Assembly (NCBI RefSeq): GCF_003387375.1
Contig: NZ_QUNG01000003.1
Location: 248,001 to 312,000 of the forward strand
DNA: 64,000 nt
From: Marinomonas pollencensis
GTDB taxonomy: Bacteria > Pseudomonadota > Gammaproteobacteria > Pseudomonadales > Marinomonadaceae
Direction of reading: 5' to 3'
This document shows positions 1 to 64,000 of this stretch, piece after piece. The position numbers were made by a program, and so were the translations under genes. The stretch's first letter is position 1. Every line of letters starts with the position of its first letter. The notes under the pieces are model-generated. The model did no database searches. It saw only the letters and a program-made list of their open reading frames with translations, and had not been told where the DNA came from.

Positions 1-729
1 AAGCAACGAAGGAAATTCATAATTCCAGTTCGCCAAGGCGTAATAAGGCAGGGTGCAAGATAGGATACTCAACAAGATAAACACAAGATTGCGACGAATA
101 AGGTGCCAGCTAACGACAAATTTCAGCGCCAACACAGGCACGATAAACGCGGCGAAAAGATTGATTAGAGCGGTCTGGCTCGACACACTCAAGAGCTGTT
201 CAGACGTTAGGTTTAACCCTTCAAAACCAAACCAGATAGGGGTACCAACCGCACCAAATGACACCGGAACCGAATTCATAACCAAGGCAAAGATAGCCAC
301 ATTTAATGGCGTAAATCCCAAGCCAATCAGCATTGGCGCAGCTATCGCAGCAGGAGTACCAAACCCTGACGCTCCCTCTAGCATAAACGCAAACGCCCAA
401 CCGATAATCATCAACTGGGCAACCGCATTGGTACTAATCGAATCCAGCCAACGCCCAATCACTTTTTCCGCACCTGATATGGCCAGTACCCGATTTAACA
501 AGATGGCCCCCGCGATAATAGAAATCGGTGTGAGCACAGACAAGACACCAGAAATCACATTGGCGGCCATTAAACGCCCGGCGGATTGAAAATAGAAAAG
601 CTGAATCACAGCCACTAATAAGGCGGTTATAGGCAGAGCGATATGGGATGGCAGGGCATGCTTCTTGGTCATCATCCAAATCAGAAGCACAATAGGAAAT
701 GCCGAAACAAGAGTACTCTCAACGTCCAT
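1..729 (-). CDS. L-lactate permease family protein (3' end beyond window)
   Basis: Reading the minus strand from an ATG at 729 gives 243 open codons that continue past the window edge. The protein is strongly hydrophobic and contains the run EGASGFGTPAAIAAP at about residues 117-131, a hallmark of the LctP/LldP lactate (glycolate) permease family of inner-membrane proton symporters. Family members are about 500-560 residues, so roughly the N-terminal half is present. A GAGG ribosome-binding site lies 8 bases before the ATG. The substrate could be lactate, glycolate or another 2-hydroxy acid; the visible half does not separate these. The partner dehydrogenase, if any, is outside the window. 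Confidence 0.85.
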   Translation of the reverse strand, partial: MDVESTLVSAFPIVLLIWMMTKKHALPSHIALPITALLVAVIQLFYFQSAGRLMAANVISGVLSVLTPISIIAGAILLNRVLAISGAEKVIGRWLDSISTNAVAQLMIIGWAFAFMLEGASGFGTPAAIAAPMLIGLGFTPLNVAIFALVMNSVPVSFGAVGTPIWFGFEGLNLTSEQLLSVSSQTALINLFAAFIVPVLALKFVVSWHLIRRNLVFILLSILSCTLPYYALANWNYEFPSLL

Positions 730-1177
730 ATTAGATACCTCATTGCATGTTTTCGGATGACACTCAAAAGCATTGCTTGTCTCGGCTATATAACAAAAAC
801 GCCACTCGATGAGCCTGTGGCTTTGTACGCTATTTCAGCTTACTACATAGCAAGAAAGGCACCTATGACCTTGATCAGCTTTACGCAGGTTGTGGCATCG
901 CTTGCCTTTCCCGCCTACTACCCTAGTAATGGCAACTTACAATCAAGCTTTGTGCCAATAAAGGCGAAAAACCTCTTACGCACAGACACAATGCAGCCAT
1001 GACCTTGCTCGATTTACCAGAACGGCACTCAAATCAGTACCACCTCAGCGTTGAATACCGCAGCTTAAGGCTGGACATCGCTGCAAATAGCAATCGGTGC
1101 CGGTGCTGGCATTAGTGAGCGCAACAAAGGAGAGAGGAAAATAACGGGAGACTAAGAAGAAGCTTGATAAGCTGATA
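730..1177. other. Intergenic region, no supported gene
   Basis: About 450 bases separate the lactate permease start from the terminator of the MFS gene. It must hold the permease promoter. I see no convincing reading frame. Bases 1015-1160 read as a short stretch resembling the end of a membrane transporter but interrupted by a stop, possibly decayed coding sequence. Confidence 0.4.
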
Positions 1178-1210
1178 CAAAAAAGGGGAGCGACATACGT
1201 CGCTCCCCTT
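1178..1210 (-). terminator. Rho-independent terminator of the MFS gene
   Basis: A perfect 12-bp stem (1183-1194 with 1199-1210) and 4-base loop lies 21 bases past the MFS stop codon. On the minus strand it is followed by a run of T. This is a classic intrinsic terminator. Confidence 0.9.
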
Positions 1211-1230
1211 ATCTATTTACTATAAATGAG

Positions 1231-2412
1231 TTAAGCAGACACAGGCTTTCCTGCTGCTCGATTATCCAGATAACCACTAAAACGAGTCAATACAAAGGCA
1301 ACCAGAACAATAACACCCCCAACCCACGCGGTGTCGATTAGTTGGAACTGATCCACTATGTGGCCACCAATCAATGCGCCCAATGCAATCCCCACATTAA
1401 ATGCGGCAATATTCAAACCCGATGCAACGTCTACCGCATGAGGAGCTTCGCGCTCTGCAATCTGTACCACGTAAACTTGCAAACCAGGAACATTACCAAA
1501 AGCAAAAGCCCCCCAAATCAGAACCGTCACTAATGCCAACCATGGGTACGGGGCAGTAAAGTAGAACAAGAAGAGCACGGCCGCCAAAGCAACAAACAGG
1601 TAAGACAAAGCAGAAACCGCACCCATTCGATCTGCCATTTTGCCACCATAGATATTACCCACAGCAACTGACACACCATAGACCAGCATAATCAAGCCAA
1701 TCGCTGAAGACGGAAAGCCACTCACGGATTCAAGAATGGACGCTAAAAAAGTAAAGGCAACAAAGGTGCCGCCGTAACCGACCGCCGTCATTGCATAAAC
1801 TAGCAATAGGCGCGGTTTAGCCAATACAGACAACTGTTTAACCAAACTTGCACTGGAAGATTGCTGCAGATTATTTGGCACCAAAATAGCGCTGCCTAGC
1901 ATAGCAATTAGGCCCAAAGCCGATACGACTAAAAAGGTGGCTCGCCAACCGAAATGCTGGCCAATCCAAGTACCTAATGGCACACCTGTCACCAAGGCGA
2001 CGGTCAAACCAGTAAACATCAAAGCAATCGCACTGGCTTCTTTTTCTTTCGATACCAAGCGAGTCGCAATGGTTGAACCAATCGAAAAGAACACACCGTG
2101 CGCTAAGCCAGTTAATATTCTAGCGGTAATTAATGCTTCATAGCTCGGCGCTACCCAAGCCAACAAGTTACCAAGAATAAACAAGCTCATTAAGCCAATT
2201 AACAACCATTTTCGGTTTACATTGCCGGTTAACGCGGTTAACACAGGGGCACCAATGGCCACCCCTAAGGCGTATAAACTAACCAATAAACCGGCACTAG
2301 GCAGGCTCACTGACAAATCGTTTGCAATGGTCGGAATCAGGCCGACAATAACAAATTCGGTGGTACCTATAGCAAAGGCGCTAAGCGCCAACGCCCAAAG
2401 AGCAAGCGGCAT
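1231..2412 (-). CDS. MFS transporter, DHA1 (AraJ/YdhP-like) family
   Basis: The product has 393 residues and about 12 predicted membrane segments. The N-terminal signature GTTEFVIVGLIPTIA and the first-half loop NVNRKWLLIGLM are typical of DHA1-family drug or sugar efflux permeases related to AraJ, YdhP and NepI. It probably exports a small metabolite or drug by proton antiport at the inner membrane; the substrate cannot be read from sequence. It is divergent from the LysR gene at 2547, a common arrangement in which the LysR protein controls the exporter. A strong terminator follows it. Length is normal for the family. Confidence 0.85.
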   Translation of the reverse strand: MPLALWALALSAFAIGTTEFVIVGLIPTIANDLSVSLPSAGLLVSLYALGVAIGAPVLTALTGNVNRKWLLIGLMSLFILGNLLAWVAPSYEALITARILTGLAHGVFFSIGSTIATRLVSKEKEASAIALMFTGLTVALVTGVPLGTWIGQHFGWRATFLVVSALGLIAMLGSAILVPNNLQQSSSASLVKQLSVLAKPRLLLVYAMTAVGYGGTFVAFTFLASILESVSGFPSSAIGLIMLVYGVSVAVGNIYGGKMADRMGAVSALSYLFVALAAVLFLFYFTAPYPWLALVTVLIWGAFAFGNVPGLQVYVVQIAEREAPHAVDVASGLNIAAFNVGIALGALIGGHIVDQFQLIDTAWVGGVIVLVAFVLTRFSGYLDNRAAGKPVSA

Positions 2413-2546
2413 AATAATGCACTCCTATTTAAAAATGAGATTCAAGTTTTGTTGGAGTGGATTATGAAGCCTGTTAATATTTACAAAAACAGCATTAATA
2501 ACAAATCACCTTTTCACAAATAGCAACAATATATGAGTGAGGCAAG

Positions 2547-3437
2547 ATGAATGGTATACGCTCAAAAACAGAAGACTTAGAAATACTCCTTGCCGTCGCG
2601 GATCATGGGGGGTTTTCTGCCGCAGCCAATGCACTAGACATACAAGTCGCCAAGGTTTCCCGTGCTATTTCGCGCCTAGAGCAAGAGCACGCCTGCAGTT
2701 TATTTACTCGCACCACTCGAAAAGTCACAGTGACACAGGAAGGTGAGCAATTTATTCGCTCGATTCGTGAGGCGATGAAGCAAATAATGGGCGCTGAATT
2801 CGCCCTTACCGAACAAAAAATACGCCCTAGCGGCCGCTTGCGAATCGACGCCGCCAGCCCTTTTGTTCTTCATCAGCTTGTTCCTTTGATCAAACCGTTT
2901 CGAATCGCCTATCCAGACATCGAATTAGAGCTGGTATCCAATGACAGCATTATTGATTTGATTGAGAAACGCACCGATCTTGCAATACGCATTGGCAACC
3001 TAACAGACTCAGGATTGTATGCCACTCTCCTTGGCCGCAGCCCGCTGTATCTAGTGGCATCGCCTGACTATCTGAGTCAGGCCGGAACCCCGACTCACCA
3101 AGAAGAATTAATTCGACACGAGATTATTGGTTTCTCTGATATTGCCAATCTAAACAAACTGCCCAACACGACACCATTCAACCTCCCAGTCACCATCAAA
3201 GCCAGCAGTGGAGAAACCATTCGCCAATTATGTTTAGCTGGCAATGGTATCGCCCTACTGTCTCACTTTATGATTGCTAATGATCTTGCTTCTGGTCGCT
3301 TAGTGAGTCTGCTTCCCGAAATTATTCAAAGCCCCAATCCACGCGAGCAAGTTCAGGCTGTGTATTACAAACACACCAAGCTATCGTCGCGAATCGAGGC
3401 TTTTTTACAATTTATTACGGGTAAATTGAATCTTTAG
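2547..3437 (+). CDS. LysR-type transcriptional regulator
   Basis: A 296-residue LysR-type regulator. The N-terminal winged HTH covers about residues 5-65 (EILLAVADHGGFSAAANAL, then VSRAISRLEQEH), followed by a LysR substrate-binding domain from about residue 90 to the end. It begins with ATG at 2547 after a GAGG ribosome-binding site. It is transcribed away from the MFS exporter gene across a 134-base spacer, so that gene is its most likely target. The effector is unknown. Its end is 12 bases from the end of the convergent yghU gene. Confidence 0.9.
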   Translation: MNGIRSKTEDLEILLAVADHGGFSAAANALDIQVAKVSRAISRLEQEHACSLFTRTTRKVTVTQEGEQFIRSIREAMKQIMGAEFALTEQKIRPSGRLRIDAASPFVLHQLVPLIKPFRIAYPDIELELVSNDSIIDLIEKRTDLAIRIGNLTDSGLYATLLGRSPLYLVASPDYLSQAGTPTHQEELIRHEIIGFSDIANLNKLPNTTPFNLPVTIKASSGETIRQLCLAGNGIALLSHFMIANDLASGRLVSLLPEIIQSPNPREQVQAVYYKHTKLSSRIEAFLQFITGKLNL

Positions 3438-3449
3438 TGTGTCGCTGAA

Positions 3450-4301
3450 TTAGTCGAGCAAACCATCAAAGTCAGAGGCCTCATGACGCTCCTGCAACTT
3501 GGGTCCGTCACCAAAACCTTTATTAACAATGCGCCCGCGCTGCACCGCTGGGCGCGCTTCAATTTGTTTTGCCCAACGCATTAGATTTTTGTAACTGGCT
3601 ACGTCTAAGAACTCAGCGGCACCATACAAATTACCCAACACTAAATTGCCATACCAAGGCCAAATAGCGATATCTGCAATCGAGTATTCCTCTCCCGCAA
3701 AGTATTCATTTTGTGCTAAATGCTGATCAAGTACGTCTAGCTCACGTTTTACTTCCATTGAAAAGCGGTCAATTGGGTACTGCATTTTAAATGGCGCATA
3801 AGCATAAAAATGACCAAAACCACCACCTAAATAAGGTGCAGAACCCATCTGCCAAAACAACCAGTTTCGGCATTCTGTTTTCGCTTTAAAATCACTTGGC
3901 ACTAACGCATTAAATTTCTCTGCCAGATACTGCAAAATAGATCCAGATTCAAACACGCGCGTTGGCGGTGTTGTACTGTGATCCATTAAAGCTGGAATTT
4001 TGGAGTTGGGATTGATTTCAACAAAGCCGGAACCAAACTGATCCCCTTCGCCAATATTAATCAAATAAGCATCGTATTCGGCAGCGTCAATGCCCATAGC
4101 CAATAGCTCTTCCAACATGATCGTCACTTTTTGACCATTTGGGGTCGCTAGCGAATGCAGTTGAAGCGAGTGCTTACCTACTGGTAAAACCTTTTCATGT
4201 GTAGCTCCCGCTGTGGGTCGGTTAGTTCCAGCAAATTTACCTCCGTTACCTGGCTCCCATTGCCACACTTTCGGTGGAACATAATTTGTGTCAGTACTCA
4301 T
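3450..4301 (-). CDS. yghU: YghU-type glutathione transferase / disulfide-bond oxidoreductase
   Basis: A 283-residue product closely following E. coli YghU. The runs KVTIMLEELL, GSGFVEINPNSKIPAL, RVFESGSILQYLAEKF, GGGFGHFYAYAP and ADIAIWPWYGNLVLG are all in the expected order. The family binds two glutathione molecules and shows disulfide-reductase and peroxidase activity in the cytoplasm. An upstream in-frame start exists at 4331, but ATG 4301 has an AGGAG site 6 bases upstream and aligns with the family N-terminus, so it is preferred. No operon partner; the redox gene fpr lies upstream as a separate unit. Confidence 0.92.
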   Translation of the reverse strand: MSTDTNYVPPKVWQWEPGNGGKFAGTNRPTAGATHEKVLPVGKHSLQLHSLATPNGQKVTIMLEELLAMGIDAAEYDAYLINIGEGDQFGSGFVEINPNSKIPALMDHSTTPPTRVFESGSILQYLAEKFNALVPSDFKAKTECRNWLFWQMGSAPYLGGGFGHFYAYAPFKMQYPIDRFSMEVKRELDVLDQHLAQNEYFAGEEYSIADIAIWPWYGNLVLGNLYGAAEFLDVASYKNLMRWAKQIEARPAVQRGRIVNKGFGDGPKLQERHEASDFDGLLD

Positions 4302-4470
4302 ACAATCTCCTAAGAATATTTTGCAAACCAAGTAAAAGCCCTTGTGGCTTATGACACAGTCAAGTTAGCTGGTTTGCCAGTCGTATCGGTCGTACGGCAT
4401 TGCTTACGCTCTTAGCCCAGTCATAGCTAAGATCGCCCATACTGCCAGTGCACGTAAAAAATAATGACAC

Positions 4471-4504
4471 AAAAAATCCTTTGCGCACTAGAGCACAAAG
4501 GATT
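4471..4504 (-). terminator. Terminator of fpr
   Basis: Arms AATCCTTTG (4475-4483) and CAAAGGATT (4496-4504) form a stem. On the minus strand it is followed by T residues, 22 bases past the fpr stop codon. Confidence 0.8.
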
Positions 4505-4526
4505 AAAAAAAAGGAAACTCGTGTGC

Positions 4527-5303
4527 TTATTTCTCAACGAAAGCTCGTTCGATCACGTAATCCCCTGGCACACCAATTTTAGGCGACTCATTAAAGCCTC
4601 GCTGATCCAATAAAGCCGAGGTATCTTTAAGCATGTGAGGGCTACCACAAATCATCACGCGGTCGTGCTCTGGGTTTAATGGCGGTAAGCCGATATCATC
4701 AAACAATTTACCGCTGGCGATCAGATCCGTTAAACGTCCCTGATTGCGAAACGGCTCACGTGTCACTGTTGGATAATAGATCAGCTTCTCTCTCACCACA
4801 TCACCAAAGTATTCGTTATTCGGCAATTCGTTTTCAATAAAGTCCGCGTAGGCCAACTCGCTAACCTGACGAACCCCATGAACCAAAATGACTTTTTCAT
4901 ACTCTTCATAGGCTTCAAAATCTTGAATCAGACTTAAAAATGGCGCTAACCCTGTTCCCGTAGACAATAAATATAGGTGTTTACCTGGGTGTAAATCACG
5001 TGTCACTAAGGTGCCTGTTGGCTTGCGACTTACCAATATGTCATCACCTGCTTTTAAATGCTGTAAACGTGACGTTAATGGACCATCGGCCACCTTGATA
5101 CTAAAAAACTCTAAGTGCTCACTGTAATTAGGGCTAGCAATACTGTAGGCACGGATCAATGGTCGTGAGTCAGTTTCAAAGCCAATCATCACAAACTGGC
5201 CATTATCAAAACGTAAACTGGGATCTCGCGTCACTTTAAAGCTAAAAAGATTGTCATCCCAATGATGGACACTCAACACTTGTTCTGTTGCAAATGCGCT
5301 CAT
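4527..5303 (-). CDS. fpr: Ferredoxin--NADP(+) reductase
   Basis: A 258-residue flavoprotein of the bacterial FNR class. The FAD-binding RxYS motif appears as RAYSIASP, the NADP-binding region as LLSTGTGLAPFLSLI, and the C-terminal nucleotide-binding loop as VMICGSPHMLKD. The C-terminus ends FVEK, as in the Pseudomonas/Azotobacter subclass. It moves electrons between NADPH and ferredoxin or flavodoxin and helps in oxidative stress and iron-sulfur supply. Start ATG 5303 follows an AGGA site. It diverges from a LysR gene in the same arrangement as fprA/finR of Pseudomonas putida. Confidence 0.93.
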   Translation of the reverse strand: MSAFATEQVLSVHHWDDNLFSFKVTRDPSLRFDNGQFVMIGFETDSRPLIRAYSIASPNYSEHLEFFSIKVADGPLTSRLQHLKAGDDILVSRKPTGTLVTRDLHPGKHLYLLSTGTGLAPFLSLIQDFEAYEEYEKVILVHGVRQVSELAYADFIENELPNNEYFGDVVREKLIYYPTVTREPFRNQGRLTDLIASGKLFDDIGLPPLNPEHDRVMICGSPHMLKDTSALLDQRGFNESPKIGVPGDYVIERAFVEK

Positions 5304-5387
5304 GATTATCCTGCTATAAATCTATAAAAATACTTGGCTGAGAAAAACGACCCTATAGTCGACACCTCAGCGCTGTTGTTGATCATT

Positions 5388-5403
5388 CTATAAACAGCTA
5401 TAG
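5388..5403. promoter_or_regulatory. LysR-type operator dyad in fpr/finR spacer
   Basis: CTATA-N6-TATAG is a perfect inverted repeat between the divergent fpr and LysR genes. It suits a LysR-family binding site. Related CTATAAA words recur at 5304-5320 and 5436. Confidence 0.5.
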
Positions 5404-5435
5404 TATTTGTTAAGTTGATTGTTTAGATATTATCC

Positions 5436-5450
5436 ATCTATAAAATAGAT
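5436..5450. promoter_or_regulatory. Second LysR-type operator dyad (T-N11-A form)
   Basis: ATCTAT-AAA-ATAGAT is a perfect 15-base dyad with T-N11-A geometry, 9 bases before the LysR start codon. It is a probable autoregulatory or activation half of the fpr/finR promoter. Confidence 0.55.
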
Positions 5451-5459
5451 ATAGAGCCT

Positions 5460-6407
5460 ATGAAATTCACTTTAAGACAGCTTGAGATCTTTGTTGCCAT
5501 ATCCCGTACCGGCAGCGTATCGCGAGCTGCTAGCACCTTATTTCTCTCCCAATCAGCCACCAGCACCGCCTTGGGCGAACTGGAACGCCAATACGATGCT
5601 CAATTGTTTGATCGCGCCGGAAAATCACTCAAGATCAATGAAATGGGACGCCAAATTCTGCCTTTAGCGGTCGAGTTGTTAGATCGAGCCGAAGACATTA
5701 ACAACACCCTCAAAGGCCACCAAGGCTACGGTCTAATGAAAATCGGCGCGACACTCACCATAGGCAACTACTTGGCAACACTACTGGTCGCAGAGTTCTT
5801 GCATTTACACCCGGATAGCCAGATTAAGCTTGAAGTCCACAATACCAGCGCAATTATCCAGCAAATCAGTAACTACGAGCTGGACATTGGGCTAATCGAA
5901 GGTGCTTGCCACCATCCAGACATTGAAGTGGAAAAGTGGATGGCGGATGAACTGGTGGTATTCTGCTCCCCAGAAAACCCTTTAGCGAAAGCGCAAAATA
6001 TCAGCATGGAAACTCTGATTAAAACCCCTTGGATTCTTAGAGAAAGCGGCTCAGGGACACGAGAGACCTTTGATCACGCCTTTCATCACTATCATGCTCA
6101 ATTGAACATTCGTCTAGAACTAGAACATACCGAAGCCATTAAGCGCGCGGTTGAATCGGGTCTGGGAATTGGCTGTATTTCACGCCTTGCGCTAAAAGAC
6201 GCGTTTCGGCGCGGCAGCCTAGTACCGATAGAAACGCCGGACTTGGACCTAAAACGCTACTTTTATTTCCTTTGGCATAAGAAAAAATATCAGACTCCCA
6301 GCATTAGAGAGTTTTTATCTTTATGTCGCGCTATTAGCGAAGGTGTAGAACGCAGCGATCAAGTCAGCCTGTCTCAAATTAACCAGCACGAATCCAACCA
6401 GGCATAA
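5460..6407 (+). CDS. finR: LysR-type regulator, FinR-like (probable fpr activator)
   Basis: A 315-residue LysR-type regulator: HTH at about residues 1-60 (LEIFVAISRTGSVSRAASTL, FLSQSATSTALGELE) and a substrate-binding domain at about 90-295, with the loop RESGSGTRETFDH typical of the CysB/CbbR-like branch. Divergent placement from fpr matches FinR, the activator of fprA in pseudomonads responding to superoxide or sulfur stress. That function is inferred from context, not from residues. About 20 extra polar residues at the C-terminus are rich in Q, S and N. Confidence 0.8.
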   Translation: MKFTLRQLEIFVAISRTGSVSRAASTLFLSQSATSTALGELERQYDAQLFDRAGKSLKINEMGRQILPLAVELLDRAEDINNTLKGHQGYGLMKIGATLTIGNYLATLLVAEFLHLHPDSQIKLEVHNTSAIIQQISNYELDIGLIEGACHHPDIEVEKWMADELVVFCSPENPLAKAQNISMETLIKTPWILRESGSGTRETFDHAFHHYHAQLNIRLELEHTEAIKRAVESGLGIGCISRLALKDAFRRGSLVPIETPDLDLKRYFYFLWHKKKYQTPSIREFLSLCRAISEGVERSDQVSLSQINQHESNQA

Positions 6408-6649
6408 ATGTATGCTTTGCGACCCTTATCAGTAATTTTTTCAGACGCCATAAAGAAACTTCAAGCTTAAGCAAACTATTCAGCCGCTGTCTATTTTTAA
6501 CAGCACAGCACCACGACCTAGTTTCTGAAATTACAGCGCTTGTTATGAGAAGAATATGACAGTTTTGTCAGCTTCCTTTCCTAAAAAGGGCAGCAAAAAG
6601 GAGATAAACAAAACCAAATAAGACTGGCATACGCCTTGTTAGTTACTCC

Positions 6650-6673
6650 GATGAAGCGTTTGTTCGCTTCGTC
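6650..6673 (+). terminator. Hairpin before the outer-membrane barrel gene
   Basis: GATGAAGCG and CGCTTCGTC pair (one wobble) around TTTGTT and are followed by ATTTTA. It could be a weak terminator of the LysR transcript or a 5' leader stem of the gene at 6703. The rest of 6408-6649 shows nothing I can name. Confidence 0.4.
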
Positions 6674-6702
6674 ATTTTAGAAATTAACTGAGGAGTAAGC
6701 AC

Positions 6703-7284
6703 ATGAAGAACTTCATTCCCGCACTCGTGACCAGTGTCGCATTAGTTTCTTTCAGTACGATCGCAATCGCAAACGACACACTCAGCAACAGCCACGGATT
6801 TTATATTGGCGGCAACTATGGCTATTTAAAACTTGATGGTGATGATGATTTTGAGCAAGACGATGACCACGACATCAAGCAAGGTGTGATCGGTTATCGC
6901 ATTAATCAGTACCTAGCATTAGAGGGAAGTTATATCGACTTTGGCCGCTATGGCAATGGGGTAACAAGCGCTAAAACAGACGGCTATACCGCCGCCATCA
7001 AAGGCACCATTCCGCTCACTGACCGTGTCGAACTGTTCGCAAAAGCAGGTCAGCTCTGGTATTCCACAGATTATTCTGTTGCTTCCTATAGCGACAGCAC
7101 AGACGACACCGGGGTATTCGCTGGTGCTGGGGTAGGCTTTAAAGTCACGGAGAATTTTTTGCTGAACGCTCAGTACACCTGGTATGACGTTGATCTAGAT
7201 GCGAAAAGTGCTACCGACAGCACGAGCACTAATACCAATACAGACTTTAACCAAGCCAGTGTTGGTGCAGAATACCGCTTCTAA
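6703..7284 (+). CDS. Outer-membrane beta-barrel protein, OmpA-N/OmpW-like
   Basis: A 193-residue protein with a signal peptide (MKNFIPALVTSVALVSFSTIAIA, cleavage near residue 23). Then comes a porin-like barrel of alternating strands starting GFYIGGNYGYLKL and ending in the aromatic outer-membrane terminus VGAEYRF. Four strand-loop pairs fit an 8-stranded barrel of the opacity/OmpA-N type with no peptidoglycan domain. Acidic loops (DGDDDFEQDDDHD) stand out. A GAGGAG site precedes the ATG and an intrinsic terminator follows, so it is a single-gene unit. The exact role is unknown. Confidence 0.82.
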   Translation: MKNFIPALVTSVALVSFSTIAIANDTLSNSHGFYIGGNYGYLKLDGDDDFEQDDDHDIKQGVIGYRINQYLALEGSYIDFGRYGNGVTSAKTDGYTAAIKGTIPLTDRVELFAKAGQLWYSTDYSVASYSDSTDDTGVFAGAGVGFKVTENFLLNAQYTWYDVDLDAKSATDSTSTNTNTDFNQASVGAEYRF

Positions 7285-7292
7285 GCACTGAC

Positions 7293-7326
7293 GGCTCGAC
7301 AAGACAATGCTTGTCGAGCCTCTTTT
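7293..7326 (+). terminator. Terminator of the outer-membrane protein gene
   Basis: GGCTCGACAAG pairs perfectly with CTTGTCGAGCC across a 6-base loop and is followed by TCTTTT. Confidence 0.88.
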
Positions 7327-7341
7327 AGAGCGCCGCGACCA

Positions 7342-7692
7342 TCAAGCTAATTTTGGGGCATCAAAGTCTTCAGGTTCATCTGAGTAGACGCACACATTCC
7401 AGTCTTCAATTAAGCCATCACTAGACAGGCACTGGCTCTCAAAAAATGCCGCCAATTCACTGCGCTGATTATGCGCTTCAAATGACTTCATATCTTGCCA
7501 AATTTCATTGAAAACAATAGGAAAGCTGGTACCAGTTGCCGCTGGACTGGCGATTTGTCGCGTTAAACGATATTGGATACAACCGTCTTCTCGTAGCGTG
7601 TTGGCTTCAAGTCCCTGTAATAATTTGAAGGCGGCCTTTTCCTGACCCGCTTTTGGTAAAAACTGCGCAATGCAATACACTTTACTCGACAT
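7342..7692 (-). CDS. ABM-domain (antibiotic biosynthesis monooxygenase-like) protein
   Basis: A 116-residue protein of the dimeric ferredoxin-like alpha/beta-barrel ABM fold. The layout is typical: a first strand (VYCIAQFLPKAGQE), a helix, the strand GCIQYRLTRQ, then FNEIWQDMKSFEAHNQRSELAAFF. Members include YgiN-like quinol monooxygenases and putative aldehyde or peroxide-handling enzymes. A specific substrate cannot be assigned. Start ATG 7692 has an AGGA site. It stands alone between two genes on the other strand. Confidence 0.8.
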   Translation of the reverse strand: MSSKVYCIAQFLPKAGQEKAAFKLLQGLEANTLREDGCIQYRLTRQIASPAATGTSFPIVFNEIWQDMKSFEAHNQRSELAAFFESQCLSSDGLIEDWNVCVYSDEPEDFDAPKLA

Positions 7693-7902
7693 AATGACAT
7701 CCTTTCAGAAAATAAAAAACGCTTAAGCTGCTGTTGAAAAGCCGTATGACCATAGCTAATCCACTAGGGAGTGACAAGTTCCTGTGAGCCATTTTCTTCT
7801 ATTGTCTTCTTTGTGTAGCAAAATGCGAAAGCTCATTAGCTTCTTCCTTTCTGTTAATCCTCTGATTAATATCGATGATTATTATTACAAGGTAGCCTAG
7901 TT

Positions 7903-8640
7903 ATGAACCCTATTATTGAAGCCCAACTCGCCCACAAATCGATTCGAAAATATCTAGATAAAAGCATCGAACCCGAACTTTTACACCAGCTTATCCACAG
8001 TGCACAAGGGGCAGCTTCATCCAGTTTTATTCAAGCCTATTCATTGGTTCAGGTAACAAACACAGAAAACCGTAAGAAAATTGCCACCTTGGCTGGCGGT
8101 CAGAATTGGGTAGAAGACGCCCCTGAATTTCTGGTAATTTGCGCCGACCTAAGCCGAGTAGAATATGCCTGTGTAGAGCAAGGGCTTGGCAAATTAGAAG
8201 GCCACACCGAGCATTTTTTAACCGCCACCGTCGATGCCGCCCTAATGGCGCAAAACCTAATGTTAGCAGCAGAATCTGTTGGCCTTGGCGCTGTCTTTAT
8301 CGGCGGCATTCGCAACGACCCAGCCCAAGTGTCTGAACTCCTTTCCCTACCGGAACAAGTCTACCCTGTGTTTGGTATTTGTCTTGGCTACCCTGATGCG
8401 GAACCGGATGTTAAGCCGCGCCTACCTGTTGATGTTGTATTGCATACGGAGCGTTACGATGCGTCTCGCTGTGCAACCGATGTCAAAGCCTATGATGCGC
8501 AAATGGAAACCTACTACCAAAGCCGTGGCAATAATCAAAAAGCCAGTAACTGGTCAGAACAAACGGCGGCCGCCGTGCAGAGAAAGAAACGCGAACACAT
8601 GCTTGGCTTTTTACAAGAACGCGGTTTTCTAAATAAATAA
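7903..8640 (+). CDS. nfsA: NADPH nitroreductase, NfsA-type
   Basis: A 245-residue FMN-dependent nitroreductase. The N-terminal HKSIRKYLDKSIE supplies the family Arg/Ser FMN phosphate contacts, and the GLGAVFIGGIRNDP and VFGICLGYPDAEPDVKPRLP segments are diagnostic of the NfsA/FRP subfamily. The C-terminal RKKREHMLGFLQERGF matches the family tail. It probably reduces quinones and nitroaromatics in the cytoplasm by two-electron transfer. Length matches NfsA (about 240). No regulator is adjacent. Confidence 0.88.
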   Translation: MNPIIEAQLAHKSIRKYLDKSIEPELLHQLIHSAQGAASSSFIQAYSLVQVTNTENRKKIATLAGGQNWVEDAPEFLVICADLSRVEYACVEQGLGKLEGHTEHFLTATVDAALMAQNLMLAAESVGLGAVFIGGIRNDPAQVSELLSLPEQVYPVFGICLGYPDAEPDVKPRLPVDVVLHTERYDASRCATDVKAYDAQMETYYQSRGNNQKASNWSEQTAAAVQRKKREHMLGFLQERGFLNK

Positions 8641-8680
8641 GTTCGCTTAAAGACAGGTTACAAGCTTTGTATTAAATCCT

Positions 8681-8709
8681 GAAAAGCGTGATTAAGAGTC
8701 ACGCTTCTC
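8681..8709. terminator. Bidirectional hairpin between nfsA and the DadA-like gene
   Basis: AAGCGTGA pairs with TCACGCTT, flanked by A and T residues. It lies between the convergent ends at 8640 and 8772 and fits both transcripts. Confidence 0.7.
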
Positions 8710-8771
8710 ACCTTGCCGCTGATAACAGTCAATTCAATTCGCTAATCTGCGCCTAGCCATTTTCCAGCAAA

Positions 8772-10007
8772 CTAACCTAACTGGTATTTTGGCGCCAATG
8801 CACTAAGTAAGGCACTTTCTTCACCTGCAATCGACTTCGCTAGAAGCTCTGCGGTTGTCGGCCCCAATGTAAAACCTTGATGCCCATGACCAAAATTAAA
8901 CCATAAGCCCTTATGTTTTGGCGCCGCTCCCACCAAGGGCAACATGCCTGGCATACAAGGACGAGTTCCTACCCATTGAGGCTCAATCACCCTGCCTCCT
9001 AGGGGAAGTATGTCACTTAACGCCTTAGCACCACGATCCAACTGACGTGTATCAAGTGGCGCCGTCATTGGTACTAACGCTGCCCCGCTTGTCACCCTAA
9101 GACCAGATGTCATCGCTGAAGCAACCACGCCATTTTCCACATCCATTAACGGCCGCGTTAGCGCCGTGGGTGAGGTAAAATGCCCATGATAACCACGTTT
9201 ATAAATCATCGGAATATAATAACCAAAGCGCTTCAATAGCTCTGGTGACCAAGGCCCAAGTGCGATCACCACCTGCTCGGCACTCAATTCCCCTGCTTCA
9301 GTCATGACTCGCCAGCCGGTTGCGCTTTGCTGCAAACTATTCGCCTCACCAAAAACAAAGCGCCCACCACGAGACACAAACAAGTCCGCGTATGCTTTCG
9401 TCAAATCACCCGGCGATCGACAGCTCCAATTCTGCTCAAAATTAACCACTCCTACCGGATCGGACTGCAACATAGGCTCTTCTACACGGTAATCTTTGCC
9501 CTCAATAATGCGAGATATAACACCATATTCCTTAGTCAGAAAAGTGGCTTTTTGTGTGGCGTCATCAAACGCCTCTGCCGTTCGATAGAACATAGCAAAG
9601 CCATTGCGTTGAATTAAATGCTCTGCACTGGCATCACAAATCCAAACTTCATGATCTGTAGTTGAGCGTGAAGTAAGCTGAGAATAAACATGAGCAATTT
9701 TGCTATGCCGAGCGGCGGAAGATTGTCGAAAGTAAGACAGCAGAGCCGGCGCCATTTGCAGCAATCCATCTAACCGCCAGGTTACATCATTGCCCCTCTC
9801 AAAGGCATAATTCAGCAAGCTCATAAAATGTCTTGGCAAGGCATGAGGCTCTGCCGCTTCAGCTTGAATGATGCCAGCATTGCCATAACTGGTTTCACAG
9901 CCAGCCTCAATACGGTCCACAAGTGTCACGGTATGGCCCGCCGCCTGTAGCGCAAGCGCACTACTAACACCCACCATCCCTGCGCCTAACACCAAAAATT
10001 CAGCCAT
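8772..10007 (-). CDS. DadA-like FAD-dependent D-amino acid dehydrogenase/oxidase
   Basis: A 411-residue DAO-superfamily flavoprotein. The Rossmann FAD site is at residues 5-31 (GAGMVG, acidic end TLVD), with the GNAGII motif near residue 43 and the C-terminal GHGHQGFTLGPTTAELLA, as in DadA and related deaminating dehydrogenases. The substrate is an amino acid or amine but cannot be fixed. It diverges from a YjiH-family carrier, and the shared spacer carries HutC-type operators, so a histidine- or imidazole-related substrate is possible. A GGAG site precedes ATG 10007. It is not the usual dadA-dadX pair. Confidence 0.82.
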   Translation of the reverse strand: MAEFLVLGAGMVGVSSALALQAAGHTVTLVDRIEAGCETSYGNAGIIQAEAAEPHALPRHFMSLLNYAFERGNDVTWRLDGLLQMAPALLSYFRQSSAARHSKIAHVYSQLTSRSTTDHEVWICDASAEHLIQRNGFAMFYRTAEAFDDATQKATFLTKEYGVISRIIEGKDYRVEEPMLQSDPVGVVNFEQNWSCRSPGDLTKAYADLFVSRGGRFVFGEANSLQQSATGWRVMTEAGELSAEQVVIALGPWSPELLKRFGYYIPMIYKRGYHGHFTSPTALTRPLMDVENGVVASAMTSGLRVTSGAALVPMTAPLDTRQLDRGAKALSDILPLGGRVIEPQWVGTRPCMPGMLPLVGAAPKHKGLWFNFGHGHQGFTLGPTTAELLAKSIAGEESALLSALAPKYQLG

Positions 10008-10054
10008 ACCTTCTCCTTAACGATCCATTTAAAACGCTATTAAAAAACACCAAT

Positions 10055-10064
10055 TGTCTATACA
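10055..10064. promoter_or_regulatory. HutC-type operator, one mismatch
   Basis: TGTCTATACA differs from TGTA-N2-TACA by one base and lies 47 bases before the DadA-like start. It overlaps the palindrome ATACATGTAT (10060-10069). Confidence 0.5.
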
Positions 10065-10204
10065 TGTATTAATGATGTATTTTTGATGGTAAATTATTCC
10101 CGCAAGTAAAAAAGAGCGGTTAATAGAGACTATTGCCTCTAAAAACACTAACTCTCTTATTGTCACTTGTTGGTTCAACAATAAAAACAAACATAAATAC
10201 AAGT

Positions 10205-10214
10205 TGTATATACA
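10205..10214. promoter_or_regulatory. HutC-type operator, perfect TGTATATACA
   Basis: An exact copy of the sites in front of hutU and hutF, 56 bases before the YjiH-family start codon. HutC of Pseudomonas recognises TGTA-N2-TACA. Confidence 0.7.
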
Positions 10215-10270
10215 TATTGGCGTAATTCTTGCCTTTACGATAGCAACTAAAACCAAAAGGGACGACCCCC

Positions 10271-11581
10271 ATGAACTCAAGCAACACTCAAACGACAAAC
10301 AAAGGGCTTGCTGCTGCAAAGCTCATCTTATTTAGCGTCATTGGTTTCCTGTTCTTTTTTATGCCGATTACTCTAAACGGTAAAAGTACTATACCACTGG
10401 ATCACATCGTCTCTTGGCTGCGTTCCGATTTCGCTTACAGTATCCAAGTCTATGCCCTGATCGTGATCATCGCTGGGGGAATCTATCCTTTTTGGAAAGG
10501 GACATGGCACACCAGCACCACTAATAAAGTACTGTCCGTATTCAAAGTCCTTGGCGTAATGACTGCGTTAATGGCTTTCTTTTCTGTCGGCCCCGCTTTC
10601 TTATTTGAAAAAGACATGCTGCCCTTCTTATTCTCAAAACTGGTTGTACCGGTTGGATTAATTGTGCCGCTTGGTGCTATTTTCTTAGCGTTTTTAATCA
10701 GTTACGGTCTTTTAGAATTAGCAGGCATCCTTCTACAGCCGATTATGAAGCCCATTTTTAAAACCCCAGGTAAATCCGCCATTGACGCAGTTGCCTCCTT
10801 TGTTGGCAGCTATTCTGTTGGCTTATTAATCACCAACAAGGTGTACAAATCAGGACAGTATTCCGCTAAAGAAGCTGCGATTATTGCGACTGGGTTCTCT
10901 ACTGTGTCTGCTACCTTTATGGTTATCGTTGCGAAAACGTTAGGCTTGATGGAAGTATGGAATCTATTTTTCTGGAGCACCCTACTCATCACCTTTATCG
11001 TGACTGCCATTACCGTTCGCTTGCCACCATTACGCAGTATGAACAATGAAAAAGCCGTTACAGACGTAGACGAAATGAAAGGCTCTCGCATTCAACATGC
11101 ACTAAAAGAGGGCTTATCCGTTGCCTCTCAAGCTGAACCACTAACTAAAAGCATCATCCAAAACACCAAAGACGGCATGTTAATGGCAATGAGTATTTTG
11201 CCTTCCATTATGTCGGTGGGGTTACTTGGCTTGTTGTTAGCTAAATACACACCGATTTTCGATTGGGTTGGTTATCTTTTCTACCCATTTGCATGGGTAT
11301 TGCAGTTACCAGACCCAATGCTGGTTGCCAAAGCCTCTGCAACAGGTCTAGCTGAAATGTTTCTTCCGGCATTGATCGCGGCCAAAAGTATGTTCGTAAC
11401 CAAGTTCGTTATTGGCGTAATTTCCATTTCATCGATTCTCTTTTTCTCGGCGTCTATCCCTTGTATTTTGTCGACTCAAATCCCTATTTCAATCCGACAA
11501 ATACTGGTTGTTTGGTACATACGTACCCTGCTCACCATGGCCATCGCGACCCCTGTTGCCTTCTGGGCTGCCAGCGTATAA
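10271..11581 (+). CDS. YjiH-family transporter with nucleoside-recognition (Gate) domains
   Basis: A 436-residue membrane protein with about 10 predicted membrane segments. Its layout (FFFMPITLNGKSTIPLDHIV near residue 28, ELAGILLQPIMKPIFKTPGKSAIDAVASFVGS, later ATGLAEMFLPALIAAKS) is that of the YjiH family, whose two Gate/Nucleoside_recog domains form a carrier-like core. Family substrates are poorly known. The promoter carries a perfect HutC-type operator and the hut cluster in this window has no hutT, so it is a reasonable candidate for uptake of histidine, urocanate or a related compound. That is inference. A terminator follows. Confidence 0.82.
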   Translation: MNSSNTQTTNKGLAAAKLILFSVIGFLFFFMPITLNGKSTIPLDHIVSWLRSDFAYSIQVYALIVIIAGGIYPFWKGTWHTSTTNKVLSVFKVLGVMTALMAFFSVGPAFLFEKDMLPFLFSKLVVPVGLIVPLGAIFLAFLISYGLLELAGILLQPIMKPIFKTPGKSAIDAVASFVGSYSVGLLITNKVYKSGQYSAKEAAIIATGFSTVSATFMVIVAKTLGLMEVWNLFFWSTLLITFIVTAITVRLPPLRSMNNEKAVTDVDEMKGSRIQHALKEGLSVASQAEPLTKSIIQNTKDGMLMAMSILPSIMSVGLLGLLLAKYTPIFDWVGYLFYPFAWVLQLPDPMLVAKASATGLAEMFLPALIAAKSMFVTKFVIGVISISSILFFSASIPCILSTQIPISIRQILVVWYIRTLLTMAIATPVAFWAASV

Positions 11582-11604
11582 CCAGGTTAGCAGCGCTCAA
11601 TAGT

Positions 11605-11633
11605 AAAAAGCCAACCCGCTAGGTTGGCTTTTC
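11605..11633. terminator. Bidirectional terminator (yjiH-like / BBOX-like)
   Basis: AAAAGCCAACC and GGTTGGCTTTT form an 11-bp stem with a 5-base loop between two convergent genes, with A and T runs on both sides. Confidence 0.9.
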
Positions 11634-11668
11634 TTACTGCTCTTATCACTTATAGCCCATACCACCAC

Positions 11669-12826
11669 TTAACCATACTGCTCGGCAAGCATTCGTAAAC
11701 GGCTTTTAAATTCAGAGCGATCCACATAACAGCCATGTAAGTGTCGACGACCACCTTTGTCTTCAAACTGGTTACGCCCGTGTAGCACACGGCGGTTATC
11801 AAACACGACCATTTGACCCGCTTGCAGTTTAATTTCGATTTTAAAACGCTCGTCACGTAACCGCGCCATCAGGTTGCGATAAGCAAGGTAATAGTCGTGC
11901 ATTACATCAACAGGTAGGTCCAACACTGAAGCTAAGTGTGCATTGTATTTAACTTCAATAATATTGCCGAAATCATCCACATTAATCACGCTATGATGCT
12001 GACGAATATCATGTTCTTTATCATGAAATCGAAACGGCACAACCTGTTCTGACAAGAGGGCGAAGTGATCTGGACATTGCTCACGTAACTCTTCAGCGAC
12101 TCGTAAGCCATCCACAAAAGTCGACTCTCCTCCTTCGCATTCATTGGCGAGGCAATGTAAAAATTGATAGCCAGGTGGTGTCTCTTGATTAGGCAGATCC
12201 GTGTGCAGCGGCAGTGAAATTGAGGTATAGGCTAGGTTAATAGGGGATGCGACAGACACCACATCAAAAGTGGTGCCGAAATTCGTTTGACGTAAATAGT
12301 CCACTCGAGTTGCTAACGTTACCGTGGATTCCACGGTATCAGGCATGCCCTCTACAATCGTCAAGCCAAATTTGTCTAATGCTGCCATCCATTGATAAAG
12401 CGCCTTGTTATCGTCAACCACTGACTGATAATCCGCCCGCGGAATGCGCTGAATAAATGACGAGTCCCAGCTTTGATAACTGCTTGTATGCCTTGCTCTA
12501 TCAGTACGAGAATAATCATGTTGATGCAACCAAGTCTGGCTAAATGAACTCTTGTGCCCTCCTTCGGACCAAATAATGTCCAAATTTGTTTCATTAATCT
12601 GAACCTGCAATGGGTAAATTTCTTCGCTCACACTCAATAAGTCAAAATCCCGTTCTTGGGTATCAGGGTGAAACGCCGTAGAACAATTATCTCGTAACCA
12701 AAGGTAATGATATTGCGACTCTGATCCGTCACTCCACACCACCATTAGACTATGCTCGGCTTGCACCACAGAGGAAATGCTTCTGTTGTTAAGACAGCGA
12801 CCTGAATGGCTAATATTGGTGGTCAT
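11669..12826 (-). CDS. Gamma-butyrobetaine dioxygenase-like 2-oxoglutarate/Fe(II) oxygenase
   Basis: A 385-residue protein with the BBOX layout: an N-terminal DUF971-type zinc-binding domain (about 20-110; YLWLRDNCS, FHPDTQERDFDL) and a TauD/TfdA catalytic domain (about 140-380). The iron triad is visible as LHTDLPN (HxD) and the distal His in NRRVLHGRNQF, with the 2-oxoglutarate Arg in GRRHLHGCYVDR. Family members hydroxylate gamma-butyrobetaine to L-carnitine or act on related trimethylammonium compounds. No carnitine catabolic genes are adjacent, so the substrate is tentative. It diverges from a GcvA-like LysR gene. Confidence 0.85.
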   Translation of the reverse strand: MTTNISHSGRCLNNRSISSVVQAEHSLMVVWSDGSESQYHYLWLRDNCSTAFHPDTQERDFDLLSVSEEIYPLQVQINETNLDIIWSEGGHKSSFSQTWLHQHDYSRTDRARHTSSYQSWDSSFIQRIPRADYQSVVDDNKALYQWMAALDKFGLTIVEGMPDTVESTVTLATRVDYLRQTNFGTTFDVVSVASPINLAYTSISLPLHTDLPNQETPPGYQFLHCLANECEGGESTFVDGLRVAEELREQCPDHFALLSEQVVPFRFHDKEHDIRQHHSVINVDDFGNIIEVKYNAHLASVLDLPVDVMHDYYLAYRNLMARLRDERFKIEIKLQAGQMVVFDNRRVLHGRNQFEDKGGRRHLHGCYVDRSEFKSRLRMLAEQYG

Positions 12827-12934
12827 GGTGTACTCCTAAGGCAAAACGCATCAACTAAATTCACCAAACCATGCTAGATCTATTGTATATTTTATTCAAA
12901 CAACATATTTTCACAAAGTTAATAAGTAATTGTG

Positions 12935-13846
12935 ATGGGTAAGATGAAAACAGACCTTCCCCCTATGAATTGGGTAAGAACGTTTGAAGTTGCAGCTCGC
13001 TTGCTCAACTTCAGCGCTGCGGCACGTGAACTCAACATGACTCAATCCGCCGTAAGCCAGCAAATTAAATTGCTAGAACACCATTTAGGTGAGCCTTTAT
13101 TTGTGCGTAAACACAAAAAAGTCAGCCTCACGAATAGCGGGCTTGCATATCTTCCTGTTGTGCAGGGTATATTGAATAATTTACAACGCAAAACGGCGGA
13201 TATCTTCTCACCAGTAGGTGAAGGCCGCTTAGTCTTGAATGTAAATTACGCCTTTTCATCCCTTTGGTTAAGCCAGCATATTAATACGTTCTGCGCCCGA
13301 TACCCTGGTATCAGATTGCAATTGATACACTCCAATTGGGAAAGAGAATTTTCAGAAAGTCGTTATGATTTATCCATCATGAATGGCAATGGCCGTTGGC
13401 CTGGGTTAAGCCTAGAGCCTCTACTGAAAGCTGAAGTGAAGGCGTTTTGTTCCCCTCAGGTGGCCCATTTAGTTCACACCCCCAAAGACTTTCTTGCCTT
13501 GCCGCTTATCGACATTATGGGGAGTAGCCATTCTTGGTCCCTATGGTTTGAGCGAATGGGCGTTGATATGAGCGACGCTAACGTAATTTGCCATAAAGTA
13601 GATACTCTAGCGGCGGCTTACCAAATGGTTAAATGCGGACTCGGGGTGATGCTCGCTTACCCTGATTTCATTGCTCAAGAAGAGCCAGATAAAAGGCTAA
13701 TCGCCCCTATTGAAGAGGCCTTGCCAAGCGAAGACAATTACTTTCTTGCTTTCCCTGAAGGCAAGCCCCTGTCTAAATCTGCAATGGTGTTTCGTGATTG
13801 GCTATTTACTGAACTGGGCAAAGTAACACCTCCTAATCATCATTAA
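12935..13846 (+). CDS. LysR-type regulator, GcvA-like
   Basis: A regulator of about 303 residues. The N-terminal PPMNWVRTFEVAARLLNFSAAA, MTQSAVSQQIKLLE and FVRKHKKVSLTNSG closely follow GcvA/AmpR-branch regulators, followed by the substrate-binding domain. Start choice is uncertain: GTG 12932, ATG 12935 and ATG 12944 are all in frame, with no strong ribosome-binding site. It diverges from the butyrobetaine dioxygenase-like gene, its most likely target. It ends 9 bases from the end of the convergent LysR gene at 13856. Confidence 0.86.
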   Translation: MGKMKTDLPPMNWVRTFEVAARLLNFSAAARELNMTQSAVSQQIKLLEHHLGEPLFVRKHKKVSLTNSGLAYLPVVQGILNNLQRKTADIFSPVGEGRLVLNVNYAFSSLWLSQHINTFCARYPGIRLQLIHSNWEREFSESRYDLSIMNGNGRWPGLSLEPLLKAEVKAFCSPQVAHLVHTPKDFLALPLIDIMGSSHSWSLWFERMGVDMSDANVICHKVDTLAAAYQMVKCGLGVMLAYPDFIAQEEPDKRLIAPIEEALPSEDNYFLAFPEGKPLSKSAMVFRDWLFTELGKVTPPNHH

Positions 13847-13855
13847 CGAGGCGCT

Positions 13856-14806
13856 TTATTTCCTTTTGGTTTCTTCCAAAATACTGGCGTCGATCACCCC
13901 GTTCGCCACAAGTTTTGTCAGCACTGCTTGAGTGCGCTCACGAAATAAATCGCGTAACAGACGAACCGTAGGGGTAATGGTCTGGCGACTAGAACAAATC
14001 AGCCAAAGCTCACCTTGAGGTACTTTATAGTCTTGCATTAGAGGCACTAATCGACCTGACAGCAAGTCATTTGCAATGTCCAAAGAGGATTTGATTGCCA
14101 CGCCTTTTCCCGCCACACACCAGCGTCTCACTAGGTCACCATCATTAGCGGCACAATAGGCTTTCGGCTTCACTTTATAGCTTCGTTCATCGTCAAAAAA
14201 ACGCCATGTATCATTGAGGATTTCTTGCAGCTGGTAGAATAATCCCTTGTGACTCAGTAGATCTTTTGGCTGCTGAGGCATCTCATTTTGATCAATATAA
14301 CTAGGGCTAGCCACCAGCAAGCGCGGTACATTACAGATTTTAAAACCATATAAATTTGAATCAGCTGGCGGCCCATAGCGCAGCGCCATATCCAGTGCAT
14401 CACGATAAAAATCGATATTACTGTCACTAATATGAACACGGCACGTCACTTCTGGATGCTGCGTCATAAAATCATCGATCCAAGGTACCGCTAAATTTCT
14501 ACCAAAATCGGACGACACAGCAATACGGATCTCCCCATTAATTACATCAAGATCGTTATGAATGGTTTGTTTTGCTTGCTCAAGTAACGATAAAGCCTCC
14601 GCACATTGTGGCAGATAGCGCTCACCCGCCGACGATAAACGTAAATGCCTAGTGGTACGCACAAACAACTCGACGCCCAACGCCGTTTCGATTCGCTTAA
14701 CCGCCGCGCTGGCGGTCGCCATTTGCATATCAAGATGCCTAGCCGCTGCGGTAATGCTACGAAACTCTGCCACATTCAGCACTACTCGAAGATCTTCAAG
14801 CTGCAT
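13856..14806 (-). CDS. LysR-type regulator of the nfsB-type gene
   Basis: A 316-residue LysR-type regulator: HTH at residues 1-60 (LEDLRVVLNVAEFRSITAAARHL, MATASAAVKRIE) and a substrate-binding domain of the AaeR/DsdC-like branch with FGFK-like and WCVAGKGVAIKSSLDIA segments. It diverges from the nitroreductase at 14967 across a 160-base spacer that holds a clear 8-bp dyad. Control of that nitroreductase is inferred from this layout. The inducer is unknown. Confidence 0.88.
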   Translation of the reverse strand: MQLEDLRVVLNVAEFRSITAAARHLDMQMATASAAVKRIETALGVELFVRTTRHLRLSSAGERYLPQCAEALSLLEQAKQTIHNDLDVINGEIRIAVSSDFGRNLAVPWIDDFMTQHPEVTCRVHISDSNIDFYRDALDMALRYGPPADSNLYGFKICNVPRLLVASPSYIDQNEMPQQPKDLLSHKGLFYQLQEILNDTWRFFDDERSYKVKPKAYCAANDGDLVRRWCVAGKGVAIKSSLDIANDLLSGRLVPLMQDYKVPQGELWLICSSRQTITPTVRLLRDLFRERTQAVLTKLVANGVIDASILEETKRK

Positions 14807-14840
14807 AATTCAACCTTTTCCATAAAAATGTCATGAAAGT

Positions 14841-14863
14841 ATTATCAAATAAGAATTGATAAT
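14841..14863. promoter_or_regulatory. LysR operator dyad in the nfsB promoter
   Basis: ATTATCAA (14841-14848) and TTGATAAT (14856-14863) are perfect 8-bp inverted arms with a 7-base spacer between the divergent LysR and nitroreductase genes. Confidence 0.6.
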
Positions 14864-14966
14864 AATTCAACAAAAACCCTGTTTTCCATTTGTTGAAGAA
14901 GCGTTAGTATGGCGCCATCTTATTTGGCCACACTGCCAAGTTGCTTATATTTTTACGGAGACCTAA

Positions 14967-15620
14967 ATGTCTAACCCAATTATTTCTGAACTAGAAAAAC
15001 GCTACACAGTAAAACACTACGATGCCTCTAAACGTATTTCTCAAGCAGATCTAGAAGTGATTTACGAAGCGATTCGTCTTTCTCCATCTTCTATCAACTC
15101 ACAACCTTGGAAATTCATTGTGATTGAGAGCGATGAAGCAAAACAACGCTTCCATGACACGTTTGCCAATAAATTCCAGTTCAACCAAAAACACGCTAAA
15201 GCAGCATCACACACCATCCTTTTTGCGCAGAAAAAACAGTACACACGTGATGATTATGCAAAAGTAATTGATGCGGATATTAAAATTGGCCGTACTAAAG
15301 CAGAAAACAAAGAACAAGCGTTTGGCGCTTTCGGTTTCGTTGATATGAATACCGATGAGAACGGCATCAATGCACCATGGACAAAAGCACAAACTTACAT
15401 CGCGCTTGGCAACGCAATGACAGTGCTTGCTCGTATGGGCATCGATTCAACCCCTATGGAAGGCATTGATCACGAGCTTATCAGTGAATTGTTCCCAGAG
15501 CTTGAAGGCTACCAATGCGACGTAGCGCTAGCAATGGGCTATCACGATGCAGCGGAAGACTATAATGCCGCATTACCAAAATCTCGCCTTGCTCTTGAAG
15601 ACATCCTAACGGTACTGTAA
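14967..15620 (+). CDS. nfsB: Oxygen-insensitive NAD(P)H nitroreductase, NfsB-type
   Basis: A 217-residue protein matching NfsB/FMN reductase: KRYTVKHYDASKRIS at the start, LSPSSINSQPWKFIVIES (FMN contact), FNQKHAKAASHTILFAQK, the GIDSTPMEG motif and YNAALPKSRLALEDI at the end. NfsB homodimers use FMN to reduce nitro compounds and quinones with NADH or NADPH. GGAG precedes the ATG by 6 bases. It is regulated by an adjacent divergent LysR protein and ends in a strong terminator. Length is equal to E. coli NfsB. Confidence 0.93.
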   Translation: MSNPIISELEKRYTVKHYDASKRISQADLEVIYEAIRLSPSSINSQPWKFIVIESDEAKQRFHDTFANKFQFNQKHAKAASHTILFAQKKQYTRDDYAKVIDADIKIGRTKAENKEQAFGAFGFVDMNTDENGINAPWTKAQTYIALGNAMTVLARMGIDSTPMEGIDHELISELFPELEGYQCDVALAMGYHDAAEDYNAALPKSRLALEDILTVL

Positions 15621-15656
15621 TACGCTTTAGCCTAACGTAGAACAAGACAAGATTTG

Positions 15657-15693
15657 AAAAAAGAGCAGCCACCAGCGTGGTCTGCTCTTTTTT
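15657..15693. terminator. Bidirectional terminator (nfsB / diguanylate cyclase)
   Basis: AAAAAAGAGCAG and CTGCTCTTTTTT form a 12-bp stem between the convergent ends. Confidence 0.9.
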
Positions 15694-15731
15694 ATGCCAA
15701 TGCCACCCTTGCGTATAGCCTATTCGAGACT

Positions 15732-16682
15732 CTAATTTTGGCCCTGGATGGCAGTGGACGGTATAACAATCAAGCTTGAGACTTTATTGCGGCCACTTTC
15801 TTTGGCTTGATAAAGAAGATCATCCGCTTGTGCAATTAAGTCTCTCGTTTCCAATATTCGGTTTGGGGTCATTTCGACCAGACCTATGCTGGCCGTCATG
15901 TAAGGCACAATCGGCGAACGCTCATTTGGTATTCTTAGCTGACGTATCTCTTCTAGTAAAGCTTGAGACAGTGATTGAGCTTCCAATAAAGTCGTATAAC
16001 TCCAAATAACCGCAAACTCTTCCCCACCATAACGCGCACAGACATCTCCGGTTCGCCGGGCAAAGTTTTTTAATAATGCACTCACGGCAATTAAGCAGTC
16101 ATCCCCTGTTTGATGACCATAAGTATCATTAAGTAATTTGAAGTGGTCTAGGTCAATCACCGCTAGGCTAATAGGTTGCTTTACTGATAAACATTGCAGC
16201 CATTGCTCGTTTAAAATTTCATCGAACGCTCGGCGGTTATAAATATTGGTCAAACCATCTCGACGCGCCAATTTCTCTACCGCTTTTTCAGCCAGCTTTC
16301 TTTCGGTGACATCCTGATGAGAAATCACAAAAAAGTGCTCTTTGTTAAGGGAAAAAGGCGAGACTCGCATAATGAACCAGCGCTGCTCATTATCACTATG
16401 GCAAGGGTACTCTAAATTGAAATACGCCTCTGTTTGATCAATTACGCTTTTAATTCCAGCCCCAGCCAAAGCCCCAAACTCATCGCCAGCTAACGCAGCC
16501 CCATCACAAACAGAAAGGTAATTCACCTGGCTCCAATCTTGCGCGGCTGCACACTCATTATCTGAGCCAAACTGAGACCAGCTATGATTTACAAATCGAA
16601 TGTCACCCAACTCATCAATGACCGCAATACTCTCTGCAATTGAGTCTAAGATTAATCTCAAAAAATCGTTTGAATCTTCCAC
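15732..16682 (-). CDS. PAS-GGDEF diguanylate cyclase
   Basis: A 316-residue cytoplasmic protein. A PAS domain covers about residues 1-130 (FLRLILDSIAESIAVIDELGDIRFVNHSW), followed by a GGDEF domain at about 135-305 with the active-site loop RYGGEEFAVI. The RTGD at five residues before GGEEF is an intact RxxD inhibitory site, so product inhibition by cyclic di-GMP is expected. No membrane segments or EAL domain. It makes c-di-GMP from two GTP, presumably controlling motility and biofilm. It stands alone. Confidence 0.92.
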   Translation of the reverse strand: MEDSNDFLRLILDSIAESIAVIDELGDIRFVNHSWSQFGSDNECAAAQDWSQVNYLSVCDGAALAGDEFGALAGAGIKSVIDQTEAYFNLEYPCHSDNEQRWFIMRVSPFSLNKEHFFVISHQDVTERKLAEKAVEKLARRDGLTNIYNRRAFDEILNEQWLQCLSVKQPISLAVIDLDHFKLLNDTYGHQTGDDCLIAVSALLKNFARRTGDVCARYGGEEFAVIWSYTTLLEAQSLSQALLEEIRQLRIPNERSPIVPYMTASIGLVEMTPNRILETRDLIAQADDLLYQAKESGRNKVSSLIVIPSTAIQGQN

Positions 16683-16909
16683 TCACAGTTCCTTTATTCC
16701 ACAAAATGGCATTATTAATCAACGCGGTCTTATACGATTCTAGTGCAAACTCTGACAGGCGCTCAGTGCAGCGTTGGATCACTTTAAGCACTATCTCAGA
16801 GGCCTATCTAAAATGCTAAAATTAAGCCTAGTACAGGCCTAAACACATCTCAATTTAGAATTGTAAGCTTTTGAAAATACAAAGATTCTATTTAAAGGGA
16901 AGGGACAAC

Positions 16910-16943
16910 AAAAAAAGAGCCAGCTGCAGCCGCCGCTGACTCT
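16910..16943 (-). terminator. Terminator of the LysR-kinase-regulator operon
   Basis: AGAGCCAGC and GCTGACTCT pair (one wobble) with a T run downstream on the minus strand, 25 bases past the response-regulator stop. The rest of 16683-16909 shows nothing nameable. Confidence 0.82.
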
Positions 16944-16968
16944 TGATGCAAAAACACACGCAATTTAT

Positions 16969-18396
16969 CTATTCAGAAGGGGTATCTGCGCCTTTACGGC
17001 TTTTTAACCTTTTACTCAAAGCTGGTTGCGAAATACCTAACAAGCGGGATGCCACAGATTGATTCCCATTGGCTCGCTTCATTGCCTCATCCACTAGCAA
17101 GTCCGCTGACTTTTGTAAGGTCGGGAGCGGAAAGTCGTCCGGGTATTGATAAAAAGCGTCTGTCATATCAGAAAGTGAAGCCGTATCTGTGTTTTCACAA
17201 GCTCGCTTAAACACAGCCATTGATAGAATACCGCCGCGGTGGCGACTTACTGCATCAAAACACAATGCCTGAAGCTCTCTTACATTGCCTGGGAAAGCGT
17301 AATTTTGCAGCAATACCAGCAGCTCTTTTGGTACAGTGGGTTTACTCCGACCTAACTCTTCCGCTGCTTTTTCAAGAAAGTACTCTAACAATAAAGGAAT
17401 ATCAGCCGGCCTTTTTCTTAATGCTGGCAACTCTACTTGATGAGTGCATAAGCGGTAATATAAGTCTTTTCGAAAGCTCCCATCTGCTTGTTTAGCATCT
17501 AAATTTTGATGGGTAGCCACCACTAAGCGAGCATCAAGACGTTTAGCGGTATCTGAGCCTAACGGGTAATACTCCCCTTCCTGCAGTAAGCGCAGCAATT
17601 TCACCTGTGATGCCAAACTAAGATCGCCTATTTCATCTAAAAATAGCGTTCCACCATTTGCTTGCTCTACCATTCCTGAGCGTGCTTGGTCAGCGCCACT
17701 AAAGGCACCTCGCGCGTGTCCAAATAAGGTATCTGAGAAAAAGCTATCATCTACTCCAGCCACATTGACACTGACTAACGAACCTTTGCGCCCACTCAGG
17801 TCATGTATTGCTTGGGCAATGGCTTCTTTGCCTGTTCCGCTTTCACCCGTAATCAATACATGACGGCTGCTCTCTGCCACAGACTCTAAATATTGAAACA
17901 CCAACTTCATGTTTTTATCTTGCGTCAGTATGTTGGTGAACGCTTCAGGATGTTTTAACGTATCAGAGAAAAACAAGCGGCGCATTTCTTGGTTTTCAAG
18001 GCGCATTTCCTGCATTTCAATTGCACGCTTAATGCCATCGATAAGGCGATTTTCTTCGCTACTTTTAATAAAATAGTCAAACGCTCCCAAACGAATGCAA
18101 TTCATGGCGGTTTCTAATTGATTTAAACCACTCACAATAATAACGTGAATTTCTGGGTGCTTTGCGACTATTTCCGACAACAGAGATTCGCCCGATAAAT
18201 GGGGCATATTAATGTCTAACAGCACCAAGCCTATGCAATGCTTATCTATTAGGTCCATCGCTTGACGGCTGTCATCACAAGTATAAAGATGATTAATGCC
18301 CGCTGCGGTTTCGAGCAACAAACTAAAGCTGCGTAAAAATGAAACCTCGTCATCTATCAATAACACACCGAATGAGGGGGATAAGTTTCCGCTCAT
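16969..18396 (-). CDS. Sigma-54-dependent response regulator, DctD/NtrC family
   Basis: A 475-residue three-domain activator. The receiver domain is at about 8-125, with the phospho-acceptor Asp in LVLLDINMPHLSGE. The AAA+ domain is at about 155-385, with Walker A GESGTGKEA, the sigma-54 contact loop GAFSGA (Ser for the usual Thr of GAFTGA) and Walker B GGTLFLDEIGDL. A Fis-type HTH ends the protein (NQSVASRLLGISQPALSKRL). It overlaps the upstream kinase gene by 4 bases, so they are a cognate pair. A sigma-54 promoter lies before the symporter gene at 22192, its probable target. Confidence 0.93.
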   Translation of the reverse strand: MSGNLSPSFGVLLIDDEVSFLRSFSLLLETAAGINHLYTCDDSRQAMDLIDKHCIGLVLLDINMPHLSGESLLSEIVAKHPEIHVIIVSGLNQLETAMNCIRLGAFDYFIKSSEENRLIDGIKRAIEMQEMRLENQEMRRLFFSDTLKHPEAFTNILTQDKNMKLVFQYLESVAESSRHVLITGESGTGKEAIAQAIHDLSGRKGSLVSVNVAGVDDSFFSDTLFGHARGAFSGADQARSGMVEQANGGTLFLDEIGDLSLASQVKLLRLLQEGEYYPLGSDTAKRLDARLVVATHQNLDAKQADGSFRKDLYYRLCTHQVELPALRKRPADIPLLLEYFLEKAAEELGRSKPTVPKELLVLLQNYAFPGNVRELQALCFDAVSRHRGGILSMAVFKRACENTDTASLSDMTDAFYQYPDDFPLPTLQKSADLLVDEAMKRANGNQSVASRLLGISQPALSKRLKSRKGADTPSE

Positions 18397-20084
18397 ATTG
18401 CTTCGCCTCTAACATGAATGGGTAAGGACAAGATTGCTCGCGTCCCTAGCCCTAAAACTGACTCGTATTCCAGCGTCCCGCCATGCTCTTGAACAATCCC
18501 CGATGACACAGAAAGCCCTAACCCCATTCCACCTTGATCTCGTTTTGTGGTAAAAAATGGATCATTAAGCTTAGAAAGATCACCCGCTTCTATACCTCGC
18601 CCTTGGTCTTGCACCTCTAAACACACCATGCCCCTTACTTCATTAACATAAGAGAAAACCTTAATCCCCTGTTGCGGGTTATTCAGTGCTTGGCATGCAT
18701 TAACAATCAGATTTATCACAACTTGTTCTATTTTTTGCTTATTCCCTAAAAAAGTTGGTAACGCCTTGTTTAATTCTGTACTAAACGCAAAGGTAGATTG
18801 CTTGATCGTATTGTCCACCAGCCGAATAGACACTTCAGCGACTAAGTTAAGATCAACCTGTTCACTCAAGTCCAGTGGACCTTGACGCGCAAAGTCTCGT
18901 AAATCATCAACAATTCGACGAATTCTCTGTGCCCCTGTGGCAATGTCTTCCAACATATACGGAATTTTTTCACGCATCCTGCTGTAAGGAATACCGCCTA
19001 AATTAAAGTCACCATGTTGCTGGTAATGCGCCTCATACACGCCTTCGCTGTCCCGTAGCACGCCTTTTAGTATAGAGATATTCATCGACACTAAACTGCA
19101 CGGGTTGTTAATTTCATGAGCTACTCCTGACACCAACACCCCCAGCGACGCCATTTTATCCGCTTGAAGTAACTGCTTTTGCTGCTGCTTCAGCTCTTCG
19201 GCACGACGATTCACTTCTTTTTTGAGCATACGGTTCCAGACCCCTATACCCCCCAAAGAAATCAATAATAACAGTGAAACAATCGCCGTGGTCTGCCCAA
19301 CTTTTTTCCATGGGTACTGGCTTCTTTCTAATGCGGCAAACCATTTATCGTAGATTTCCTGCTGCCGGCCGGTATTCTTCAAAATCGCGAGGCCTTCACT
19401 AAACTTCGCCAACAAATCTTCATTGCCTTTTTTGACCCCAAACCCATAACGCTGTGCTGCAAAGGTTTGCCCCACTGGTTTAATATTAGACAAAGCAAAC
19501 TCTTGGCCTACATATAAACCCGGAAGATTCGCTACCACCGCATAATCATGCTGCCCCGATGCCAATAAACGCAGCGCATCCGCGTGTGTATCGACGGTGA
19601 ATAAGTTTATCTTGATATCTTGTTCTAGTATTAGGTCGTGCATAATGCCATGCTTCTGCACTATGACTTCTTTGCCTTGTAGATCTTCGATGCTATTAAT
19701 ACTGGTGGGCTGGTCATCTCGCGCGAAGACGGACTGGTTTACTATCGCGTAATGAGGGGAGAAATCATAAAGTTTAGCCCGCTCAGCTGAATAGGCGATT
19801 CCCTGTAGAACATCGATTTCGCCATTTTCAATGGCCTCTCGCATGTCCGACCATTTCCCTAAACGTATTTCAATATTGATGCCCATTACAGCCGCAATTT
19901 CTTTCGTTAGCTCGGTGCCATAGCCAGCAGGATTCCCCTCTTTGTCAATAAACTCATAAGGTGGATAATTAAAATCCCCACCGATAATAACAAGGTTATT
20001 GGTCGAGTCTGTTTGCCCACGAGCACTGGCGTCAAAAGCAGAAAGAAAAAACAAACTGCAAACACACAAACAATATCGAAACAT
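18393..20084 (-). CDS. Histidine kinase with periplasmic SBP_bac_3 sensor domain
   Basis: A 563-residue sensor kinase. A signal peptide (about 1-22) is followed by a full periplasmic solute-binding domain of the amino-acid ABC type (about 30-255; PPYEFIDKEGNPAGYGTEL). Then come one membrane segment (about 265-283), a coiled linker, HisKA with the phospho-His in SGVAHEINNPCSL, and HATPase_c with NACQAL and GMGLGLSVS motifs. Having its own binding domain suggests direct sensing of an amino acid or organic acid. It starts 2 bases after the LysR gene and overlaps the response regulator, so all three are one operon. Confidence 0.92.
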   Translation of the reverse strand: MFRYCLCVCSLFFLSAFDASARGQTDSTNNLVIIGGDFNYPPYEFIDKEGNPAGYGTELTKEIAAVMGINIEIRLGKWSDMREAIENGEIDVLQGIAYSAERAKLYDFSPHYAIVNQSVFARDDQPTSINSIEDLQGKEVIVQKHGIMHDLILEQDIKINLFTVDTHADALRLLASGQHDYAVVANLPGLYVGQEFALSNIKPVGQTFAAQRYGFGVKKGNEDLLAKFSEGLAILKNTGRQQEIYDKWFAALERSQYPWKKVGQTTAIVSLLLLISLGGIGVWNRMLKKEVNRRAEELKQQQKQLLQADKMASLGVLVSGVAHEINNPCSLVSMNISILKGVLRDSEGVYEAHYQQHGDFNLGGIPYSRMREKIPYMLEDIATGAQRIRRIVDDLRDFARQGPLDLSEQVDLNLVAEVSIRLVDNTIKQSTFAFSTELNKALPTFLGNKQKIEQVVINLIVNACQALNNPQQGIKVFSYVNEVRGMVCLEVQDQGRGIEAGDLSKLNDPFFTTKRDQGGMGLGLSVSSGIVQEHGGTLEYESVLGLGTRAILSLPIHVRGEAI

Positions 20085-20086
20085 AG

Positions 20087-21013
20087 TTATATTTTATCCA
20101 ATGACTGACCCGCATCCTCATAACGAAGCTGCAAAATCCCCCAAAGCCGTTCTGCTTCAGGGCTTAATATGCGATTACAACGATAGACGAAGACTTTTAA
20201 TGGCAATTGCCAGGCAGCGCCACCACAAATAGACAAAAACCCTTGCTTAAGCTCTTCTGTTACCGCAAAGGTAGGCACCCACGCCACCCCCATACGCTGT
20301 AATGCCATGACCTTTAAGCTGTCCGCCATCGGTGATTCAAACATTTGACGCAAATTTAATTTATGCGGCGGATCATCCAGTAAACCTTTCACTCGCCGTC
20401 CCAGATAGATTCCCTCAGGATAAGCTAGATAAGGGATTTCTGCTTGCTGTTTGGCATCCAAATCATAAATCGGTAGCCCTTCTTCATCCTGATAACAAAC
20501 AGGTACTAACGACTCCGTTTGCAATTCAAGTCTCGAAAACAATCCATTTGATAGCGTAAAGTCATCAAATGCCACCAAGAAATCGCACAAGCCATTTTTT
20601 AATGCATGAACGCTGTCATCCACATTAGCAACTAGCTGACGGATCTGAACATGCTCTAAATCCGCTTTAATTGATTGTGCAAACGCAGGAAAGAGAGACA
20701 AGGATAAAGTATGCGAGACAGCCATATTAAGCACTGGGGTTGCCGATTTCTTCAAGGAACACAGGTGCTCAATACTTTCATTTAATTGTGACACCAGATT
20801 TTTTGCCGTAATCCGGAATAAAGTACCTTCATCGGTTAACTGGACTGGAAATCGCGTTCTATCAATCAACTCACGACCAACAGCGGCTTCAAGCGCTTTA
20901 ATGCGACGACTAAAAGCAGGTTGAGTTAAAAATCTCTCCTCCGCAGATTTAGAAAAACTTTGAGTCTGAGCAAGTGATAAAAAATCTTCAAGCCACTTGG
21001 TTTCAATATTCAT
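20087..21013 (-). CDS. LysR-type regulator, HypT/YjiE-like branch
   Basis: A 308-residue LysR-type regulator with the HTH at about residues 1-62 (IETKWLEDFLSLAQTQSFSKSAEERFLTQPAFSRRIKALE in pieces). The domain order and segments such as AVSHTLSLSLFPAFAQSI and ALQRMGVAWVPTFAV resemble the YjiE/HypT branch. It is the first gene of a tight operon with the kinase and response regulator and is divergent from the racemase-family and symporter genes. A LysR protein co-transcribed with a sigma-54 two-component system is unusual. The ligand is probably an acidic amino acid or dicarboxylate, by context. Confidence 0.87.
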   Translation of the reverse strand: MNIETKWLEDFLSLAQTQSFSKSAEERFLTQPAFSRRIKALEAAVGRELIDRTRFPVQLTDEGTLFRITAKNLVSQLNESIEHLCSLKKSATPVLNMAVSHTLSLSLFPAFAQSIKADLEHVQIRQLVANVDDSVHALKNGLCDFLVAFDDFTLSNGLFSRLELQTESLVPVCYQDEEGLPIYDLDAKQQAEIPYLAYPEGIYLGRRVKGLLDDPPHKLNLRQMFESPMADSLKVMALQRMGVAWVPTFAVTEELKQGFLSICGGAAWQLPLKVFVYRCNRILSPEAERLWGILQLRYEDAGQSLDKI

Positions 21014-21248
21014 CGGGAGCAGACCTTCTAGTGAATAACATAGAATTTACCTTTTTGAGTGTAATAAACACCTCATTAAGCCACTTTAATTGGTTTAATG
21101 TAAATTAAAAGAAAAACCATAAACAACTGATTTTAATAAATAAAAATATAGCATATGCCTAACGTGCATAAGCATTGCAAAACTGGCATTAGAACCCCTC
21201 AACTTTCAGCGCTAATGTTGCTTGGTTAATTTCAAGAGGGGAATCAGT

Positions 21249-21956
21249 GTGACTTCAACAATTGGTATTTTAGGTGGTATGGGACCTTTGGCGACATTGG
21301 ATTTCGTACAAAAGATCATTCACCATACACATGCCAGTAGTGATCAGGAAAATATCCCACTGCAGATACATTGTGTTCCACAAATTCCAGACCGCACCGC
21401 GTTTCTTATGGGAGCCGGAGAGTCACCTTTACCAGCGCTCGCTAAAGGGTTAAACACGTTAATCGGTACCGATGTTGGCTGCATCACGATTCCATGTAAT
21501 ACAGCCCATTATTGGCACCCAGATTTACAGCGCATTAGCTCAGTTCCCATTTTGCATATTGCGCAAACGTGTGCTCAACAACTCACACGCCAACACATCA
21601 AATCCGTCGCCCTAATGGCCACCGACGGCACGTTAAAAGCAGGGTTTTATAGCAAAGAGTTAGCTCAGTATGGTATTGAATTAACACAGCCGTCGACCGA
21701 GATACAAGAAAAAATCATGAACGGCATCTATTTAGTCAAAGCCGGTTCCATCGAGCAAGGAGCCAGCACACTAGAAGAATGCGTTAAGGAATTATTACTC
21801 ACTGGAGTCGAATCCGTGATCCTTGGCTGTACCGAAATCCCTTTCGCTCTAGATCATATTCATTCTGAAACAAAACCATTCACACTCGATGCCACAGACA
21901 CACTCGCAAAAGCTTGTGTTGAATGGTATGCCGCTGAGCAACTAAAAACCCTATAA
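21249..21956 (+). CDS. Aspartate/glutamate racemase family protein
   Basis: A cofactor-independent racemase-family protein of about 235 residues. Both catalytic cysteines are present: IPCNTAHYW in the first half and ILGCTEIPF in the second, with the N-terminal GILGGMGPLATLDF. It would interconvert L- and D-aspartate or glutamate. I prefer the GTG at 21249, which has AGAGGGG 7 bases upstream and gives the family N-terminus; a TTG at 21222 also exists. It precedes an acidic amino acid symporter and faces a LysR-kinase-regulator operon, fitting a D/L acidic amino acid uptake and conversion unit. Confidence 0.87.
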   Translation: MTSTIGILGGMGPLATLDFVQKIIHHTHASSDQENIPLQIHCVPQIPDRTAFLMGAGESPLPALAKGLNTLIGTDVGCITIPCNTAHYWHPDLQRISSVPILHIAQTCAQQLTRQHIKSVALMATDGTLKAGFYSKELAQYGIELTQPSTEIQEKIMNGIYLVKAGSIEQGASTLEECVKELLLTGVESVILGCTEIPFALDHIHSETKPFTLDATDTLAKACVEWYAAEQLKTL

Positions 21957-21970
21957 CTTAAGTTATAGGG
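21949..21970. repeat. 22-bp perfect palindrome over the racemase stop codon
   Basis: CCCTATAACTT is followed directly by its exact reverse complement. It covers the stop codon of the racemase gene and lies about 155 bases before the sigma-54 promoter, a usual distance for an activator binding site. On the minus strand it is followed by TTTTT, so an antisense terminator is an alternative. Confidence 0.6.
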
Positions 21971-21977
21971 TGACACT

Positions 21978-21998
21978 TGGTTATATTGATGATAACCA
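21978..21998. promoter_or_regulatory. Inverted repeat upstream of the sigma-54 promoter
   Basis: TGGTTAT-N7-ATAACCA is a perfect 7-bp dyad, 8 bases beyond the 22-bp palindrome. ATAACGTTAT (22053-22062) is another palindrome nearer the promoter. Together they form a cluster of dyads suited to enhancer binding. Confidence 0.45.
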
Positions 21999-22122
21999 TT
22001 TGAAAAATAAGAAATTTTATAAAAATAATAAGATTTATGAATAACATAAGTTATAACGTTATCCTCTGATAACAAAAGAAATATTTTCTTAAAAAACAAC
22101 AAGTTAAATATAAAAACTTAAG

Positions 22123-22138
22123 TGGCACACCACTTGCT
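22123..22138 (+). promoter_or_regulatory. Sigma-54 (RpoN) promoter of the symporter gene
   Basis: TGGCAC-N5-TTGCT matches the -24/-12 consensus TGGCAC-N5-TTGCW at every base, 53 bases before the symporter start. A sigma-54 activator gene lies in the divergent operon. Confidence 0.85.
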
Positions 22139-22191
22139 ATCTTACCTAAATATAAATTCTAAAAAATAACGCAACACAAAAGGAAAACTCT

Positions 22192-23472
22192 ATGACAAAT
22201 AACACAGTAGGCCAAAAGCAACCCGGCTTTTGGGGCAAAATGCCATTATGGCAAAAGATCTTTATCGGCATGGGATTGGGTGTCTTAGCTGGGGTTTTCC
22301 TAGGGCCAGATGCTGAGTTTCTAAAACCGATCGGAACCTTGTTCGTAAACGCGATCAAGATGCTGATTGTGCCACTTATTTTCTGTTCTCTCGTGGTCGG
22401 TGTGACCTCGATGGAAGACAGCCGCAAAATGGGGCGCATTGGCGCTAAATCCGTTGTTCTTTATTTAGGAACAACCGCTGTCGCTATTACCATCGGTCTA
22501 GTTTTCGGTTCTGTTTTTGCTCCTGGTATGGGTCTAAACATGGTTGCCAACGAAACGTCAACCGTTGTAAAAGAAGCGCCTACTCTAGTACAAACCTTCT
22601 TAAACCTTATTCCTAAAAACCCAGTTAATGCATTAGCAGCCGGCAACATCTTACAAATCATTGTCTTCGCATTGGGCTTAGGTATCGCACTTAACTTGTG
22701 TGGCGAAAAAGCAAAACCTGCTGTTGCTGTTTTTGAAAGCCTTGCAGAAGCTATGTACAAGCTAACTGAACTGGTTATGAAACTAGCGCCATACGGCGTA
22801 TTCGGTTTAATGGCTTGGGTTTCAGGCAAATACGGTATCGAAGTACTACTACCATTAATCAAAGTAATCGCGGTCGTTTACTTAGGTTGTGTGGTTCACG
22901 TTATTGTCGTTTATGCAGGCTTAATCGGTACTATCGGACGTCTTAACCCAGTACGTTACTTAAAAGCTTTGCTAAACCCTGCTGCCGTTGCTTTTACGAC
23001 AACTAGTAGCTCCGGCACCTTGCCTGCGACAATCAAAGCATCACGTGAAGAACTTGGTGTATCAAAAGGCGTTGCCAGCTTCGTATTGCCATTGGGTGCG
23101 ACCATCAACATGGATGGCACCGCGTTATACCAAGGTGTGTGTGCTCTTTTCATCGCACAAGCTTTTGGTATCGATCTAGACATGGCTGATTACCTACTTA
23201 TCATCATGACGTCTACTCTGGCTTCTATTGGTACTGCTGGCGTTCCTGGCGCGGGCTTGATCATGCTGTCATTGGTACTTACTACTGTTGGCCTACCTAT
23301 TGAAGGTCTAGCGATTGTTGCCGGTATCGACCGTATCCTAGACATGGCACGAACCAGCGTAAACGTATGTGGTGACTTGATGGTGTCTGCGCTTGTTGGT
23401 AAGAGTGAAAACGAGCTAGATGAGTCTATCTACAACAAAGAAGGCTACAGCAAAGAAACAAATGTGGCATAA
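22192..23472 (+). CDS. Dicarboxylate/amino acid:cation symporter (DAACS, GltP/DctA-like)
   Basis: A 426-residue inner-membrane symporter. The re-entrant serine loop TTTSSSGTLPATI and the transport-core motif GATINMDGTALYQG are both intact. It should take up glutamate, aspartate or C4-dicarboxylates with protons or sodium. It lies behind a full sigma-54 promoter and next to a racemase-family gene, in front of a divergent LysR/kinase/response-regulator operon. By analogy with DctBD control of dctA, that system probably activates it when the ligand is present. A terminator follows. Confidence 0.93.
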   Translation: MTNNTVGQKQPGFWGKMPLWQKIFIGMGLGVLAGVFLGPDAEFLKPIGTLFVNAIKMLIVPLIFCSLVVGVTSMEDSRKMGRIGAKSVVLYLGTTAVAITIGLVFGSVFAPGMGLNMVANETSTVVKEAPTLVQTFLNLIPKNPVNALAAGNILQIIVFALGLGIALNLCGEKAKPAVAVFESLAEAMYKLTELVMKLAPYGVFGLMAWVSGKYGIEVLLPLIKVIAVVYLGCVVHVIVVYAGLIGTIGRLNPVRYLKALLNPAAVAFTTTSSSGTLPATIKASREELGVSKGVASFVLPLGATINMDGTALYQGVCALFIAQAFGIDLDMADYLLIIMTSTLASIGTAGVPGAGLIMLSLVLTTVGLPIEGLAIVAGIDRILDMARTSVNVCGDLMVSALVGKSENELDESIYNKEGYSKETNVA

Positions 23473-23511
23473 GATTTATTAGCCATAAACGGCGAATAAA
23501 CCACGACCCAT

Positions 23512-23548
23512 AAAAAGCGCCCGCCTTGCAAAAGACGGGCGTTTTTTT
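23512..23548 (+). terminator. Terminator of the symporter gene
   Basis: CGCCCG and CGGGCG pair, extended by A-T pairs on both sides, and are followed by seven T residues. Confidence 0.88.
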
Positions 23549-23821
23549 GTCAATAACACGGTGGCGATTGAAATGCCGAGTTGTAGATTTAATAGGGCTA
23601 TTCTACGATGTGAAACAGCTGCTTCGCACAATCGATTAGTGCCAAAGATACGCGATGGATTATACATTTGCTCAATCCAACACAGGCAGCGGTCAATTCC
23701 CTCAGGCATAGATGGTTCGTGTTTTCCCACTAATTACCATTTTATCTCGTTATAAATATCGCTATTTCAAACACGATCACTTCCCTCTTAGCGGCAGCAA
23801 GAGCATTTATTAGCATATCAA
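23549..23821. other. Intergenic region between symporter and hutG
   Basis: No supported gene. The minus strand at 23560-23730 reads as a short stretch with weak resemblance to the C-terminal part of a LysR protein; it could be a decayed gene fragment. Confidence 0.3.
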
Positions 23822-23854
23822 AAAAAATCCCCATGCCGCTTTCACGAAATGGGG
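23822..23854 (-). terminator. Terminator of the hutUHIG operon
   Basis: CCCCAT and ATGGGG arms lie 44-69 bases past the hutG stop, followed on the minus strand by a run of eight T residues. Confidence 0.8.
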
Positions 23855-23897
23855 GGTCTTGTGTTTCACTAATGAGCTGTCTAGGCGCCAGAAAAAC

Positions 23898-24728
23898 TTA
23901 GAGTTTTGTCTGTAACAAGGCGTCCACCAGCGCACTGATCTGCTTTTGAATCGCGGGAAGTTTATCGTCATCCAGCAAGTATTGACCTTGCTTTACTAGA
24001 TCATCGTTTAGGTAAGTCGCTTGGGATAGTTCCAGCTGGATAGCATGAATCCCCTGCGCTGGCTGACCAAAAGCGCGGGTAATATAGCCGCCTTTGAAGC
24101 GACCGTTAGCCACTTGGCTGTAGTCTTCTGATAAACATTCTTGCGCACTTTTTAATACCGCAGGAGCACAAGACTCACCGGCGTTGGTCCCCCAATTAAA
24201 GTCTGGCAGCCTGCCTTCAAACAACATCGGCACTTGTGCTGCAATACTGTGCGCGTCCAACAAAATAGCGTAACCGAATTTGGCTTTAATACGAGCCAAC
24301 TCGTCTTCAATTTGCTGATGATACGGGCGCCAGATCTGCTCTTTGCATAATAAATGATGCGCCTCACTGGGCTCTTTTCCAGCTAAAAACGTCGGACTCT
24401 CATCAAACAAAATGTCTGGGAACAAGCCTGTTGTTTTGCTTGTATAGAGTGCAGCATCATCATAAGGTCTATTAAGATCAATAACATAGCGCGAGTAATT
24501 AGCAGAAATAACACTCACGCCACGCGCCGCTAAATCGCCATAAAGTTCTGGAATGTACCAGTCTGTGTCTGGCAAGCGCTGCGCTTTGTCAGTGAGAGAC
24601 TCTTCTTCTGTGGCGGTTAAACGCAGACCAGAATGAGGCATACTTACCAATAATGGCGAATCCCCTTGATGAAATTCAAACGGTGATTCAATACGGCTAT
24701 GAACAGGCTGAAGATCGACATTACTCAT
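23898..24728 (-). CDS. hutG: N-formylglutamate deformylase
   Basis: A 276-residue HutG of the N-formylglutamate amidohydrolase family. MPHSGLRL and [10 protein letters not shown] near the N-terminus, [23 protein letters not shown] and the C-terminal [10 protein letters not shown] match the family. It hydrolyses N-formylglutamate to glutamate and formate, the last step of the five-enzyme histidine pathway. It overlaps hutI by 8 bases and is the last gene of the operon. Together with hutF this shows the deiminase/deformylase route, not the formiminoglutamase route. Confidence 0.94.
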
Positions 24729-25959
24729 GGGATACTCCGTGTTGGATGCGTTGTTTGACTAATTGCCCCCCTAACCAATAACAAAGTTCGCCAGGGCTTT
24801 CCACATCCCAACACACAAAGTCTGCGACCTTGCCCACTTCTAAAGAGCCATGAGAGTCACTGATCCCCAGGGCTTTCGCGCCATGAATCGTCGCCCCAGC
24901 CAACGCGGCTTCCGGCGTCATACCAAATAAGGTACACGCCATATTCATCATTAAACGTAACGATAAAGCAGGCGATGTACCCGGGTTGGCATCGGTGGCA
25001 ATGGCAATGTCTACACCATATTGACGCAGCAAATCCATCGGTGGTAACTGGCTTTCTTTCAAGGTATAAAATGCCCCTGGCAACAATACCGCTACCGTGC
25101 CAGATTCCGCCATGGCTTTTACATCGGCCTCGTCGATAAACTCCAAATGGTCGGCGGATAACGCCTGATAAGAGGCCGCCATGCGTGTGCCACCTAAAGC
25201 AGACAGCTGTTCCGCGTGGATTTTAATCGGCAGGCCTAGCTCACGGGCCTTTTGAAAATATCGCTCAACCTGCTCGGTGCTAAAGGCAATGCCTTCACAA
25301 AATGCATCGACCGCATCAGCAAGACCCAGAGCGGCCACTTTCGGCAATACTGTCTCACATAGGTAATCAATGTAGGCGTCTTTATCATCGAACTCTGGTG
25401 GCATGGCATGCGCGGCTAGACAGGTACGCTTAATCGTCACTGGGTACTTGTTTTCTAAAACACTGGCGACCCGTAGCATTTTTAGCTCACTGTCGAGGGA
25501 CAAACCATAACCTGATTTCACCTCAATGGTAGTGACGCCATCGGCCATCAAGCTTTGCAAACGCCGTGCAGCACTAGCCACCAATTCTGCTTCGCTGGCA
25601 GCACGGGTGGCGTTCACTGAAGAGGCAATGCCACCACCTTGTTGGGCGATTTCTTTATAACTCACGCCATTCAAACGCTGCTCAAATTCACCGGCACGAT
25701 TGCCCCCAAACACCAAATGGGTGTGACAATCGATCAAACCTGGGGTCACCCAACCTCCCCCTAAATCGTGCACCTTTAGCACCTCAAAGTCAGGCAAATT
25801 TTGCGCTTCGCCTATCCAGGTAATACGACCACCAACAACGCCAATCGCAGCGTTCTCAATCGTGCTGTAACGCCCGTCTTTCATGGTCGCTACATGAGCG
25901 CCTCGCCATACACTATCAAACTTAAGACGTTCGTCATTACTGGCCATTGATGCTGTCAT
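24721..25959 (-). CDS. hutI: Imidazolonepropionase
   Basis: A 412-residue metal-dependent amidohydrolase. The metal site [16 protein letters not shown] is near residue 78, EVKSGYGL near 150, [11 protein letters not shown] in the middle and [10 protein letters not shown] for the catalytic Asp region. It opens the imidazolone ring of 4-imidazolone-5-propanoate to N-formimino-glutamate. ATG 25959 has an AGAGG site 7 bases upstream. It is separated from hutH by 95 bases that contain a long imperfect hairpin. Confidence 0.95.
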
Positions 25960-25997
25960 TTGTTACCTCTACTGGTTGCCATTGCTCGTCTGCTACC

Positions 25998-26037
25998 GGC
26001 GAATAAAAATGCCTCTTACGAGGCGCATTTATTCGCC
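25998..26037 (-). repeat. Intercistronic hairpin between hutH and hutI
   Basis: Two 18-base arms starting GGCGAATAAA and ending TTTATTCGCC pair around TTAC with a three-base internal mismatch. It may act in mRNA processing or partial termination within the operon. Confidence 0.6.
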
Positions 26038-26054
26038 TATTCTGCCTCAATAAT

Positions 26055-27590
26055 TTAAGCCACGCTTGGCAACAAGCCTGCTGGCATCGAGCCGTTGTGA
26101 GCGGCTTCTAGTAACAACTCATTGGCTTTTTCAATGTCCGTGGCAAAGTAACGGTCTTTATCATAAAAAGGCACTCGGGCACGTAATGTGGCGCGCGCTT
26201 CTTCTAAGCGTTTGGTGGATTTCAATGGGGCTCTAAAGTCTAAACCTTGTACCGCAGACAGAATCTCAACCGCCAAAATTCCACGAGTATTTTCCGCCAT
26301 ATCTTTCAAACGACGGGCAGCAAAAGTGGCCATTGAAACGTGATCTTCTTGGTTTGCAGAGGTTGGCAAGCTGTCCACAGACGCAGGATGCGCGTAAGTT
26401 TTGTTTTCACTGGCCAAAGCCGCTGCGGTCACTTGAGCGATCATAAAACCAGAGTTCACTCCGCCGTTATCCACAAGGAAAGGTGGTAATTTACTCAGGT
26501 TGCTGTCGATCAATAACGCCATACGACGCTCAGACAAACTGCCGATCTCAGCAATCGCCAAGGCCAAGTTATCCGCCGCCATAGCCACTGGCTCAGCGTG
26601 AAAGTTACCACCAGAAATAATGTCGCCTTCTGCGGCAAACACCAATGGGTTATCTGAAACTGAATTGGCTTCGACACACAATACTTTCGCCGTGCTGCGA
26701 ATCTGCTCCAAACATGCACCCATAACCTGTGGCTGACAACGCAAAGAATACGGGTCTTGTACCTTCTCACAACCTTGATGGGAATCCCCTAATTCGCTGC
26801 TTTCGCCTAATAGATGACGGTAGGCAGCAGCGGCATCGATCTGCGTTTGATGGCCGCGAACCTGATGAATACGATCATCAAATGGGCTTCGGCTGCCTAG
26901 CGCCGCCTCCACAGAAAGAGAGCCACACACTACCGCCGAGGCGAACAGATCTTCCGCTTCAAATAACCCTTCTAAGGCAAACGCCGTCGATGCTTGAGTG
27001 CCGTTTAGCAAAGCCAAGCCTTCTTTAGGGGCCAAGGCAATTGGCTCCAGTCCAGCAATAGATAAGGCCGCTTGACCAGAAATAATTTCACCTCGATAAC
27101 GGGCTTTACCTTCACCTAGCAAAATCGTGCTCATGTGCGCTAATGGTGCCAAATCACCGGACGCGCCCACTGAGCCTTTTTTGGGAATACAGGGATACAC
27201 TTCTTTATTGATCAGTGTCAGCAAGGCTTGGATAACTTTTAAACGAATACCAGAAAAACCACGTGCTAGGCTGTTTACCTTAAGCGCCATAATCAGTTTA
27301 ACGGTTTTATCTTCCATTAATTCGCCAATACCGGCCGCATGAGACAACACGATACTGCGCTGTAATTCGTCTAAATCTTCTGGCGCGATACGGGTATTCG
27401 CCAGCAACCCAAAACCAGTGTTGATACCATATACGGTACGATTTTCTGCAATCACATCATTGACCACTTGGGTGCTGGCATTAATGGCTTCATGAGCGCT
27501 TTCGTCTAGGCTCAGCTTTACCGCACGGCGGCTGATTTGACGTATTTCATTTAGCGTCAATTGACCTGGTTTTATCGTTAGTTCAAACAT
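26055..27590 (-). CDS. hutH: Histidine ammonia-lyase
   Basis: A 511-residue HutH. The Ala-Ser-Gly that cyclises to the MIO electrophile is present in [16 protein letters not shown] near residue 145; NGTQAS and the later [10 protein letters not shown]-like run ([13 protein letters not shown]) are also intact. It deaminates L-histidine to urocanate, the first step of the pathway. It is the second gene of hutU-hutH-hutI-hutG, 119 bases after hutU. Length is typical (about 510). Confidence 0.96.
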
Positions 27591-27663
27591 GTGATCTCTC
27601 TTTTATTCGGTACAAATATAATGCTGTCTTATGTTGTAAACAGCCCTATTTTTTATAGATGAA

Positions 27664-27683
27664 CGGCCGCCATCAGGCAGCCG
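27664..27683 (-). repeat. Hairpin between hutU and hutH
   Basis: On the minus-strand RNA an 8-bp stem (one G-U) closes a UGAU loop, 26 bases past the hutU stop. There is no T run, so processing or stability is more likely than termination. Confidence 0.5.
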
Positions 27684-27709
27684 CTTTCTTTCAAATTTGC
27701 TTATTTAGC

Positions 27710-29398
27710 TTATTTACCTGTGATCATAGGCAGGTTAAGACCTTGTTCTTTCGCACAATCGATGGCGATATCATAACCCGCATCCGCGTGGCGCATCACA
27801 CCTGTTGCTGGATCATTATGAAGTACACGGGCAATACGCTCAGCCGCGTCATCACTGCCATCACACACAATCACCATACCGGAGTGCTGTGAAAAGCCCA
27901 TGCCAACGCCACCACCATGGTGCAAAGAGACCCAAGTTGCGCCAGACGCTGTGTTCAGCAAGGCGTTTAATAACGGCCAATCCGATACCGCATCGGACCC
28001 GTCTTGCATGCCTTCTGTTTCACGATTTGGACTCGCTACCGAGCCTGAATCTAGATGGTCACGACCAATCACGATGGGAGCCGACAATTCACCGCTGCGC
28101 ACCATTTCGTTAAACGCCAGACCAAGCTTGGCGCGCTGGCCTAGCCCTACCCAACAAATACGCGCTGGCAAACCTTGGAACTGAATACGCTCACGAGCCA
28201 TGTCTAACCAATGATGCAAGTGTTCATCGTCGGCTATCAGCTCTTTTACCTTAGCGTCGGTTTTATAAATATCTTCAGGGTCACCAGATAGCGCCGCCCA
28301 GCGGAATGGCCCAATGCCACGACAGAACAATGGACGAATATACGCTGGCACAAAACCTGGGAAATCAAAGGCGTTTTCCACCCCTTCTTCCATCGCCATC
28401 TGACGAATATTGTTACCATAATCAAATGTTGGCACGCCCATTTTCTGGAAGTCCAACATGGCTTGTACATGCACCGCCATGGTTTGCTTCGCCGCGGTGA
28501 CTACTTCAGCTGGATGCGTTAGGGATTTTTCACGGTACTCTTCCCAGCTCATGCCAGTTGGCAAATAACCATTTAATGGATCGTGTGCCGATGTTTGGTC
28601 AGTCACCATATCTGGACGAACACCACGTTTCACCATTTCTGGCAAGATGTCTGCTGCGTTGCCACATAGAGCAATAGAAACCGCTTTGCCTTCTTCTGTG
28701 TATTTTTTTATGCGTGCTAGCGCGTCGTCTAGGTCGGCTGCTTGCTCATCCACATAACGGGTACGTAGACGGAAATCGATGCGGCTTTGCTGGCATTCAA
28801 TATTCAAAGAACAAGCGCCCGCTAACGTCGCCGCCAAAGGCTGTGCCCCACCCATGCCACCAAGACCTGCGGTTAGCACCCAGCGACCCGTTAGGTTGCC
28901 ATCGTAATGCTGGCGACCTGCTTCAACGAAGGTTTCGTAAGTACCTTGCACTATGCCTTGGCTACCAATGTAAATCCAAGAACCTGCCGTCATTTGGCCG
29001 TACATAGCCAAACCTTTGGCGTCTAGTTCGTTGAAGTGCTCCCAATTCGCCCAATGTGGCACTAGATTAGAGTTAGCGATTAACACGCGAGGCGCATTGC
29101 TGTGTGTTTTAAACACGCCCACTGGCTTACCAGACTGAACCATTAAGGTTTCATCATCTTCAAGATTCGTAAGGGACTCAACGATTTTGTCGTAACTTTC
29201 CCAATCACGAGCAGCACGACCAATACCACCATACACCACTAATTCTTCTGGGTTTTCCGCAACATCTGGATCTAAGTTGTTCATCAGCATGCGCATTGGC
29301 GCTTCGGTCAACCACGATTTTGCGGTCAATGTTGTCCCTGTTGCCGCTTTAACGACACCGGCGCGATAGCGTTTTTGAGCAAGTGTTTGTTTCGTCAT
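27710..29398 (-). CDS. hutU: Urocanate hydratase
   Basis: A urocanase of about 562 residues with tightly bound NAD. The N-terminal [26 protein letters not shown] near residue 175 and the C-terminal [19 protein letters not shown] are diagnostic. It converts urocanate to 4-imidazolone-5-propanoate. A GTG at 29407 is in frame, but ATG 29398 has AAGGG 8 bases upstream and is preferred. It is the first gene of the operon. Its promoter region shares a 302-base spacer with hutF that holds three HutC-type sites. Confidence 0.96.
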
Positions 29399-29455
29399 TT
29401 TCTGCACCCTTAAAAGAAAGCCTATCTGGCCACTTGAGATAAATTAGAATAAACA

Positions 29456-29465
29456 TGTATATACA
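29456..29465. promoter_or_regulatory. HutC operator in front of hutU
   Basis: A perfect TGTATATACA 57 bases before the hutU start, in the divergent hutU/hutF promoter region. Confidence 0.75.
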
Positions 29466-29492
29466 ATTAAAACAAAGATAGAATCTAACATT

Positions 29493-29502
29493 TGTATATG
29501 CA
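29493..29502. promoter_or_regulatory. HutC-type operator, one mismatch
   Basis: TGTATATGCA, 27 bases beyond the perfect hutU site. It may be a secondary site that helps cooperative binding. Confidence 0.45.
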
Positions 29503-29639
29503 AGCCTTTTTTATAAAAAAACACGCTACCCCACAGTGCAAAACCGGATCAACAATCAATATTAAGGATCAAAGACCCTATAAAACAAGGGCTAAAACTA
29601 AGTCATACTCGATTTGAGGTAAAACAAGAAAAACACACT

Positions 29640-29649
29640 TGTATATACA
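29640..29649. promoter_or_regulatory. HutC operator in front of hutF
   Basis: A perfect TGTATATACA 51 bases before the hutF start codon. Confidence 0.75.
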
Positions 29650-29700
29650 TTATGTTTTACATTACACTCAAACTATTCTAATCAAGCTAGGAATGGCATT

Positions 29701-31110
29701 GTGAGCAGCTTCAATCAAACGAATTCTGACCTTCAATATTTCTTCGCCGAGCGAGCCCTATTGCCAACAGGCTGGGCGAGCAATGTGCTGTTTTCGGTTA
29801 CAAATGGCCAATTCCATTCCTTTGTAGAAAACACCACCCCATGTCATCAGGCGACCCTCTTATCAGGTCCGGTGTTGCCCACCATGGCCAACCTACATTC
29901 CCACGCTTTTCAACGCATCATGGCTGGCGCCGCAGAAATCAGCTTAAACCCCAATGACAGCTTCTGGAGTTGGCGGGATCTGATGTACAAAATCGTCCAA
30001 AAACTCACCCCAGACGATGCTCATATCATCGCCAAACAGCTCTATATCGACATGCTTAAAGCCGGTTATAGCCAAGTAGGCGAGTTCCATTATTTGCACC
30101 ACGATATCGGCGGTAAGCATTATGGCCAGCTTGGCGAAATGTCGAATCAGCTTATCGGTGCCGCTGATGACTCAGGTATAGGATTAACCTTGCTGCCGGT
30201 GCTCTATAGCCATTCAGGATTTGGCGGACAAGCCCCCAATGCAGGACAGGCACGTTTTATTCATTCCACGGATTCTTATCTCGACTTGCACCAAGCCTGC
30301 GCGGAAAAACTAGCCAACCACGCCACTCATAAATTGGGAATTTGTTTCCACTCCTTGCGCGCAGTCACTAAATCGCAAATCGACACTGTGCTGGAATCAC
30401 TCAACACCTCTTTCAATAAGACAAGTCCTATCCATATTCATATTGCAGAGCAGCAAAAAGAGGTGCAGGACTGCATCAATTGGAGCGGACAACGCCCTGT
30501 CGAATGGCTCAATAACGAAATTGGATTGCATGATCGCTGGTGTCTGGTACACGCAACTCACCTCACCGACAAAGAGCGCCAAGCCATTGCCAGCAGCCAA
30601 GCCATCGCAGGGCTGTGCCCAACCACAGAGGCGAATCTAGGTGACGGCATTTTTCCTGGCGTTGAGTTTGAAAAAGAGCAAGGACGCTGGGGAATTGGCT
30701 CTGATAGCCACGTCAGCTTGTCGATTGTCGAAGAATTACGTACCTTAGAATATAGCCAGCGACTGCGCGACCAACAGCGCAATCGCTTATACCGACCAGA
30801 GCAAACCAGCATAGGCGATAACCTTTTCCAACAAGCCTTATTAGGCGGCAATCAAGCCTGTGATGTGTCCCTTGGCTTAGCGATCGGGCATAGGGCCGAT
30901 TTTATGGTACTGGATGAAAGCCAACCTTTTATTGCGGCCAGCAAAAGTAAGGACTTACTTAATCGCTGGCTCTTTGCCAGCAATGAAAATTTGATCAAAG
31001 ACGTTTTTGTCGCCGGCCAACAGCGGATAGCAAACTTCCATCATGAGCAGGAAGAAAGCAGTCGTAAGGCGTTTATCCAGGTTATTAAAAAGGTGATGTA
31101 TGACGCTTAA
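29701..31110 (+). CDS. hutF: Formimidoylglutamate deiminase
   Basis: A 469-residue amidohydrolase-superfamily enzyme. The metal motif NLHSHAFQRIMAG is near residue 65, and WCLVHATHL, GLCPTTEANLGDGIFP and WGIGSDSHVSLS supply the remaining metal and catalytic residues in HutF order. It deaminates N-formimino-glutamate to N-formylglutamate and ammonia, feeding HutG. The start is GTG with AGGA 9 bases upstream. It overlaps hutD by 11 bases, so the two are co-translated. Confidence 0.94.
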   Translation: MSSFNQTNSDLQYFFAERALLPTGWASNVLFSVTNGQFHSFVENTTPCHQATLLSGPVLPTMANLHSHAFQRIMAGAAEISLNPNDSFWSWRDLMYKIVQKLTPDDAHIIAKQLYIDMLKAGYSQVGEFHYLHHDIGGKHYGQLGEMSNQLIGAADDSGIGLTLLPVLYSHSGFGGQAPNAGQARFIHSTDSYLDLHQACAEKLANHATHKLGICFHSLRAVTKSQIDTVLESLNTSFNKTSPIHIHIAEQQKEVQDCINWSGQRPVEWLNNEIGLHDRWCLVHATHLTDKERQAIASSQAIAGLCPTTEANLGDGIFPGVEFEKEQGRWGIGSDSHVSLSIVEELRTLEYSQRLRDQQRNRLYRPEQTSIGDNLFQQALLGGNQACDVSLGLAIGHRADFMVLDESQPFIAASKSKDLLNRWLFASNENLIKDVFVAGQQRIANFHHEQEESSRKAFIQVIKKVMYDA

Positions 31111-31723
31111 CACCCCATTTCACTATCAACTTATTGAGCAAAAAAACTATCAGCGTATGCCGTGGAAAAATGGCCTAGGCGAGACCTTAGAAATTCAGCG
31201 TGATGATGACGAGCAAGGGCTTCGCTTTCGCATCAGCCAAGCATCCGTAGCAGACGATGGGGTATTTTCAGACTTCAGCGGTTTGGATCGTACCCTAGTA
31301 TTATTAACCGGCAACGGGATGCGGCTAACCCATAGTAATGGGCATAACGAAAGGCTCGAACATAGCTTGAAGAACCCTTTAGACATGGCTCGTTTTACCG
31401 GCGGTGATCGCACCTACGCCAGTCTAATAAAGGGCCCTATCGAAGACTTAAACATCATGGTGCGAGCCAAAGATACGATTGCAAACGTGCAGGCAGGCTT
31501 TGCCCCCACCTCGCTAACCTGGTCGAGTAGAAAAGCTCTTTTAAACGGCTTCTATGCCAATGAAGACAGCATTGTTGGGGTGCAAATAGAAGGCAATGGC
31601 GACACAGAAACACTCAGTCTACCCGCTCAGAGCTTTATCACTTTCTCTGCCCATCCTACTGAGTGTGAATGCATCCAAATTATCAGCGGCAGCGGTGTGT
31701 TAATAGAAATAACCAACCGCTAA
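31100..31723 (+). CDS. hutD: HutD family protein
   Basis: A 207-residue cupin-fold HutD. NYQRMPWKNGLGETLEI at the start and RFRISQASVADDGVFSDFSGLDRTL are the family signature. HutD is not an enzyme of the pathway; studies in Pseudomonas fluorescens suggest it limits hut expression, possibly by binding formylglutamate or urocanate. It overlaps hutF and ends 18 bases from the end of the convergent hutC. Confidence 0.92.
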   Translation: MTLNTPFHYQLIEQKNYQRMPWKNGLGETLEIQRDDDEQGLRFRISQASVADDGVFSDFSGLDRTLVLLTGNGMRLTHSNGHNERLEHSLKNPLDMARFTGGDRTYASLIKGPIEDLNIMVRAKDTIANVQAGFAPTSLTWSSRKALLNGFYANEDSIVGVQIEGNGDTETLSLPAQSFITFSAHPTECECIQIISGSGVLIEITNR

Positions 31724-31741
31724 CGGATATTAGATAAAGAC

Positions 31742-32497
31742 CTAACGGCCAAAATGACCAAATAGCTGAAAGCGCGATCCCGGATGCAGCAAACGAGCAG
31801 CGGTAATAATGTCATCACCCGCCCAAGTACGGCGTTTGATTTGCAAACAGGGTTCGCTGTCTGCTATTTGCAAACGCTGGCATTCCTCGGCAGAAGGCAA
31901 AACCGCTTCAACCAAGTGTTCACCTTCTGTCATCGGCGCCGTTGTCATGAGATATTCATAAGGAGTATGTTTGGAAAAATCTTGTTGATCGTAATCCGGC
32001 GCTCGGCTTGCATTGACGATACGCTCTTCTATTTGGATCGGCGAGTCGTCTTCATAATGCACCACCACAGAACGGAAAATACTGTGATTGGTACGCACCC
32101 CTAACATCATCGCCTCTTCAACCGTGGCTTTAGCAGACTCAAGGATCAGCAAGTCTGCCCTATGCTGATGACCGCGAGCGGTGATTTCTTCAGCAATATT
32201 ATGCACTTCGAAGAGCGCCGAATGAGACTTCTTCTCTGCCACAAAGGTGCCAAGACCTTGATGGCGAACCAGCAAGCCTTCCACGGTAAGTTCACGCAAG
32301 GCGCGGTTGACCGTCATGCGGCTCACGCCAAGAGATTTAACAATTTCCGCTTCGGATGGCACCCGTTGATTGGCCTGCCACTCACCCGCTGAGATTTTTT
32401 GGCTAATCGCTTGCTTTAGCTTCGAGTAAATAGGCTGAGGCACGTCTGGCAAGCCATCAAATAAATGCTCAAGCATGGTTACGGTCTTGTCTGACAA
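31742..32497 (-). CDS. hutC: Histidine utilization repressor HutC (GntR family)
   Basis: A 251-residue GntR/HutC-type repressor: winged HTH at about 20-88 (IYSKLKQAISQKI, VPSEAEIVKSLGVSRMTVNRALRELT) and a UTRA effector domain at about 105-245. It represses hut genes and is released by urocanate. The start is a TTG at 32497 with AGGA 6 bases before it; the ATG at 32476 has no ribosome-binding site. A one-mismatch HutC site (32565-32574) lies just upstream, fitting autoregulation. A b-type cytochrome gene ends 83 bases upstream on the same strand. Confidence 0.93.
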   Translation of the reverse strand: MSDKTVTMLEHLFDGLPDVPQPIYSKLKQAISQKISAGEWQANQRVPSEAEIVKSLGVSRMTVNRALRELTVEGLLVRHQGLGTFVAEKKSHSALFEVHNIAEEITARGHQHRADLLILESAKATVEEAMMLGVRTNHSIFRSVVVHYEDDSPIQIEERIVNASRAPDYDQQDFSKHTPYEYLMTTAPMTEGEHLVEAVLPSAEECQRLQIADSEPCLQIKRRTWAGDDIITAARLLHPGSRFQLFGHFGR

Positions 32498-32564
32498 AGG
32501 ACATCCTAATCGGTTAATAAATCAATTCGTTCATTATATCGTGAGTACTGGCTCTCTAACAACT

Positions 32565-32574
32565 TGTATAGACA
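32565..32574. promoter_or_regulatory. HutC-type operator in front of hutC
   Basis: TGTATAGACA differs by one base from TGTA-N2-TACA and lies 67 bases before the hutC TTG start, between hutC and the upstream cytochrome gene. Confidence 0.5.
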
Positions 32575-32580
32575 TTTAAA

Positions 32581-33240
32581 TCAAACAGGCAATAACCATA
32601 ACCAAACCAACCAAGCTCCTCCCATTAACAAAGCAAACAGCACTCCCCAACGAGGCGTGGTGATTGATTCAGGGCGAGCCTGATGTGTCCTTTTTTTGCC
32701 ATGAATCATCGCTGACACAAGGCGCTCTTTTAAACATAACTCATGATAAAAAACAGCGGCTACGTGTAGTCCAACTAACCACAATAAAATATCTGGCAAA
32801 ACATGATGAAGCCATGCCATCCAACTTTGCCAATCCTCAGCGAGGTAGGCGTTTAATGGCCCAGTCCAGAATAAGTCATCACTGGTAAATAACCCAGACC
32901 CCCACTGTAGAGTCAACCCGATTAAAAGTGCCACTACCATTAAAGCGCCAAGGGGGTTATGCCCTAAGTGCCTATTCGGCTTGCCTTTCAAGAAGCTTCT
33001 CAAATAATGAACAACCACCTTAGGAGCCTTTATAAACTGACTAAATTTGGCATAGCGAGAGCCATAAAAACCGTAAATCACACGAAAAACAACCAACGCA
33101 GACAAGCTATAACCTAGGTAGAAGTGGTAATCAAAATACGCACGTTCGAAGCGCCCGGTGATAATTAAACCGGTAAACAACAGCACCATTAGCCAATGGC
33201 TAACCCTAATAGACCAATCCCATACTAATATCGACTTCAT
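32581..33240 (-). CDS. Cytochrome b561-type membrane protein
   Basis: A protein of about 219 residues with four or five membrane segments, like prokaryotic cytochrome b561 and the Ni/Fe-hydrogenase b subunit family. Heme-ligand histidines are visible in RVSHWLMVLLF, DYHFYLGYSL and LVGLHVAAVFYHE. It would move electrons across the inner membrane from quinol. ATG 33240 has GAGGTG 6-8 bases upstream and is preferred over an in-frame start at 33279. No partner cytochrome c or molybdoenzyme is adjacent. It may read into hutC. Confidence 0.85.
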   Translation of the reverse strand: MKSILVWDWSIRVSHWLMVLLFTGLIITGRFERAYFDYHFYLGYSLSALVVFRVIYGFYGSRYAKFSQFIKAPKVVVHYLRSFLKGKPNRHLGHNPLGALMVVALLIGLTLQWGSGLFTSDDLFWTGPLNAYLAEDWQSWMAWLHHVLPDILLWLVGLHVAAVFYHELCLKERLVSAMIHGKKRTHQARPESITTPRWGVLFALLMGGAWLVWLWLLPV

Positions 33241-33417
33241 CTCTTCACCTCGCTGCACAAATGTTAATCTGACTCTCAAACTTTGCCGTACTCACTATGC
33301 GTTCTATACCACACAACCCCAGTCGACTAAATAAAACTGTGCGTTTCACAGCAGCTTTCGCTATTCAGCACTATAGTTAGCCATAACAGAAGTTATTAAT
33401 GTAGTTGGAGTCTTAGT

Positions 33418-34449
33418 ATGGTTATAAGCTTCCTATTGATTGCCGTGTCCATTATTGTTTTGTTGTCTTATATGTTTTTCTACGAGCGTCACTTTTTTGT
33501 TCGTCGCAATGCCATCATTGACTTACCTATCCATCTTATTGCTCAGGATTTAAGTGATCTAAATAACTGGCCGAAGTGGATTCCTTGGCTTATTTATGAG
33601 CCCGATGCCAAGCTGCATTTTGGTTATCATAGTGTCGGCAATAATGCCGTATCCCCTGCTTGCCTAGAATGGCAGGGAGAGCGAATAAAACAAGGCTATA
33701 TTTCCATTATTCCCGCCCGCTCAAGCGCTCATTATTGCCATACCATCATTGAAGCAGAAGCCTTTTTTCCTGAGGAGTTGCACTTTAATATCGAGTTAGG
33801 CGAACAGGGATCGCATACTCTTATCACATTACAAATCACCGGAAAGGTCCCTTTTATACAACGCTGGAAGAGCCCAAAATACTTGATCCGTGCAACAAGG
33901 GACCTAGAGCTCGCTTTGCTGCGCCTAAGAGCACATTTAGCGCAATATAATACCGCCTCATTACATGAATATGATGACCCTTCCTTTGAACTTCTAGCAG
34001 AAACAAAAATGGAGCACTTTGATGCTGTAACTCGCCCTTTTGTAGTCAGCGACCAACCGATGTCACAAAAGATGGAACAAGGTTTTCATGATCTTATTTT
34101 GTCACTAGGCCCTAATAACATTCCGTGCGGCCCCAGTTTTGCCTTGTACACTAAAGCGGACCCTGCGCACCATTATTTTGCCGGTAAACTGGGCATACCA
34201 ATCCAAAATCTAGAGCCTTGCCATTGCCATCCAGAGCGCATCACTTTAGAAGGCGAATATTTAACCTTACGCTATTCTGGTAATTATCAAAATTTGGCCT
34301 TAGCTTGGCATGTTGCCCATAGCGCCATGCGCTTATGTCATCGGCGAGTTGACCGCAAGCGGCCCAGTGTTGAGGTATTCGAAACCGGCCCTTGTGAGAC
34401 CTCTTTAGCCAAAAACTATGTGACAAAAATCGCGTTACCGATTAAGTAG
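33418..34449 (+). CDS. Membrane-anchored SRPBCC / GyrI-like effector-binding protein
   Basis: A 343-residue protein with one N-terminal membrane segment (about 3-22). A polyketide-cyclase/SRPBCC-like domain follows (about 30-180; DLPIHLIAQDLSDLNNWPKWIPWL in pieces), then a GyrI-like (AraC effector-binding) domain at about 190-340. SRPBCC-GyrI combinations occur as hypothetical membrane proteins in proteobacteria. Binding of a hydrophobic ligand is likely for both domains, but no reaction can be assigned. It precedes pepQ by 166 bases with a small open frame between. Confidence 0.7.
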   Translation: MVISFLLIAVSIIVLLSYMFFYERHFFVRRNAIIDLPIHLIAQDLSDLNNWPKWIPWLIYEPDAKLHFGYHSVGNNAVSPACLEWQGERIKQGYISIIPARSSAHYCHTIIEAEAFFPEELHFNIELGEQGSHTLITLQITGKVPFIQRWKSPKYLIRATRDLELALLRLRAHLAQYNTASLHEYDDPSFELLAETKMEHFDAVTRPFVVSDQPMSQKMEQGFHDLILSLGPNNIPCGPSFALYTKADPAHHYFAGKLGIPIQNLEPCHCHPERITLEGEYLTLRYSGNYQNLALAWHVAHSAMRLCHRRVDRKRPSVEVFETGPCETSLAKNYVTKIALPIK

Positions 34450-34483
34450 GCCTATTGGATTTCACCCAGCACTTGACTAGAAA

Positions 34484-34612
34484 ATGATGGGGATGCAAAC
34501 AGCACAGTCGATTTACTGTATCCTTGAGATTGGACTCCCCCTTATGTTGCTATTTTGCCTGCTAATCCTGACCAGATTAGCTGATGATTTCATTTACCAA
34601 TACGGGTTCTAA
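34484..34612 (+). CDS. Candidate 42-residue small membrane protein
   Basis: An open frame from tandem ATGs at 34484/34487 to a TAA 3 bases before the pepQ start. The product has one hydrophobic stretch (ILEIGLPLMLLFCLLILTRL) followed by a polar, aromatic tail (DDFIYQYGF). I see no good ribosome-binding site, which is the main argument against it. If translated, it would be coupled to pepQ. Not assignable to a family. Confidence 0.35.
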   Translation: MMGMQTAQSIYCILEIGLPLMLLFCLLILTRLADDFIYQYGF

Positions 34613-34615
34613 GCT

Positions 34616-35914
34616 ATGACAGAATCACTTTACCGAGACCATTTAGCGACGCTCCAAGCTCGCTATGAAAAAGCTATGCAGCACTACCAAATTGACGCGA
34701 TTGTGCTCGCTTCTGGTGATAAATCTTATTATTTTCAAGACGACCATACAGTGCCTTTTCACGCCTATTCGGGGGCTCAACAATGGCTTCCTTTCAGCCT
34801 GGTCGCCGAGACTTATATCGTCGTCCAAGCGGGTAAAAAACCACGCCTAGTGTGGCCTGTTCGAGACGACTTTTGGCATGCCCCTAACCCAGTACCCGCT
34901 GGTGAATGGCAAACCGAGTGGGAAATTTCTCCTGCTCGTAAAGACGATAAATGGTTTTCCTCTTTACCAACAAAGTGCGCTTGGCTAGGCCCACAACCAC
35001 CCGCATTTGCAACGAAAGTTGAAGGGTTAAATGCCTACGTTGATTTTGCGAAAGCGATAAAAACACCTTTTGAGATCAATGCAATACGCCTCGCAACCAA
35101 GCGTGCAGTAAAGGGGCATCGCGCCGCGAAAGAGGCTTTTTTAGCCGGCATGAGCGAACTAGAAATTCACTTAGCGTTTTTATCTGCAAGCCAACAAACT
35201 GCCGCTCAAGAACCCTATCCCGGCATAGTTGGCATCAATAATCATGCGGCTGTTTTGCATTATGAGCATAAAGACCCGAATCGTTCAGCACGCCCATTAA
35301 CACTGCTCATCGATGCCGGCGCCAGTGAACATGGCTATGCCAGTGATATCACTCGCACCTTTGTGCGCCATGATGACGAATTTAGCGCCCTAGTCGACAG
35401 CCTTGATAAAATGGAACAAGGCTTGGCACACCAAGCTAGGTCAGGCGTGGACTACCGCACACTTCATCAAGACACCTTAACCGGAGTCGCCCACATACTT
35501 AATGAACATAAAATCTGCCACCTAAGCCCTGAAGAGCAAATGGCAAAAGGCATTCCTCAAGTCTTCTTCCCCCATGGTTTAGGGCATTTGTTGGGGCTAC
35601 AAGTACATGATGTGGGAGGTTTCCAAGTCGATGAAGCGGGCACGGTACGCAAGGACGACAACGCGCCTTTCTTACGCCTTACTCGAACACTGGAAGAAAA
35701 CATGGTGGTTACGATTGAGCCTGGATTATATTTTATTCCCATGCTGCTAGAAAAAATGCAGGCAAGCATCCCGCAGCACGGCTGTGATCTTTCACTCATT
35801 GAGCGTTTTAAACCTTACGGCGGCATTCGCATAGAAGACAACGTCGTGGTTCAAGATGAGCGACCAATCAACCTCACACGTAATGAGTTCCAATTAGACA
35901 ACCCCCTTTCATAA
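34616..35914 (+). CDS. pepQ: Xaa-Pro dipeptidase (M24 family)
   Basis: A 432-residue M24 metallopeptidase. All five metal ligands of the pita-bread fold are visible: Asp in LLIDAGAS, Asp in ASDITRTF, His in FFPHGLGHLLG, Glu in VTIEPGLYF and Glu in GGIRIEDNV. The long N-terminal domain (about 1-150) and the GLQVHDVGGF run match PepQ/prolidase. It cleaves dipeptides ending in proline and some organophosphate esters. A strong terminator follows. Confidence 0.93.
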   Translation: MTESLYRDHLATLQARYEKAMQHYQIDAIVLASGDKSYYFQDDHTVPFHAYSGAQQWLPFSLVAETYIVVQAGKKPRLVWPVRDDFWHAPNPVPAGEWQTEWEISPARKDDKWFSSLPTKCAWLGPQPPAFATKVEGLNAYVDFAKAIKTPFEINAIRLATKRAVKGHRAAKEAFLAGMSELEIHLAFLSASQQTAAQEPYPGIVGINNHAAVLHYEHKDPNRSARPLTLLIDAGASEHGYASDITRTFVRHDDEFSALVDSLDKMEQGLAHQARSGVDYRTLHQDTLTGVAHILNEHKICHLSPEEQMAKGIPQVFFPHGLGHLLGLQVHDVGGFQVDEAGTVRKDDNAPFLRLTRTLEENMVVTIEPGLYFIPMLLEKMQASIPQHGCDLSLIERFKPYGGIRIEDNVVVQDERPINLTRNEFQLDNPLS

Positions 35915-35938
35915 CCCTCACACAATGAAAATATCTGT

Positions 35939-35972
35939 AAAGAAGCGCCTTATTCGACAGCGCTTCTTTGCA
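35939..35972 (+). terminator. Terminator of pepQ
   Basis: AAAGAAGCGC and GCGCTTCTTT form a 10-bp stem with an 11-base loop, 24 bases past the stop codon. The remaining bases to 36228 must hold the tct promoter; nothing else is evident. Confidence 0.85.
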
Positions 35973-36228
35973 TTGCCACCCACCTTACTGTCACTTGGCC
36001 CCACCAACAGCTAACAATTTTCCTCGTTTGGGTGCCATCAGGTACGAAAAGACAATAAAATAAGCGAAGTTATTCGATTGATTGCATCTTTTTAGTGTAA
36101 AAATTGATAGCGTAATGTCACAAAAATTTGCCCAGTGCGCGGCTACCAGCCAACAAGCGAGCACAAGAAGAGCAAACACGGTTAAACACCATTATTCACT
36201 TACAAAATTAGGCAACATCGGAGTCCCA

Positions 36229-37221
36229 ATGAAAAAAACAATCGCACTACTTGCAGCACTTTCGCTCTCATCTACAGTCGCTTTGGCCGACTACCCAAGT
36301 AAAGATGTTCAGGGCATTATCCAATGGGGCGCAGGTGGTTCAACGGATACTGTGATGCGTTCTATCGCACCGCACGTTGAAGATGCATTAGGAACAGACT
36401 TAATCCTTACCAACCGTACAGGTGGCGTTGGCGCGATTGCGACCAAATACGTTAATGCCAAAAAAGCAGACGGTTATACTCTGCTTATGGGAGCTGAAAA
36501 CCCTCAAATGTACAAAGTATTGGGGCTTGCAAAAATCGACTATAGCGACATGATCGCCATTAATGTACTGGCTCGTGGCACGCCTGTTTTAGTGGCAAAC
36601 AATGATGCGCCTTTTAATAACATGCAAGAGTTTCTTGATTACACCAAAGCCAACCCAGGTAAAGTAAAACTAGGCTCTACAGGAAAAGGTGGCCTCGCTT
36701 CCATCGTGCTGGCGATGTTGAATTCTCAAGTCGACTTAAATTACATCAGCATTCCATATAATGGTGATGGCCCTGCACTTACCGCACTACAAGGTGGCGC
36801 GATTGACGTGATGCCTGTGGTATTAGGTGCATCGCTTGAATCCATCAAAGCAGGCCGTATGAAAGTGATTGGCTTAATCGACAAAGAAGCCAATGATTTA
36901 TTGCCTAACGTACCACCAGCAACCGATACCTTACCAGGACTTGCTCGCTACCTTCCTTGGGGGCCATTCTTTGGCGTGTTCGTCAAGAAAGGCACACCTG
37001 AAGACGCCGTTATAAAACTACAATCTGCATTTCATAGTGCGGCGACCAGCCCCGACTTTGTCTCTCTGATGGAAAAACGCGGTTTCACCATCTTGAATAT
37101 TGCAGGTGAGAAAGCAGATACCTTTTTGAACTCGTACCGTTCAACGTCTTCTTGGTTAGTCGATGAAGCTGGCTTCAGCAAATACTCTCCAGAGAAATTT
37201 GGCATTCCTAAACCACAATAA
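36229..37221 (+). CDS. tctC: TctC-type substrate-binding protein (tripartite tricarboxylate transporter)
   Basis: A periplasmic solute receptor of about 330 residues. A signal peptide MKKTIALLAALSLSSTVALA is followed by the Bug/TctC domain with WGAGGSTDTVMRSIAPHVE and NRTGGVGAIATKYV, the typical ligand-loop motifs. ATG 36229 has GGAG upstream and begins the signal peptide; an upstream in-frame ATG (36082) would destroy it. It binds a carboxylate, identity unknown, and hands it to TctAB. A hairpin with T tract lies between this gene and tctB. Confidence 0.92.
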   Translation: MKKTIALLAALSLSSTVALADYPSKDVQGIIQWGAGGSTDTVMRSIAPHVEDALGTDLILTNRTGGVGAIATKYVNAKKADGYTLLMGAENPQMYKVLGLAKIDYSDMIAINVLARGTPVLVANNDAPFNNMQEFLDYTKANPGKVKLGSTGKGGLASIVLAMLNSQVDLNYISIPYNGDGPALTALQGGAIDVMPVVLGASLESIKAGRMKVIGLIDKEANDLLPNVPPATDTLPGLARYLPWGPFFGVFVKKGTPEDAVIKLQSAFHSAATSPDFVSLMEKRGFTILNIAGEKADTFLNSYRSTSSWLVDEAGFSKYSPEKFGIPKPQ

Positions 37222-37234
37222 TCTTGTTTTTCTG

Positions 37235-37264
37235 GCGTGTGAGCCTTCCTCACACGCTTTGTTT
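37235..37264 (+). terminator. Intra-operon hairpin between tctC and tctB
   Basis: GCGTGTGAG and CTCACACGC form a perfect 9-bp stem with a 5-base loop, followed by TTTGTTTT. It would cause partial termination, giving more receptor than membrane subunits. Confidence 0.75.
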
Positions 37265-37283
37265 TCGTTTACCTGGGGTCATC

Positions 37284-37802
37284 ATGTCCAGTCAGCTCTC
37301 TAGTCAAAAAGTCCGTAAGCCTGGCGAACGTATTTTTTGCTTGTTACTGATCGTTGTTAGTATTTTTCTGTTTTGGCAAGCTTACCAAATAGCAGGGTTT
37401 AGCTCATTAAGCTCTTCTGGCGCCTTTCCATTAGCCGCATCCGCGACCATGGTTTTGGCTTCTTGCGTCGTATTTGTGAACACCCTGAAATTACCAGCCG
37501 CAGAAGGCATTCAGTTTTTCCGCCACTGCTTGCCGCCTGTGGTGTCGATTATTATGGCGATTATCTTGCTCTACGCTGTGGTCATCGACAGCCTTGGTTT
37601 TATCCTTAGTAGTTTTGTTTTTCTATTCGTTTGTATTCAACTGCTGTACCGCCGTAGCCCTCTCTTTACTCTCGCTATATCGATCGTCTCCTTGATTGTG
37701 GTGTACATCATTTTTCGGCTTGTGTTTCAGGTTGTATTACCTGAAGGCATAGTGCCTGAGCGAGAAATAATCGCCCAAATTACCTCTTGGTGGAGCAACT
37801 AA
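37284..37802 (+). CDS. tctB: TctB family small membrane subunit
   Basis: A protein of about 172 residues with four predicted membrane helices, including LLLIVVSIFLFWQAYQIAGF and VSLIVVYIIFRLVF. Size and position between tctC and tctA identify the poorly conserved TctB subunit. ATG 37284 has GGGG upstream and gives a normal N-terminus; an in-frame start at 37224 lies inside the hairpin region and is unlikely. It stops 3 bases before tctA. Confidence 0.88.
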   Translation: MSSQLSSQKVRKPGERIFCLLLIVVSIFLFWQAYQIAGFSSLSSSGAFPLAASATMVLASCVVFVNTLKLPAAEGIQFFRHCLPPVVSIIMAIILLYAVVIDSLGFILSSFVFLFVCIQLLYRRSPLFTLAISIVSLIVVYIIFRLVFQVVLPEGIVPEREIIAQITSWWSN

Positions 37803-37805
37803 AAA

Positions 37806-39320
37806 ATGGATGCATTACACTTTTTTGCCACCTCTTGGCTCTCCCCAGAACTACTAGGACTAACCGCTTTAGGCACCTTTTTAGGTATTTACGTCGGCGC
37901 AATACCAGGCTTATCCGTCACTATGGCGGTGTCGATCCTGATTTCATTTACCTTCTCTTGGGATGTAAACAACGCCCTTTGCTTAATGGTTGGCGTCTAC
38001 ATGGGGGGCGTCTATGGGGGTTCTCGCACCGCTATTTTGTTAAACATTCCTGGAGCTCCTTCTGCCATCGCCACGGCAATGGACGGCTACCCACTCGCTA
38101 AAAAAGGCTTAGCAGGCGAAGCCATTGGCCTCTCTACTGTGATGTCGGTGATTGGTGGTTTTGTCGGTATTATTGTGCTGGCTTTGGCTGCGCCAACGGT
38201 AAGCGAATTCGCCATCACCTTCCAGCCAAGGGACTATATGATGCTGGGCGTATTAGGCATTATGCTGGTCGGTTCATTGTCTGGTAATAGCTTAGCCAAA
38301 GGCATATTTGCAGGCGCCCTTGGCTTACTCATTGGCACCGTTGGATTGGACCCTATGTCCGCAGAAGAACGCTTCACATTTGGCGTTGTTGAGCTGTGGG
38401 ATGGCATTAACCCTGTGGCGGTAATGATCGGCATGTTTGGTGTGTCTGAAGCCCTGCACCAACTGCATCATATGGATAAAGCCGTAGTGAAGCAGAAGAT
38501 ATCTCGTATTATTCCAAAGTTATCTGATGTGAAAAAATACTTACCACTGAGTCTACAAACCTCATTCATTGGCGTCATCATTGGCGCGCTTCCCGGCACC
38601 GGTGGAGACATTGCTGCTCTAATGGCGTACGACCATGCAAAACGCACTACGAAAAACCCCAAAGTCCCATTTGGTGAAGGGGCAAAAGAAGGCTTAATTG
38701 CCCCCGAGTCGGCCAACAATGCCGCCGTCGGAGGCGCTTATATTCCTATGCTAACACTGGGGATTCCCGGCGACGCGGTAACCGCTGTTTTCATTGGCGC
38801 CTTGTTTATTCATGGTTTGAATCCAGGACCCATGTTGCTGGTCGAGCAACCGCAGATGTTTTGGTTTACCGTGGGCAATCTCACACTGGCGAACATTTTC
38901 GTACTGATCTTTGGCTTAACTGGCATCCGGTTATTCTCAAAAATCGTCGAATGCCCAAAAGGCATTTTAATTCCATTGATCTTCTTACTGTCTATTGTCG
39001 GCGCCTACGCTATTAATAATGCCGTCATTGATATTTGGTGGATGTTTGCTTTCGGAGTGTTTGGTTACTTCATGCGGCTATATGGGTTTCCAGTTGGGCC
39101 TGTTATTTTGGGCGTCATTTTAAGCTCTCTAACCGACGAAAATTGGCGCCGTGCCATCCTCACTGAAAGTGGCAGCTTGGGTAATTTCTTCGCTCACATT
39201 TTTACCAGCCCGCTTTCGAGCGTTTTGTTTTTGAGTATCCTCTTGATCTTTTTCTCAAAAACTTCCCTTTGGAACAAAGGGTTAAAACCCTTGTTATTTC
39301 GCACTAAACAAAAACCCTAA
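37806..39320 (+). CDS. tctA: TctA family large membrane subunit
   Basis: A 504-residue membrane protein with about 10-12 helices. The family motifs GAIPGLSVTMAVSIL near residue 33, GVYGGSRTAILLNIPGAPS, IGALPGTGGDIAALMAYD and ANNAAVGGAYIPMLTLGIPGD are all intact. It forms the translocation channel of the tripartite transporter with TctB and takes substrate from TctC, driven by a proton or sodium gradient. No two-component tctDE pair is adjacent, and the substrate is not known. Confidence 0.95.
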   Translation: MDALHFFATSWLSPELLGLTALGTFLGIYVGAIPGLSVTMAVSILISFTFSWDVNNALCLMVGVYMGGVYGGSRTAILLNIPGAPSAIATAMDGYPLAKKGLAGEAIGLSTVMSVIGGFVGIIVLALAAPTVSEFAITFQPRDYMMLGVLGIMLVGSLSGNSLAKGIFAGALGLLIGTVGLDPMSAEERFTFGVVELWDGINPVAVMIGMFGVSEALHQLHHMDKAVVKQKISRIIPKLSDVKKYLPLSLQTSFIGVIIGALPGTGGDIAALMAYDHAKRTTKNPKVPFGEGAKEGLIAPESANNAAVGGAYIPMLTLGIPGDAVTAVFIGALFIHGLNPGPMLLVEQPQMFWFTVGNLTLANIFVLIFGLTGIRLFSKIVECPKGILIPLIFLLSIVGAYAINNAVIDIWWMFAFGVFGYFMRLYGFPVGPVILGVILSSLTDENWRRAILTESGSLGNFFAHIFTSPLSSVLFLSILLIFFSKTSLWNKGLKPLLFRTKQKP

Positions 39321-39323
39321 AAA

Positions 39324-39467
39324 AGAGTAACAGGGCTGCAAAATAAGTTTTGCTACTGCTCCCTTAACCACACTAAGCTATGTTCCTGATAAATAACCCA
39401 TTTATCAGGAACATTTATTCCTCACCATACCACAACCGCTAAAAATTAATTTGCAGCCCTGTTGACT
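39324..39467. repeat. MITE-like nested inverted repeat upstream of ars
   Basis: AACAGGGCTGCAAA (39329-39342) recurs inverted at 39450-39463; the match extends to 17 of 18 bases inward and, with one gap, into GAGT/GACT outside. The arms enclose about 107 bases with an independent 14-bp perfect hairpin. There is no open frame. It could be a miniature transposable element or a large RNA fold. Confidence 0.6.
39381..39418 (+). terminator. Terminator hairpin after tctA
   Basis: TGTTCCTGATAAAT and ATTTATCAGGAACA are perfect 14-base arms around AACCC, followed by TTTATT. It lies inside the larger inverted repeat. Confidence 0.75.
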
Positions 39468-39492
39468 CAGGGTCAGTTACATGCGATTTTTC

Positions 39493-39516
39493 ACATATGT
39501 TATTTTTCGGATATGT
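39493..39516. promoter_or_regulatory. Candidate ArsR operator
   Basis: ACATAT-N12-ATATGT is a perfect inverted repeat immediately upstream of and touching the arsR start, where ArsR autoregulatory sites usually lie. Confidence 0.55.
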
Positions 39517-39518
39517 TT

Positions 39519-39854
39519 ATGAACCCTTGTAAGTTTTATAAGTGCCTCGCCGACGACACTCGCTTGAAATCCATCATGCTGATCCAGCAAGCAGATGAAG
39601 CCTGTGTTTGTGACCTGATGGCGGCGTTAGAGCTTGACCAACCCAAGACCTCTCGTCACCTTGCTGAGCTTAGAAAATGCGGCATTCTACAAGACGATCG
39701 CCGTGGTAAATGGGTCTATTACCGCTTGCACCCTGAACTGCCTGAATGGGCAAAGTCGGTTATTAACGAAACCGCTCAACACAATAAAGATTACTACCAA
39801 GCGGCACTGGACAAACTTTTATCCTGCAAATTATCAGCCAATAACTGCTGCTAA
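39519..39854 (+). CDS. arsR: ArsR-family arsenic-responsive repressor
   Basis: A 111-residue winged-helix repressor from ATG 39519 (CGGA 7 bases upstream). Starts further upstream (39462, 39513) have no ribosome-binding site. [24 protein letters not shown] carries the Cys-x-Cys of E. coli-type ArsR in the recognition region (C29, C31) and the DNA-reading helix. The C-terminus ends NNCC, with C103, C110 and C111 recalling the Acidithiobacillus-type site. Both sets together are notable. First gene of arsR-arsH-acr3-arsC. Confidence 0.93.
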
Positions 39855-39882
39855 TACTTGCTTACGTATTATGGAGAACACA

Positions 39883-40602
39883 ATGTCATCAACTGAAAAC
39901 AGTTTACCGAACATCGCTCAAGAGCAACTTAACATCCCTAGCCATGAGCAATTTGCTGTCACCCCAAGCACCCACAAACCGCGTATTTTGTTGCTCTACG
40001 GATCACTGCGTGAGCGCTCTTATAGCCGTCTGGTGGTTGAAGAATCGGCACGTTTATTAACCCAGTTTGGGGCCGAGGTAAAAATCTTTAACCCAGCAGG
40101 CTTGCCGCAACCAGATTCAGAAGATGAGCAACACCCAAAAGTACAAGAGCTGCGCGAGCTAATGATGTGGTCTGAAGGCCAAGTTTGGTGCTCACCAGAG
40201 CGCCACGGCTCAATGACCAGCATCTTAAAAAGCCAACTGGATTGGATGCCGCTAAGCATCGGCAGTGTACGCCCAACACAAGGTAAAACCCTGGCGGTCA
40301 TGCAAGTCAGTGGTGGCTCTCAGTCGTTTAACGCAGTAAACCAAATGCGTATTTTAGGTCGTTGGATGCGCATGGTAACGATTCCGAATCAGTCATCCGT
40401 GGCTAAGGCATTCCTAGAGTTTGATGAAGAAGGTCGTATGAAGCCTTCCGCTTACTACAATCGCATTGTCGATGTATTAGAAGAACTGATGAAATTCACC
40501 CTCTTGGTACGCGATCAAAAGGACTACTTGGTTGACCGTTACTCTGAGCGTGTCGAAACTGCTGAGCAATTAAGCAAACGTGTAAATCAAAAATCTATTT
40601 AG
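39883..40602 (+). CDS. arsH: ArsH organoarsenical oxidase / NADPH-FMN reductase
   Basis: A 239-residue flavodoxin-like protein. The FMN phosphate loop [29 protein letters not shown] and [24 protein letters not shown] are diagnostic of ArsH. It oxidises trivalent organoarsenicals and reduces quinones with NADPH. ATG 39883 has GGAG 7 bases upstream and is chosen over longer in-frame starts that would overlap arsR. It lies 28 bases after arsR. Confidence 0.94.
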
Positions 40603-40611
40603 GAGCTAACA

Positions 40612-41628
40612 ATGGGATTGTTTGAGCGCTACCTTACGATTTGGGTGGGATTGGCCATCATTGCCGGCATTATCGCCGGCAGTGTGATGCCTGATGTTTT
40701 TACCGTCATTGCGGGTTTAGAGTACGCCCACGTTAATTTCGTGATCGCGGTACTCATATGGTTAATGATCTATCCTATGATGGTGCAGATCGATTTTTCG
40801 TCTATCAAGGATGTGGGTAAAAGACCCAAAGGTTTATTACTAACCTTGGTCATTAATTGGCTGATCAAGCCTTTTTCAATGGCATTATTGGGCTGGTTGT
40901 TTTTCAAGATTCTATTCGCTCAGTGGGTGGACCCTCAAACCGCAAAAGAATACATCGCAGGGATGATTCTTCTTGGTGTAGCGCCCTGTACAGCCATGGT
41001 CTTTGTATGGAGCCAAATGACCAAAGGCAATGCAAACTACACCCTGGTACAGGTTTCTATTAACGATATCATTATGATTTTCGCCTTTGCTCCCATCGCA
41101 GGTTTCTTGCTCGGCGCTACCGACATCCATGTTCCTTGGGACACCTTGCTGCTGTCCGTTGTTTTGTATGTTCTAGTGCCATTAATTGCCGGCGCGTTAA
41201 CTCGCAAAGCATTAGACAGCAAGCAAGATCACTCAAGGCTTGATGGATTTTTGCGCACTATGAAACCCTGGTCTATTGTCGGCTTATTGGCGACGGTTGT
41301 ACTGCTATTCAGCTTTCAATCTGAAATCATCTTAGCCAAGCCACAAGCCATTTTATTAATCGCTATTCCCCTACTAATACAAACTTACGGGATTTTTGCC
41401 GTGGCTTATTGGCTGGCTCGTAAGTTTAAATTGCCCCATTCAGAAGCGGCTCCGGCAAGCATGATAGGTACCTCAAACTTTTTCGAGTTGGCTGTCGCAG
41501 TGGCCATTTCGCTATTCGGACTTCACTCTGGGGCCGCATTGGCAACGGTAGTCGGTGTGTTAGTGGAAGTGCCCGTGATGCTTTCACTAGTTTGGTTCGC
41601 TAATCGCACACGTCATTGGTTTGCTTAA
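40612..41628 (+). CDS. acr3: ACR3 family arsenite efflux transporter
   Basis: A 338-residue, ten-helix arsenite permease of the BART superfamily. The essential cysteine is in [13 protein letters not shown], with the conserved Glu in [17 protein letters not shown]. It exports As(III) made by ArsC across the inner membrane by proton exchange. Spacing to arsH is 9 bases and to arsC 26, so one operon is likely. Confidence 0.95.
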
Positions 41629-41654
41629 AAGCCCCCTAAAAAGGATTCAGTATC

Positions 41655-42080
41655 ATGATAGTGATTCATCATAACCCCGAATGTGGCACCTCACGCAACG
41701 TGCTTAAAACCATCCAAGATGCTGGCTATACGCCAGTGATTATCCCTTATTTAACGGAAGGCTGGAGCAGAGCACAATTATTGGCGTTATTTGCTGCAGC
41801 AGACTTAACCCCTAGAACAGCGTTACGTACCACCAAATCACCAGCACAAGAGCTGGGCTTACTGGATGAAAAGGTCACCGATGATGAAATTCTTGAGGCC
41901 ATGCTAGTACACCCTGTGTTGGTCAATAGACCCATTGTTTGCTCTGAAAAAGGGGTCAAATTATGCCGCCCGAGCGAGCAGGTTCTCGACTTATTAGCAC
42001 TCTGGCCAGCTGGCCCTTATTACAAAGAAGATGGTGAGCTTATTATCGATGAGCAAGGCCGTAAAGCGTCCTCTAAATAA
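41655..42080 (+). CDS. arsC: Glutaredoxin-dependent arsenate reductase
   Basis: A 141-residue ArsC of the plasmid R773 class. The catalytic Cys is in NPECGTSRN, and the three oxyanion-binding Arg are in LRTTKSP, VNRPIV and CRPSEQV. It reduces arsenate to arsenite with glutathione and glutaredoxin. It is the last gene of the operon and is followed by a strong terminator. Confidence 0.96.
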   Translation: MIVIHHNPECGTSRNVLKTIQDAGYTPVIIPYLTEGWSRAQLLALFAAADLTPRTALRTTKSPAQELGLLDEKVTDDEILEAMLVHPVLVNRPIVCSEKGVKLCRPSEQVLDLLALWPAGPYYKEDGELIIDEQGRKASSK

Positions 42081-42109
42081 CGCCTAGCGGCTTTTTAAGC
42101 GGGCGTATA

Positions 42110-42143
42110 AAAAAAGAGGTATCGATTTCGATGCCTCTTTTTT
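42110..42143. terminator. Bidirectional terminator (arsC / aroQ)
   Basis: AAAAAAGAGG and CCTCTTTTTT arms continue inward with ATCGA/TCGAT to give a 16-bp stem between convergent genes. Confidence 0.9.
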
Positions 42144-42162
42144 GGTTCTACGTAGATGATAT

Positions 42163-42615
42163 TTATGCGCTAAGTTTATGCACTAAGCCTTGAATGCCTA
42201 ACGCATAACCTTGCACTCCCATGCCGACAACAATGCCTAAGGCAACAGGGGATATATAAGAGTGATGACGAAAAGCTTCACGTGTGTGAACATTGGAAAT
42301 ATGCACTTCGATCACCGGCACATCCGCCCCTTTAATCGCATCATGTAACGCAACCGATGTGTGCGTATAAGCGGCGGGATTGAACACCACGCCTAAGACT
42401 TCACCTTCTTTAATTCGACGCCCTGCTTCATGGATATAGTCAATTAACACCCCTTCATGATTAGATTGACGAAAGTCAATTTCATAGCCTAAAGCAGCAG
42501 CGGTATCACGACACAAAACCTCCACATCTGAGAGGGTTTCATGACCGTACATATCTGGTTCACGAGTGCCCAACAAATTTAAGTTTGGGCCATTTAATAC
42601 CATAATGGTAGACAT
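42163..42615 (-). CDS. aroQ: Type II 3-dehydroquinate dehydratase
   Basis: A 150-residue AroQ with NGPNLNLLGTREPDMYG at the start (catalytic Tyr and Arg), QSNHEGVLIDYIHEA, NPAAYTHTSVALHDA and EVHISNVHTREAFRHHSY. It interconverts 3-dehydroquinate and 3-dehydroshikimate. Next to protocatechuate catabolic genes it could serve quinate breakdown (dehydroshikimate leads to protocatechuate) as well as aromatic synthesis; sequence alone cannot decide. It diverges from the LysR gene at 43020. Confidence 0.94.
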   Translation of the reverse strand: MSTIMVLNGPNLNLLGTREPDMYGHETLSDVEVLCRDTAAALGYEIDFRQSNHEGVLIDYIHEAGRRIKEGEVLGVVFNPAAYTHTSVALHDAIKGADVPVIEVHISNVHTREAFRHHSYISPVALGIVVGMGVQGYALGIQGLVHKLSA

Positions 42616-43019
42616 ACAAATTTCCTCAACATGCAGAGAATCACACTTAATTGTGCACTCAAAATACCTAGAATCTCTGCATGATTATAAAGTAAATCAC
42701 AGACCAAGAGACAGGCTTTAAAAAACGCACAAAAATCATCCTATAACCGACCTAGTGAACAAACTATGATCCGCTTGTTTTTGTCATGCCCTTTGACTAC
42801 GGCGGACAAGAAAACCAAGTATTGGCTCTATTTAAGCCCTCTATAGATTCCCTATATACTATTTGAAAAATAGAGTGCCTATTAAAATCATAAGTTATAA
42901 GATGCTTATAAAAGATAAAAAGTAGAAAACAACTGATTAGTTTCAAGCTATTATTTTTTATTTCTTGTTATTCAGTTTTGGTATAGTTATTTATAAAAAC
43001 AACATACAAGGATCGCAGT
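42616..43019. promoter_or_regulatory. Divergent aroQ / LysR promoter region
   Basis: About 400 AT-rich bases between divergent genes. TTATAAG-ATG-CTTATAA (42895-42911) is a perfect 7-bp dyad and a good LysR-type site. No open frame is supported here. Confidence 0.5.
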
Positions 43020-44234
43020 GTGGAAATGCAAATTCCTAATTTACGTCACCTTAGAGTGTTTCTCGCGGTTACCGAAAAAAAAAGCATCACGCGCGCTTCT
43101 AACAGCATTTTCCTGTCGCAGCCAGCCATCACTCAAGCCATCGCAAAATTAGAGAAACAACTAGGAGCGCCACTTTTTGAGCGCCATTCTGATGGTATGT
43201 ACCCGACTGTTTCTGGGGAGGTATGGCACAATCGTGTGTCCCGTGCCATCGACCATTTACAAGTAGCGACCCTTGAAATAGTCAAAGAAAATACCCTAAA
43301 AGAAGTAACCCCTAAGAACCTCATCAGCTTAATCAGTACCACCCAACTTAAAGCGTTAGTCGCCGTGTGTGAAGTGCAAAACTTCAGTATAGCGAGCCGC
43401 AATTTGGCGGTGTCTCAGTCTTCTGTACATCGTGCAGCTCGAGATCTAGAGCGTTTACTGGGCGTGACTTTGTTTGAAAAAAACAGCATCGGTATACTCA
43501 CAACCAAAGCGGCCAGAATGCTTTCTACTGCGACCAAACTGGCGTTCAGCGAACTGCGTCAAGGCATCTCAGAAATAAACGCATTGCAATGCCGCGATGT
43601 CAGTACCATTTCCGTTGGCTGCATGCCGCTTGCTCGTACCACCATCTTGCCGAAGTCGATTCTGCGGTTTAATGATGGCCACCCAGACGTCAACATCAAT
43701 GTAACCGATGGGCCATATTCAGACCTATTGCATCACTTACGCCAAGGCGACATCGACATGGTGCTTGGCGCCTTACGTTACCCTGCCCCTGCCGACGATG
43801 TTATTCAAGAAGAATTATGGTCACCGGCGCTGTCAATTGTGGCTCGAAAAGACCACCCTTTAATGGAAAAAACGCAGCTATCTGCAGAAGATTTAGCACG
43901 CTATGCTTGGGTCGTGCCAGCCAAATCCACCCCCACTCGTCAGGCTTTTGAAGCTCTGTTTAACGATGCTAATGTGGCACCTCCAACGCGTATAGTCGAA
44001 TCTAGCTCGCAGATATTAATTCGTGAATTATTGCTTGAGAGCGACCGATTAACCTTGATTACCGCAAGCCAAGTTGAACGTGAAATCAATATAGGATTAC
44101 TAAAGAAAGTCGTCTTTTCTTTAGAGCACACTCGCCGCCCCATTGGGCTATGTGTCCGAAAAAGCTGGCTTCCAACTGTCACTCAGTCTCATTTTCTAAG
44201 CATGCTAAGAAATGTTTCAGATGATTTTCGCTAA
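43020..44234 (+). CDS. LysR-family regulator with two tandem N-terminal HTH domains
   Basis: A 404-residue regulator, about 100 longer than usual. A first LysR HTH is at about 6-66 (LRVFLAVTEKKSITRASNSI, LSQPAITQAIAKLEKQLG) and a second at about 110-170 (LKALVAVCEVQNFSIASRNL, VSQSSVHRAARDLERLLG). A substrate-binding domain follows from about 195. Start is GTG 43020 with AGGA 6 bases upstream. It lies just before ligC and is the best candidate regulator of the protocatechuate 4,5-cleavage genes, in the role of PmdR/LigR. That role is inferred. Confidence 0.85.
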   Translation: MEMQIPNLRHLRVFLAVTEKKSITRASNSIFLSQPAITQAIAKLEKQLGAPLFERHSDGMYPTVSGEVWHNRVSRAIDHLQVATLEIVKENTLKEVTPKNLISLISTTQLKALVAVCEVQNFSIASRNLAVSQSSVHRAARDLERLLGVTLFEKNSIGILTTKAARMLSTATKLAFSELRQGISEINALQCRDVSTISVGCMPLARTTILPKSILRFNDGHPDVNINVTDGPYSDLLHHLRQGDIDMVLGALRYPAPADDVIQEELWSPALSIVARKDHPLMEKTQLSAEDLARYAWVVPAKSTPTRQAFEALFNDANVAPPTRIVESSSQILIRELLLESDRLTLITASQVEREINIGLLKKVVFSLEHTRRPIGLCVRKSWLPTVTQSHFLSMLRNVSDDFR

Positions 44235-44333
44235 ACCTTTCAAAGCTGTCATTGCAAAATTTGAATACCTAACGCGGTTTATCGATTATTCCCTTACCTA
44301 TCCCAATGCTAGATTGGTAAGCAATTAAAAAAA

Positions 44334-44388
44334 CAAAGATCTAGTAAGCCCCATATCAACTTACCTTATTGCTGCTTACCTAGCTTTG
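44334..44388. repeat. Inverted repeat upstream of ligC
   Basis: CAAAGATCTAGTAAGC (44334-44349) and GCTTACCTAGCTTTG (44374-44388) are near-complementary arms. GTAAG/CTTAC words occur five times in 44291-44380. This may be a regulator-binding cluster or a leader hairpin for ligC. Confidence 0.45.
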
Positions 44389-44415
44389 ATCATTTTCCAC
44401 GCTCAGGAGTAGACT

Positions 44416-45363
44416 ATGAAAATTTGTATCGCTGGCGCATCCGGTGCTTTTGGCATGAAACATATGGATGCGATTGCCGCTATAGAAGGAGCTGAGGTGG
44501 TCTCTGTTGTTGGTACCAAAATAGAAGCGATAAAAGCCTTCGCGACAGAACGTGGTGTACCACACTACACAACGGACCTAACTGAAAGTCTCGCCCGTGA
44601 CGATGTCGATGCGGTGATATTGGCTACTCCAACCCAGCTTCATGCAGCGCAAACCATTCAGTGTTTAGAGGCAGGCAAACATGTCATGTCTGAAATTCCA
44701 ATGGCAGACAACATTGAAGATGCTCGCCGTGTTGTCGCGCTAAAAAAAGCAACCGGTCTAGTGGCAATGGCTGGTCATACTCGCCGCTTTAACCCCTCTC
44801 ACCAGTGGATCCAAAATAAGATCAAAGCTGGTGAGCTTAAGGTCCAACAAATGGACGTACAAACTTACTTTTTCCGCCGCTCTAATAAAAACGCGTTAGG
44901 CAAAGCTCGCTCTTGGACAGATCATTTGCTTTGGCACCATGCATGCCATACGGTCGATTTATTTCAATACCAAACGTCTCAAACGGCGAGTAAAGTACAA
45001 GCACTGCAAGGCCCTATTCATCCAGAGCTTGGTATTGCCATGGACATGAGCATTGGTATGAAAGTCCCAAGCGGCGCCATTTGCACACTCTCGCTGTCAT
45101 TCAACAATGATGGCCCTTTTGGCACCTTTTTTCGCTATATCTGTGACAAGGGCACCTATCTTGCTCGTTATGATGACCTTTATGATGGCAACGATAACAA
45201 AATAGACTTGTCGGATGTTGCCGTGTCTAACAACGGCATTGAACTGCAAGATCGTGAATTTATTGCCGCTATTCAAGAAGGTCGAACCCCTAACGCTTGT
45301 GTAACCCAAGCCATTGAGGCGATGGAAACCTTGCATCGCCTTGAGCAATGCCTAGAAGACTAA
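44416..45363 (+). CDS. ligC: 4-carboxy-2-hydroxymuconate-6-semialdehyde dehydrogenase
   Basis: A 315-residue Gfo/Idh/MocA-family dehydrogenase. The NADP site is GASGAFGMKHMDAI at the N-terminus. GHTRRFNPSHQWI, QMDVQTYFFRR, SWTDHLLWHHACHTVD and CTLSLSFNNDGPFGTFFRYICD closely follow Sphingobium LigC. It oxidises the hemiacetal of the protocatechuate ring-cleavage product to 2-pyrone-4,6-dicarboxylate, the LigI substrate. It is 9 kb from the rest of the lig genes, behind the tandem-HTH LysR gene, and ends in its own terminator. Confidence 0.93.
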   Translation: MKICIAGASGAFGMKHMDAIAAIEGAEVVSVVGTKIEAIKAFATERGVPHYTTDLTESLARDDVDAVILATPTQLHAAQTIQCLEAGKHVMSEIPMADNIEDARRVVALKKATGLVAMAGHTRRFNPSHQWIQNKIKAGELKVQQMDVQTYFFRRSNKNALGKARSWTDHLLWHHACHTVDLFQYQTSQTASKVQALQGPIHPELGIAMDMSIGMKVPSGAICTLSLSFNNDGPFGTFFRYICDKGTYLARYDDLYDGNDNKIDLSDVAVSNNGIELQDREFIAAIQEGRTPNACVTQAIEAMETLHRLEQCLED

Positions 45364-45384
45364 AACAAGCTTTTTTTACGGGAT

Positions 45385-45407
45385 AGGGAGCAGTCGCTCC
45401 CTGTTTT
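45385..45407 (+). terminator. Terminator of ligC
   Basis: AGGGAGC and GCTCCCT form a 7-bp stem around AGTC, followed by GTTTT. Confidence 0.78.
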
Positions 45408-45558
45408 CGCTTTACCGCGCTATGATAGTCACACAAGCTATGGGCGTTTTGCTCAATCATTCAATACAGCACAACTAACCCCATAAAACAGCCCGTTACT
45501 TTGCCCAGCATCAAACAAGAAAGTAGCGGCATCACTGCGAGTAATAGACGAGGTAGCT

Positions 45559-46542
45559 ATGTCTAAACATCCCCACCTAAGCAACCCCAGTATTGGCTTA
45601 GGCTGTATGAACCTTTCCCACGCCTACGGCTCCCCCCTGTCAGAAGAGGCTGCTATTAAAGCCTTACAAGCTGCTTTTGAAATGGGCTATCGTCATTTCG
45701 ATACGGCAACTTTATACGGTGCAGGAAAAAACGAGCAATTAGTTGGTAAAGCGTTAAAAAGCCAACGTGACGAGTTTTTCCTTGCTAGTAAATGCGGCAT
45801 GGAGATGCTGGATGGCAAACGAGTCATCAATGGCCGTCCGGAAACCCTACGCCGCCAATGTGAAAATAGCCTAAAACGATTACAAACCGAGCACATCGAT
45901 TTGTACTATTTGCATCGTATGGACCCAGATGTTCCTATTGAAGAGAGCGTGGGAGCTCTGGGCGATCTAGTAAAAGAGGGAAAAATTGGTGGCATTGGCT
46001 TATCTGAAGTATCAGCAAGCATAGTGAAACGAGCTCATAAGGAGTCAGCACTGACCGCGCTACAGACCGAATATTCTCTCTGGACGCGCAACCCAGAAAT
46101 AGCCGTGCTGGAAACAACACAAGCACTCGATATTAGCTTTGTTGCATTTAGCCCAGTCGCGCGTGGTTATTTATGTGGTGAGCTGACGGATATCTCAACA
46201 TTAGAAGCCAATGATATTCGCAACAGCATGCCGCGCTTTAGTGCCGAAAACTACCCAAAAAACATGGCGCTACTGCAAGACTTTTTAGCGATGGCAAAAG
46301 ACCTTGGCTGCACTCCAGCACAATTGGCACTTGCTTGGGTGCGTAGCAAAGGAGAGCATATCGTGCCCATTCCTGGGACACGTTCAATCTCTCATATGCA
46401 AGACAACCTGAACGCCAGCAGCCTCACTCTAAATGCGCAGCAATGCTCCGAACTGGATGAAATGATCCACCAAGGCAATGTCTCTGGTGCGCGCTATAAT
46501 GCCGCTGCACAAGCAGATGTCAGCACAGAAGAGTTTGCTTAA
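45559..46542 (+). CDS. Aldo/keto reductase
   Basis: A 327-residue (alpha/beta)8 NADPH-dependent reductase. The catalytic tetrad is visible: Asp and Tyr in FDTATLYGAGKNE, Lys in FLASKCGM and His in LYYLHRMDPD. The C-terminal IPIPGTRSISHMQDNL (as PIPGTRSISHMQDNL) is the NADP 2'-phosphate site of the YakC/AKR13-like branch. It reduces aldehydes or ketones; no specific substrate is evident. It is transcribed separately from ligC, with a terminator on each side. Confidence 0.88.
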   Translation: MSKHPHLSNPSIGLGCMNLSHAYGSPLSEEAAIKALQAAFEMGYRHFDTATLYGAGKNEQLVGKALKSQRDEFFLASKCGMEMLDGKRVINGRPETLRRQCENSLKRLQTEHIDLYYLHRMDPDVPIEESVGALGDLVKEGKIGGIGLSEVSASIVKRAHKESALTALQTEYSLWTRNPEIAVLETTQALDISFVAFSPVARGYLCGELTDISTLEANDIRNSMPRFSAENYPKNMALLQDFLAMAKDLGCTPAQLALAWVRSKGEHIVPIPGTRSISHMQDNLNASSLTLNAQQCSELDEMIHQGNVSGARYNAAAQADVSTEEFA

Positions 46543-46566
46543 ATAGCCAATCAGCACATGGAATAA

Positions 46567-46597
46567 AAAAACGCGCCATCAACAATGGCGCGTTTTT
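46567..46597. terminator. Bidirectional terminator (aldo/keto reductase / pycB)
   Basis: AAAAACGCGCCAT and ATGGCGCGTTTTT form a 13-bp perfect stem with a 5-base loop between convergent genes. Confidence 0.92.
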
Positions 46598-46652
46598 ATT
46601 TTCCATGCTGTGTCAAGATGCACAGGGTAAGGCCGCAATACTCGCAGAGTAT

Positions 46653-48464
46653 TTAAACAATTTCGATGAGCATCTCGCCAGGTGTCACACGGTCGCCTTT
46701 TGCGACACAAACGGTTTTCACTGTACCTGCAACATTCGCATGCACTTCCGTTTCCATCTTCATTGCCTCTGTTACCAGTACCGCCTGCCCCGCGGTTACC
46801 GTGTCACCTTCAGCAACCAATACATCGATAATATTGCCCGGCATAGCCGCACTCACATGGCCAGGCTCTGTCGCTTTCGAACGACCACTGCCACCTTCAG
46901 AAATGTATTCATTTAAAGATTCGAACACCACTTCTTCTGGCATTCCATCAAGGGACAAATACAGCTTACGTTTACCAGCGCCAAAATCCCCTACTCCAGT
47001 AATTTCAACGTCATACACTTCACCATGCACATCGATCTTAAACTCAGTAGCAAGACCACCCGGTGCAGCTGCAGAGCTGGCTTGTTCTGGTGGTAATAAG
47101 GCTTCTGGCTCTAATGTGCCATCGGCACGCTGTTGCAAAAACTCACGTCCCAACTCTGGAAACATAGCAAAAGTAAGAACGTCTTCTTCTGATGTTGCCA
47201 ACTCACCAATCTCTTTGCGCAATTTGTACAACTCAGGCGTTAAAGAGTCCGCTGGACGGCTTTCATTGACACTCTCATTCCCCACCGCTTTCTTTTGTAT
47301 TTCACTATTAACTGTAGCTGGCGGTTGGCCGTAGCCACCTAATAGGTAGCGTTTTACTTCATTTGTGATGGTTTTATAACGCTGGCCTGCCAAGACATTA
47401 TATACCGCTTGAGTGCCCACAATTTGTGAGGTCGGTGTGACCAATGGCGGGAAACCAAGGTCTTCACGGACGCGAGGAATCTCGGCAAATACATCGCGAA
47501 TTTTGTCTAGCGCATTTTGCTCTTTAAGCTGATTGGCCAAGTTCGACATCATGCCGCCCGGCACTTGGTTAATCTGCACCGACACATCTTCACGGGTAAA
47601 TTCACTTTCAAACTGATGGTATTTTTTGCGTACTTCACGGAAGTAGTCCGCTATTTCAGACAATAAAGTCAGATCCAAGCCCGTGTCATAATCCGTCCCT
47701 TTCAATGCCGCAACTTGGGATTCTGTCGCCGGATGGCTCGTACCACCAGCAAAAGAAGAAATTGCCGTATCAATACGATCCGCACCCGCTTCCACGGCTT
47801 TTAGCTGACACAAAGGAGCCAAGCCAGAAGTAGAGTGTCCGTGCACGGCAAGCGGTAAATCCACCGCCGCCTTAATGGCTTTGACCAAATCGTAGGTCGC
47901 ATAAGGTGTTAACAGCCCCGCCATATCCTTGATCGCAATTGAATCTGCGCCCATGGCTTGCATGGCTTTTGCTTGCTCAACAAACAGTTCAGCATTGTGT
48001 ACTGGACTGGTTGTATAACAAATCGTGCCTTGAGCATGCTTACCCGCTTTTTTAACCGCTTTCATGGCGGTTTCTATGTTGCGTAAGTCATTTAATGCAT
48101 CAAACACACGGAACACATCTACGCCGTTATCTGCGGCTTTTTGTACAAAAGTTTCAACCACGTCATCGGCGTAATGGCGATAGCCTAATAAGTTCTGACC
48201 ACGCAGCAACATTTGCAAACGGGTATTGGGCAATGCTGCCTTTAGTTGGCGTAAACGCTCCCAAGGGTCTTCTTTTAAAAATCGCACACAAGCATCAAAC
48301 GTCGCGCCACCCCATACTTCTAGAGACCAGAAACCCACTTGATCGAGTTTTTCACAAATTGGCAGCATATCTTCGGTACGCATACGTGTCGCAATAAGTG
48401 ATTGATGTGCATCACGCAGAGTAACGTCCGTGATTTCTACTTTTGTTTTGTTAACTTGACTCAT
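46653..48464 (-). CDS. pycB: Pyruvate carboxylase subunit B (OadA-like carboxyltransferase with biotin domain)
   Basis: A 603-residue protein. The carboxyltransferase barrel is at about 1-300 (DVTLRDAHQSLIATRMRTEDM, metal site AVHGHSTSGLAPL), the conserved carboxylase domain at about 300-460, and a linker is rich in A, P and E. The biotinyl domain is at about 530-603 with the lysine in VTEAMKMETEV. With PycA it converts pyruvate and bicarbonate to oxaloacetate, as in the two-subunit Pseudomonas enzyme. No OadB/OadG membrane subunits are present, so sodium-pumping decarboxylase is unlikely. Confidence 0.93.
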   Translation of the reverse strand: MSQVNKTKVEITDVTLRDAHQSLIATRMRTEDMLPICEKLDQVGFWSLEVWGGATFDACVRFLKEDPWERLRQLKAALPNTRLQMLLRGQNLLGYRHYADDVVETFVQKAADNGVDVFRVFDALNDLRNIETAMKAVKKAGKHAQGTICYTTSPVHNAELFVEQAKAMQAMGADSIAIKDMAGLLTPYATYDLVKAIKAAVDLPLAVHGHSTSGLAPLCQLKAVEAGADRIDTAISSFAGGTSHPATESQVAALKGTDYDTGLDLTLLSEIADYFREVRKKYHQFESEFTREDVSVQINQVPGGMMSNLANQLKEQNALDKIRDVFAEIPRVREDLGFPPLVTPTSQIVGTQAVYNVLAGQRYKTITNEVKRYLLGGYGQPPATVNSEIQKKAVGNESVNESRPADSLTPELYKLRKEIGELATSEEDVLTFAMFPELGREFLQQRADGTLEPEALLPPEQASSAAAPGGLATEFKIDVHGEVYDVEITGVGDFGAGKRKLYLSLDGMPEEVVFESLNEYISEGGSGRSKATEPGHVSAAMPGNIIDVLVAEGDTVTAGQAVLVTEAMKMETEVHANVAGTVKTVCVAKGDRVTPGEMLIEIV

Positions 48465-48482
48465 GTTCCTTCCTCCTGCGGA

Positions 48483-49898
48483 TTATCGACCAAGATGTGC
48501 GGCAAGGGCCGCAGCTAATACAAGCGCAATATCGCTTGGGTGACGTTTTACGGAATAATTTAATAACTCTGGATGTGCAGGCACAAAACCTGTGTTGAAC
48601 TCACCTTTAATGAAATCTGGGTGTTTTAAGATTTCCTGGTAATAGTTCGCAGTGGTTTTAATGCCATGCAAACGCATGTCGTCGATAGCACGACGCCCAC
48701 GGGCAATCATTTCTTCCCAAGTCAGCGCCCAAACCACCAGCTTCAAGCACATAGAGTCGAAATAGGGGGGGATTTCATAGCCGGTGTAAATCGCCGTATC
48801 TACTCGAACCCCTGGACCACCCGGTGCATAGTAGTGAGTAATGCGCCCAAAACTCGGTAAAAAATCGTTTTTCGGGTCTTCTGCATTGATCCGAAACTGC
48901 ATGGCATAACCGGAATAACTGATGTCTTCCTGACGGAAACTCAGCGGCAATCCAGACGCGATTCGCAGCTGCTCGCGTACGATATCCACACCGGTAATTT
49001 GCTCCGTGATGGTATGTTCTACCTGCACACGAGTATTCATTTCCATGAAGTAGATTTCATTACCAGACAACAAAAACTCGACCGTTCCGGCATTTTCATA
49101 ACCCACGGCTTCTGCGGCGGTTACCGCTAAATTACCTATGTATTGACGTTGCTCTGGTGTTAATTGTGGACTCGGAGCAATTTCGATCAATTTCTGGTTA
49201 CGCCGTTGTATCGAGCAATCTCGCTCGTATAGATGGATAGCGTTACCTTGAGAATCAGCCAATATTTGCACTTCAATGTGACAAGGATCAACAATGCATT
49301 TTTCCAGAAAGACTTCTGCCGAACCGAACGCTTTTGTCGCCTCAGAAATAACTCGAGGATATTGACTCGTCAATTCTTCAGGGGTGTCACAACGGCGAAT
49401 ACCACGACCGCCACCACCTGAGGTGGCCTTGATCATCACCGGATAGCCAAATTTGTTCGCCAGCTGCAAGGCTTCATCAAGGTCTTTTAAGTTACCTTCA
49501 GAACCTGGAGTAACAGGAACTCCCGCCGCTCGCATGCTGTCGCGGGCTTGGGTTTTATCACCCATTTTGTTGATTACGCTAGATTTGGGTCCAATGAAAA
49601 CAATGCCTTTTTGTTCACACAGTTCGGCAAAATGCGCGTTCTCAGACAAAAAACCATAACCTGGGTGGATCGCATCACACCCTGTTTCTACGGCCAAATT
49701 GACAATGCGCAGAGGATCCAAATAACCAGCGAGAGGGTCATCGCCCAACGAATAGGATTCATCCGCACGCTTAACATGCAATGCATAACGATCCGGCTCG
49801 GTGAAAATAGCCACTGAGCGAATATCGGACTCTGAACATGCACGTATTATACGAACCGCGATTTCACCACGGTTAGCGATCAACACTTTCTTCAACAT
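48483..49898 (-). CDS. pycA: Pyruvate carboxylase subunit A (biotin carboxylase)
   Basis: A 471-residue biotin carboxylase. The N-terminal KKVLIANRGEIAVRIIRAC, the ATP-grasp glycine loop KATSGGGGRGIRRC, the metal and substrate site EMNTRVQVEHTITE and the C-terminal domain follow AccC/PycA. It carboxylates the biotin of PycB with ATP and bicarbonate. It lies 18 bases upstream of pycB. The gene order pycB-pycA with a divergent LysR gene is the same as in Pseudomonas, which favours the pyruvate carboxylase over the acetyl-CoA carboxylase role. Confidence 0.94.
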   Translation of the reverse strand: MLKKVLIANRGEIAVRIIRACSESDIRSVAIFTEPDRYALHVKRADESYSLGDDPLAGYLDPLRIVNLAVETGCDAIHPGYGFLSENAHFAELCEQKGIVFIGPKSSVINKMGDKTQARDSMRAAGVPVTPGSEGNLKDLDEALQLANKFGYPVMIKATSGGGGRGIRRCDTPEELTSQYPRVISEATKAFGSAEVFLEKCIVDPCHIEVQILADSQGNAIHLYERDCSIQRRNQKLIEIAPSPQLTPEQRQYIGNLAVTAAEAVGYENAGTVEFLLSGNEIYFMEMNTRVQVEHTITEQITGVDIVREQLRIASGLPLSFRQEDISYSGYAMQFRINAEDPKNDFLPSFGRITHYYAPGGPGVRVDTAIYTGYEIPPYFDSMCLKLVVWALTWEEMIARGRRAIDDMRLHGIKTTANYYQEILKHPDFIKGEFNTGFVPAHPELLNYSVKRHPSDIALVLAAALAAHLGR

Positions 49899-50019
49899 GG
49901 GTCACTCCTTAACTTGGTGAAGTTTTAGCCTACTTAAAGAAATACAAAAGTAAAAATTGATATTTCAAAGGTTATCTATAAGGTATACGTGATGAATAAA
50001 AACAAAAATGAGGAGAAAT

Positions 50020-50973
50020 ATGGCGTCTTCCGTTCAAAATCTAGCCAACCGTCTAACTTTTAGACAGCTTCAGGTATTTAACAGTGTTTACGAATTAAAT
50101 AGTTACAGCCGTGCTGGCGACATGCTTGGCTTGAGCCAACCTGCTGTCAGCAATCAAATTCGCCAACTAGAACAAGCCATCGAACAACCTCTGTTCGAGT
50201 ATGTTGGTCGTCAGCTGTACAGCACGGCCATCGCTAAACGTTTAGCCGAGTGTACTTTTGCCATTTTTAATGAAGTGCAACGCTTTCAAAATGACCTAGG
50301 CGCCGAAAGCGGATTAGTGTCTGGGGAATTGAAACTGGTGGCGGTGAGCACAGCCCAATACATTGTGCCTTATTTGCTAAAAGCCTATAGCAGTCTACAT
50401 CCAAACGTCACCATTTTTCTCGATGTCGTGAACCGTACTCAAGCGATTGAACGGCTCGAAAAAAATCGCGACGAGCTGACGATTATGGGCATGGTGCCAA
50501 ACGATAAACCCATGTTAAGTATTCCTTTTTTGGGTAATGAGATGATCCCAGTTGTGCCCAAGGGACACCCATTGTTAAACCAGCAGGACCCAGTCACATT
50601 AAGTCAGTTTCTGGAACACACCTTGCTACTTAGAGAGCCGGGCTCAGGCAGTCGATTAGCGTTAGAGCTACACTGTCAGAAACAACGAGTTCGCTTTCAA
50701 AATGAAATGATCATGGGGTCAAATGATGCCATTAAGCATTCAGTGATCGCAGGACTTGGAGTTGCGGTGCTGCCACGCCTAGGTGTACTGCCAGAACTAA
50801 CCTTGGGCTCCTTAGTAGAGCTCCCTATTAAAGATTTTCCGCTACGTCGCTCTTGGTGTTTGGTTAACCCTCAAGGTCAACATCCCACCCCAACCATGCG
50901 CTCTTTTATTGATTATGTGCAGCAAAACATCGGCCAATTTGAGTCCATGTTTCAACGCATCCAGACTCAGTAA
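50020..50973 (+). CDS. LysR-type regulator divergent from pycAB
   Basis: A LysR-type regulator of about 317 residues: HTH at about 10-75 (LTFRQLQVFNSVYELNSYSRAGDML, LSQPAVSNQIRQLEQ) and a substrate-binding domain with LREPGSGSRLALE, the CbbR/CysB-branch loop. AGGAG lies before ATG 50020, which I prefer to an in-frame ATG at 50008. The arrangement matches the LysR gene beside pycA in pseudomonads, so it probably controls pyruvate carboxylase. Its last 7 bases overlap the convergent alkA gene. Confidence 0.9.
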   Translation: MASSVQNLANRLTFRQLQVFNSVYELNSYSRAGDMLGLSQPAVSNQIRQLEQAIEQPLFEYVGRQLYSTAIAKRLAECTFAIFNEVQRFQNDLGAESGLVSGELKLVAVSTAQYIVPYLLKAYSSLHPNVTIFLDVVNRTQAIERLEKNRDELTIMGMVPNDKPMLSIPFLGNEMIPVVPKGHPLLNQQDPVTLSQFLEHTLLLREPGSGSRLALELHCQKQRVRFQNEMIMGSNDAIKHSVIAGLGVAVLPRLGVLPELTLGSLVELPIKDFPLRRSWCLVNPQGQHPTPTMRSFIDYVQQNIGQFESMFQRIQTQ

Positions 50974-51869
50974 CCAGAAGCCGAGCCCATTGCCCATAAG
51001 TGGGCTCCGGCGAGGGCGCGCCATGGTGCATAATCAGCCAACCATTGCTCAGTCGCTTTGGCATCCATTACTGTCGGAGTCGCCAGTAAACTGGATAAAT
51101 GACGACGTACCGCCACATCACCGTGCAATGACCCATCTAGCCAGCCAAAGCCCCTCAGTAAACCATAACTGACAGTCCAAGGCCCGATTCCTTTCAACGC
51201 CAGAAGTTGCTTGCTAAAAGCACCAATGATGGTGTGATCGAGCTGACTAGGCCAAACCAGTTTTTGCTGACAAATATGTTCAGCCAATAACAGCAATGTC
51301 GCTGCTTTGCTGTTTGACAGGCCACTCGCTTGTAAGCTCTCTGGTGTGGCGTGTTGCAGTGACTCAGCCGTTGGATAACACAATAAACCGCTAGAGTGCT
51401 CCATACCAAACGTTTGAATAAAACGCCGCCGTATTGAAATTGCCGCCTTGACACTGATTTGCTGACCAATAATAGCCCAGCTAAACGCCTCAAAGGGGGA
51501 AGCACTTTGCGGAATGCGCAGTCCTTTCTGCTGCTGCACTAAATGGGAAAAGGGCGTATTTTGACGGCTACAAAACCTCTCAAACGCCTCTATTCTCTGA
51601 TCCAGACCCAACATATGATCAGCTAATTGCGATAATTTAGCGCTGTCTATCGACGCTTTTTCAGCATCGCAGTGTAAGCTAACCTGCACTCGATTTACGT
51701 CATTGAAATCAAAACAAAGACGCGCAGGATAAGCGCCCCAAATAAGCCCCTTTTCAATGACATTATCAGCATATCGCTCTGCCACCTCATGCTCATCTCG
51801 ATGATGGAAAGCAATAAAGTCTTGCTTATTAAAGTCGCTCGGCAGAGCTTTGAACAAGGGATTGGTCAT
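50967..51869 (-). CDS. alkA: DNA-3-methyladenine glycosylase II
   Basis: A 300-residue HhH-GPD glycosylase. FEAFSWAIIGQQISVKAAI starts the HhH core, LLALKGIGPWTVSYGLLRG is the helix-hairpin-helix, and the catalytic Asp is in HGDVAVRR. It excises alkylated purines and pyrimidines. It overlaps ada by 4 bases, forming an ada-alkA operon under adaptive-response control by methylated Ada. Confidence 0.92.
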   Translation of the reverse strand: MTNPLFKALPSDFNKQDFIAFHHRDEHEVAERYADNVIEKGLIWGAYPARLCFDFNDVNRVQVSLHCDAEKASIDSAKLSQLADHMLGLDQRIEAFERFCSRQNTPFSHLVQQQKGLRIPQSASPFEAFSWAIIGQQISVKAAISIRRRFIQTFGMEHSSGLLCYPTAESLQHATPESLQASGLSNSKAATLLLLAEHICQQKLVWPSQLDHTIIGAFSKQLLALKGIGPWTVSYGLLRGFGWLDGSLHGDVAVRRHLSSLLATPTVMDAKATEQWLADYAPWRALAGAHLWAMGSASGY

Positions 51870-52999
51870 TCTTTGTTTCCTGCGACAAGGCTCGGCGCAG
51901 TTGATTCTCGCTCTAATAAACTGTGTTTACGCTCCACTCCCCAGCGGTAACCTGCTAAGCCACCACCTTTACGAATAACTCGATGACAGGGTATCAGCAA
52001 AGCGACTTTATTTGCCGCGCATGCCGTGGCCACAGCTCTCACTGAATTTGGTCTGCCTAATAACTCCGCCACCTCACTATAGGTTCGCGTTTCTCCTCGC
52101 GGAATCATTTGCAACGCTTGCCATACCTGTTGCTGAAAAGCAGTCCCCTTTATATCCAAAGGCAAAGCATCTGAACCAACAGCAGCCGAATTAGCCTGAG
52201 CTATCACTGCCTCAAACCAAGCCTTCCAAGTTTTTGAAGAAGACTTTATATCTGTTTCCTGCAAACCAACATTCTGCAAACACGCTGTGCCAACTTGCCC
52301 CTCTAACTCAGCCAGTAGTGCTTCCTTATCATCTCCTAGACTGACCGCACATATTCCCTTTTCGGTTGCTGCCATAAGACAAAAGCCAAGTTCGGTTGGC
52401 ACTATTTGATAAAATACCGTTTGCTGTTGCCCCTTAAGCTGATCAGAGGGCGTTGTTGTTACTCTTGCCATACCCATTTTATGTACCTCTGAATAATAAT
52501 GACCCGTTGAAGCGAAACCAGCTTGATAGGCGGCTTGAGTGATGTTTTTTGATTCAGCTAACGCCATTTTCATGCGCCGTATCCTCACTTGTCTTGCGTA
52601 AGATTTAGGACTCACGCCTACTTCAGCTCGAAAAACTCGTTGTAGATAGCACGGACTCCAGCCAACCCTTTGAGATAATGTCGCTAAAGTTAGCTGCGCC
52701 TCTTCAACTTCGATAATACGACATACCGTTCTGATTTTTTCTTGTTTTAGCGTATCACTGACTTCTGGGCGGCAGCGTTTACAGGCTCTAAAACCCGCTG
52801 ACTTTGCATCGCAAGCCTGATCAAAAAAACGAATGTTTTCCAGCAAAGGCTGACGTGAAGAGCAATCTGGACGGCAGAAAATTCCCGTCGATAGCACACC
52901 ATAAAAAAAATGCCCTACTGCTAATGAGTCGCGGTGCCGAATCGCCAAATACTTTGCTTGGGAAGTCTGATAGTGGTGCATTGAATTATGATCCCCCAT
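51866..52999 (-). CDS. ada: Ada methyltransferase-regulator (O6-methylguanine and phosphotriester repair)
   Basis: A 377-residue Ada. The N-terminal zinc domain holds GIFCRPDCSSRQP and FRACKRCRPE (four cysteines; the first accepts methyl from phosphotriesters). The AraC-type HTH is at about 90-180 and the O6-methylguanine methyltransferase domain at the C-terminus with active-site IPCHRVI. Methylated Ada activates its own gene and alkA. ATG 52999 and ATG 52981 are both possible starts. Confidence 0.95.
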   Translation of the reverse strand: MGDHNSMHHYQTSQAKYLAIRHRDSLAVGHFFYGVLSTGIFCRPDCSSRQPLLENIRFFDQACDAKSAGFRACKRCRPEVSDTLKQEKIRTVCRIIEVEEAQLTLATLSQRVGWSPCYLQRVFRAEVGVSPKSYARQVRIRRMKMALAESKNITQAAYQAGFASTGHYYSEVHKMGMARVTTTPSDQLKGQQQTVFYQIVPTELGFCLMAATEKGICAVSLGDDKEALLAELEGQVGTACLQNVGLQETDIKSSSKTWKAWFEAVIAQANSAAVGSDALPLDIKGTAFQQQVWQALQMIPRGETRTYSEVAELLGRPNSVRAVATACAANKVALLIPCHRVIRKGGGLAGYRWGVERKHSLLERESTAPSLVAGNKE

Positions 53000-53274
53000 T
53001 TACTCTGAGTACCATTAATAAGATGAGTATCAGCATAATCCGTTCTGTTTTATTCGGCACTCTAAATCTTGTTCTGTAATTGTAAGTAACTAGGCTCTTC
53101 CAAAAAAACAAACTCTACTCTTGATACTCTCATACACTTTTTTGTCACCTTTCTTCACATAATTATTGCATCAATTAAGTTGAATGTTTTTTATACTCCA
53201 CACATCTATGTAGGATTTTCCCTACAAGCAACAACCAGAAAATCTTACTGATTATAGGGATGGAATGAACCATT

Positions 53275-54585
53275 ATGTTTTTTAAGACAAAAGACAATAG
53301 CGCGGAAATTGAAGAAAAAAAGCGTACAGAATTAGACCGTGCCCTGATCCAGTCTTTGCACCAACACTGCGCTATTATTAGCTTTACCCCTGACGGTAAG
53401 ATCTTAGAAGCTAACTCTCTTTTTCTTAACGCTACAGGTTACCAACTAGAAGAAATCCAAGGCAAACATCACGCTATGTTCTGTCTAGACAGTCTTACCA
53501 AAAGCCCTGACTATAAGCTTTTTTGGGATCAGTTAGCGGCAGGAAAAAGCCAAAAAGGCACCTTTCAGCGCAAGCGCAAAGATGGTTCAGACATCTGGCT
53601 AGAAGCCACTTATGTCCCCGTCGAGCTAGATGGAAAAATCGTTAAAATCATCAAAACAGCCAACGATATCACCCTAGAGAAATACCAAGCCGATAATCAA
53701 AAAGCCGTTTATAACGCCATTGACCGCTCCTCTGCTCTTATTGAGTTTTCACCAGATGGTACGATTCAATTTGCCAATGAAAATTTTTTGAAAACGATGG
53801 GCTATCACTCTAAACAAGAAGTCATTGGCAAGCATCATCGCATGTTCTGTCAAGACGAGTTTTATGCTTCTCATCCTAATTTCTGGCAAGAGTTGGCGAC
53901 GGGTGACTTCAAGACAGGACAGTTCTTACGTATTGACAAACAGGGCAACAAAGTTTGGTTAGAAGCCAGCTATAATCCTATATTTGATGATCAAAATAAG
54001 GTCATCAAGGTGGTGAAGTTAGCCTCAGATATCAGCGCTCGCGTGTTGGCTCAAATGGCTATTCAAAACGCGGCAGAAGTGGCCCATACCACCTCAATGC
54101 AAACCGCTAAGGTCTCAGAAAATGGCGTAAAAATATTGCAGGATACGGTAAGTACCTCAAACCATATTATCAGTGAAGTTAACGCCTCAAGCGACCTCAT
54201 TGAACAGCTCAACCGCCAATCAGAAAACATTGCCAAAATAGTCACCACCATTGCTTCGATCGCCGATCAAACCAATTTATTAGCACTTAATGCCGCGATT
54301 GAAGCAGCACGGGCGGGAGAACATGGGCGCGGCTTTGCGGTGGTTGCTGACGAGGTGCGCACGCTCGCCTCGCGCACTAGCAGCTCTACCGTTGAAATAG
54401 AAACCATGGTGGCACAAAACAGCGAACTGACCCGTAAAGCAAAGAGCAGCATGAACGGCATTCACAATTATTCGAGTCAAAACGCTGAACTAATTAGCCA
54501 AGCGGCTGATATTATTGATGAAATTCTAACTGGGGCAGAGCACGTATCAAGTACCGTTAATAAGCTAGTGCAAAGCTCTAACTAA
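53275..54585 (+). CDS. Soluble chemoreceptor with two PAS domains (BdlA-like)
   Basis: A 436-residue protein with no membrane segment. Two PAS domains are at about 25-140 and 145-260, repeating the same words ([36 protein letters not shown]). The methyl-accepting signalling domain is at about 300-430 with the hairpin tip [34 protein letters not shown]. It resembles Pseudomonas BdlA, which drives biofilm dispersal. Paired PAS domains suggest heme, flavin or small-molecule sensing. The signalling domain is short at the C-terminus. Confidence 0.9.
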
Positions 54586-54600
54586 AAACGCCTAATGAAA

Positions 54601-54637
54601 AAAATGGGAGCGCGAAGCAGATCGCTTCGCACTCCCA
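54601..54637 (-). terminator. Terminator of the lig operon
   Basis: TGGGAG-N2-CGAAGC pairs with GCTTCG-N2-CTCCCA. On the minus strand a T7 run follows, 48 bases past the ligB stop. Confidence 0.82.
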
Positions 54638-54684
54638 ATGTAACTTATATCTTACAAGATACTTTTTACAAGATAGAAGCCAAC

Positions 54685-55539
54685 TTAAGATTTTTCAGGC
54701 ATTTCATGCTCAAGCAGAAGTAATCCAGCACCTGTATTTGAGATAGGTGCATGATAATTGCGATGCAACTGTGTGACCTTACCTCGAAGCGTACCACGCA
54801 TGGCAATCCACATATTTAACTCAACCGTTTGCGCACCACCTTTTTTCACCAAGTCTAAGTTGCTATAGCGAGTCAATTCTTCTGGATTTGTCACCAATTT
54901 ATCCATGTATTCAAGGTCGAACTCACGGTTTAAAGTGCCTGCCGCTTCGCCATCAAGTTGGTGAGACATGCCGCCCGTACCAAACACAGCAACGGTCAAA
55001 TCTTCATCGTAAGATTCAATCGCCTTACCGATGGCTTGTCCTAGTGCGTAGCAGCGTTTAGGTTGTGGCATTGGATATTGCTCACAATTAATACACACAG
55101 GAATCACCTTTACATGGCCATAGTCATTACCCGGCCACATAAGGCTTAGCGGCACAGTCAGGCCATGGTCGACTTTCATTTCTTGGCAAATGGTCATATC
55201 AAAACCATCGTCGACAAGGCTGTTAGCAATATGCCAAGACAATTCTGATTCGCCGGTCACTGGCGGAATCGTTGCAATTCCCCAACCCTCGTCTGAGTTA
55301 TGGTATTGATCGGCTACGCCAATCGCAAAGGTGGGTTTTTTATCAATAAAAAACTCCAAACCATGGTCGTTATAAAACAGCACAATGACATCAGGCTTTT
55401 TCTCATTAAGCCACTTTCTAACCGGTGGATAGCCATCAAAGAAAGGTTTCCAATAAGGGCTGTCTTCTTGTTTATTAGCCATTGCATTTGCAATGGCTGG
55501 AATATGAGAAGTCGTTATTGCGCCAATAATTCTTGCCAT
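54685..55539 (-). CDS. ligB: Protocatechuate 4,5-dioxygenase, beta (catalytic) subunit
   Basis: A 284-residue LigB. The ferrous ligands of the family are visible as His12 (TTSHIP), His59 (FYNDHG) and a Glu in QTVELNMW; the catalytic-base His is in GGMSHQLDG. It opens protocatechuate between C4 and C5 to 4-carboxy-2-hydroxymuconate semialdehyde with O2. Its start shares a base with the ligA stop codon (TAATG), so the subunits are co-translated. Last gene of the lig operon. Confidence 0.95.
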   Translation of the reverse strand: MARIIGAITTSHIPAIANAMANKQEDSPYWKPFFDGYPPVRKWLNEKKPDVIVLFYNDHGLEFFIDKKPTFAIGVADQYHNSDEGWGIATIPPVTGESELSWHIANSLVDDGFDMTICQEMKVDHGLTVPLSLMWPGNDYGHVKVIPVCINCEQYPMPQPKRCYALGQAIGKAIESYDEDLTVAVFGTGGMSHQLDGEAAGTLNREFDLEYMDKLVTNPEELTRYSNLDLVKKGGAQTVELNMWIAMRGTLRGKVTQLHRNYHAPISNTGAGLLLLEHEMPEKS

Positions 55540-55901
55540 TAGCCTTCTCCTGATCCGCGTTTTTTTAACATTGCATTAAACGCGTCAAGGCTTTGTCCGC
55601 TTTGAATCGCACCGATATCCTGCATGTTTAACTTCAATAGCCCAGCAAACTTAGCCACATAATAAATACTGCCCCCTTCTTTCAGTAGGGCAATAATATT
55701 CCGCTCACGAATGGCTTTAATTTGCCTTTCTGTCAGGCCAAACTTCACACAATATGCATCAGGATCTTGATTAAATTCATCCCTTGCAGATTGCTCATTA
55801 AATGAGAAACACATTTTGTTTAAACCATACCCCTTTTTGGCCATATGACCATTAAAGAGGTAGGTGCCAGGAATAGGTTGTTCTGAGTCGTATTCGGACA
55901 T
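55539..55901 (-). CDS. ligA: Protocatechuate 4,5-dioxygenase, alpha subunit
   Basis: A 120-residue LigA, the small helical subunit capping the LigB active site. IPGTYLFNGHMAKKGYGLNKMC and LTERQIKAIRERN are typical. It contacts the substrate carboxylate in the known structure. It lies 47 bases after ligI and overlaps ligB by one base. Length fits the family (about 120-140). Confidence 0.94.
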   Translation of the reverse strand: MSEYDSEQPIPGTYLFNGHMAKKGYGLNKMCFSFNEQSARDEFNQDPDAYCVKFGLTERQIKAIRERNIIALLKEGGSIYYVAKFAGLLKLNMQDIGAIQSGQSLDAFNAMLKKRGSGEG

Positions 55902-55948
55902 GGTATGCGCCTTTTGATTATTTTTATGGCGTAGTCAATAGCGGTTCT

Positions 55949-56821
55949 TTAAGACCAATAAAGCCGCATTGGATTATCCACCAAGAGAGCTTGCTGAAGC
56001 TCAGCGGTCGGAGCAATGTGCGGGATAACATCCACCAGATGACCGTCATCTGGTACATGCACCTTCATATTAGGATGAGGCCAATCGGTCCCCCATAAAA
56101 CACGCTCAGGAAACTTCTCTACTAGGGTTCGTGCAAATGGTACGACATCAGAATAGTCAGGGGCTTGTAAGGTTAAGCGCTCAGGGCAACTTACCTTGCA
56201 CCACACATTGCTATTATCAGCCATAAAGTCGATAAAGCGTTTAAAATCAGGGTGATCAACACCATTGGCGACACTCGGTGTTCCCATATGATCAACCACA
56301 ATTGTGGTGTTTAACTCTTTCAAGAAAGGGATTAGCTCAGCAAGATCCGCCGCTTCAAAATACACCACAATATGCCAGCCGAAAGGTCTGATTTTTTCTG
56401 CAATAGAAAAGAACACTTCTTTTGGTGTGCTATCAACGAGGCGTTTAACGAAATTAAAACGCACACCGCGAACACCCGCTGCATGCATCTCTTTTAACTC
56501 GGCTTCGGTAATCGAATCATCTACAAATGCGACCCCGCGCGCCAATTCACCAGCACTGTTTAGGGCGTCAATTAACGCTGAATTATCGGTACTATGACAC
56601 GACGCTTGCACAATAACATTACGAGAAAAACCCAAATGATCACGCAGGGCAAAGAGCTGCTGTTTTGATGCATCACACGGCGTGTATTTACGTTTCGGGT
56701 GATAAGGAAATTTTTCTGCAGGACCAAAAACGTGGCAATGGGCGTCTACCGCACCAGCTGGCACGACAAAGGTCGGTTTACTGGGTGCAGGGTGAAAAGG
56801 AAGATAATCTTTATCCATCAT
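55949..56821 (-). CDS. ligI: 2-pyrone-4,6-dicarboxylate lactonase
   Basis: A 290-residue amidohydrolase-superfamily lactonase. GAVDAHCHVFGPAEKFPY at the start, HMGTPSVANG and VLWGTDWPHPN at the catalytic Asp match LigI. It hydrolyses the pyrone made by LigC to 4-oxalomesaconate. ATG 56821 has AGG upstream. It lies between galD and ligA in the operon. Confidence 0.94.
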   Translation of the reverse strand: MMDKDYLPFHPAPSKPTFVVPAGAVDAHCHVFGPAEKFPYHPKRKYTPCDASKQQLFALRDHLGFSRNVIVQASCHSTDNSALIDALNSAGELARGVAFVDDSITEAELKEMHAAGVRGVRFNFVKRLVDSTPKEVFFSIAEKIRPFGWHIVVYFEAADLAELIPFLKELNTTIVVDHMGTPSVANGVDHPDFKRFIDFMADNSNVWCKVSCPERLTLQAPDYSDVVPFARTLVEKFPERVLWGTDWPHPNMKVHVPDDGHLVDVIPHIAPTAELQQALLVDNPMRLYWS

Positions 56822-56860
56822 GATTGTGTACCTATTGTTATTCTAGAAACAAAAAATCGC

Positions 56861-57937
56861 CTAAAGGCCATTTTTATGTGTAAATACCTGTCCATCTAGA
56901 AGCTTTCTAGCGGTTCTTAATATCGCAGCAGTGCCGATTTCGCCGTCTTCTGAGCGATCTAAAATGACCGTCATGGAACCAATCGGGTGCTCAACCTCTA
57001 GCGTCATACGGCTTGCTTCAGTCAATACCGCCACGGTTTTAGCCGGTGAGCCATCCAGTACTGCGGCAGTAGCGACACTTACCGCACCCAATACCCCGAT
57101 AGAAGCATGGCAGCGATGAGGTATAAAGGTTCGCGTCGAAATGGCACCGCCATTTGTCGGTGCGCTGACCATGGTCATTTTCGGTACCGATTTAGACGAC
57201 ACATCACCAAGATTCATCATTTTTCCCGCCTGTAGACGGATCGATTCCAACTTCGCTTTTAGTGCCTCATTGGCTTCTAGAGTCTCACGGCTTTCGGTAC
57301 CAGTAATCCCTACGTCCTGAGCGCACATCACGACTACCGGCATGCCATTATCAATACAGGTTACTGCAACGCCATCAATCACATCGACCGTGTTACCAGT
57401 GGGCAATAAAGCGCCACAACTGGACCCTGCAGTGTCTTTAAAAGTGATCGGCACTGGGGCCGAAAAACCCGGTACGCCGTCAATCCGTGCATCCCCTTCA
57501 TATTGCACTTCACCCTCTTTGACCATGACGCGCGCCACGGCAATTTGTCCGGTATTTTGCATAAAGATTCGCACTGCGACTTCACCGTCCTGCGGCGCCT
57601 TAACCAATCCTCTTTCTAGAGCAAAAGGCCCAACACCGGCAAGAATATTGCCACAATTCTGTGCATCGCTCACCACAGCTTGGTCAACAAAAACCTGTAG
57701 AAACAAATAATCTACATCCGCATCCTGACGGCTTGATTGCTGAACTAAGGCGACTTTTGACGCTAACGGATCTGCCCCGCCGATACCATCAATTTGGCGA
57801 TCGTCAGGGGAACCCATGACGCGCAACAAGAAAGCATCTCGCTGCGCTTCATTGGCTGGTAAATCGGATGCGATAAAGTAAGCACCTTTCGAAGTCCCGC
57901 CACGCATCCACATACAAGACGTGCCTTGATTAGACAT
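56861..57937 (-). CDS. galD: 4-oxalomesaconate tautomerase (PrpF family)
   Basis: A 358-residue PrpF/diaminopimelate-epimerase-fold protein. [14 protein letters not shown] at the start and [23 protein letters not shown] and [16 protein letters not shown] are family motifs. In gallate and protocatechuate operons this family (GalD) converts the keto to the enol form of 4-oxalomesaconate before hydration. The assignment rests on this context; PrpF of methylcitrate metabolism is the alternative. Its start overlaps the end of ligK by 8 bases. Confidence 0.9.
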
Positions 57938-58607
57938 ATTTCAAACCTTTCGCTTCTAGGCGAGGGCGCATTTCATATATATCCAACCCTAACTCGCCAT
58001 TCGCCATACGAACTCGCTTCGCCTCTTCATTCGCCATACGAGCACGAGCCAACTCCAGCACTTCAGCGGCTTTTTCACGACGTACAACCACTACCCCATC
58101 ATCATCCGCCACAATGACATCACCGGCATTGACCGTTTGTTCTGCGCAAACGATTTGCACATTCACCGAACCCAGGGTTTCTTTGATAGTACCTTCAGAA
58201 AAAACAGCTTTTGACCAAACTGGGAAGTTCATTTGACGAAGGTCTCGTGTGTCACGAACACCGCCATCAATAATTAACCCCACAACGCCTCGTGACTGTG
58301 CTGATGTGGCCAACAAATCACCGAAGAAACCGTGAATAGAAGGAGAGGTCGGAGCGAAGACCATGACATCTCCTGCCTGACATTGCTCTATCGCAACATG
58401 CATCATCCAGTTATCCCCTGCGGCACCAGAGATGGTCACCGCCGAGCCTGCTATGGTTTTATCCATTTGGATGGGGCGTATATAGTGCGCTAATAGACCA
58501 ACACGGCCTTGTGCTTCATGGATAGTCGCCACACCGCACTCAGCCAACCCGTCAATGACAGATTGCTCAGCTCGCTGGATCTGTTGAACCACTTTATTTT
58601 CCCTCAT
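57930..58607 (-). CDS. ligK: 4-carboxy-4-hydroxy-2-oxoadipate aldolase / oxaloacetate decarboxylase
   Basis: A 225-residue class II aldolase of the RraA-like fold. The active-site [10 protein letters not shown] (Arg-Asp pair) and the C-terminal helix are intact. It splits 4-carboxy-4-hydroxy-2-oxoadipate to pyruvate and oxaloacetate, the last lig step. ATG 58607 has AGGAG 7-10 bases upstream and starts 10 bases after the ligJ stop; an upstream in-frame ATG (58685) would overlap ligJ deeply. Confidence 0.93.
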
Positions 58608-58617
58608 AACCTGCTCC

Positions 58618-59625
58618 TTATGCTTGTAGGCGACTAAAGACACGGCGCGCATTGCCTTCGAAAATTTCTTGCTTCTGCGCTGCACTCAATACTGTGTTGT
58701 TATCGATATAACGTTTTGTATCATCAAAATAATGGCCGGACTCTGGATCAACACCTCGCACTGCACCAATCATTTCAGAGGCAAACAAGATGTTCTTGGT
58801 CGGGATAATATCCAGCAACAAATCAATGCCACGTTGATGGTAAACACAGGTATCAAAATAAACGTTATTCAACACACGCTCGGCAAGGTCAAAACCTTGG
58901 TCTTGTGCCAATCCACGGAAGCGCCCCCAGTGATATGGAACCGCACCACCGCCATGGGGAATAATGACCTTAAGCTCAGGGAAATCCTTAAACACATCAG
59001 ACATCATCAGCTGTTGAAAGCCTGTCGTGTCTGCACCCAAATAATGAGAACCCGTGGTATGAAAGCAGTCATTGCATGCTGCGCTCACGTGAATCATCGC
59101 GGGGATATCGTACTCACACATTTTTTCGTAAATTGGATAGAAAGAACGGTCTGCCAATGACGCATCTTGCCAATGACCACCACTCGGGTCTGGGTTCAAA
59201 TTGATGCCAATGAAGCCCATTTGCTCAACCGTACGCACAATTTCGGCGACGGATTTCGCCGGATCGACACCTGGAGACTGAGGCAATTGAGCCACAGGGG
59301 CAAAGTTTTCTGGGAAAAGATCACACACACGACGAATTAGGTCATTTTGATGCTCTGTCCAATATTGGCTCGTGTACTCATTACCAATATGATGACCCAT
59401 CCAGCTAGCACGCGGAGAAAAAATGGTTAAATCCGTGCCTCGCTCTTGCTGTAAGCGAAGTTGGTTATTAATAATACTGTCACGGATTTCATCATCTGAA
59501 ACGACTACTTTTCCTTTTTCTCCAACAAACGAAGGGTCTTTAGCAACCTGCTCTTTTTGTTTATCTCGGTATTCACCTACCCCAGGAGGAGTGGTCGTGT
59601 AATGACCATGGCAATCTATAATCAT
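58618..59625 (-). CDS. ligJ: 4-oxalomesaconate hydratase
   Basis: A 335-residue amidohydrolase-fold hydratase. The metal site is [11 protein letters not shown] at the N-terminus, with [14 protein letters not shown] and [17 protein letters not shown] further on, as in LigJ and GalB-type hydratases. It adds water to 4-oxalomesaconate. ATG 59625 has AGAGAG upstream and gives the family N-terminus; a longer in-frame start (59715) adds a non-homologous leader. It is the first gene of the operon ligJ-ligK-galD-ligI-ligA-ligB. Confidence 0.94.
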
Positions 59626-60101
59626 GCTACTGCTCTCTTTCTTGTTTATGGTAACTAACACCCGCAAACAGCACACAGCGCAAAGAAAATGAAACACGCA
59701 CCGTCTATGCCGCAAGTGAAAATTGATAGCTGAGTATTGATTTCTGACGCCACTTTGAACAGTTCAATTTAACTTAAAAGATATTGATTTTTGATATAGA
59801 AGAGAATTTAGATTTGAATATTCGCCTGACCCTTGAGCGCATAAAAAAGCCTTTAGTAATTTAAAGAGGGCATCTGAAAAACAAAACAAACAATTGATTT
59901 ATAATATATTTTTTTAGAAATAGATATTTAATAACAAGACGTAACCAGTTCTTCTCAGCGATAGGCAGCCAAAAGAGGCACTTCCCCTTTTCCTATTATG
60001 CATTCAGTTTTTATGACATAAGAAAATCATACGCGATAAGCTAAGTCCCATAGCAAACCTCAGGCCAGCACCTAGACCGCTGACCATAAGGGCTTTACAG
60101 G
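59626..60101. promoter_or_regulatory. lig operon promoter region
   Basis: About 475 very AT-rich bases between the ligJ start and the peroxiredoxin terminator. It must hold the lig promoter. I see no clear perfect dyad or known operator and no supported reading frame; no regulator gene is adjacent. Confidence 0.45.
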
Positions 60102-60129
60102 TAAAAAAAAGCCGCTTCTAGAAGCGGCT
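60102..60129 (-). terminator. Terminator of the peroxiredoxin gene
   Basis: AGCCGCTTCTAGAAGCGGCT is a perfect 20-base palindrome with a T8 run on the minus strand, 24 bases past the stop codon. Confidence 0.9.
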
Positions 60130-60152
60130 ATTAGACAATATCGTGTGTTGAA

Positions 60153-60632
60153 TTAGAGTTGCGTTAATACGTATTCTGCAGAACTCACCTTGTATTCACC
60201 TGGCTCATCAAGCCATAGCTTTTGTACGATTCCATGATCGACTAACATCGCATAACGCAAGCTACGAATTCCCATTTTAGCCGCTGAAATATCCAGTTCT
60301 AAGCCAAGAGAATGGGTAAATTCTGCCAGTCCATCTGCTGCCATCACAAGGTGCTCAGCGTTGTTTGCTTCGCCCCATGCATGCATGACAAAAACATCAT
60401 TAACAGACAAGCACACCACTTCATCGATGCCTTTTTCTTTAAACGCGTCGAAATGAACCACATAACCTGGAAGGTGGCTCGCACTACAAGTTGGAGTAAA
60501 TGCTCCTGGCACTGCAAACATCAGTACTTTTTTTCCTGAGAAAAATTCAGTCACATCAACGCTTTCAGGGCCTTCAACACCCATAATTTGAAATTGACCA
60601 TTAGGCAACATATCCCCAATTTGAACCGCCAT
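60153..60632 (-). CDS. Peroxiredoxin, Prx5 family
   Basis: A 159-residue peroxiredoxin. The peroxidatic Cys is in VPGAFTPTCSASHLPGY, with the catalytic Thr three residues before it. The C-terminal RYAMLVDHGIVQKLWLDEPG matches the Prx5/AhpC-TSA subgroup. No second conserved Cys is visible, so a glutaredoxin or glutathione reductant is likely. It removes peroxides in the cytoplasm. It is a single-gene unit between the lig operon and a chemoreceptor. Confidence 0.92.
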   Translation of the reverse strand: MAVQIGDMLPNGQFQIMGVEGPESVDVTEFFSGKKVLMFAVPGAFTPTCSASHLPGYVVHFDAFKEKGIDEVVCLSVNDVFVMHAWGEANNAEHLVMAADGLAEFTHSLGLELDISAAKMGIRSLRYAMLVDHGIVQKLWLDEPGEYKVSSAEYVLTQL

Positions 60633-60715
60633 TCTGATACTCCATAAAATAATAACGAGCGCATATTACAGGAAAAAAGCCTTCTATCGAGGGGCTACCC
60701 GCTAAATCCGCATTA

Positions 60716-62692
60716 TTACACCGTTTTGAACTGTGTTAACAGTGCTCTTTGGTGTGTGGCCAAGGAAGAAAGTCGGCTACTGTCTTGCTCGCTTTGATCC
60801 GCGCCATGGGCGGCTTGATCCGACATGTCAGAAATCTCATGGACACTTTTGGTAATGTCCTGAGCCACTAAGGACTGTTGCTCTGCAGCGGTGGCAATTT
60901 GAGTACTTAAATCGCGTATTTCAGCCATGCTGGCTTGCAACTCATTAATAGAAGTTCCTACAAGACGGGTGTTTTCAACACTGCTGTAAGCCCCATTCCG
61001 GCTTTCTTCCATGCTCGCTACCGTTTGTTTCACGCTTTGCTGCAGCTGATTGATCACATGCTGTATTTCTTCTGTAGAGCTGTGAGTACGCGTTGCTAAA
61101 GTACGCACTTCATCAGCCACCACGGCAAAGCCACGCCCATGCTCTCCAGCTCGGGCAGCCTCAATTGCAGCATTCAAGGCTAACAAATTGGTCTGTTCCG
61201 CGATTTCTTGAATGACTTCCAATATGCGACCAATATTTTGTGAATACTCATCAAGCTGATTCACCACAGCCGTCGATTGCTCGAGTTGCGTAACCAGATG
61301 CTCTACATCGGTAATATTACGCTCCATTTGCTCACGACTTTCATTGGCTCGTAGGTCCACATGCTGAATTTGACTTAATGTAATTTCAGAGTTTTTAGCC
61401 ACCTCTTGTACCGTCGCGGCCATTTCTGTCATGGCAGTCGCAACGCTCGAGGTTTGCTCATTTTGCGAGCGCATCAGCACTTTGGTGTCTCCCGCTAAAC
61501 GAACATTATTCTGCGCTGACTCAGAAACATCATTTGATGCTTTATCAATATCCTTCATCACTTGCTGTAATTTTACAACTAAGTCATTGACCCAGCGTGA
61601 TAAATCACCAAATTCGTCGTTTGTTTTCACTTGACTGCGCTGAGTAAAGTCCCCTTCAGAGATTTTCCCTAAAACGACCATAACTTCATTAAGAGGACGA
61701 CGAATACTCCGACTCACCCACAGCGTAATGGCAATCGCAATCAAGACAGAAACCAGCAACACGACCCCCATCATCAAAGTAGAAAAAGCCGCACTGTCAT
61801 TCGCGGCCACTTTCGCTTGATCACGCATAGACACAGTACTATTTAGTAACGCCTTGGTTAACTCATCGACTTTAGACATGCTAGAAGAAAGCTGCTTAGC
61901 AATCACTTCGGCTTCTTGATTGAGGCGGGTGTATTCATAAAAGTCATTGATGACACTATCTTGCTTCTGAATTTCCTCGGCCAGCAAATCAATTGAATCT
62001 TTAATATCCACGTTATTTAGATAGTTTAATTTATCCTCTAAACCAACAAACGTTTTGGCCATCGTTTCCTTCATGGACTGCATGTCCGTAAGGTCTGTCG
62101 TGTCAAAATAGTCACCTATTGATACTTGTAGGCTTTCTAGACGAATACGCACGTAAGATGCGGCAAACTTCGCCGCTTGGGTACCACTGTCATCACTAAT
62201 GGATGTAAGGTCATCGATGGTGTAGGCAAGATCGTCTTTTAGATCGAATTTCTTATCTGGGATTTTGGCCTGCAGATTCAGCTTACGCTCATGATTCGTA
62301 AAAGCCACTTGCGTCGTTTTATAAAAGGTCTGCAGCTGAAGGTTCATCTCATTCAGCAGATCCTCCATCACGGGATGTTTGCTGACACTCTGCTGTAGCT
62401 CAGCAGACAACGAATCGGTATCGGCTTTATAACCCTCGAAAGATTTTTTTAACCCTGCTAATGAATCAGGTGATTTGCTTAACAGATATTGCAGCACGGC
62501 GGCATTGGCCAACGACAAATCATGGCTCAGCTCGTTACTTTGAGCGCTAATCTGAGCAACATTTCCTGTAATATCATTAAGACTGCCTTCAATTTTTTTA
62601 ATACCAGTAAAGCCTGAGCCAGCAATAACAAGCAATAACAATAGTAAAACACCAAAGCCCAACAAGATCCTCTGGATTACAGATAGTGACAT
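60716..62692 (-). CDS. Transmembrane methyl-accepting chemotaxis protein
   Basis: A 658-residue chemoreceptor. The first membrane segment is at about 10-32, a helical periplasmic domain at about 35-300, the second membrane segment at about 305-328, a HAMP domain at about 330-382 and the signalling domain to the end. The tip [34 protein letters not shown] is complete. The sensor domain is all-helical and long, of the HBM or TarH-like type; the ligand is unknown. It is a stand-alone gene. Confidence 0.92.
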
Positions 62693-62913
62693 AACTAACC
62701 TCTAGCTAATGGAATTAATCTTCATATTATCTGCATGAAACAGGCCATATATTGGCAGAAAACCGACCTAATGGACAATTTATATCTAATGACACTTTTA
62801 CTTCACTGACTGGCAGTTTAGCTCTTCTATCTGTGATCAAATGGCTAGCCATAGGCTTCCAGTAAGGGATCTGCTAAATTCAACTCATAATGACTATCAG
62901 GTTTCAGCTAGCC

Positions 62914-64000
62914 ATGGATCAACCGCTCTACGAACAAGTCGCGCAGCAAATAGAAAAGCAAATTCTTGCAGGGACTTTTTTGCCCAATACCCGCATCCCT
63001 TCTCTAAGAAAATCCAGCAAACAGTTTAACGTTAGTATTGCTACAGTTATGCAAGCTTTTAGCCTATTAGAAGATCGCGGCTTAATAAAAGCGCGACCGC
63101 AAAAAGGCTACTTTGTACAAAGCCATCAACCCAACAGTGATGCGGCACAAATTACCCCAAAAAAGTACGATGGACATATGCACCGCTTACTCAATCAGCT
63201 GCTGCATGCCTCACAAGATAAAAACATTGCGCCTTTTGGCGCGGCCATTCCCTACAGTGATTTTCTCCCCATTAAGCAATTACAACGCTCTGTCGTGAGG
63301 TTAATGCGTGCCGACCCTGAAATTTGCTCCAGCTATGAGTTTACCCCTGGTTCACTAGAGCTTCGGCGACAAATTGCGATTCGCATGCTCGATACGGGCT
63401 GCCGACTGCAAGCTGATGACATCACCATTACGTTAGGCTGCCAAAATGCCATTATGCTGGCCTTGCAAGCCACCACCCAACCAGGGGACACAATTGCCAT
63501 CGAAAGTCCGGCCTATCATGGCGTATTACAAGCCATCGAGGTACTGCACTTAAAAGCCATCGAAATTCCTTGCTCAGAAGACACTGGCATCGATCTTCAG
63601 CAACTTGAACAGGCCGCACAGCAATGGCCAATCAAGGCTTGTATTGTGACACCAAACAATCAAAACCCTACCGGGGCGACTCTCTCCAGCCACGCTCGGC
63701 AACACTTATTAAATATTGCCAGTCGCCATGATATCGCTTTAATAGAAGATGATGTTTATGGGGAATTGGGGTATCAAGAGCAACGTGAAGCGGCCTTAAA
63801 GGCCAATGACCACGAAGGTCGAGTCTTGTATTGCAGCTCTTTTTCAAAAAGCATCGCGCCGGGGTTTAGAGTAGGTTGGATAGTGGGAGGACGCTACCAA
63901 GACAAGATAGAGCATTACGCCTATGTTCAATCGCTGGCTATCCCCACCGTTACACAAACCGCCATCGCCCATTTTTTGGAACACGGCGCCTATGATCGTC
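62914..64000 (+). CDS. MocR-type GntR/aminotransferase regulator (3' end beyond window)
   Basis: 362 codons are open to the window edge. The N-terminal winged HTH (about 1-70; PLYEQVAQQIEKQILAG, IPSLRKSSKQFNVSIATVMQAF) joins a type I aminotransferase fold. TLGCQNAIMLALQ, TPNNQNPTGAT and the PLP lysine in CSSFSKSIAPGFRVGW are visible. Such MocR proteins use PLP-bound amino compounds as effectors to control adjacent genes. ATG 62890 is an alternative in-frame start. The target is probably beyond the edge or divergent. Confidence 0.9.
   Translation, partial: MDQPLYEQVAQQIEKQILAGTFLPNTRIPSLRKSSKQFNVSIATVMQAFSLLEDRGLIKARPQKGYFVQSHQPNSDAAQITPKKYDGHMHRLLNQLLHASQDKNIAPFGAAIPYSDFLPIKQLQRSVVRLMRADPEICSSYEFTPGSLELRRQIAIRMLDTGCRLQADDITITLGCQNAIMLALQATTQPGDTIAIESPAYHGVLQAIEVLHLKAIEIPCSEDTGIDLQQLEQAAQQWPIKACIVTPNNQNPTGATLSSHARQHLLNIASRHDIALIEDDVYGELGYQEQREAALKANDHEGRVLYCSSFSKSIAPGFRVGWIVGGRYQDKIEHYAYVQSLAIPTVTQTAIAHFLEHGAYDR

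Follow-up and report, generated by a model that had tools for sequence, protein, structure and literature searches.

A predicted HutC and sigma-54 promoter module of yjiH in Marinomonas, next to a DadA-like gene that is probably a bystander

The intergenic region between a DadA-like oxidoreductase gene and the divergent yjiH gene of Marinomonas pollencensis contains two sequences that resemble the operator of HutC, the repressor of the hut genes. One faces each gene, and the original prediction was that HutC controls both, the pair perhaps supplying uptake and an accessory amino acid oxidation. Does each operator serve the gene that it faces, or do the two belong to only one of them? The question was addressed using the whole 64,000-nucleotide stretch of which positions 10,055 to 10,214 are given above (hereafter the window), the rest of its genome, and a set of 48 Marinomonas genomes. 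The elements in question are the following.

8772 to 10007, minus strand: gene of a DadA-like FAD oxidoreductase (DAO, PF01266), probably no dedicated HutC target
10055 to 10064, plus strand: distal HutC-like operator, TGTCTATACA, one mismatch, 150 bp upstream of the proximal one
10205 to 10214, plus strand: proximal predicted HutC operator, TGTATATACA, with 3 bases between it and the TGG of a sigma-54-type -24 element
10271 to 11581, plus strand: yjiH, encoding a Gate-domain membrane protein (Pfam PF07670), predicted to be a likely histidine or urocanate importer

A check of the sequence confirmed both sites at these positions, as well as the claim that identical copies of TGTATATACA precede hutU and hutF. 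The distal site lies 47 bases from the ATG of the DadA-like gene (10007) and the proximal site 56 bases from that of yjiH (10271). These distances had been said to match the 51 to 67 bases found in the hut genes, and a recount gave the same range: hutF has 51 bases, hutC 67 and hutU 57, the last counted to the ATG at 29398 (its mechanical open reading frame begins at GTG 29407). The distal site does therefore face the DadA-like gene as far as position goes; on control of that gene, position says no more. The hut elements used as references are listed below.

29456 to 29465, minus strand: predicted HutC operator of hutU, exact
29640 to 29649, plus strand: predicted HutC operator of hutF, exact
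31742 to 32497, minus strand: hutC, GntR/UTRA repressor (TIGR02018, 300 bits against a cut-off of 220; UTRA domain)
32565 to 32574, minus strand: HutC-like site upstream of hutC, reading TGTCTATACA on the strand of that gene, with likely autoregulation

The hut operons of the window comprise hutG, hutI, hutH, hutU, hutF, a HutD-like gene (named from its position, a Ves model being its sole match and below cut-off) and hutC. The earlier statement that the hut cluster lacks a transporter holds for these operons, none of which contains one, but the gene of an SDF-family symporter (22192-23472) adjoins hutG. HutC orthologs were found in 43 of the 48 genomes. The 400 bp before hutU include an exact site in 35 of the 36 loci counted (six stretches without hutU and genome G044, which has HutC, being left out), and of the 30 hutC loci examined, among 43 orthologs, 17 have a site at -74 to -94. 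The operator of hutC is asymmetric (window and loci L048-L069): the window species shares TGTCTATACA with some of its relatives, and a second group has TGTATAGACA; by eye, the distal yjiH operator, where asymmetric, reads the same way as the hutC operator of the same genome.

Taken by themselves, the sites of the window are in modest excess: three TGTA-N2-TACA sites against 0.83 expected, a number reached by 6 of 100 shuffles, and six sites with no more than one mismatch where 1.9 are expected, reached by one shuffle in 100. The whole genome contains five exact sites, and the intergenic ones are those of hutU, hutF and yjiH, all within the window. The remaining two lie inside mechanical open reading frames, in one case right at the beginning of the frame, and were set aside for that location. 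Sites with at most one mismatch number 70 in the genome, compared to 48 in the control. TGTATAGACA is found at six places, namely the distal yjiH site, one before hutC, one intergenic position (C5) and three positions inside open reading frames.

Conservation is far more telling. A YjiH match is encoded by 28 of the 48 genomes, and 23 of them have a close ortholog (72-100% identity), the weak paralogs of about 25-35% identity in five genomes, and those present as second copies in G011 and G022, being left out of the counts. The proximal site is present before all 23 close orthologs, exact in 22 and TGTATATACG in G003, and in all 23 a distal site with at most one mismatch is located 97 to 221 bp upstream of the proximal one, whereas shuffling leads one to expect about 0.012 such sites per genome. 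Phylogenetic footprinting, which the original prediction had proposed as a check, hence supports both sites at yjiH, and because both are kept in 23 of 23 promoters they are not chance occurrences. None of the seven weak paralog loci contains a site with at most one mismatch between 0 and -400. All 23 genomes with a close yjiH encode HutC, and the five without a HutC ortholog have no close yjiH either, which amounts to a weak association. A further element of the yjiH promoter, expected 0.1 times by shuffling, is equally constant; it might be a bend or a protein site.

10180 to 10190, plus strand: A-rich element AAYAAMAAYAA, between the enhancer region and the promoter, kept in 23 of 23 yjiH promoters

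Directly after the proximal operator stands an element that the original prediction, in its reading of the promoter, had overlooked.

10218 to 10232, plus strand: sigma-54-type -24/-12 promoter element of yjiH, TGG-N8-TTGC, in 23 of 23 close orthologs; RpoN is encoded

This element follows the proximal site by three bases (15 in G003), and its GG and GC at -24/-12, with ten bases between them, are conserved in all 23 genomes, as befits a predicted sigma-54 promoter. The composite pattern of TGTATATACR followed at a variable gap by TGG-N8-TTGC occurs in the same 23 of 48 genomes that have a close yjiH ortholog; it is absent from the other 25 and was found 0 times in the control. Each yjiH genome has it once, apart from one further match in G018 and one in G031 (L130 and L139), both elsewhere in the genome, away from yjiH. 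Marinomonas hutU promoters have no sigma-54 element at the operator (36 loci, two stray matches), and the importer therefore appears to be wired differently from the hut enzymes.

In the region between the two operators, 15 of the 23 genomes, many of them close relatives, contain an NtrC-type motif, GCRC-N7-GYGC, for which 0.01 occurrences are expected, and five more genomes have 7 of its 8 fixed positions. The motif cannot be made out in the window genome or in G007, its sister, where 5 of 8 is the top score (p about 0.8). The motif resembles the NtrC consensus, GCACCA-N3-TGGTGC, as it appears in the available passages of PMC12977541, and the window genome encodes NtrC as well as RpoN. The regions upstream of glnA, used as a yardstick, gave an NtrC-type motif in 6 of the 30 loci examined out of 48 genomes (0.08 expected; for one locus only 167 bp upstream were covered) and a strict sigma-54 match in none of the 30, which makes glnA a weak yardstick for the NtrC reading. 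The window also encodes, at 16969-20084, an SBP_bac_3 sensor kinase and a sigma-54 response regulator. An Asp/Glu racemase, an SDF symporter and a LysR gene adjoin them, and the whole group may form a system for acidic amino acids. This sensor-regulator pair was considered as a candidate activator of yjiH and set aside; most relatives have yjiH elsewhere.

What does YjiH transport? No solved structure matching it by sequence was found, and the closest named record is the 96% identical YjiH of Marinomonas sp. KMM3893. Gene context is more informative. YjiH relatives are encoded between hutU and hutH in Moraxella lacunata (52% identity) and in G196 (53%), and directly before hutU and hutI in Kurthia zopfii (57%). 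The Moraxella and Kurthia loci come from a scan of genome contigs whose other eight loci outside the genus are 23-38% identical; a class-wide sample of 369 genomes yielded only one further YjiH relative at E <=1e-90. Within the genus, yjiH of G003 is located at the end of the hut cluster. Since relatives adjoin hut genes in three genomes, YjiH likely imports histidine or urocanate, a substrate assigned from gene context. The Kurthia zopfii row of yjiH, hutU and hutI (L099 6001-10222) may also reflect transfer between distant phyla.

With a TGTA-N2-TACA operator near the promoter and a HutC ortholog in the genome, yjiH has the features of a HutC regulon member, and its control by HutC via two sites upstream of a sigma-54 promoter is very likely on comparative grounds. 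To which gene the distal site belongs is best judged from the gene upstream. In 18 of the 23 genomes that gene is co-directional with yjiH and encodes a QTMAN-type glycosyltransferase (Pfam names the family for one protein, and the others were assigned by similarity to it), its stop codon falling 0-286 bp before the distal site in 16 genomes and 7 bp inside it in two (G013 and G032). The upstream gene is divergent in the other genomes: exonuclease-like in G011 and G022, nitronate-monooxygenase-like in G003, and DadA-like in the window genome and G007. On the YjiH tree each of these four contexts makes up a group of its own. Because the distal site stays with yjiH in all four, and because the upstream gene is co-directional in 18 of 23 genomes, the site pair is, by this comparison, a property of yjiH and would constitute a single regulatory module, not a divergent operator pair.

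I propose that yjiH would be read from the sigma-54 promoter. Without urocanate, HutC would occupy the proximal operator, adjacent to the -24 box, and would keep sigma-54 polymerase away; such an occlusion is the simplest reading because the position of the proximal site matches that at hutU of P. aeruginosa. The distal operator would add to this repression, most likely through cooperative HutC binding across the enhancer region, perhaps with looping. Once urocanate builds up, HutC would leave, and a sigma-54 activator, for which NtrC is the best candidate, would switch the importer on; uptake of histidine or urocanate would then respond to the supply of substrate as well as to the need for nitrogen. 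The DadA-like gene would be a neighbour, and any effect of HutC on it would be a by-product of the location of yjiH. I give this model, a single HutC/sigma-54 module of yjiH with the DadA-like gene as a bystander, a probability of about 0.8.

The competing possibility that two operators serve two divergent genes, HutC controlling both the importer and an accessory amino acid oxidase, is unlikely. The 47 bases between the distal site and the DadA-like start are a plausible distance for repression, the site is kept in the window species and in G007, and the upstream gene is divergent in G003, G011 and G022 as well, though it is a different gene there. Against this, 21 genomes keep the distal site before yjiH with some other gene upstream, and the DadA-like gene lacks the site once it is away from yjiH. 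Its orthologs, counted at >=54% identity, number 28, of which two adjoin yjiH; none of the 26 located elsewhere has a site with at most one mismatch (ten loci covered over 500 bp, 16 over about 600 bp, 417 bp for G038), and sites with two mismatches were found before three of them, all among the sixteen loci of about 600 bp and none among the ten of 500 bp. The ortholog of G026 (C8:33501-34723) is split between two frames and is probably a broken gene. Genome G012 bears on the point from another side, its dadA lying next to a gene that in the window genome is the following.

11669 to 12826, minus strand: gamma-butyrobetaine-dioxygenase-like gene; in G012 it shares the strand of dadA and lies 162 bp upstream of it

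Between these two genes G012 has a decayed 84-bp remnant of the 3' end of yjiH (L111 2819-2901), and because of this remnant I conclude from the sequence that yjiH was once present beside dadA in G012 and was later lost; dadA of G012 has no site with up to two mismatches over 500 bp. A scan of 9950-10300 for sigma-70 promoters found none, which carries little weight since 0.8 is the chance expectation. The DadA-like protein matched 13 NCBIfam models, D-amino acid dehydrogenase included, but reached the cut-off of none, and it resembles solved glycine oxidases only loosely. The DadA-like gene is probably not a dedicated HutC target, such a role being unsupported as a conserved feature, and HutC may affect it, here and in the sister species, by mere proximity. 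Of the control originally proposed for the pair, the part concerning yjiH is supported by the conserved site pair, the exact site before hutU and the hut-adjacent relatives, and the part concerning the DadA-like gene is not supported.

The remaining alternatives concern how the sites are used, and by what. In one version of the yjiH module, HutC bridges the operators that flank the enhancer, thereby both blocking polymerase and locking the nitrogen-regulated enhancer in a DNA loop; the self-contained module would have remained with the importer in four contexts, and an oxidase gene unrelated to it would have come under the influence of HutC in a single small clade. Looping is suggested by the location of the distal operator beyond the enhancer-like motif. 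It finds no firm backing in a helical phasing of the distances between the operators: with 10.5 bp per turn, p is 0.004 for all 23 genomes and 0.17 for the 13 distinct spacings, and at 10.25 bp the latter give an uncorrected p of 0.03. I consider this version, taken as a whole, rather doubtful. The distal operator could instead act without a loop, as an auxiliary site that raises the local concentration of HutC or allows oligomers to hinder the activator. The variable spacing (97 to 221 bp) would be no obstacle to such a role, and the accessible text of PMC12977541 describes up to tetramers of P. aeruginosa HutC at hutU and binding of P. fluorescens HutC to NtrC-type sites also. Conversely, a distant partner site in 23 of 23 genomes, beyond the enhancer-like motif where that motif is seen, is what bridging leads one to expect, and the auxiliary role is a possibility to be taken seriously that nevertheless falls short of even odds. 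Operators of the GntR/HutC family can look alike, and the genome encodes a second UTRA protein, so another regulator might use the sites. This is very improbable: the second UTRA protein is below every NCBIfam cut-off, and the 7 kb surrounding its gene contain no site with at most one mismatch, while the yjiH sites equal those of hutU and hutF and yjiH of G003 sits with the hut genes. As to chance matches to an AT-rich palindrome, the modest counts in the window and genome would be compatible with them, but the conservation of both sites together with the composite operator and sigma-54 pattern makes them barely conceivable.

The single HutC/sigma-54 module of yjiH, which I retain, would provide this Marinomonas, whose hut operons have no importer, with a likely histidine or urocanate importer under a precise and testable promoter. 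It could also serve as a simple model of a sigma-54 promoter where control by a repressor is joined to control by a distant activator. A more general point is that a site "facing" a gene can mislead, as comparison across contexts may assign it to the other gene. I take COG3314 to be the YjiH family, and a literature search for HutC together with YjiH found no paper. A search on COG3314, YjiH and histidine found COG3314 only in Leyn et al. 2016 (PMC5343134), where, in the passages available, a COG3314 transmembrane protein potentially involved in histidine uptake is a predicted HutC target in Aeromonas, Psychromonas and Marinomonas. HutC control of this protein in Marinomonas has thus already been predicted at the regulon level, for the same genus, repressor and kind of transporter and with the same guess at histidine uptake. 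Beyond what those passages contain, the present analysis adds the sigma-54 promoter, the paired operators, the NtrC-like enhancer and the oxidase gene. Its main contributions are this promoter, a module of two operators that goes with yjiH through four contexts, and an account of why one operator faces an oxidase gene.

The closest parallel in design is hutU of Pseudomonas. According to the parts of the source at hand, HutC of P. aeruginosa covers a 51-bp region that overlaps the sigma-54 site of hutU and is released by urocanate (PMC12977541), and in P. aeruginosa and P. fluorescens repression of hutU by HutC is combined with activation by NtrC and CbrB (PMC12977541, PMC8871633, as far as the excerpts go). 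The yjiH promoter shares with P. aeruginosa hutU, as described there (PMC12977541), a TGTA-N2-TACA operator at the sigma-54 site, overlapping it in P. aeruginosa, whereas the hutU promoters of Marinomonas, in the 36 loci, have no sigma-54 element at the operator. Unlike in Pseudomonas hutU, the gene here encodes a YjiH-type importer and a second operator lies 97-221 bp upstream.

The Gate domain of YjiH also sets it apart from the importers HutT, HutXWV and HisT, to whose families it is not known to be related. In the material available on those importers, from Pseudomonas and other bacteria, their genes likewise serve histidine or urocanate uptake under hut control (PMC5343134, PMC8871633), the part that I propose for yjiH in Marinomonas.
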